From assembly GCA_947630195.1 (NCBI GenBank), contig CANRGQ010000003.1:1-35130 (forward strand): a DNA stretch of 35,130 nucleotides. Direction: 5' to 3'. Shown piece by piece: positions 1-35,130 of this stretch. A program made the position numbers and the translations under genes. The notes below the pieces were generated by a model. That model ran no database searches and had not been told where the DNA came from. It was given only the letters and a program-made list of their open reading frames with translations. The stretch's first letter is position 1. Each line of letters starts with the position of its first letter. Source of the stretch: an uncultured Bacilli bacterium (GTDB taxonomy: Bacteria > Bacillota_I > Bacilli_A > RF39 > UBA660).

Positions 1-30
1 TAAATTTAATATAATATCTTCTTTATTCAT
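1..30 (-). CDS. 5' end of a CDS running off the left edge (MNKEDIILNL...)
   Basis: Minus-strand ATG at 28-30 preceded by AAAGGA SD-like sequence; open to window edge. Confidence 0.4.
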   Translation of the reverse strand, partial: MNKEDIILNL

Positions 31-48
31 TTTCTTTTGTTCCTTTCT

Positions 49-88
49 ACATACATTATATCATATATGTATGTTAAAAGGAACATAC
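49..88. promoter_or_regulatory. Operator-like cluster of three alternating half-sites
   Basis: ACATACAT (49-56) / ATGTATGT (67-74) inverted, and GTATGTT (69-75) / AACATAC (82-88) inverted. Confidence 0.4.
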
Positions 89-106
89 TTTTTGCTTTTT
101 TCCTAA

Positions 107-153
107 AAATTAAAAAATGTTAACATAATTTATTCGTTAACATTTTTTAATTT
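107..153. terminator. 18-bp perfect-arm hairpin, likely bidirectional terminator
   Basis: AAATTAAAAAATGTTAAC - 11 nt - GTTAACATTTTTTAATTT. Confidence 0.5.
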
Positions 154-181
154 CAAATGATTTTTTAGTTTTTTTAATTTT

Positions 182-203
182 TTTGCAAACAATTTGCAAA
201 CAA
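182..203. repeat. Tandem 11-bp direct repeat TTTGCAAACAA x2
   Basis: Exact copies at 182-192 and 193-203. Confidence 0.8.
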
Positions 204-261
204 AATTCATTATTTTCCTGCTTCTTTAGTAATTTTTATATTTTGTATTTTGTATTTGATA

Positions 262-345
262 TAAATTCCTTTATTTATAAGGGATTCAAGCCTACTTTCC
301 ACAACAGTTTTTATACTTTTTACCACTCCCACAAGGTGATTAATT
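262..345 (-). pseudogene. Remnant/duplicate of secA 3' end (SEC-C zinc motif) plus its terminator-like tail
   Basis: Minus strand TGT GGG AGT GGT AAA AAG TAT AAA AAC TGT TGT GGA AAG TAG = CGSGKKYKNCCGK*, followed by CCCTTATAAATAAAGG; matches the secA end CGSGKKYKNCCGK* + CCCTTATAAAATAAGGG. Confidence 0.8.
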
Positions 346-457
346 AAAACAACCAAGTAATTTTTTCCTTTTAAATTGGGCTTTTTTATCTAAACATTTT
401 AATATATTATGTTTAAATTGCAATAAAGTAATGTTTATTTTCTTACAATAAAGTTTA

Positions 458-480
458 AACTTATCTAATAACTTATCTAA
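458..480. repeat. Direct repeat AACTTATCTAA x2 (left copy)
   Basis: Exact copies at 458-468 and 470-480; same unit pair at 2544-2565. Confidence 0.8.
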
Positions 481-486
481 AAAATT

Positions 487-1794
487 CTAATTATTATGGT
501 TATTCCACTTTAGTTGTCTTTTTAATGCAACTTCAATATATTTCCATGTTTCTTCATTTGATAATCTAGCAAGAATAAATGGGTGCCTTGTATCTAAAAA
601 AATTTTTTTAAAATCTTCTATTGTATATTGATTCTTATCTAAAAATTCTAATACAAGACCTGAATGAATTTGGGATATATAATCATCCATTGTAAATTTT
701 CTAAAACTATCCCCTTCTTTATCTAATTCAACAACTTGAACATCTCTATAAACAATTTGAGTTAGCAAATCTAAAGCAATATCACTTTTATTCTCATAAT
801 TAGCTATCTCATACATCGTTACATATTGTTGAATTGCTAGTTGTAAGCATCTTATAGCATTAAAATTTTCTAATACTCTATCGGTTTTGTTTCTTTTAGA
901 GGCTATAATAAAAATCTTATATCCTGTGTTATCAAGATCTGAAGCTACTTTATTTGCAAATTGCCACATAATATCCCTAACACTAACACTTTTATATTTA
1001 ATTTTCTCAAAATCTGTCATATATTCGCTATATACAAATTCGTTCTTTTTCATTATTCTTTCAAAAAATAATATTTCTCTTATTTTTTTATCATAGTCTT
1101 CAAAATCTTTTAATGTTTTGTCACTTAATTCTAATTTTTCTTTACTGTACATATCAGTTCTAATATAGATCTTGTTATTACAATTTGGACATTTTCTATT
1201 TACTTTTATTTGTTTGTCTAAAATACAACCACAACTTATGCAAGCATTATTACTTAAGCTTTCTTTTGCTTCCTTTAAATTGAATGCACAATTTCTAATA
1301 TAATCATAATATTCTTCATCAAAATATTTTAATTTTCTTTGACTATTGTTGTTTGAAATGTCTATTATTTTAGTTTTATTCCCCTTTTGATTTTCATCAT
1401 TATTAATTTTACTATTTATATCGTTAAGGATAATATTTAGTTGTGGATCGCAACAATGACCATATGAATCTTTAATATTTTGTTTTAATTCTTGTATTTT
1501 TTTCTCTCTGTCATCTTTATCTTCAATCCTATTAATTTCTTTTAATTTTTTATAATATGTATCATTTAATTGCTCATAAATTCTTTTTTGAAAAGTTTCA
1601 AAACTATCAACATGTAATTTCGAATATTTTTTTTCTAGCTCTTTTAATTGTCTGAAATATGACATCATAATTTTGTCAGATAAAACATATTCTTTAAAGG
1701 TGTCGTATCCTTTTACATTTTTTTCGTTCAATTCATTTATCTGCTTCATTAAAGATTTATATTTTTTCAAATATATTGAATCAAATAATCCCAT
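487..1794 (-). CDS. Hypothetical protein with central CxxC...CxxC zinc ribbon
   Basis: 435-aa ORF, AGGTGAT SD; CISCGCILDKQIKVNRKCPNCNNK. Confidence 0.75.
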   Translation of the reverse strand: MGLFDSIYLKKYKSLMKQINELNEKNVKGYDTFKEYVLSDKIMMSYFRQLKELEKKYSKLHVDSFETFQKRIYEQLNDTYYKKLKEINRIEDKDDREKKIQELKQNIKDSYGHCCDPQLNIILNDINSKINNDENQKGNKTKIIDISNNNSQRKLKYFDEEYYDYIRNCAFNLKEAKESLSNNACISCGCILDKQIKVNRKCPNCNNKIYIRTDMYSKEKLELSDKTLKDFEDYDKKIREILFFERIMKKNEFVYSEYMTDFEKIKYKSVSVRDIMWQFANKVASDLDNTGYKIFIIASKRNKTDRVLENFNAIRCLQLAIQQYVTMYEIANYENKSDIALDLLTQIVYRDVQVVELDKEGDSFRKFTMDDYISQIHSGLVLEFLDKNQYTIEDFKKIFLDTRHPFILARLSNEETWKYIEVALKRQLKWNNHNN

Positions 1795-1833
1795 TAAATC
1801 ACCTACTTTTGTTATTTATTATATCATAAATAC

Positions 1834-2454
1834 TTAAAAATCTATCATACAGTTTCCAACAATCCAAAGTAATTTGCTATCATAAATTTTATTAAAGTCT
1901 TCAAAGTTAAATCTTGTAATTCTATTATAATACGGATAATTAATCTTATCTTCATCTGAAATGCAATTTTTTATATCTTTTATGAGCTTGGCAAATAATA
2001 TATTTATCTGTTTTAGCAAATTAATTAATTCATTTGCTTCAATTTTAATAGTTTCATGTTTAATCTTAAAATTAAACTCAAAATAACAATATTTTCCACT
2101 TGCAGAAAAAGTTCTTTTTATTTCATGCATTTTATGTTCATATTTATTTCTAATCTTTCTTATTTTATCTAATATTTCATAATTGTTTTCTAGTATTTTA
2201 TTATAATCAAAATATAGATAAGAAATATTTTCTCTATATTCTAATAGTCCATCTGAATTTATACATTTTAAAACACCATTAGTGATTGAATAAGGAACTA
2301 ATCTAGGAATATCTTGTAGTATATCCAATATCTCCTTATGACTAGATTCATACTTAATAGATACATTAGTGCCACATAACTTTATCAATTTTTGATTTAA
2401 TATATATAATGTTTCAATATATCCAGATAAAGAATTAGCAATTTCAATATTCAT
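1834..2454 (-). CDS. Hypothetical protein with HEPN-type RNxxxH motif
   Basis: 206-aa ORF, SD AAAGGAGG; motif KIRNKYEHKMHEI. Confidence 0.7.
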   Translation of the reverse strand: MNIEIANSLSGYIETLYILNQKLIKLCGTNVSIKYESSHKEILDILQDIPRLVPYSITNGVLKCINSDGLLEYRENISYLYFDYNKILENNYEILDKIRKIRNKYEHKMHEIKRTFSASGKYCYFEFNFKIKHETIKIEANELINLLKQINILFAKLIKDIKNCISDEDKINYPYYNRITRFNFEDFNKIYDSKLLWIVGNCMIDF

Positions 2455-2543
2455 ATTATACCTCCTTTAGCTTCACTATTATTGAACAATATCTTTTTTT
2501 CATAATAAATTTAATATTTTTTCATATGCTAATAAAATTTAAA

Positions 2544-2565
2544 AACTTATCTAAAACTTATCTAA
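2544..2565. repeat. Direct repeat AACTTATCTAA x2 (right copy)
   Basis: Exact tandem copies at 2544-2554 and 2555-2565. Confidence 0.85.
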
Positions 2566-2608
2566 TCGCTATTTTCTATTAAAAAATACCTAAAAATTGG
2601 AACAAGAA

Positions 2609-2649
2609 AAAACTCGTTTTTCCCTTATTTTATAAGGGTTTGCGAGTTT
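2609..2649 (-). terminator. secA intrinsic terminator
   Basis: Minus strand CTCG..CCCTTATaaaATAAGGG..CGAGTTTTTT. Confidence 0.75.
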
Positions 2650-5134
2650 ATTTGCCACAACAATTTTTATATTTCTTACCACTACCACATGGACATGGAT
2701 CATTTCTTCCTACTTTAGTAACTCTTTTGGGAGCACTTTTAACTGTTTCTTTACCGTCATTAGCAACTCCTTTTAAAGTTTGTTTTCTTTCACTATTTTG
2801 ACGAACTTCGGCTTTAAGTAAGAATTGCGCCGTTAAATCTTCAATCTTAACAAGAAGACTATCAAACATTTCAAATCCTTCCATCGTATAGGCTTGGATT
2901 GGATTTGTTTGACCATATCCTCTTAGAGAAATTCCTTCTTTTAAATGTTCCATGGCACTCATATGATCTACCCAGTTAGAATCAATTATTCTTAAAGATA
3001 TCGCTTTTTCAAATTCATTCATAACTGGCGTATCAATCATTTTCTTTTCATAATCAGAAATAATTAATTTATAAATTTTTTCTCTTAATTCTTCATCATT
3101 TAAATCTTTAACATCTTTTAATTTTAAAGCATCATTTTTAAGATAGTTAGCATTAACATATTCAACTAATTCTTTTTTGTCATCTTCACTAATACTACCA
3201 TCTTTAGAATAATGACTTTCAATTAAATTAGTAATGGTATTTTTAAATACCCCAAGAATATTTTCGTGAATACTATCACTATCTAAGATTTCATTTCTTC
3301 TATTATAAATAATTTCTCTTTGTTCATTTAAAACATTATCATAATCAAGTAAAGTCTTACGAATATCGTAGTTATTACCTTCAACCTTCTTTTGAGCGGT
3401 TTCAATACTCTTAGTTAAGGCTTTAGAACGAATAGCTTGCATTTCTTCAATACCAAGTCTTGCGAGCATATTTCTTATACTTTCCGTACCAAATCTTCGC
3501 ATTAAGTCATCTTCAAAAGAAACAAAGAATTGACTTTTACCTGGATCTCCTTGACGACCGGCACGACCTCTTAATTGGTTATCAATACGACGGGACTCAT
3601 GTCTTTCCGTACCAATTACACAAAGGCCTCCAAGTTCCTTAACGCCTTCACCTAACTTAATATCGGTACCACGACCAGCCATATTGGTTGCTAAGGTAAT
3701 CGCCCCTTTTTCTCCGGCTTTCGCAATAATTTCCGCTTCTCTTTCATGGTTTTTGGCATTTAAGACTTCATGTTTTAATCCCGCTTTTTTAAGTAAACTA
3801 CTTAAATATTCATTGGCCTCAACAGAGATAGTACCAATCAAAATTGGTTCACCAGTGGCATGTATTTCTTTAACATAATTAATAATCGCATTATATTTAC
3901 CTTTACTAGTAGCGTATACTAAATCAGCATAATCTTCTCTAATAACTTCTTTATTTGTTGGTATTTCAATAACATACATGTTATAGATATTTCTAAATTC
4001 TTCTTCTTCGGTTTTAGCAGTACCTGTCATACCAGCCAATTTTTTATACATTCTAAATAAGTTTTGGAACGTAATCGTCGCCATTGTTTTAGTTTCTTCA
4101 TTAATAGTTACATTTTCTTTTGCTTCAATGGCTTGATGTAAGCCATCACTAAATTGTCGCCCAAACATTAAACGACCGGTAAATTGGTCAACGATAATAA
4201 CTGCATCATCTTGCACTACATAATCAACATCTTTTTTAAACCCATAATTGGCTTTTAAAGCTTGATTTAAATGGTGTACTAAAGCCGTATTATCTAAATC
4301 ATATAGATTTTTTAAATTGAAATAACTTTCAATTTTTTTACTACCTTCGGCAGTTAAACTAACATTTTTAGTTTTAACATCAATATCATAATCTTCTTCC
4401 TCTTTTAATCTTTTAACGGCTCTATCAGCTTCCACATAAAGATTTTTAGAGTTCATTCTACCCCCACTTATAATAAGCGGAGTTCTCGCTTCATCAATTA
4501 AAATAGAGTCAACTTCATCGATAATACAGAAGTTAAGTGGTCTTTGGACTCTATCTTCACTTCTTACGACCATATTATCTCTTAAGTAGTCAAAACCAAT
4601 TTCATTATTAGTGGAATATAAAATATCACAATTATAAGCATCTTGTTTTTCTTTTGGGCTCATTTCTCTTAAGTTGATACCTACAGTTACCCCTAGTAAA
4701 TCATAAACCGGTCTCATCCATTCCGCATTACGAGTTGATAAGTATTCATTGGTTGTAACAACATGAACACCTTTACCTGTTAAAGCATTAACATATGCAG
4801 GCAAGATAGTGGTTAAGGTTTTACCTTCACCAGTTTTCATCTCGGCTATATTACCATAATGGATAGCAAGTCCTCCTAGAAGTTGAACATAGAACGCTTT
4901 CTCTCCAATCGTTCTATAAGCGGCTTCTCTTGCTAAAGCAAATGCTTCCACTAAGATATCATCTAAAGTTTCACCTTTAGCTAATCTTTCTTTAAATTCT
5001 TCTGTTTTCTTTTTAAAATCGGCATCCTTTAATTTTTGCATATCTTCATCTAAAGCCACAATTTTATCGGCAATGCCTTCAAACCTTTTTAATTCTTTAT
5101 ACTCACTATTTAATAGTCTTTTTAATAGTCCCAT
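2648..5134 (-). CDS. secA: Preprotein translocase subunit SecA
   Basis: GEGKT, DEVDSILIDEARTPLIISG, RGRAGRQGDPG, C-terminal CPCGSGKKYKNCCGK. Confidence 0.98.
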   Translation of the reverse strand: MGLLKRLLNSEYKELKRFEGIADKIVALDEDMQKLKDADFKKKTEEFKERLAKGETLDDILVEAFALAREAAYRTIGEKAFYVQLLGGLAIHYGNIAEMKTGEGKTLTTILPAYVNALTGKGVHVVTTNEYLSTRNAEWMRPVYDLLGVTVGINLREMSPKEKQDAYNCDILYSTNNEIGFDYLRDNMVVRSEDRVQRPLNFCIIDEVDSILIDEARTPLIISGGRMNSKNLYVEADRAVKRLKEEEDYDIDVKTKNVSLTAEGSKKIESYFNLKNLYDLDNTALVHHLNQALKANYGFKKDVDYVVQDDAVIIVDQFTGRLMFGRQFSDGLHQAIEAKENVTINEETKTMATITFQNLFRMYKKLAGMTGTAKTEEEEFRNIYNMYVIEIPTNKEVIREDYADLVYATSKGKYNAIINYVKEIHATGEPILIGTISVEANEYLSSLLKKAGLKHEVLNAKNHEREAEIIAKAGEKGAITLATNMAGRGTDIKLGEGVKELGGLCVIGTERHESRRIDNQLRGRAGRQGDPGKSQFFVSFEDDLMRRFGTESIRNMLARLGIEEMQAIRSKALTKSIETAQKKVEGNNYDIRKTLLDYDNVLNEQREIIYNRRNEILDSDSIHENILGVFKNTITNLIESHYSKDGSISEDDKKELVEYVNANYLKNDALKLKDVKDLNDEELREKIYKLIISDYEKKMIDTPVMNEFEKAISLRIIDSNWVDHMSAMEHLKEGISLRGYGQTNPIQAYTMEGFEMFDSLLVKIEDLTAQFLLKAEVRQNSERKQTLKGVANDGKETVKSAPKRVTKVGRNDPCPCGSGKKYKNCCGK

Positions 5135-5220
5135 AATCCACCTCGCCTTTTATTATAACACGACTTCCTAGAAAATAAAATTAAATCAGCAAATTTTATT
5201 AAATGAACAAATAAATTTAG

Positions 5221-5248
5221 TTGACTTATTGAATTATAGTGCTATAAT
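5221..5248 (+). promoter_or_regulatory. SigA-type promoter
   Basis: TTGACT - 16 nt - TATAAT upstream of ATG at 5277. Confidence 0.6.
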
Positions 5249-5276
5249 ATACCAACAAAGAAAGGGGAAAATAGAA

Positions 5277-6176
5277 ATGGACAACCAACAAAAATCTAAA
5301 TTAAATGAAATAATCACTTTATTAATTTTAACGACAGCTATTTTATCAGGAGCTATATTTACACTAAATAAATTAGATTCTAACAACAAAAAGGTAAAAT
5401 TGTCCAAAAATGATGATGTAAAAAAAATAACATCAGAAACAGAGGACTCTTTAGGTAAGGAAGATGTCTTTATAAGTGAAGATGAAGTTGACTATCAAAA
5501 ATTGGCAGCTAATTATGAAAAATCTTCACCATCTCAAAGTTTGGAAGACCAAATATATGATACAGAAAAATATTATATTGTATATAAAAATGGCTTACCA
5601 AAATTATATTATCTTAAAGAACCACATTTGATTTATGATTTAAATGATAAAAATGAACAAGAATTTATCAGAATTTATTGTGATGATACACCAAAATTTG
5701 ATAAAAAAGAGATAGTTAGTAGTTATGCTATAATTCCATGTCAAAAAATTATATCTTTAGATACATTTAATAATGAAACTTATGATTTTTTAAATAATGG
5801 CGAAAAAGTAGATAATTATCTTGATAACAATTATCAATATCCTACTACCTTCTATACCTATAATTATAATCTATTTGGAAAAAAACAAGAAAATGACTAC
5901 ATAAAAGAAGATTTAGGTATCTTTAAATTTATTAATGATTTAACTGGCGAGGTAGAATACCATATAGGTTATCAAGTTTCTTTCATGGGTGTTAAAGAAG
6001 AAATTCCTTATATCTATGACATAAAAGATAACCAAAATTATCGTTTACCTGATGTTGGTACTGTAGAATTTATAAGTATTAAGGATTATTGGGAAGAAAA
6101 AACAATCACCGCAAATAAAGCAATGGAAATTTTAAATGACTACATTAATAATCCGCAAAAAAATTTAAAAAAATAA
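5277..6176 (+). CDS. Hypothetical membrane-anchored extracytoplasmic protein
   Basis: ORF; SD AAAGGGG favours start MDNQQKSK at 5277; N-terminal TM segment. Confidence 0.7.
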   Translation: MDNQQKSKLNEIITLLILTTAILSGAIFTLNKLDSNNKKVKLSKNDDVKKITSETEDSLGKEDVFISEDEVDYQKLAANYEKSSPSQSLEDQIYDTEKYYIVYKNGLPKLYYLKEPHLIYDLNDKNEQEFIRIYCDDTPKFDKKEIVSSYAIIPCQKIISLDTFNNETYDFLNNGEKVDNYLDNNYQYPTTFYTYNYNLFGKKQENDYIKEDLGIFKFINDLTGEVEYHIGYQVSFMGVKEEIPYIYDIKDNQNYRLPDVGTVEFISIKDYWEEKTITANKAMEILNDYINNPQKNLKK

Positions 6177-6194
6177 ATAATATAATCTAAAAAC

Positions 6195-6764
6195 CTAACA
6201 AGGTTTTTTTGTTTTTAACTTTATTATATACCAAATGCCCACTATTATGCTGCCAAGGAAGGCCACAAGCATATCTTCCATTGTATCAAAGACCCCAGTA
6301 GTTAAATGATGTTGCACATCCATCTTTAATATTATATCGGCCCCAAACTCCACAAATTCCCAAAGAGATGATGCCATTAAACTAAAACAAATGATAAATA
6401 AAACATTAAACCACATATTTTCTCTTTTATAAACTTTGAACCAGTTTAAAACTTCAATTCCCAGAATACTTGTAAGAATACCGGATGCAAAATGGGCTAA
6501 AACATCATACCACCAAAACATATCATAAAAACTTAAAACACTTCCTAAAAATTGAACCAAGAAAATAAAAATAATATAAATCAGTTCCCCTTTAGGACTT
6601 ATCTTAAGTCTAAATATATTCCCTATTATTTTTGGAAAACATAAAACAAGTAGCATTGAAGCACTAGCAATTACTCTATCATAGATATTATTATAAATAA
6701 AATATCCCATAAATATTAAAGATACTACACTAATAAGTATTATTAGAAAATTATTAAACTTCTT
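6195..6764 (-). CDS. Polytopic membrane protein (DUF2238/YjdF-like motif pattern)
   Basis: WWYDVLAHFASGI, WEFVEFGAD, DTMEDMLVAFLGSI; start MKKFNN preferred (approximate). Confidence 0.6.
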   Translation of the reverse strand, partial: KKFNNFLIILISVVSLIFMGYFIYNNIYDRVIASASMLLVLCFPKIIGNIFRLKISPKGELIYIIFIFLVQFLGSVLSFYDMFWWYDVLAHFASGILTSILGIEVLNWFKVYKRENMWFNVLFIICFSLMASSLWEFVEFGADIILKMDVQHHLTTGVFDTMEDMLVAFLGSIIVGIWYIIKLKTKKPC

Positions 6765-6880
6765 CATTCTACACCTCTTAAATATAAGGATAATTATATC
6801 AAAAAAATCTAAATAACGCATTATAAATCATCTTTACTTAAAAATTATCCCATGTTATAATAACAAACCGAGGTGAGATA

Positions 6881-7180
6881 ATGAAAGAACTAATTAATAA
6901 TATTGAAATTTTAGCTAATCAAGTTTTAATTACTTTAAAGAAAGATAAAGTATCTTATAAAGAATTTAACATTGCTTATGAAACATATTTATATATTATT
7001 AAATTAAAAGAATATTCTAATGAATTAGTAGAATATGAAGATTCTATAAGAAATCTTTTAATAAATGCTAAGGTTTCTTCTAAAGAAGAATTAGAAATGA
7101 TTTATGTCGGACACATAAAAAGAGACTTACAACCAAAAGAAGAAGAACAAAAAATACCTTGCCTACCATTTAAAAAATAA
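6881..7180 (+). CDS. Hypothetical small protein
   Basis: 99-aa ORF with GAGGTGAG SD, followed by terminator. Confidence 0.6.
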   Translation: MKELINNIEILANQVLITLKKDKVSYKEFNIAYETYLYIIKLKEYSNELVEYEDSIRNLLINAKVSSKEELEMIYVGHIKRDLQPKEEEQKIPCLPFKK

Positions 7181-7183
7181 AAA

Positions 7184-7206
7184 TCTACCACGCGGTAGAC
7201 TTTTTT
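7184..7206. terminator. Bidirectional terminator between converging genes
   Basis: TCTACC-ACGC-GGTAGA with T-tract on the plus side and A-tract on the other. Confidence 0.75.
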
Positions 7207-7732
7207 ATTTAACATTAATAATTCCGTATTTATTATCTTTTCTTTTATAAATAACTGATACACATTCTTCATCTGTATTCTTAAAAACAAAGAAATCGTG
7301 ATTTAAAAGATTCATTTGTAAGATAGCTTCTTCTTCATCCATTGGTTTCGTATCAATATCTTTTCTTTTTATGATATCTAACTCTTCTTCTGGCTCACTA
7401 TCAAAATCAAAACTCATTTCGGGTATTTCATTACTCGTATATCTTTTCTTAAGTCTTGTTTTATTTTTTCTTATTTGACCTTCTAATTTATCCACTACCA
7501 AATCAATTGAGGCATATAAATCTTTATCAGATACTTCGGCTCTTAAAATAAACTTATTTAATGGTATAGTTACTTCAATAGTTTGTAAATTATTCTTACT
7601 TCTAATTAAGACTTTGCAATCAATATTGTCGGCATTCTCATAATACTTATTTAATCTATCTAATTTTTCGGTAATATAATCTTTGATAGATTTTGTTACT
7701 GTTAATTTGTCCCCTCTAATAGTATATTTCAT
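7205..7732 (-). CDS. hpf: Long-form ribosome hibernation promoting factor
   Basis: MKYTIRGDKLTVTKSIKDYITEKLDRLNKYY and C-terminal domain EEEAILQMNLLNHDFFVFKNTD. Confidence 0.95.
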   Translation of the reverse strand: MKYTIRGDKLTVTKSIKDYITEKLDRLNKYYENADNIDCKVLIRSKNNLQTIEVTIPLNKFILRAEVSDKDLYASIDLVVDKLEGQIRKNKTRLKKRYTSNEIPEMSFDFDSEPEEELDIIKRKDIDTKPMDEEEAILQMNLLNHDFFVFKNTDEECVSVIYKRKDNKYGIINVK

Positions 7733-7802
7733 GTTTATCACTCTCCTAACTTAATTTTATCATAAGTTAGTTAAAATTACTATTCTTTAAAAGAAAAAAC
7801 TA

Positions 7803-8015
7803 TTAAGCAATAGTTTTTTGTTGTTCTTCAACTTCAATGGCTTGTAAGCCTTTTGGAGTTTCTACTAATTTAAAGTTAACAAGGGCTCCTTCATTTAAAG
7901 TCTTATAACCATCTTTGATAATAGCTGAATAATGAACAAAAATATCATCTAAGTTTTCATACTCAATAAATCCGTAACCTTTTTCGTTATTAAACCATTT
8001 TACTTTTCCGTACAT
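7803..8015 (-). CDS. Cold shock protein
   Basis: [19 protein letters not shown]...[17 protein letters not shown]. Confidence 0.95.
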
Positions 8016-8184
8016 CGGTCCACCTCTTTTCTTCACAATTTCATTATTCCATAAGAATACTCCTCCTGCAAGAAAAATCGTGCGACAAAATTCGACATAT
8101 TTTTTATACGAGACTATCTAATAATATCAAAATATGAAAATCTTTCAAGGCCTTTTTAGACCTTTTTTCATACTTGACATATAT

Positions 8185-8775
8185 TTACTTAAGGATAGTT
8201 TTAGCGATAATTAAATTTTCACTATCCGCATAATAGTAGTAATTAATATTTAATTCTTCTAGTAAATCTATTACTTCTAAATAGTTTTTACCATATATAT
8301 AAAACTTTTTATTCTTAAATTTCTTTAAGATATCCCTTATAAACTCTTTCGTAAAATTATCATAATCTAAATTTAAAACTTTTATCTTACCCATACCACC
8401 CAAATAAGTAATTCCAAGATAACTATAGTTACTTCTAATTAAAATATCATTTTTCTTTAATTTGAAATAATCTATTTCATTTTTAAAAGTAATCTTTTTA
8501 TAATTTAAAACTTCTAAAGATTCTTTAATAATTCTTTTATCTTCTTTGGTATAACTATCATTTATAATAACTAAGATATTACTACCAAAGAAATTTTTAT
8601 TAAGTTTATTATCTTTAATTATTTTACTATATTTTTTAATAAATTTAATATGATCAATAATATGACCATACTTTAAAGTACCTTTATAAGGAATACTTTT
8701 AATTAGTAAATCTTTTTTGGTATTATATAAGTTAATATAATCATCTAAATATAAAATGTTTTCCAGCATATTCAT
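8185..8775 (-). CDS. Miniature, degenerate MreB/Mbl-like (actin-fold) protein, tentative
   Basis: Colinear motif resemblance to MreB (GHIIDHIKFIKKY; ILVIINDSYTKEDKRIIKESLEVLNYKKI; FYIYGKNYLEVIDLLEELNINYYYYADSENLIIAKTIL); next to spoIIQ. Confidence 0.5.
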   Translation of the reverse strand: MNMLENILYLDDYINLYNTKKDLLIKSIPYKGTLKYGHIIDHIKFIKKYSKIIKDNKLNKNFFGSNILVIINDSYTKEDKRIIKESLEVLNYKKITFKNEIDYFKLKKNDILIRSNYSYLGITYLGGMGKIKVLNLDYDNFTKEFIRDILKKFKNKKFYIYGKNYLEVIDLLEELNINYYYYADSENLIIAKTILK

Positions 8776-8796
8776 TTAAAAAATTCCTAAAAGGAA

Positions 8797-9438
8797 TTAA
8801 TTTTCATTATAATCAGTTATTTTACTACCTATAACACTTTCCGGATTTACTAATTTATTATTATGATATACTTCAAGTAAGAATGTTTTTTTATCACTTT
8901 CGATTTCATTATTTTTGGCACTACCAAGGATAGTTTCCGTTGTTATTTCCTCATCTTTTTTAACACTTATATTATCAAGTCCATAATAATAAGATTTTAA
9001 ATTATTTTGGTGTTCTATAACAATACATTTACCAAAAAATTCATCTTCAATAATATCGGTTACTTTACCATTATAGATGCTTCTTACATCAAAGACTTCA
9101 TCACTAGCATATAAAATACCCGTATTAGGTAAATAAGTATTTTCAAAATAAATTAGACTATTTTGTTGTAATTCTTCACTTTCATCCTTGCTATAATAAT
9201 GCACTTTAATATCAGCAGCCCCATCCATAATTGGTTTGGTAATATCACTTACCACATTAGTTTCTTCTTCTAATACAGGAACATCATCATTGTTATCAAG
9301 TATTCCTGTTCCATAATCATAATCTTTATTAGTTAAGGCAATATCTCTTCCCATAAAGATTACTCCTACAAAAATAGTGATTGTTATTAGTAAATATAAA
9401 GTTGGTAAGACAAAACTTTTTAATTTTCTTCTTTTCAT
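8797..9438 (-). CDS. spoIIQ: SpoIIQ-like LytM/M23-domain protein
   Basis: N-terminal TM plus LytM-like region (IYNGKVTDIIEDEFFGKCIVIEHQNNLKSYYYGL), directly downstream of spoIID. Confidence 0.75.
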   Translation of the reverse strand: MKRRKLKSFVLPTLYLLITITIFVGVIFMGRDIALTNKDYDYGTGILDNNDDVPVLEEETNVVSDITKPIMDGAADIKVHYYSKDESEELQQNSLIYFENTYLPNTGILYASDEVFDVRSIYNGKVTDIIEDEFFGKCIVIEHQNNLKSYYYGLDNISVKKDEEITTETILGSAKNNEIESDKKTFLLEVYHNNKLVNPESVIGSKITDYNEN

Positions 9439-9487
9439 TTTCCACCTTCCTACTTAAAGTATGAACGGTTTTTTTAATTCTTATACT

Positions 9488-10387
9488 TTAAATAGTGGAA
9501 AATTCAATATTTTGATAATAATATTTTAAAATATCTTGATAATTATATCCCTCACTGGCCATACCATTAGCTCCATACTGACTCATGCCAACCCCATGAC
9601 CATAGCCTTTCGTAGTTATCAAATACTTATCATTATCATTTGTAATTGTAAAATCCGTACTTCGTAAATCTAATTTTTTTCTAACCTCGGTTCCCTTAAA
9701 AGTAACGCCATTTATCGTAATCTTATTTACTCTTCCCGTTTCACTTCTTTCAATATTTGCAATATTTATATTATCACAACTAATATTTAATTTCGTACAT
9801 ATTTCATTCTTTGTAAATTCTTTAGTTACCTCAAAATTTTTTAAATCACTTTCATAATTTGATTCCACACTTTGTAAATAATCTCTGTCACTGGCAAAGA
9901 CTAAACTACTTTTTTCGGTATACCCATTACTCATGGCAAAGTAGTAAGCTTCGATTACTTCACCATCGTAAGTCATAACTTCTCCTTTGGTATTATCGAC
10001 AGCTAATTTTACTTTATCATAATACTTATTAAAATCACTTCCCCATTTAGTTTTCATTTCATCAACAGTAATATAACTTTGGTTAGAAACGTCTGTTACT
10101 ACATCAAAATCACCCGTACTAGTATTGATTTTATAGATAGCATAAGTTCTGGACGCGACGGCTTGAGCCTTCAAAGCTTCTTCATTAAAAGATGCCGGCA
10201 TTTCAGCGGCCACAACTCCCACAATGTAATCTTCAATATTTAAAGTTTTAAGTAAATTATTTTTATCTTTAACTACAATCTTTTTACTAGCTTCCGTATT
10301 AAAAAAAGTAGTAACTTCTCTACTACTTACATATACCAATACAAAACTTAAAATTATTACTACTATTAGTAAAATTTTATTTTGCAT
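9488..10387 (-). CDS. spoIID: Stage II sporulation protein D
   Basis: EDYIVGVVAAEMPASFNEEALKAQAVASRTYAIY...GYGHGVGMSQYGANGMA. Confidence 0.95.
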   Translation of the reverse strand: MQNKILLIVVIILSFVLVYVSSREVTTFFNTEASKKIVVKDKNNLLKTLNIEDYIVGVVAAEMPASFNEEALKAQAVASRTYAIYKINTSTGDFDVVTDVSNQSYITVDEMKTKWGSDFNKYYDKVKLAVDNTKGEVMTYDGEVIEAYYFAMSNGYTEKSSLVFASDRDYLQSVESNYESDLKNFEVTKEFTKNEICTKLNISCDNINIANIERSETGRVNKITINGVTFKGTEVRKKLDLRSTDFTITNDNDKYLITTKGYGHGVGMSQYGANGMASEGYNYQDILKYYYQNIEFSTI

Positions 10388-10399
10388 AATTTTTCTCCT

Positions 10400-10585
10400 T
10401 TATAAATTTAAAAAATCTAAAACAAAATTTGTGAGTAAATAAGACATCGCTATACTCAAAGCCATAATAAGTAGTTTAGCCTCTACTACTTTATTTTTCT
10501 TCATTATCTTTTCAAAATTTACTCCCGAAAAGATAAAGATACTTAAGAATAAAAATATAGCATAGAAATATATTCTATAGTTCAT
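10400..10585 (-). CDS. ywzB: DUF1146/YwzB-family small membrane protein
   Basis: MNYRIYFYAIFLFLSIFIFSGVNFEKIMKKNKVVEAKLLIMALSIAMSYLLTNFVLDFL. Confidence 0.65.
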   Translation of the reverse strand: MNYRIYFYAIFLFLSIFIFSGVNFEKIMKKNKVVEAKLLIMALSIAMSYLLTNFVLDFLNL

Positions 10586-11030
10586 TATATTCTCCATTTT
10601 CATAATCTATGATTTTACTAACTCTTTTTAAGTAACGATCAATGTCTGCTGGTTTAGTCGAAATAAAAGTATCAACTATTTCTTTAGCTAAAGGTAGTCC
10701 TAAATTGGCTCCAATGGCTAAAACATTGCAGCCATTATGGTTTTTACCTTTAAAAGCATCATCTGTACTCGTGGCTCTTACACATCTAATACCTTTTACT
10801 TTATTCGCCGCAATACTCATACCTACCCCATTACCACAAATAAGAATGCCTAAAGCCCCTGGTGTTCTACTAACTAAATCTCCCAACTTAAATGCAAAAT
10901 CAGGATAATCATCTAACTCACTATTTTCCATTCCTATTTCTTCAACATTAATTCCGTTGTTACTTAAATGTTTAATTAAATCTTTTTTTAAATCTACTCC
11001 TAAATGATCACAAGCCATATATAAAGTCAT
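10575..11030 (-). CDS. rpiB: Ribose-5-phosphate isomerase B / RpiB-LacA-LacB family
   Basis: ACDHLGVDLKKDL, GILICGNGVGMSIAANKVKGIRCVRA, HNGCNVLAIGA. Confidence 0.93.
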   Translation of the reverse strand: MTLYMACDHLGVDLKKDLIKHLSNNGINVEEIGMENSELDDYPDFAFKLGDLVSRTPGALGILICGNGVGMSIAANKVKGIRCVRATSTDDAFKGKNHNGCNVLAIGANLGLPLAKEIVDTFISTKPADIDRYLKRVSKIIDYENGEYNEL

Positions 11031-11110
11031 TTAATCACTCTCCTATATTAATTATACCAAATAATCAAGAATAATTTTTATTTTATTTTAAATTTGACAT
11101 TATTTATATA

Positions 11111-11905
11111 TTATACCGCTAATGGTTTAGTTAATTCATTTATATTTTGTTTTATATTAGTATAATAGTTTTTAATTTTACTTAATATTTCTTTCTTATC
11201 GTTATCACTAATCTTCGCTTTTTTCTTATCAATATAATAAGGCATCTTGATTCTTCTCACACTAACATTGGCTAAGTTTTCTATTTTAACAGTCCCTAAC
11301 TTTTTATATTCTAAATCATAATGATAGAAATATTTATCACTTTCTCTTTTACTAGTAATAGGTATAACTGTCCACATCTCTTTATCATTTGAATAACGCC
11401 ACAATATCGCTGGTCTTAACTTTCTCAGTTCATTTCCTATATTATAGCCAAAATCAATCCAACAAATATCAAAATTATGATAACTATACTTATTTATTTC
11501 TTCTTTTTCTTTTATTATTAACTCTAATTTATCTTTGCACCATTTCACATAAGATAAGCCATTATTATCATTTTTTGTGTGTCTATTAATAAAATCTAAT
11601 AAATACTCTTTGGTAATTGATATAACACTCTTTAATTCTTTATCTTTAACTTTAACCATTTCTTTATTTAAAATCATTCTTTTTTCCACAATACTATTAC
11701 TATAATCATTTACTTCACTCGGACTTGCAAACTTATTAATTGAGGGAATATATACCCTTCCATACCCATCAAAATCATATACAGGAACCCCTACAAAATG
11801 ATTAAAAGATATCTTATATAAAACTAATATCCATTTTATTTTATCATTTTGATTCACTTTCCAAATTTCTTTTTCGCAAATTATAGCCATATATATCCAC
11901 CTCAC
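11111..11905 (-). CDS. PemK/MazF-like toxin domain protein
   Basis: C-terminus CWIDFGYNIGNELRKLRPAILWRYSNDKEMWTVIPITSKRE...GTVKIENLANVSVRRI. Confidence 0.75.
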   Translation of the reverse strand: MRWIYMAIICEKEIWKVNQNDKIKWILVLYKISFNHFVGVPVYDFDGYGRVYIPSINKFASPSEVNDYSNSIVEKRMILNKEMVKVKDKELKSVISITKEYLLDFINRHTKNDNNGLSYVKWCKDKLELIIKEKEEINKYSYHNFDICWIDFGYNIGNELRKLRPAILWRYSNDKEMWTVIPITSKRESDKYFYHYDLEYKKLGTVKIENLANVSVRRIKMPYYIDKKKAKISDNDKKEILSKIKNYYTNIKQNINELTKPLAV

Positions 11906-11967
11906 TTTCTGTTAGTAATTTAATCTTATCACACAAATTTTTGTTTGTAAAGCAAATTTGATATATA

Positions 11968-11996
11968 TTGCAAAATTTTAGATATTATGCTAAAAT
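11968..11996 (+). promoter_or_regulatory. SigA-type promoter for a candidate antisense sRNA
   Basis: TTGCAA - 17 nt - (TGC)TAAAAT. Confidence 0.6.
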
Positions 11997-12002
11997 GTAT
12001 AT

Positions 12003-12120
12003 GTCAAAAGAAATTTACATAAAATAAAAAAAGGGAAATACTTAACTTGGCTCGTTGAGTACTTACCTTAAAAATTTAGGGTTGTACTTGATCTTGGATG
12101 GTTGAGTACTTATTTTTTTA
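12003..12120 (+). ncRNA. Candidate antitoxin sRNA (~115 nt), convergent to small-toxin mRNA
   Basis: Promoter at 11968-11996 and intrinsic terminator at 12084-12120; antisense to the 3' part of the toxin mRNA. Confidence 0.5.
12084..12120 (+). terminator. Intrinsic terminator of candidate sRNA
   Basis: GUACUUGAUC-UUGGAU-GGUUGAGUAC (10 bp with G-U pairs) then UUAUUUUUUUA. Confidence 0.65.
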
Positions 12121-12199
12121 TTATCATAAATAATAATGATGAAGTTAACAGGAAGATAATAAGTATTAATGAAGTGATTAACAAATCCTTTTTCTTCAT
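12110..12199 (-). CDS. 29-aa hydrophobic peptide, candidate type I toxin (MKKKDLLITSLILIIFLLTSSLLFMIIKK)
   Basis: ATG with perfect SD AAAGGAGG (12209-12216), 9-nt spacing; single TM; below the ORF-track length cutoff. Confidence 0.6.
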   Translation of the reverse strand: MKKKDLLITSLILIIFLLTSSLLFMIIKK

Positions 12200-12266
12200 A
12201 ATACCAGCCCTCCTTTCTATAAAGAAAGTAGGCAAGTACTCAACAGTTAAGCATTTCCTAACATTA

Positions 12267-12295
12267 ATTATATATCATAATTGAAACTATTACAA
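12267..12295 (-). promoter_or_regulatory. SigA-type promoter of candidate toxin mRNA
   Basis: Minus strand TTGTAA - 17 nt - TATAAT. Confidence 0.6.
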
Positions 12296-12327
12296 GCGAA
12301 CAAATCCTGTTTTTTTTATAAAATAAA

Positions 12328-12349
12328 AAGAGTAAATTCCTTTGCTCTT
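12328..12349 (-). terminator. rpmE terminator
   Basis: AAGAG..CTCTT followed by T-rich tract on the minus strand. Confidence 0.6.
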
Positions 12350-12557
12350 AGTTAGCTTTATCAAAGCCATATTTTTTATTAAATTTTTCAATATTTCCAG
12401 TTTTCTTTGCTTTTCCTTGCGCACCAGTATAGAATGGATGACATTCACTACAAACTTCAACATGAATTTCATCTTTTACTGATTTAGTTTTAAATGTTGC
12501 TCCACAAGCACATTTAACTGTACAATCTTTTAATTCTGGATGAATATTTGCTTTCAT
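12348..12557 (-). CDS. rpmE: 50S ribosomal protein L31 (zinc-binding form)
   Basis: [26 protein letters not shown]...[13 protein letters not shown]. Confidence 0.97.
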
Positions 12558-12630
12558 TATTTCTCTCCCTTCGCCATACTATTCTTATAGTATAGAAACT
12601 TTTTCGTTCTTTAGTATTATACCATATTTT

Positions 12631-12873
12631 TTAAATATCGCAAGACTCTTCCTTAATTTCTTTTTGTGGTTGTCTAATTCTTTTCCGAGAAATGATTTGA
12701 CTTTTTCCGAAATTTTCCTTATCTTTTTCGATATTTTCATCTTCTAGCTCTTCAAAAGACATCTCACTTGGTAAGATTTTGGCTTCATTAATTTTAAATG
12801 CTGCCACTCCCAGTAAAACACTTACTAATAAAACATTAGCCACTAATCTTTCTTTAATACTTATACTATCCAT
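12631..12873 (-). CDS. Hypothetical single-TM protein
   Basis: MDSISIKERLVANVLLVSVLLGVAAFKINEAK; GGTGG SD-like. Confidence 0.55.
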   Translation of the reverse strand: MDSISIKERLVANVLLVSVLLGVAAFKINEAKILPSEMSFEELEDENIEKDKENFGKSQIISRKRIRQPQKEIKEESCDI

Positions 12874-12922
12874 AAAACCACCCGTGCTTAATATCTTAAC
12901 ACATTTGGCATTATTTAACAAC

Positions 12923-13606
12923 TTAAATCGAATGAATTATAACTTCGGCGAGTTCTTTATGCCCTAAATAGTTATAGTAAAAGCTATTCTCACTGGCAAA
13001 AAACTTTTTATTTAACATTAAATCAATAATATTTATGAATGTTAAATCATATTTAAGAGCCATATTACTTACTTCGGAATTTAAAATAATGGCATTACTT
13101 TTACTTAAATATTTATTTTCATAAAAACCAATAACGACTATTTTGGCTTCACTTATTTTTTTAATTTCTTGAATCAAAGTTTGATAATACTCTAAAAATT
13201 CCTCTAGTTCTTCTTTGGTTAAATCATTGGTCATACTCATCTTAACAAGTTCTTCTTCCCCCATATTAATGATTACTAAGTTAGCCTTATGAATATCTTG
13301 TTTAATGGTTAAATCAGTTTTTTTATCTATTACGTTATTATTTAAATCCGCAAGTAATTCTTCTATTTTATAATTTTTCTTCACAAAACTCGTATTATAA
13401 GATTTTAAATTATTTTTCCCTTCTAAATATTCTTTTAAATAGTCATTATAACTAATCCCATCAATATTATAATAAGTTTCCCCACTTGAAGTGCCATCGC
13501 CAAGTGACACTATTCTTAACTTTTCTTCTTTATTAAAAAAATAAATAAAATACGCAAGTATTATACTAAGTAAAATAATAATTATTAACTTATAGAGTCT
13601 CCGCAA
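12923..13606 (-). CDS. SGNH/GDSL-hydrolase-like membrane-anchored protein, catalytic residues degenerate
   Basis: IVSLGDGTSSGE (block I), VINMGEEE (block III-like), NYLGHKELAEVI (block V-like). Confidence 0.65.
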   Translation of the reverse strand: MRRLYKLIIIILLSIILAYFIYFFNKEEKLRIVSLGDGTSSGETYYNIDGISYNDYLKEYLEGKNNLKSYNTSFVKKNYKIEELLADLNNNVIDKKTDLTIKQDIHKANLVIINMGEEELVKMSMTNDLTKEELEEFLEYYQTLIQEIKKISEAKIVVIGFYENKYLSKSNAIILNSEVSNMALKYDLTFINIIDLMLNKKFFASENSFYYNYLGHKELAEVIIHSI

Positions 13607-13643
13607 GTAAATACCCCCAAAATAAAATGTAGACTATACTACA

Positions 13644-14897
13644 TTATATTTCTTCAATATCTATTTTAGCACCCACATTACTTAATTTATGGATGATATT
13701 TTCATATCCTCTTAAGATATAATCAATATCATAAATCATCGTGGTACCTTCCGCAATAAGGCCGGCTAAGATAAGGGCTGCTCCTCCTCTTAGGTCAGTC
13801 GCGTTTATTTCGGTTCCTTTTAAAACACTTTTGCCTTTAATCTCGGCTTTTAAACCATCAAGTTTAATGTCCGCTCCCATCTTTTGTAAATATGGGTAGT
13901 GTCCTACTCTATTTTCCCAAATAGTTTCTTCCATATGACTTACACCTTCCGCTTGGGTAAGTAAAACACTCATTGGTTGACCAAGATCTGTTGGAAAACC
14001 TGGGTATACTAAAGTCGTAATATCTACCGGTTTTAAATGTTCACATCTATTTAAAGTAATAGAATGACCTTCTATTTTATATTCCACACCCATTTCTTTT
14101 AATTTATTAAGTAAAGCTGCATTATGTTCCGGAATAATCCCCTCTACACAAAGGTTATCCCCAAGAAGGGCTCCCATTAAAATGTAAGTACCAGCTTCAA
14201 TTCGGTCCGGAATAACTTCTATTTCCGCACCATGTAATTTTTCTACTCCATTAATGGTAATAGTATCCGTTCCCGCTCCTTTAATATCGGCTCCCATTTT
14301 ATTTAAGAAGTCCATTATATTAATTATTTCCACTTCTTTCGCCGCATTTTTAATAACAGTAGTACCTTTAGCAAGGGTAGCGGCAAACATAATGTTAATC
14401 GTGGCTCCAACTGAAGCAAAATCTAAAGTTATTTCAGCACCTTTTAAATCTTCCGCATCTAAAATATATTTATGGCCTCTTTTGGTAACTTTAGCCCCCA
14501 TCGCTTTAAATCCTTTTAAATGTAAATCAATAGGTCTACTTCCTATATTACATCCTCCTGGAAAATACATCTCGACATGTTTATATTTACCAAGTAATAC
14601 TCCCATAAAATAATAAGAGGCTCTAAGTTTAACACTTAACTCTTGACTAATTAAAACATTTTTTAAATTAGTCGTATCTATCTTTATTGTTTTACCATTT
14701 TGTTCGATATCACAATTAAGTAATCTTACAATATCAAATAAAGCATCTCTATCGGTAATATTCGGGACATTTTTAATGGTACTTACCCCATCTGCTAAAA
14801 GGGATGCGGGAATTAAGGCTACCGCACTGTTTTTAGCACCCCCAATAGAAATATTTCCTTTTAAAAGGTTTCCACCTTCAATAACAATTCTCTCCAA
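13644..14897 (-). CDS. murA: UDP-N-acetylglucosamine 1-carboxyvinyltransferase
   Basis: GGAKNSAVALIPASLLADG, FPGGCNIGSRPIDLHLKG (catalytic Cys), DLRGGAALILAGLIAEG. Confidence 0.97.
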   Translation of the reverse strand: MERIVIEGGNLLKGNISIGGAKNSAVALIPASLLADGVSTIKNVPNITDRDALFDIVRLLNCDIEQNGKTIKIDTTNLKNVLISQELSVKLRASYYFMGVLLGKYKHVEMYFPGGCNIGSRPIDLHLKGFKAMGAKVTKRGHKYILDAEDLKGAEITLDFASVGATINIMFAATLAKGTTVIKNAAKEVEIINIMDFLNKMGADIKGAGTDTITINGVEKLHGAEIEVIPDRIEAGTYILMGALLGDNLCVEGIIPEHNAALLNKLKEMGVEYKIEGHSITLNRCEHLKPVDITTLVYPGFPTDLGQPMSVLLTQAEGVSHMEETIWENRVGHYPYLQKMGADIKLDGLKAEIKGKSVLKGTEINATDLRGGAALILAGLIAEGTTMIYDIDYILRGYENIIHKLSNVGAKIDIEEI

Positions 14898-15084
14898 AAA
14901 AACACCTTCTTTTATTAACCTAGGCCCTTTACTATTATTTATGTTTTAATAGTAAATTTTGTGAGTAAATAAAAACAAATAATAGTAGTTTATATTTGTT
15001 TATATACCTAACCGAGTTATTCGGTTTTTCCTAAGATTATCATACTTTTTTTAAAGGCATTTGTCAATAAAATTAAGATAATTT

Positions 15085-15255
15085 TTAGATTAATAATGTA
15101 TATTTAAGATATTCATAAAAACTTAATTCATAAGGACTTAAAATATCCTTAGTTAAAAAGCTATTAATTATTATGTATCCAAGGATAACTTCAATTAAAA
15201 AGAGGATTATATTTATTATAATAAAAGTTCTTTTTGATATGTATTTAGGCATCAT
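15085..15255 (-). CDS. Small membrane protein ORF (MMPKYISKRTFIIINIILFLIEVILGYIIINSFLTKDILSPYELSFYEYLKYTLLI)
   Basis: 56-codon ORF below the track cutoff, AGGTGAT SD, single TM. Confidence 0.45.
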   Translation of the reverse strand: MMPKYISKRTFIIINIILFLIEVILGYIIINSFLTKDILSPYELSFYEYLKYTLLI

Positions 15256-15292
15256 TATCACCTAAATACATATTGATATATTATTTCTTATT

Positions 15293-15829
15293 TTATGCAA
15301 ATAAATGCATAATTCCTAATATAAATAATAAAACTATCCCAAAGATATTACCATATATTCCCAAGACTTTACTACTGTATTTACCGATTAATAAACCTAA
15401 ATAAGTAATGAGTCCGGCACACATACTAAAGATAAATCCCGCCATTATAACATTATCTGTTATGGCACTTAAACCAAGACCTGTCGAAAAACTATCTAAA
15501 CTTACCGATATACTTACTAAAAACATATTAATTACACTTAAATCAAAATTATCTTTTTCTTTACTAAATAAACTTATTACCATTTCAATACCTATTAGTA
15601 AAAGAATTAAACCCAGTAATATATTTACTTTGATATTTAAAAAGTTAACTATTTTTTCTCCCAATATATTTCCTATTATAGGCATAAAGAAATGCATTAT
15701 ACCGACCATTAAACTAAATATTAATATCTTTCTTTTACTTATATTAAAAGAACCAATAGATAAACTAATAGAAAAAGTGTCCATAGATAAAGAAATCCCA
15801 ATTAAAAATAAAGATATTATTATAGACAC
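15293..15829 (-). CDS. MntP/YtaF-family membrane protein
   Basis: ISLSMDTFSISLSIG and ISVSLDSFSTGLGL internal repeat. Confidence 0.8.
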   Translation of the reverse strand: MSIIISLFLIGISLSMDTFSISLSIGSFNISKRKILIFSLMVGIMHFFMPIIGNILGEKIVNFLNIKVNILLGLILLLIGIEMVISLFSKEKDNFDLSVINMFLVSISVSLDSFSTGLGLSAITDNVIMAGFIFSMCAGLITYLGLLIGKYSSKVLGIYGNIFGIVLLFILGIMHLFA

Positions 15830-15857
15830 TTAAATCACCTAATTAAATATATTTATT

Positions 15858-16361
15858 TTATTTAAATTTATTAATTACTTCGCTTACATAAAAACTATAT
15901 TCAGCATTACTTAAATCACTTTGTTCATCTAACAAACATAAAGGAGGAAATAATACACACCACCAATTATGCCCTAAACCTTTACCTAAAGTTATAACTA
16001 AACTTTCATAATTACCTTCATCATATTTATAGCCTTTATAGTATTTCTCAGGAAAATAATTATCCCCATAACTTATCCCATAAGTAATATCATACTTCTC
16101 TAAGATACTATCCACATTACTTATGTTATTTTTTATTAAACTTCTCGCTTCACTTATATTTTTAGCTTTACTTACAACTTTAAATAACTCATCTTCTACT
16201 TCATCTTTTATTTTATTTTTTAACTCTTGATCTTCTAATTCATCACTATTTGCTATAATTCTAAATCTAATTGCCTCACTTGGTATTAAAACATTTTCTT
16301 TATTACTTATAAATAAACATACTACCACAATGACAAATAATATAACTATACCTTTTTTCAT
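15858..16361 (-). CDS. spoIIR: Stage II sporulation protein R
   Basis: IPSEAIRFRIIANSDELEDQELKNKIKDEVEDEL...GKGLGHNWWCVLFPPLCLLDE. Confidence 0.95.
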   Translation of the reverse strand: MKKGIVILFVIVVVCLFISNKENVLIPSEAIRFRIIANSDELEDQELKNKIKDEVEDELFKVVSKAKNISEARSLIKNNISNVDSILEKYDITYGISYGDNYFPEKYYKGYKYDEGNYESLVITLGKGLGHNWWCVLFPPLCLLDEQSDLSNAEYSFYVSEVINKFK

Positions 16362-16411
16362 ATATCCACCTAGTTACATAATGAACATATTATTTGTTTT
16401 TTATACAAAAA

Positions 16412-16439
16412 GAGAATGAGTTTTATTTTATTTATTCTC
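16412..16439 (-). terminator. Terminator downstream of surface-protein cassette
   Basis: GAGAAT..ATTCTC stem followed by TTTTT on the minus strand. Confidence 0.55.
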
Positions 16440-16472
16440 ACTTTCTATAAATACATAGATTATAAAATTTCG

Positions 16473-16521
16473 GTGCCGGTAATATTTTATATAAATATAT
16501 ATAATATTCTTCTACCGGCAC
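16473..16521. repeat. Large palindromic element (left cassette border)
   Basis: GTGCCGGTA..TACCGGCAC perfect 9-bp arms with inner AATATT/AATATT. Confidence 0.8.
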
Positions 16522-16534
16522 GCCTTTAATTTTC

Positions 16535-16555
16535 GCCATATGGCCGCCTTGGGCG
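16535..16555. repeat. Two adjacent GC-rich palindromes immediately 3' of the 394-aa gene
   Basis: GCCATATGGC (16535-16544) and CGCC-TTG-GGCG (16545-16555). Confidence 0.8.
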
Positions 16556-16558
16556 ATA

Positions 16559-17743
16559 TTATGCATTATTCTTAGTTGTGATTCTAAATGGGTCAGTTGC
16601 TGTACCTGCACCCGTTAAATTTATCGCGGATTGAAGATAGAAGACAGGTCGAACCGCATACGCATAGTCGATAAGATACCACCACAAGCCGCCGTTCGTC
16701 TCTACACACCACGCCTCGTAAGTGCTGCCATCTCGGCCCCTGTAGTAGCCATACCTAGACATGGTCCATTCATTTAAAGAATTTCCACTTAATGTTGAAC
16801 TTGTGCTCCATCCATTTTTTACATATAACCAACTACTTGTTCCAGTACTTGCATTATTAAAATCTGTAGCATACATTAAAGCAACTTTATTTGCTGCACT
16901 TTGACTTGTTTTTGGTTCTACTGTTCCTGGTGTACTTGTTTGGTCTGCATTATACCATTTTTGACTTGTTACTATACTGTCCCAATATGTTCCGTTTGGT
17001 TGTTTGTTTTTTATGTTTGTATTATACCATGATGTTACATGACTTTTGGTACTTGATGAATCCCATTTAATATCACTAGTGTAATTACTATACCATACTT
17101 GACTTGTACTAGATGGTGTTGCCTTGATTAATTTTAATTGATCTTTTTTTAATCCTAACGTATTATCATCTGCTGAAGTTATCCCTATTATTCTAAACAT
17201 ATATTTATCTGGTGTTTTTAAACACTCATCTTTATCGGTTGTTCCAAAACATATATAATTATTTGTTACGGCTGTGGTTGTCCCTTTATATCTATACATT
17301 CCATCCACTGCAGAAGTTAAGTTTAATGTTGAACCTTTTGTTTCTTCTAATGCTTGTAATAAAGGTCTACCTTTAGCAAAGTATAAGGTACAATAAATAC
17401 TATTTTTAGTATCTATTGTGGCATGATAAGTTGATAAATCAAAATGCAGTATATTTGTATAATCTATTTCTTTTCCATCACTATCTGTACATTCAGCTCC
17501 CACAAATCCGTGTGTTGTGGGACTTGGCCATGAATCTCTATTATCTGCTTCATGCCATTCATCATCTTCACTATCTTGTACCCATATCGCTATTGATTTA
17601 TCATTACTTAATATATTATTAGTTTCTATTTCTTCTATCTTATTAGGTTTAGTATTTAAAGTTCTTATTATATTATAACTTTCTCCTAATATTAAAATTC
17701 CTACTATAATTATGATTATTGTTAATATTTTATCTTTCTTCAT
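16559..17743 (-). CDS. Membrane-anchored surface protein with putative variable C-type-lectin-like C-terminus
   Basis: 394-aa ORF; N-terminal signal anchor; C-terminal EWTMSRYGYYRGRDGSTYEAWCVETNGGLWWYLIDYAYAVRPVFYLQSAINLTGAGTATDPFRI. Confidence 0.75.
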   Translation of the reverse strand: MKKDKILTIIIIIVGILILGESYNIIRTLNTKPNKIEEIETNNILSNDKSIAIWVQDSEDDEWHEADNRDSWPSPTTHGFVGAECTDSDGKEIDYTNILHFDLSTYHATIDTKNSIYCTLYFAKGRPLLQALEETKGSTLNLTSAVDGMYRYKGTTTAVTNNYICFGTTDKDECLKTPDKYMFRIIGITSADDNTLGLKKDQLKLIKATPSSTSQVWYSNYTSDIKWDSSSTKSHVTSWYNTNIKNKQPNGTYWDSIVTSQKWYNADQTSTPGTVEPKTSQSAANKVALMYATDFNNASTGTSSWLYVKNGWSTSSTLSGNSLNEWTMSRYGYYRGRDGSTYEAWCVETNGGLWWYLIDYAYAVRPVFYLQSAINLTGAGTATDPFRITTKNNA

Positions 17744-17758
17744 TTTGTTTTCTCCCTT

Positions 17759-18578
17759 CTATTTACTAAAGTAGGCATAACAAGTATTTGGCCCAGTAGT
17801 ATCTATATGAAAACCTTTTGATATATCGTATGTAAATGTTGTACTTGCTTTTTTACTTTTACACTCATAATTTGTCATAGAATAACCATCTGGTACTTGA
17901 TTATATAATTTATAAGTTTTGTCATTATATTTTCTATCCCCTGTTGCATCTTCTATATAAGCATAAATAATTACATCTGATAATTTATCTCTATCATAAT
18001 AAAGTCGACATACTACTTGCGTAGGTTTTGCTTTTTCAGTATATTCAATATGAACTGTTCCATCTTCTTTAATAGTATAATTATCATAAGTTGCATCTCC
18101 TCCGGCTGCAGGATAACAATTAGATTTATCTCCATTTATTTGATATCCACTGGCGGGTACATATTTACTCTCTTTATATTTGTTAGCATTATCAGGCATT
18201 TGGGTATAAAAGATTATATTAACATCGGTATTTTTATCTATTGGACCTTGTTTAACTGATTCCCCTTCACCAGCAAAGTTTCCTACTTTGGATGTAAATA
18301 TAGGGACTGGAGCCATTTCATAATTATAGTAAGCATGGGTTTTATTAATTGTCACATTTATTAGTAACAACGCAAAAAATACTAATACGAATATTCCTAA
18401 TATTAGTTCTTTATTTTTTAATTTTTCTTTTATATTATAAAGTTTATCTTTAAAGTTATTTGGTATGAATACTAAAGATATTAAGGTGTTACAATAACCC
18501 CCCCCCGATTTGGGTATTTAGAACTACTAATGTAAGTATTGCTACATATAATACTATTCTTTTAATTTCTTTCTTCAT
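17759..18578 (-). CDS. Membrane-anchored surface protein, frameshifted in this sequence by a G9 tract (putatively phase-variable, OFF)
   Basis: ATG at 18576-18578 with AGAGG SD; G9 at 18498-18506; with G8 the frame reads MKKEIKRIVLYVAILTLVVLNTQIGGGYCNTLISLVFIPNNFKDKLYNIKEKLKNKELILGIFVLVFFALLLINVTINKTHAYYNY... into the 203-aa ORF. Confidence 0.75.
18498..18506. repeat. Homopolymeric C9/G9 tract
   Basis: ccccccccc; the longest G/C homopolymer noticed in this AT-rich window. Confidence 0.95.
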
Positions 18579-18637
18579 ACTCTTACCTCTTTTATATTAT
18601 TAATTATTATTTATATTTTTATACTTATGTTGTAAAT

Positions 18638-18682
18638 ACCGAATATTAATTACAAAATAAAAATAATATTCTTCTACCTTAC
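18638..18682. repeat. Palindromic element related to 16473-16521 (right cassette border)
   Basis: Shares exact 16-mer ATAATATTCTTCTACC (18663-18678 vs 16501-16516) and internal GAATATTA/TAATATTC inverted repeat. Confidence 0.65.
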
Positions 18683-18747
18683 ATTTAAATAATATAATAT
18701 TTATTCTATTTAGTCAATACAGAAAAACAAAAAATTTCTTCTAGAAC

Positions 18748-18776
18748 TTGACATATACCGAGTATTCCAATAAAAT
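18748..18776 (+). promoter_or_regulatory. SigA-type promoter
   Basis: TTGACA - 17 nt - TAAAAT. Confidence 0.75.
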
Positions 18777-18799
18777 AATATCTCATATAGGAGGACAAA

Positions 18800-20119
18800 A
18801 TGGAAAAAGAAGGAAAAAAGATAGATTCTGATAGATTTCATAAAATATATAGAATACCAAATATTGATACTCATGGGGAATATTTAACAATTAGAAAATT
18901 TTTAAAGAAGGATTTTGACTCTTTACCAAAATTAGATGATTTTATTAATACATACATGAATAATTATAATATATGGCACGAAACCGATGAGGAAAGAGAA
19001 GCTAGAGCCAATCGAGAATACAACCGAGAAATTGATGGCTATAATTTTTATAAAAAGAATTTACTTACAGCAATTAAAAAAATCTTAGAAAAAGATGAAA
19101 ATGAAATTTTAGATAATGTGTATGTTAAATATATTCATTGTATATATCCAGATGTTACTACAAGACCTGAATCTTTTGTAAGATTACCATATTATGAACG
19201 AAATAGAAATATTAGAGATAGACATGGCATTTTAATTTTAAAAACTAAGGATGGTAAATCAGCAATTTTAGATGTTATTCATAATCCTTATGCCTATAAT
19301 CAAAATAGCAAAAAGAATTTAAAGATAAAAAATATTCTCAAATTTGCCAAATATGAGTATAAACCATTACATCCCAATCCTGATAAAAGAATTCCTGTAA
19401 TTGCTCATAATTTAGAAACTAATTTAGAAGGCTTAATTAATTATAAAACATGTCAAATTGAAAATGAAAAATTTGATAAAATATATTATAAACAAAATAA
19501 ATTATTTTCTGGTTATCTCCTATTAGTGGGAGAGAGAAATGGAAAACTTGGAACCACAGATGGCTATGTTCCCCCAAAATTCGATGATATAAATGGTGTT
19601 ATTAGAGTAAATTATTATGAAGTTCCAAAAGATACTCCTTGTTATATAACTACCTTAAATGGTAAAGAAGGCGCCTATTTTATTGGTAAAAGAGGCCACT
19701 ATAGATATGTTGATAACGGACTTCATGAACGGACATTTGCCCAAACCAGTTTGAAAAAAATTATAATTCCTAATTTCTTTGATAAGGTTATCTTATTAGA
19801 TTTTAGCCCAATTTGTCATCCTAATCATACAATGGAAGAATTTATTTCTAATCCAATTTTTAAAGTTGTTCTTAATGGCAAAGAAGGAATATATTTAGGT
19901 GGCGAAAAGAAATTTTTAGCCCCTCCTATCTTTGATATTGATGGTATATCTAACTATGATTTAGATAATCAAACAATTGAAGGTTATATTGATGGTATTC
20001 ACCATATTTATCAAAATGGTATCTTAAAAAGAATAGAAACTGTTGATTTAACTATTTCAGATGATACTAAAGAATCATTAAATATATTTATTAATAAAGT
20101 TCGAAAAAGAACTAGATAA
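18800..20119 (+). CDS. Hypothetical protein, degenerate WG-repeat-like modules
   Basis: NGKLGTTDGYVPPKFDDING, NGKEGAYFIGKRGHYRYVD, NGKEGIYLGGEKKFLAPPIFDIDG; SD AGGAGG. Confidence 0.7.
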   Translation: MEKEGKKIDSDRFHKIYRIPNIDTHGEYLTIRKFLKKDFDSLPKLDDFINTYMNNYNIWHETDEEREARANREYNREIDGYNFYKKNLLTAIKKILEKDENEILDNVYVKYIHCIYPDVTTRPESFVRLPYYERNRNIRDRHGILILKTKDGKSAILDVIHNPYAYNQNSKKNLKIKNILKFAKYEYKPLHPNPDKRIPVIAHNLETNLEGLINYKTCQIENEKFDKIYYKQNKLFSGYLLLVGERNGKLGTTDGYVPPKFDDINGVIRVNYYEVPKDTPCYITTLNGKEGAYFIGKRGHYRYVDNGLHERTFAQTSLKKIIIPNFFDKVILLDFSPICHPNHTMEEFISNPIFKVVLNGKEGIYLGGEKKFLAPPIFDIDGISNYDLDNQTIEGYIDGIHHIYQNGILKRIETVDLTISDDTKESLNIFINKVRKRTR

Positions 20120-20177
20120 AACACTAAAAAATAGCAATTTTATAATTTGCTATTTTTATATTAAATACATTATTATT

Positions 20178-21380
20178 TTATACAATAACACTACTAATTG
20201 GTATTATATCGTGAGTATCAGTTAATTTTTTAACATTTTTTTCATTACAAATAATGCCACCTTTACCAACATTTTTTAAATTTTTTATTTTATTAAAAGA
20301 AGATATCATACTTACATTAACATTATCTCTATATTTAATTTCAAAAGGGTGATATATATTATCATAGTCTTTTATTATTAAATCTATCTCATTACCATCT
20401 TTATCTCTATAATAACTAAAAGTATTTCCTAAACTATAATTACTATTAGTTTTTAACATTTCCGAAATAATATAATTTTCAAATAAAAAACCAAAATTTG
20501 TATAATCAGTTAAAGCTTTTTTTGTATTTATTCCTAGTAAATATGTGCACAAACCACTATCCATAAAAATAATTTTTGGTTGCGATGTTATTCTTTTTAA
20601 TTCTTCTTTTCTTAAGGGATAAATTAATTTTATTATACCCGTAGCCTCTAAGATGCTTAACCAAGATTTTACTGTTTTATTATCTTTTCTTGTATCTCTT
20701 GCAATACTAGCATAGTTTAAAACTTGACATGCTCGTGAAGCAACAGATACTAAAAATGTATAAAATGCATTTAAATCTTCAATTTGTTTCAATTCTCTTA
20801 TATCTCTTTCTAAATATAAATTAACATAGCTAGAAAAAAAGTATTCTCTTTTAATATTTTGAGTTAAATATTCAGGCATCCCCCCTTTTAAAATTAAATC
20901 TAGTAGTTTATCTTTTGATATTATATCTCTATTAGTAAATTCCTCTAAATCATAAGGTGGTAATTTACTTTTACATAGTTCTCTATTAGTAAATGATGTC
21001 ATATCGAGAACACCCATTCTACCAGCAAGTGACTCACTAACATTTTTCATTAATTCAATTTTTTGAGAACCTGTTAGCCAAAATAATCCTTTCTCTTTTG
21101 TATTATCACAGGCTATTTTTATATATGAAAGTAATTTTGGAGCATATTGAATTTCATCAATTATCATTGGAGGTTTATAAATACTCAAAAATTCTTTCGG
21201 ATTTTCATTAGCCAGTTTTCTAATTTCTAAATCGTCTAATGTTACATATTTTCTTGCTTTTTCTTTTATGTTTTTTAAAAAAGTTGTTTTTCCTACTTGT
21301 CTAGGGCCTGTAATTAAGACGGTTTTAAACATTTTATTATATTCCAAAAACACTTCTTCAATATTTCTTTTTAAATTCAT
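20178..21380 (-). CDS. AAA+ ATPase with DUF4143
   Basis: TVLITGPRQVGKTTFLKN (Walker A), PPMIIDEIQYAPKLLSYIK (Walker B), GLFWLTGSQ, GNEIDLIIKDYDNIYHPFEIKY. Confidence 0.9.
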   Translation of the reverse strand: MNLKRNIEEVFLEYNKMFKTVLITGPRQVGKTTFLKNIKEKARKYVTLDDLEIRKLANENPKEFLSIYKPPMIIDEIQYAPKLLSYIKIACDNTKEKGLFWLTGSQKIELMKNVSESLAGRMGVLDMTSFTNRELCKSKLPPYDLEEFTNRDIISKDKLLDLILKGGMPEYLTQNIKREYFFSSYVNLYLERDIRELKQIEDLNAFYTFLVSVASRACQVLNYASIARDTRKDNKTVKSWLSILEATGIIKLIYPLRKEELKRITSQPKIIFMDSGLCTYLLGINTKKALTDYTNFGFLFENYIISEMLKTNSNYSLGNTFSYYRDKDGNEIDLIIKDYDNIYHPFEIKYRDNVNVSMISSFNKIKNLKNVGKGGIICNEKNVKKLTDTHDIIPISSVIV

Positions 21381-21491
21381 AATAATCACCATTATTAATA
21401 TAACATTTTTTATATATTATGTCAAATTTGGAATTAATTCCATTTTAGACAAAAATTGGCTAATTTGGAATTTAAAAAATAAAAAGATGCT

Positions 21492-22001
21492 TTAATTAAC
21501 ATCAATTTTATTAACAATTAATTTCGTAATTATTTTAGCTAGTTTAATATTATTATCATCTTTTTTATTACTGATAATAATTACGAGGCCACTACAATCA
21601 ATGGAAGTTATAATAGGTATGACACTAAAGTAAGCATTAGTATTAAAGTCATTCTCTAAATTTTCACTGGTATAAGATTCTCTATTATCAATTAAACTTT
21701 TATACTTTTCATTTAAAGTAGTATTATTTAACTCTTTTAAATTACTACTAGTGGCTATAATCTTTTCTCTATCACTAATAATAACTCCCACATTACAAAT
21801 ATCATAAATTATATTACAAAGATTTTCACTTATATCTTTAATATTTTCAACCTGGGAATATTTTTTAATAATTATAGCATTGTCTGAAGTATATATTTCT
21901 AAAGGTTCACCATCTCTAATACCTAAGTTATATCTTATTTCTTTCGGAACTACAATTCTTCCTAATTCATCTATTCTTCTAGTAATTCCACTTTTAATCA
22001 T
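21492..22001 (-). CDS. spoVT: Stage V sporulation protein T (AbrB-type + GAF-like)
   Basis: MIKSGITRRIDELGRIVVPKEIRYNLGIRDGEPLEIY. Confidence 0.93.
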   Translation of the reverse strand: MIKSGITRRIDELGRIVVPKEIRYNLGIRDGEPLEIYTSDNAIIIKKYSQVENIKDISENLCNIIYDICNVGVIISDREKIIATSSNLKELNNTTLNEKYKSLIDNRESYTSENLENDFNTNAYFSVIPIITSIDCSGLVIIISNKKDDNNIKLAKIITKLIVNKIDVN

Positions 22002-22049
22002 TTACTACCCACTCCTTTTTATATTGTAGGTAGTTTTTGGTATTTTATA

Positions 22050-25000
22050 CTAATTATCTTTAACCGCTAAAAGAAGTTTTACTAAATAGTAGATATAATG
22101 TTCTGGTAAGCCTTTATAAAACAAAGTAATAATAATATTTTTATGGAGATATTTAATATTAAATTTAGTTGAGATACTCATAGTTTCAAATAGTAATTTA
22201 TCTCCTTTAATATTATTAGATACTTCTTCTGGTAAAGTAATTTCCACAAAACGGTCAGTTTTATTAATTCTCGTAATATTTAACATTTTACATAGATTAG
22301 TAAACCACTCTTCATACATATAAACTTCCATATCACTATCAATTTTTCCGAATCTATCTTCTAGTTCGGCTTTTACTTCTCTTAATTTTTCTAAAGAGTC
22401 AATTTCATTAATCTTTTGATGAATTTCAATTTTAATATCTTCATCGGATACATAGTCATCTTTAATATGAGTAGATACTTCAATTAAGTTTTTATTATCG
22501 GTATCCTCTTCTTCCACATATTCGCCCTTAGCTTTTTTTAGCTCGTCTTCAATTAGTTTCATATACAAAGATATTCCTACCGAATCCACAAATCCTGCTT
22601 GATCACTACCAAAGATATCACCAGCTCCTCTTATCGATAAATCCCGCATCGCTATTTTATAACCACTTCCAAGTTCCGTAAATTCTTTAATGGCTTGGAG
22701 TCTTTTAACGGCAATATCATTTAGCATCTTTTGTTTATTGTATAAAAGATAAGCATAAGCAACCTTATCACTTCGTCCAACTCTTCCTCTTATTTGATAT
22801 AATTGAGCAAGGCCAAAATTATCGGCATCATAGACAATTAAAGTATTAGCATTTGCAATATCAATTCCATTTTCAATAATCGTCGTACAAATTAAAATAT
22901 CATATTCATAAGCCACAAAATCTTCCATAATTGTTTCGAGTTCTTCTTTACTCATTTTACCATGAGCTACTCTAATTCTAGCTTCCGGTACTAAAGTACT
23001 TATTTTACTTGCTATTTTATCTAAATCTTCAATCCGGTTATACAAAATAAATACTTGTCCTTTTCGAGATAATTCTTTATAAATAGCATCTTTCACTAAC
23101 AAATCTTGTTCTTCAATGACATAAGTTTGAACAGGATACCTATTAATTGGAGGTGTATCTATAATTGATAAATCTCTTAAACCCGATAAAGCCATCTTTA
23201 AAGTTCTTGGAATTGGGGTCGCTGATAAAGTTAGAACATTAACATCATTTTTATATTCTTTAATTTTTTCTTTATGTTTAACGCCGAAACGTTGTTCTTC
23301 ATCCACTACTAAAAGACCTAATTTAGAGGGTTTAATATCATCACTTAAAATCCTGTGAGTTCCCACTAAAATATCTATTTTACCCTCACTTAAAGCACTC
23401 AAAATATATTTGCCTTCTTTAGAAGTTGTAAAACGATTAAAAAGACGGATATTTACCGGAATATCTTTAAATCTTTCACAAATTACATTGTATTGTTGCT
23501 TAGCTAAAATCGTCGTTGGACACAAGTACATTACTTGATAGTTATTAATAACCGTTTTAAATATAGCTCGCATAGCCACTTCTGTTTTCCCAAAACCAAC
23601 ATCCCCACAAAGAAGTCTATCCATAGGAACTACACTATCTAAATCATTTTTAATCTCGGCAATGGCTTTAGTTTGGTCTTTAGTCTCTTCATAAGGAAAA
23701 GAGGAAGCAAAAAGACTTTCTTCTTCATAATCTTGATAAGCAATTCCTTTAATACTAGCTCTTTTTTGGTATAAATCTAAAAGTTCCTTCGAAATATCTT
23801 TAGCTTTCGCTTTAATATAAGTTTTTGTCTTGGCCCAACTTGCCGAATTTAGCTTATTAATCTTTGGTTTTATCCCATCTTTACTGGAATATTTATATAT
23901 AGAATTTATTTTTTCAACGGGAATATATATTTTATCATTACCTTCATATAAAAGTTGAATATAATCTTTTTCTAAACCATCTTTGGTTAAAGTAACAAGC
24001 CCATTATAAATACCTATGCCATGATTTAAATGGACAACATAATCGCCTTTTTCTAAATCATTATAACTTTTAATCTTTTTGCCAATATGTAAGTTATTTT
24101 TATATTTAGGCATTTCTTTTAAAGATGAGCCAATATCATATTCGGATACACAAACAATGTCATTAAAAATAAATCCTTTATTAATTCTTTTTTTAATGAT
24201 ATTAGCCTCTGGTATTAAATTTTTAATAGTTTTAACTTGTTTATCTAAGGAAAGATAAAAATAAACCTTTTTCTTTTCTTTTTGCCACCGATAATAAGTA
24301 TCTTTTAAAAGTTCAAAGTTTTCATTAAAACTAGGTATTTCTTTGGCTACAATATCCGTTGGATTATTAATGTTATCAATATATAGTTCAAATTTAGGAT
24401 TAATGTCTTCAAGATTATACATGTATTTTTCTGTTTCATTTTGTTTCTCTTGATATTCTAAGATTTCTTCCGATAATTTTTTATAAGCCACCATTATTTG
24501 ATCTTTATTTAGATAAACGACAATACCCTCATTTGAGTAATCATATAAAGAACTCTTATCAGTAGTTTCTACTTCCGTAAATGGTTTTAAAGTAATTTCT
24601 TTGATTTCTTTAATAGTTCTTTGATTATTTTCATCAAAATAACGAATAGATTCAATGGTATTATCAAACATTTCAATTCTTATTGGGTGTATTTCATTAA
24701 TGATATAGATATCGATTATAAAACCTCTTAAAGAATATTCACCAGATGTAGTTACTAATGATTCTTGTTTATAACCAAAGTCCTCCAGAGTGTTTATAAG
24801 ATTGTTTCTATTTATTTCGGTATTAACTTTTAAATTATAACTATTTTGACTACTTATACTAGGTAGATATTTTAAATATCCCATTAAGTTAGTAACAATA
24901 ATCATCTTTTTGTTTTTAATTTTTTCCAAAACATTTAATCTACCTAAACTAAATTCTGGTGACATTGCCACAACTTTAGAAGTAATAAAATCATCCATTG

Positions 25001-25208
25001 GAAATAATTCAACATCTTCCGTATGGGTTTTTAAAGCATTATAAACTTTATTACTTTCATATAAATTACTTGTTACTAAAATAACATTTTTATTTTCTTT
25101 TTTAAATAATTCTAGCAAGTAAAAAGCGATTAACTCATTTGTTAACCCATATGTCACAGCATTATTTTGAAAGTTAAAAAGTTTATCAAACGGCATATTA
25201 TCCTCCAA
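22050..25208 (-). CDS. mfd: Transcription-repair coupling factor
   Basis: GDVGFGKTEVAMRAIFK, DEEQRFGVKHKEKIK, TLSATPIPRTL, QIRGRVGRSDKVAYAYLLY. Confidence 0.97.
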   Translation of the reverse strand: MEDNMPFDKLFNFQNNAVTYGLTNELIAFYLLELFKKENKNVILVTSNLYESNKVYNALKTHTEDVELFPMDDFITSKVVAMSPEFSLGRLNVLEKIKNKKMIIVTNLMGYLKYLPSISSQNSYNLKVNTEINRNNLINTLEDFGYKQESLVTTSGEYSLRGFIIDIYIINEIHPIRIEMFDNTIESIRYFDENNQRTIKEIKEITLKPFTEVETTDKSSLYDYSNEGIVVYLNKDQIMVAYKKLSEEILEYQEKQNETEKYMYNLEDINPKFELYIDNINNPTDIVAKEIPSFNENFELLKDTYYRWQKEKKKVYFYLSLDKQVKTIKNLIPEANIIKKRINKGFIFNDIVCVSEYDIGSSLKEMPKYKNNLHIGKKIKSYNDLEKGDYVVHLNHGIGIYNGLVTLTKDGLEKDYIQLLYEGNDKIYIPVEKINSIYKYSSKDGIKPKINKLNSASWAKTKTYIKAKAKDISKELLDLYQKRASIKGIAYQDYEEESLFASSFPYEETKDQTKAIAEIKNDLDSVVPMDRLLCGDVGFGKTEVAMRAIFKTVINNYQVMYLCPTTILAKQQYNVICERFKDIPVNIRLFNRFTTSKEGKYILSALSEGKIDILVGTHRILSDDIKPSKLGLLVVDEEQRFGVKHKEKIKEYKNDVNVLTLSATPIPRTLKMALSGLRDLSIIDTPPINRYPVQTYVIEEQDLLVKDAIYKELSRKGQVFILYNRIEDLDKIASKISTLVPEARIRVAHGKMSKEELETIMEDFVAYEYDILICTTIIENGIDIANANTLIVYDADNFGLAQLYQIRGRVGRSDKVAYAYLLYNKQKMLNDIAVKRLQAIKEFTELGSGYKIAMRDLSIRGAGDIFGSDQAGFVDSVGISLYMKLIEDELKKAKGEYVEEEDTDNKNLIEVSTHIKDDYVSDEDIKIEIHQKINEIDSLEKLREVKAELEDRFGKIDSDMEVYMYEEWFTNLCKMLNITRINKTDRFVEITLPEEVSNNIKGDKLLFETMSISTKFNIKYLHKNIIITLFYKGLPEHYIYYLVKLLLAVKDN

Positions 25209-25226
25209 AATTTATTACTTTATCTA

Positions 25227-25754
25227 TTACTTTTCAATATTACCATCAATAAAATTCTCGATTAATTCATTAAATTTAGGAAAGTTACTTTCAATTAATT
25301 TTAATTCTTCATCTGGTATTTTAGCTAAAACATATTTATCGGTAGGCATTAAACTATTCTTACCAATACCAACTTTTATTCTTAAGAACTCTTCACTAGA
25401 TAACTCACTTATAATTGATTTAATTCCATTATGGCCTCCCGATGAACTATTTTTCTTAACTTTATAGGTACCAACTTTTAAATCTAAATCATCTTGAATT
25501 ACTAAGATATCCTCAATTTTTATTTTATAAAATTTAACGACTTTACTTACAGCCATACCGGATAAGTTCATATAAGTAAGAGGTTTAATAAATATAACAT
25601 CTTCGCTATTTACCTCGGTGCTATAGAAATTACTTTCCATTTTATTTTTCCAATCAACTTTACCTAAGTAATTATCTAAAACCATAAATCCAATATTATG
25701 TCTGGTATTTTTATATTCTCTTCCAGGATTACCTAATCCTACTACAAGCTTCAT
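25227..25754 (-). CDS. pth: Peptidyl-tRNA hydrolase
   Basis: VGLGNPGREYKNTRHNIGFMVLD, QDDLDLKVG, GGHNGIKSI. Confidence 0.97.
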   Translation of the reverse strand: MKLVVGLGNPGREYKNTRHNIGFMVLDNYLGKVDWKNKMESNFYSTEVNSEDVIFIKPLTYMNLSGMAVSKVVKFYKIKIEDILVIQDDLDLKVGTYKVKKNSSSGGHNGIKSIISELSSEEFLRIKVGIGKNSLMPTDKYVLAKIPDEELKLIESNFPKFNELIENFIDGNIEK

Positions 25755-26473
25755 ACTTCCTCCTTAAATATATCTTGATAAGTAGTCCTTCCTTCAATAC
25801 TCACGGGATTACTTATTTTTATACCCATTTTACTATTTTTAATACATCTTACTAAAACCATACTAGGTTTATTTTTATCTTTAGTTTTAATAAGTTCAAT
25901 ATTTTTAACATTTAATTTATACTTATTACCTAAAATAATTATTTCATCTAATCTTTCAAGACGATGAATTAGATAAAACTCCCCCTTACTATTTAAGTGT
26001 TCACTTGCAATTCTAAAAATATCATCAAGAGTAACTAATATTTCATGGCGGGCTATAGCAAGAGGTTCAAAATCATTAGTATAACTTTTTTCATCCACCT
26101 TAAAATATGGGGGATTACAAGTAATTATATCATATTTTTTTAAACCTTTGATAGTTTTAATATCTAAAATATTACTATTATAGACAGTTATTTGATGGTC
26201 CAGTTTATTAAATGAAATGCTTTTAGCTGCTAAATCATAAATGTCTTTTTGAACTTCGATGGCCTCGATATTTGCTTTAGTTTTTGTTGATAATATTAGA
26301 GGTACTGAAGCATTACCAGTACACATATCTAATATTTCTTTAGTCCTATTGGTAATTTTTACATATTCCGCTAGTAAAATAGAATCTATTGAAAATTTAA
26401 AATGGGTATCATATTGATAAATTTTTAAATCATAATCATATAAATCATTCAATACTATCTTCGATGTTTTCAT
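25751..26473 (-). CDS. tRNA1(Val) adenine N6-methyltransferase-like (TrmN6/YabB)
   Basis: FSIDSILLAEY, LDMCTGNASVPLILS, IITCNPPYF. Confidence 0.88.
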   Translation of the reverse strand: MKTSKIVLNDLYDYDLKIYQYDTHFKFSIDSILLAEYVKITNRTKEILDMCTGNASVPLILSTKTKANIEAIEVQKDIYDLAAKSISFNKLDHQITVYNSNILDIKTIKGLKKYDIITCNPPYFKVDEKSYTNDFEPLAIARHEILVTLDDIFRIASEHLNSKGEFYLIHRLERLDEIIILGNKYKLNVKNIELIKTKDKNKPSMVLVRCIKNSKMGIKISNPVSIEGRTTYQDIFKEEV

Positions 26474-27233
26474 TAAAATCTACTTCTTCTTTATTACTAC
26501 CCACTAAAACTTTACATTTACGATTTAAAACGTCCACACTGACAACCGAACCTTCGCCACTCGGTGTATTAATAGTATCACCAACATTCGGAAGTCCCTT
26601 ACTACATTCTAAATAATTATCATCTTCATATTGTAAACAGCATAAAAGACGACCACATAAACCATTTATTTTAGATGGATTTAAAGCTAAATTTTGATTT
26701 TTAGCCATATTCATCGAAATAGCGTCAATATGATTTAAGAATCTAGAACAACATATTCTGCCGCCACAAATACCAATACCCCCAATTTCTTTAGCTTTAT
26801 CACGGGCCCCAATTTGGCGAAGTTCAATTCTTGTGTGATATATTCCTGCTAGTCTTTTGGCAAGTTCCCTAAAGTCTACTCTTTCATCAGAAGTAAAATT
26901 AAATAATAATTGGGTTCGATCAAAAGTAAACTCCGCACTTAAAACATGCATATTAAGCCCTAAAGTTGCCACTAAACTTTTACATTTTTCTAAAGCGCCA
27001 CTAGCTTCATTTAAAAGTTTTAAGTATTCTTCTTTATCTTCTTCTTGGGCATATCTAATAATATTTTTATAACTATTTTCTTCTTCATCAGTGGAGATAA
27101 TACCACTAATCTTGCCATATTGTAGACCCTTTTCTGTTTCAACAATTACATAATTCCCACTTTTATAATCATCATTACCATTAAAATAATAACTTTTACC
27201 TTGTTCTTTAAATTTAACACTATAAACTTTCAT
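26445..27233 (-). CDS. ricT: PSP1-domain protein RicT/YaaT
   Basis: RIELRQIGARDKAKEIGGIGICGGRICCSRFL...KINGLCGRLLCCLQYE. Confidence 0.93.
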   Translation of the reverse strand: MKVYSVKFKEQGKSYYFNGNDDYKSGNYVIVETEKGLQYGKISGIISTDEEENSYKNIIRYAQEEDKEEYLKLLNEASGALEKCKSLVATLGLNMHVLSAEFTFDRTQLLFNFTSDERVDFRELAKRLAGIYHTRIELRQIGARDKAKEIGGIGICGGRICCSRFLNHIDAISMNMAKNQNLALNPSKINGLCGRLLCCLQYEDDNYLECSKGLPNVGDTINTPSGEGSVVSVDVLNRKCKVLVGSNKEEVDFNENIEDSIE

Positions 27234-28098
27234 TATTAATGGCCTCCATTTCTATTACAAACTTATCTAGTAACAAATCTAAATTAACATTATAAGTTAA
27301 CTCTTTCAAATAGTCTATTAATAAATTAACTTTCTTTTTTAGATTATTTATATTTAATTTATCTAAGAATAATAAATTATCCTTTATTTCTTTACCAAGT
27401 ATTTTATTATTCAAAGCTTCTTTATATTTTTTTAAAGCCATTTGCATTAAAATTTTAATGTCATCCTTGGTATATTCTCCTAGACACTCTTTATTATACA
27501 AGATTAATTTACTTTTTTCCATTTCTATTTTTGTTAAATAGTCATTTAAAGTATCTAAATAATTATTATATTCCTCTTCATTAAGTCCTAATTCTTCAAA
27601 ATCACTATTGGTAAAATTTACATCAATATTTTGACATCTACTTACAATAGTGGAAATAACATTATCTTTATTATTAGTGATAAAGAAACCTATAACATCT
27701 CCATCGGGTTCTTCTAAGAATTTTAACATTGTATTAGCGGATTCCTTATTCATCTTTTCGGCATTCTTGATTATATAAATATTTTCCTTAGTATATTGGG
27801 AATCTTTCGAAAATAAATATTTAAGTTCTAAAATTTGTTCTTTTTTAATAAAGGTTCCATCTGGCTCAATTACTTTTAAACTAGGAAGATTATGAACATC
27901 AATTAAATGACATAAAGAACACTTATTACAATTATCCACATATTCATTAACGCAAAAAATGTTCTTTATAACTTTTAAAAGAACTTCATAACATTTAGCA
28001 ATATTATTAGTTGATATCAAATATGCATGAGCTAATTTTTTATCGTGATAATATTGAATTAAATTTTCTAAAGCACTACTTTCTATACTTACCTCCAA
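27220..28098 (-). CDS. holB: DNA polymerase III delta' subunit
   Basis: KLAHAYLIST, CNKCSLCHLIDVHNLP, NTMLKFLEEPDGDVIGFFIT; synteny. Confidence 0.85.
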   Translation of the reverse strand: MEVSIESSALENLIQYYHDKKLAHAYLISTNNIAKCYEVLLKVIKNIFCVNEYVDNCNKCSLCHLIDVHNLPSLKVIEPDGTFIKKEQILELKYLFSKDSQYTKENIYIIKNAEKMNKESANTMLKFLEEPDGDVIGFFITNNKDNVISTIVSRCQNIDVNFTNSDFEELGLNEEEYNNYLDTLNDYLTKIEMEKSKLILYNKECLGEYTKDDIKILMQMALKKYKEALNNKILGKEIKDNLLFLDKLNINNLKKKVNLLIDYLKELTYNVNLDLLLDKFVIEMEAINNESL

Positions 28099-28284
28099 TT
28101 ACAAGATATAGAGAATAGCAAATAGTGATAATAAACCAGGTACTCCTAAAAAGGAAGTAACAGTTATAGTTGAAATATTTATTGGTAAATAAACCCCAAC
28201 ATTTTTAAGCATTATATTAATACCATAGATAATTCCAAATGCAAATACTACTCTTTTTAAGATTATACCTAGTTTATTCATCAT
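28099..28284 (-). CDS. bofA: Pro-sigmaK processing inhibitor BofA-like
   Basis: Two hydrophobic segments, VYLPINISTITVTSFLGVPGLLSLFAI; position next to recR. Confidence 0.8.
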   Translation of the reverse strand: MMNKLGIILKRVVFAFGIIYGINIMLKNVGVYLPINISTITVTSFLGVPGLLSLFAILYIL

Positions 28285-28304
28285 AATATCACCCACTAAA
28301 TTTT

Positions 28305-28318
28305 ATTTCCCGGGAAAT
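28305..28318. promoter_or_regulatory. Noc-binding site
   Basis: Perfect 14-bp palindrome ATTTCCCGGGAAAT. Confidence 0.75.
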
Positions 28319-28322
28319 ATTT

Positions 28323-28925
28323 TTATTCCGAAATCTTTTTGCGATCCTCTAATGCCTTGTCTAAAGTTATAATATCTAAGTAATCAATTTCCGCTCCCAT
28401 TGGAATGCCATATGATAATCTAGATATTGTAACATTTTTCTTTTCAAATATTTTTTTTATATAAAGAGTTGTGGTTTCTCCTTCAATTGTAGATTTTAAT
28501 GCTAGAATTAATTCCGGATTTTCAGCTTCTTCAACTCTTTTTACTAATGATGATATATTAATATCTTCAGGTCCAATGTCATCCATTGGGGATATAAGTC
28601 CATTAAGAACATGATATACTCCTTTATAATTACCAACTTTTTCAAAAGAAAAGACACTTTTATAATCTTCAATAACACATATTAGATTTTTATCTCTTGT
28701 ACTATCACTACAAATATTACATATATCATTTTCGGTTAATTGTCCACATATTTGGCAATTTTTTAATTTAGACTTGGTATTTTCTAATACCTTAGCCATA
28801 TCTTTTAAATCATCATCTTTTAAATCGATGGTTGCAAGAGCCATTCTTTCGGCAGATTTATCGCCAACGCCAGGCATCTTTTTATAAAAATTAATTATTT
28901 TTTCTAATGTTTCTGGATATATCAT
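28323..28925 (-). CDS. recR: Recombination protein RecR
   Basis: KKMPGVGDKSAERMA, CQICGQLTENDICNICS, CVIEDYKSVFSFEKVGNYKGVYHVLNGLISPMDDIGPEDI. Confidence 0.97.
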   Translation of the reverse strand: MIYPETLEKIINFYKKMPGVGDKSAERMALATIDLKDDDLKDMAKVLENTKSKLKNCQICGQLTENDICNICSDSTRDKNLICVIEDYKSVFSFEKVGNYKGVYHVLNGLISPMDDIGPEDINISSLVKRVEEAENPELILALKSTIEGETTTLYIKKIFEKKNVTISRLSYGIPMGAEIDYLDIITLDKALEDRKKISE

Positions 28926-28927
28926 AA

Positions 28928-29236
28928 TTACATTAACCCATCTAAGGCCCCAGCATATTGACCTAATTTTTCATTCATGGCTTTACTTATTTTAAGTAAG
29001 GCATCTTTACTGGCAATTAAATACATATCTTCTAATATTTCTTTATCTTCCTCAGATATTGGTCCTTCCTTGGTTATCTTAACACTCTTTACTTCTTTTG
29101 AACCAGTATAAGTTATTTCTACCCATTCACTTTTACCCACAAATTCTGTTTTTTCTAACTCCTCTTTTTTAGCTGTTATTTCTCTTTGAATTTTTTGGGC
29201 TTGAGCCATTAAATTTTGCATATTCATATAATTCAC
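28928..29236 (-). CDS. YbaB/EbfC nucleoid-associated protein
   Basis: NMQNLMAQAQKIQREI...AMNEKLGQYAGALDGLM. Confidence 0.95.
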   Translation of the reverse strand: MNYMNMQNLMAQAQKIQREITAKKEELEKTEFVGKSEWVEITYTGSKEVKSVKITKEGPISEEDKEILEDMYLIASKDALLKISKAMNEKLGQYAGALDGLM

Positions 29237-29240
29237 CTCC

Positions 29241-30806
29241 TTAAATTATTTCTACTTTATCTTTATCAAAAACATCATTTATTTCGGTTTTTGATTCCAA
29301 TACTTTTTCTTCAATGTATTTATACTCTTTTTTATTTTTTAAATTAGTAATGTATTTTTCTTTTTCTTGATTCCAACGGTCTTCGCCAATAAACACTAAT
29401 TTATATTTTCCAATATTTTCTTTTTCGATATCATTTTCTATTTCTAAAGACATTTTATTAGCCATATCAACATTATGTTTATTATTAGTAGTTAAAATTA
29501 GATAGGAAGTTGAAGCCGCTACTACATTACTATCTTCTAATACGGCTTTTGTTTTACCATTATTAGAAATAGTTAAATAATTCTTTAAATCTTTTTTAGC
29601 TTGTTCCAAAGCTGTTTTTTTGGCTTCAACAAAACAATTATTAATTCTAATATTTATAAATTCTTCTAAATTATCATTTATACTACTTTCTATCTTATTT
29701 TCATCAGTATCGGTTTGATTATTTTCAATATATTCTTCTTTTTTTACTTCTTTTTCAACACTAGATTTTTTTATTTCTTTATCAGTATTAAAATATTCTA
29801 ATAAAATCATTTCTAATATGGTATAAGAATCAACATTAATATTTATTTTAGATAAACTATCAGCAAGACTTAATATCATATTTTTATAATCAGTAAATTG
29901 AAGTCTGTTATATTGACCATTTATTTTATAATTTTTAGCTTTATTACTTACGACATCGATTATTTTCTTGATTAAACTTTTATAATCAACCGCTCTATTA
30001 CGATATTCATTTACCAGATTTAAAAATTTATCAACATCATTATCCTCAATAGTTTGAATTAAATCGTTAATACCTTTTTGCGAAATAGTTTTAATTTGTT
30101 TTTCAATTAAATCTAAAGTTATTTTATCAGCATTTTTAGATAATTGATCTAAAAGACTTAAAGCATCCCGCATGCCACCTTCCGAAAGATAAGCAATTTC
30201 CTCTAAGGCATCATCATCAATATTTATATTTTCCAACTTACAAATTTCTTTTAATCTTTTAACAATATCGCTAACTTTTATCTTTTGAAAATCAAATCTT
30301 TGACATCTTGATAAAATAGTAATTGGAACATTTTCAATATTAGTAGTAGCTAATATAAATATTGAATGTGCTGGTGGTTCCTCTAATGTTAATAACAAGG
30401 CGTTAAAAGCACTTGTTGATAACATATGAACTTCATCGATAATATATACTTTATATTTACCATTTGTCGGAGTTAATTTAACATTTTCAATTAATCCTCT
30501 TATTTCATCAACACCATTATTTGAGGCCGCATCAATTTCTATAATATCGGGATTATCGTGAAAATTTGTACAAAAATCACATTTTCCACATGGCGAACCA
30601 TCAACAGGCTCTAAACAATTTATGGCTTTCGAAAACACCTTTGCTGTTGTTGTTTTTCCAGTCCCTCTAGGTCCAGAAAAAATATAAGCATGGGATATAT
30701 TGTTATGAATAATTGAATTTTTTAATGTTTTAATTATATAATCTTGACCAATAATATTTTCAAAATCATCAGGTCTATATTTTCGATATAGTACTTTGTA
30801 TTTCAT
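29241..30806 (-). CDS. dnaX: DNA polymerase III subunit gamma/tau
   Basis: YRKYRPDDFENIIGQDYI, GPRGTGKTTTAKVFSKAINC, IDEVHMLSTSAFNALLLTLEEPP. Confidence 0.97.
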   Translation of the reverse strand: MKYKVLYRKYRPDDFENIIGQDYIIKTLKNSIIHNNISHAYIFSGPRGTGKTTTAKVFSKAINCLEPVDGSPCGKCDFCTNFHDNPDIIEIDAASNNGVDEIRGLIENVKLTPTNGKYKVYIIDEVHMLSTSAFNALLLTLEEPPAHSIFILATTNIENVPITILSRCQRFDFQKIKVSDIVKRLKEICKLENINIDDDALEEIAYLSEGGMRDALSLLDQLSKNADKITLDLIEKQIKTISQKGINDLIQTIEDNDVDKFLNLVNEYRNRAVDYKSLIKKIIDVVSNKAKNYKINGQYNRLQFTDYKNMILSLADSLSKININVDSYTILEMILLEYFNTDKEIKKSSVEKEVKKEEYIENNQTDTDENKIESSINDNLEEFINIRINNCFVEAKKTALEQAKKDLKNYLTISNNGKTKAVLEDSNVVAASTSYLILTTNNKHNVDMANKMSLEIENDIEKENIGKYKLVFIGEDRWNQEKEKYITNLKNKKEYKYIEEKVLESKTEINDVFDKDKVEII

Positions 30807-30859
30807 GATGCAATTCCTTTCACCTTTAATTATACCATATTAAAGATGATTTTTTACCA

Positions 30860-31273
30860 TTAATCACGCAAATTTTTAAAAAAGTTATCAATTAATTTTT
30901 GATATTTTAATTTTAATTCATTACAAATGTTTGTTTGTATAAATATATGATTATCTTTACTTTGACTTAATAGATAATAAACATTATTTATTCGACATTC
31001 TTTAATTATCATTTCACACATTTTGCAAGGTTCTAAAGTAACGTACATATCACAATCATTAAGACGCCAATCTTTTAATTTTTTTTCCGCCTTTTGAATT
31101 GCTTTTATTTCGGCATGACCAAGCACATTACATTTTTTTTGACGATTATTATACGCCTTACTAATTATTTTATTATCTTTAACTATAACAACTCCTACTG
31201 GTATTTCTTTTTTCTTGTATGCTTTTAGTGCTTCTTTATAAGCTTGCTCCATATATTCTATCACTATTATCAT
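30860..31273 (-). CDS. tadA: tRNA adenosine deaminase
   Basis: MEQAYKEALKAYKKKEIPVGVVIV, GHAEIKAIQKA, TLEPCKMC; exact start uncertain. Confidence 0.93.
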   Translation of the reverse strand: MIIVIEYMEQAYKEALKAYKKKEIPVGVVIVKDNKIISKAYNNRQKKCNVLGHAEIKAIQKAEKKLKDWRLNDCDMYVTLEPCKMCEMIIKECRINNVYYLLSQSKDNHIFIQTNICNELKLKYQKLIDNFFKNLRD

Positions 31274-31280
31274 CTCCACT

Positions 31281-31357
31281 AAAAAAGCACACACAAATAG
31301 GGACTGATGTGGCTGCTGTCTTCCAACTCTGACCAGGTTACAGTATATTTGTTGTGC
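31281..31357 (-). ncRNA. ffs: Bacterial small SRP RNA (4.5S-like)
   Basis: GGTCAGAGTTGGAAGACAGCAGCC apical domain, GCACAACAAAT/ATTTGTGTGTGC closing stem, T6 at 3' end. Confidence 0.9.
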
Positions 31358-31402
31358 ATTATGATAATAACATATTTATTTGTATTATGCAAATTATCAC
31401 AA

Positions 31403-31418
31403 TGTTTCACGTGAAACA
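31403..31418. promoter_or_regulatory. parS centromere site
   Basis: Perfect TGTTTCACGTGAAACA. Confidence 0.95.
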
Positions 31419-31600
31419 TTAAACAATTAGTTATAATTTTTATTTTAATATACAATATTGTATATATTATTAAATTTAAAACATTGTAAACATTATACAT
31501 TCTCAATATATTTAAATTTTTTGTGTTATTCAAATTATAAAATTAAAATATTTTTTAAAATAATATTTATAATAATATTTTTATTAAAAAGAAAAATCAA

Positions 31601-31616
31601 TGTTTCACGTGAAACA
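31601..31616. promoter_or_regulatory. parS centromere site
   Basis: Perfect TGTTTCACGTGAAACA. Confidence 0.95.
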
Positions 31617-31631
31617 TTGATTTAAAAGCTT

Positions 31632-31645
31632 ATTTCCCGGGAAAT
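31632..31645. promoter_or_regulatory. Noc-binding site adjacent to parS
   Basis: Perfect ATTTCCCGGGAAAT, 15 bp from parS at 31601-31616. Confidence 0.8.
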
Positions 31646-31646
31646 A

Positions 31647-34160
31647 TTATTCTTGAGTTTCATTAGTTGAAGATTCTTGTTCAATCTCTTTGTCATTTGA
31701 TTGTTCAATGGATTGTTCTTCAGCATTATTTTCTTCTTCATTATTAATATGATCAACAACACTAACTGTAGCAACTAATTGATTATCTCTTAATGATATT
31801 AGTCTTAAACCTTGAGTGACTCTACCAAGCGTTGAAATTTGGTTAATTGGTAATTTAATTGTGATACCAGCATTTGTCATAATAACAACATCCTTATCAT
31901 CTTCAGCCACTTTAGCAGCTACTAAATTTCCATTCTTTTCAGTAACGTTAAGAGCAAGTACTCCTTTGCTTCCCCGTTTTGTTTGTCTAAACCCACAAAC
32001 TTTTGTACGTTTACCGTAACCCTTCTCTGTTACTAGTAAAATGACAGAATCTTCTGAAACGACTTCAGAACAAATACATTCGCCACCACTTAAATTAATA
32101 CCTTTAACACCAGCGGCTGTTCTACCCATGGCTCTAATTTCAGCTTCAGAGAATTTAACCATTCGACCTTTATCGCTACCTAAAAGGACTATATCATTAC
32201 CAGTCGTCTTTTTAACATCTAAAAGTTCATCATTATCTTTTAAACTAATACATAATTTACCCGTAGTTCTAATGCTATCAAATTCACTGATAATCGTTTT
32301 CTTAACAATACCTTTTTTAGTGGCAAATAATAAGTATTTATATTCTTCATCTTTATTTATTTTTAATACTGAGTTTATCTTTTCATCTTTTTCAATTTGT
32401 AATAGGTTAATTACTGGTATACCTTTAGATTGACGACTAAATTCTGGTATTTCATAACCCTTAATCCGATACACTTTACCTTTATTAGTAAAGAACATAA
32501 TATAATCATGGGTTGATAAATTAATTAGATGTTCAACATAATCTTCATCATTAGTCGTAAGCCCTTTAACACCCATTCCCCCACGGTTTTGGGTTCTAAA
32601 GGTATCATTAGCAGTTCTCTTAATATAACCTTTATTAGTTAAAACTACCATAATATCTTCTTCAGGTATTAAAGATTCATCTTCAATATACTCAATTGCT
32701 GTCATATCAATTTTTGTTCTTCGTTCATCAGCATATTTTTCTTTTATTTCTAATAATTCATTCTTAATTATTTCTAGAACTTTATCACGAGATGCTAAAA
32801 TGCCTTTTAATTCTTCAATCTTTAGGAGTAATTCTTTTAATTCTTCTTCAATCTTGGCTCTCTCTAAGCCCGTTAAACGACGAAGTTTTAATTCTAAAAT
32901 GGCATCAGCTTGTACTTCTGTTAATGAATACTTATTCATTAAAGTTTCTTTAGCTATAACATCTGTTTCAGACTCCCTTATAATCTTAATAAAATCGTCT
33001 AAATTATCAAGAGCAATCTTATAACCCTCTAAAATATGTACTCTCTTCTCAGCTTTATCAAGTTCAAAACGCGTTCTTCTAATAATAACTTCTTCTTGAT
33101 AATTAATATATTTGGAAATTATATCTTTTAAACCAAGCGTTCTAGGAACTTTATTATCAATCATTAAGAAAATAATACCGTAATTTACTTGGAATTGCGT
33201 ATGTTTATATAAATTATTTAAAACAACTTGCGGATTAGCATCTTTCTTTAAAGTAATCGTAATTTTAATACCATCTTTTAAATCCGTATGATAATCAGCA
33301 ATACCATCGATTACTTTGTTATGAACTAATTCGGCAACTTTAGTTTTAAGTTCTGATACATTAACACCATAAGGAACTTCATCAACCACAATATAGTGTT
33401 TACCATCTTTTTCTTCAATATTAGCTTTACTTCTTATAGTAATGCTACCTCTTCCAGTTTCATAGGCTTTTTTAATACCACTGTTACCAAGAATTATACC
33501 ACCAGTTGGAAAATCTGGTCCTTTAATATATTGCATTAAACCATCAGTATCAATATCAGGATTATCAATATAAGCGACACATCCATCAACAACTTCGCCT
33601 AAATTATGCGGAGGAATATTCGTAGCCATACCAACGGCAATACCCATTGTACCATTAACTAAAATGTTAGGAAATCTTGATGGTAATATTTCTGGTTCTT
33701 TCTCTGATTCATCGAAGTTTGGTATGAAATTAACCGTATCTTTGTTAATATCTCGAAGTAACTCCAAAGAAATTTTAGAAAGTCTTGATTCGGTATAACG
33801 CATCGCTGCAGCACCATGACCAGCAATATTACCAAAGTTACCATGGCCATCTACTAAAGTATTTCGATAGTTGAAATCTTGGGCCATTCTAACCATAGCT
33901 TCATAAATACTTGAGTCTCCATGAGGGTGATATTTACCCATTACATCTCCCACAATACGGGCTGATTTTTTATGAGGTTTATCAGGAGTATATCCAGATT
34001 CATACATTGACCATAAAATCCGACGATGAACAGGTTTTAAACCATCTCTTAAATCTGGTAAAGCCCGAGAAATTATAACACTCATAGAATATTCAATAAA
34101 TGATGATTTAATTTCATTAACAATATTATTTTCTTCTAATCTATCTCTACTATGATCCAT
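31647..34160 (-). CDS. gyrA: DNA gyrase subunit A
   Basis: [61 protein letters not shown]. Confidence 0.98.
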
Positions 34161-34169
34161 AAAAACCTC

Positions 34170-35130
<961 letters not shown>

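Follow-up and report, generated by a model that had tools for sequence, protein, structure and literature searches.

A gene for a variable surface protein in an uncultured Bacilli genome as the probable target of a trans-acting diversity-generating retroelement with many templates and many targets

Diversity-generating retroelements (DGRs) are usually described as systems with one template and one or a few targets. Remote-target DGRs have been reported from Treponema denticola (PMC4891356) and from cyanobacteria and Trichodesmium, where 18 loci with homology between template (TR) and variable repeat (VR) were found for two reverse transcriptases (RTs) (PMC7517822, PMC8867640). Multi-template DGRs represent a minority: Stenotrophomonas SKA14 has two TRs and six VRs, and the six-template case of P. 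costantinii is atypical, with few A-to-N changes (PMC6642488). Among the known target domains is DUF6273, to which modelling gave a C-type lectin fold and in which the VR occupies the C-terminal end (PMC10743442, PMC11792537). In the BPP-1 DGR reconstituted in E. coli, the template RNA works from its own promoter, and works better than in the operon (PMC12875486).

The window analysed here, a stretch of 35,130 nucleotides, belongs to contig C3 of a 1.17-Mb MAG of a Bacilli bacterium (G000) that is 81% complete. We suggest, with a probability of about 0.9, that a segment at the end of one of its genes is the VR of a chromosomal trans-acting DGR, composed of one RT–Avd pair, at least 11 templates and about 28 targets. 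As far as can be judged from the sequences, the system is a DGR in a new multi-template, multi-target variant, and it seems that this tiny bacterium reshapes its surface proteins by a programme that spans the genome. In the proposed mechanism, the template RNAs, at least 11 in number and each encoded separately, would all be open to reverse transcription by a single RT–Avd complex with misincorporation at adenines. The mutated cDNA would replace the VR in one or another of about 28 paralogous surface-protein genes scattered over the genome, beginning at the shared GCGGTTCGCC end. Since the templates differ in sequence and length, template choice and switching may alter VR length and framework, in addition to the randomisation of adenines.

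With the BPP-1 DGR this system shares the homology of RT and Avd, the adenine-specific TR-to-VR differences, the C-terminal VR, the GC-rich 3' end and a structured RNA 3' of the template. However, BPP-1 has one template, located in the avd-TR-brt operon, whereas the templates here are numerous, lie apart from one another, possess individual -10-like boxes and terminator-like hairpins, and serve tens of remote targets. As in Treponema denticola, the cyanobacteria and Trichodesmium, the RT would diversify several dispersed paralogous genes in trans, but no dispersed template family was described in those bacteria and they have fewer targets per genome, against about 28–50 targets and at least 11–14 templates in the 1.2–1.4 Mb genomes considered here. 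Stenotrophomonas SKA14 likewise has more than one template per system, namely two; here there are at least 11 template genes, which are scattered, conserved in structure and maintained across the genus. The same Pfam domain and the C-terminal VR are found in the DUF6273 targets of Faecalibacterium phages and gut ‘tentaclins’ (PMC11792537, PMC10743442), although these are phage adhesins or decoration proteins, while the targets described here are membrane-anchored cellular proteins encoded in two-gene operons. A template RNA with its own promoter, engineered in the case of BPP-1 (PMC12875486), is apparently the natural state in this genome, and the activity of the engineered separate template supports the proposed mechanism. 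In our literature search, where subscription papers and preprints were thinly covered, no published DGR was found to combine tens of targets with a dispersed multigene family of structurally conserved template RNAs having their own promoter- and terminator-like signals.

The target gene (16,559–17,743, on the minus strand as are the other window genes and their parts described below) encodes a protein of 394 aa with an N-terminal hydrophobic membrane anchor and a C-terminal DUF6273-like variable domain, which ends in EWTMSRYGYYRGRDGSTYEAWCVETNGGLWWYLIDYAYAVRPVFYLQSAINLTGAGTATDPFRITTKNNA. A protein search of the genome revealed about 28 paralogs scattered over many contigs. They have a common frame RYG...AW.V...G.L......AVRPVFYL with hypervariable residues between the fixed positions, as the original prediction, made from the window alone, had assumed for this protein. 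DUF6273 (PF19789) was matched by 23 of the 46 family members (best E 1.4e-7), the window member being under the threshold; a PDB profile search with the 46 target domains gave no match, and an AlphaFold2 model on the alignment of six targets (pLDDT 43) fell short of the quality needed to confirm a C-type lectin fold. A role as a variable ligand-binding surface protein is likely for the targets.

The VR itself, TAGGTATGG...GCGGTTCG (108 nt, 16,650–16,757), is supported by its alignment to the template repeats, by the adenine model and by the localised divergence of the paralogs; it falls inside the broader variable region first proposed (16,559–16,790). At its 3' boundary there is a GC-rich IMH-like end (16,647–16,657), which reads GCGGTTCGACC in the window copy, a C-to-A change relative to the GCGGTTCGCC common to all complete templates and most paralogous VRs. 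Just 3' of this end the homology shifts, the VRs continuing with CAGTCTTCTAT and the templates with (N)AGCCTTCTATAACTTGA. The C-terminal tail beyond the VR (16,559–16,646) is conserved. In 23 paralog pairs chosen at 85% or higher identity over the upstream 150 bp, the mean identity was 89% upstream, 60% in the VR and 82% downstream, the VR background over all pairs being 54%.

The surface-protein ORF with a GC-rich C-terminal end was thus correctly recognised from the window: G+C reaches 63% at 16,680–16,739 and 53–57% at 16,650–16,769, compared with about 25–42% over the 600 bp that lie upstream in the same gene (30% at 16,980–17,039). Such an abrupt jump, from about 30% to 63%, could be taken for a trace of horizontal transfer that has no connection with a DGR. 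Nevertheless, the same GC-rich frame recurs in about 20 paralogs and in the non-coding templates of the genome and the genus, and the template matches refute this explanation, the chance of which we consider negligible. The high G+C content of the VR is explained by the loss of A and by the fixed GCG, GGC and TGG codons of the frame.

Neither an RT nor a template was found within the window, as had been stated before, and the suggestion that the cognate DGR acts in trans or lies outside is borne out by the location of the RT and templates on other contigs. The RVT_1 search revealed three RTs in the genome. The DGR-type RT (L055:2473–3594, contig C4) has the motifs GLPIGNMTSQ and YMDD, and matches a PHROG RT with E 9e-74. 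Its closest PDB match is the group of entries 8ub7–8ube (E 3.6e-22, the top group II RT having 3e-9), which represent the BPP-1 DGR RT. The start of the RT gene is overlapped by an ORF of 128 aa, which matches the PHROG family ‘Avd protein of DGR’ (E 4e-15), as well as NF033474 DivGenRetAVD (E 2e-8) and PF22296 bAvd (E 2e-6), both below the curated cut-offs. As sources of diversity, the group II intron RT on C27 and the retron Ec107-like RT on C28 were ruled out by their family assignment.

The RT–Avd cassette sits between two housekeeping genes. In all four related RT loci examined, the same housekeeping genes, presumably TmcAL-like and MiaA-like as read from their sequences, are located 3' of the cassette, which argues for its vertical inheritance. 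No phage context was found: a pattern-seeded scan of the IMG/VR viral contigs yielded no relative of the RT, and the template RNA motif had no exact match there.

Upstream of the Avd and RT genes, at C4:1350–1445, there is a non-coding adenine-rich template, TAGGTATGGCTACAACAGCAGCAATGATTGG...GCGGTTCGCC. The near-repeat beside an RT gene that had been proposed for a search is therefore present in the genome, differing from the target mainly at adenines and adjoining both the RT and the Avd-like gene. A genome search with this template yielded about ten more copies at 80–87% identity. The repeated element, of about 250 bp, comprises a TATAAT-like -10 box with constant spacing, then GGTAATCTTGATATA and the template, and after it GCGGTTCGCC and a conserved 3' portion that ends in a hairpin and a T-run; a conserved -35 box was sought for the template promoters and not found. 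In G000 there are at least 11 such elements, nine of them with complete templates; the number is a minimum because the remaining copies are cut by contig ends. The covariance search gave 12 matches in this genome, one of which is a relic without a template. Compensatory changes occur in 14 of the 35 pairs that make up the consensus structure of the 3' part, and the paired arms of the terminator-like hairpin vary together (AACGGAG/CTCCGTT, AACGAGG/CCTCGTT, AACGAAG/CTTCGTT, AACAGAG/CTCTGTT). Rfam has no family for this RNA.

Some templates directly follow a target in the same orientation, and others stand alone. Only one template of G000 adjoins the RT, and the window target is on a contig other than that of the RT. 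A classical cis cassette, in which a single TR lies by the RT and the target within a few kb, was rejected on account of the at least 11 templates and the location of the window target elsewhere. Between species the templates are nearly unchanged in several orthologs (94/94, 107/108 and 101/103 positions). At the same time, apparently orthologous template positions on C16 of G000 (L066), C4 of G020 (L197) and C95 of G032 (L200) have different template content, so templates, too, are replaced in the course of evolution, perhaps because homing or recombination also reaches them.

When each VR was aligned with its best single template under neutral scoring, 48% of A were changed against 14–20% of C, G and T, and this only moderate bias probably arises because a VR combines pieces of several templates. 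The bias came out more sharply in tests on segments. In anchored segments of equal length, 319 of 607 A (53%) and 114 of 962 non-A positions (12%) were changed (p 8e-69, which is only indicative since the positions are non-independent). Of the mismatches, 74% fell on A, slightly under the level of 75% or more that is typical for DGR pairs (PMC8144416). A template-switching model with mutable A was better than those with mutable C, G or T by about 18–52 nats in 19 of the 25 VRs of this genome. Degenerate paralogs showed little or no preference for mutable A, the signal being absent from L036, L037 and L041, and they serve as internal controls for the mutation model. With A treated as a wildcard, template segments with at least 10 fixed bases covered 49% of the VR length in three genomes; the share was 12–23% when C, G or T was the wildcard and 5% when the templates were reversed. 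The best case within this genome, the target on C37 and the template on C12, is strong evidence for the writing of a target by a template from a different contig: over 69 nt, all 47 non-A bases are kept and 11 of the 22 A's are changed.

These differences bear on the choice between the DGR and gene conversion. In the latter case, paralogs or silent cassettes (pilin- or Vsp-like) would be recombined without reverse transcription, and the dispersed elements would be the donors, which fits the occurrence of partial donor-like copies in many places and the mosaic appearance and variable length of the VRs. Conversion would, however, copy donor bases faithfully, whereas here a donor adenine can become any base and the donor's C, G and T persist; silent-cassette conversion of the pilS/vls type was rejected for the same replacement of adenines. 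Moreover, the elements bear a conserved RNA structure and a terminator-like hairpin outside the homologous part and track the RT gene across genomes, which makes gene conversion very improbable. Cassette recombination, offered as the alternative in the original prediction, does not account by itself for the adenine specificity. Otherwise that prediction has stood, although the at least 11 template elements and about 28 targets could not be foreseen from the window: the RT, the Avd-like gene, the templates and the adenine-biased differences, all in the same genome, agree with its reading of the C-terminus as a DGR variable region, and the proposed comparison of the paralogs ending in AVRPVFYL revealed a strong adenine bias in their differences from the templates. 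Within the DGR, recombination between templates probably contributes to the mosaics of VR length.

The window VR appears to combine two templates. A stretch of 23 nt in its 5' half, GGCCGAGATGGCAGCACTTACGA, coincides except for two A's with the template GGCCGAGATGGCAGCAATTACAA of L197 and L200, which represent two sister species, and TACTACAGG, located just before GGCCGAGATGGCAGCACTTACGA, is similar to the TACAACAGC start of other templates. Such an origin would explain why the window VR is longer than every complete template of its own genome. The template that best explains the 5' half, present in the two sister species, is absent from the assembled G000 (81% complete), and upstream flanks suggest that its orthologous position exists there, on C16, and is now occupied by a different template. 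Relative to the best single own template, 11 of the 68 non-A positions differ, and these changes, together with the altered base in the IMH-like end, indicate that the window VR may not have been rewritten recently.

For this reason we considered whether the window VR belongs to a retired target, which drifts or evolves under ordinary diversifying selection while the DGR still works elsewhere. The non-A differences, the C-to-A change in the IMH-like end and the missing template for the 5' half would agree with retirement, as would the three paralogs of the same genome that lack the adenine signal and look retired. Yet for the window VR the adenine model is still ahead of the C, G or T models by 39 nats, its codon frame and GC-rich frame are kept, and neither the RT and the Avd-like gene nor the templates show damage. 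Retirement of this target is therefore unlikely, although it is the most probable of the rival explanations.

Besides the diversification of sequences, the target operons may be subject to ON/OFF switching. A homolog of the partner gene is present directly upstream of nearly all targets tested. In the window, this gene (17,759–18,578) carries a poly-G9 tract (18,498–18,506), a putative slipped-strand switch. According to the frame analysis, the frame is open through 272 codons at 8 or 11 G and stops after about 30 codons at 9 or 10 G. As assembled, the gene is in the OFF state, its frame being stopped and a 203-aa ORF left (17,759–18,370). The rule of open (8/11) versus closed (9/10) frames holds in 8 loci. 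Partner genes of the window and of L030, L033, L034, L039, L041, L049 and L174 have tracts of 9–11 G near their 5' end. Seven of the 13 tracts of eight or more G in the genome are located just upstream of targets (binomial p ~7e-9), and all seven obey the rule, with 11 G (open) in L033 and 9 G (closed) in the others; tract length in an assembled MAG is possibly unreliable, which makes the ON/OFF states tentative. These data suggest slipped-strand switching of the target operons, added to the variation of the proteins themselves.

Named relatives of this bacterium are uncultured Bacilli that were sampled in goat rectum or belong to ‘Lapin’ samples. The template RNA is present in 18 of the 38 genomes of the genus. 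It was detected in 16/16 genomes with an RT homolog, three of which have a broken or fragmentary RT, and in 2/22 genomes without it (p 7e-9). The two latter, G014 and G029, have template RNA and targets with no detected RT, which was either lost or is missing from the assembly, unless the templates are orphans. The number of template copies is 13–14 in G020, 11 in G014 and 7–8 in G032, and in G034 four templates are arrayed before the RT. Targets number 49–50 in G020, 36–38 in G032 and about 44 in G034, with 65 matches in G004, some matches in these counts being repeats inside one gene. The median number of targets was 26 with the RT and 7 without it (p 0.001), a comparison biased by the origin of the query from an RT-bearing genome.

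In these bacteria the template RNA has turned into a dispersed multigene family, which is kept across the genus in step with the RT and separates the RT–Avd machinery from the template. The presence of 30–50 target genes in a gut bacterium of 1.2–1.4 Mb implies that a varied surface is strongly selected for, whether by phage, host IgA or glycans. It is conceivable, at slightly less than an even chance, that one RT–Avd pair, a stand-alone template library, switching during cDNA synthesis, 30–50 lectin-like proteins and poly-G operon switching form a single combinatorial system of surface diversification kept across the genus. If so, it would be the bacterial counterpart to a receptor repertoire, built in three separate layers: template choice, point randomisation and expression choice. 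The system makes it possible to test which part of the RNA recruits RT–Avd, the covarying 3' part being a natural mutagenesis set, whether the RT switches templates, and how one RT picks among tens of targets. It also supplies a naturally occurring blueprint for multiplexing targeted mutagenesis in the laboratory.

Several minor observations concern the neighbourhood of the RTs. Before the Avd-like gene there is an ORF of about 100 aa (L055:1805–2122), which recurs in at least L157 and L158, with a weak match to MutS domain I (Pfam E 0.05). A MutS-like accessory gene of DGRs is known from surveys, and this ORF is possibly its representative. The end of the DGR RT is overlapped by a 95-aa ORF (L055:3581–3865, C4), which occupies the same place in all four related RT loci examined (L155–L158) and has no family match; it is possible that it encodes a new DGR accessory protein. 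The retron Ec107-like RT (L054:11113–12144, C28 of G000) adjoins an ORF of about 200 aa (12265–12876), and the group II intron RT/maturase (L053:6730–7992, C27 of G000) is located downstream of TraG/VirD4-like conjugation-like genes. In the window, about 130 bp past the VR, a long inverted repeat GTGCCGGTA...TACCGGCAC (16,472–16,521) represents a candidate terminator or homing-related stem-loop.
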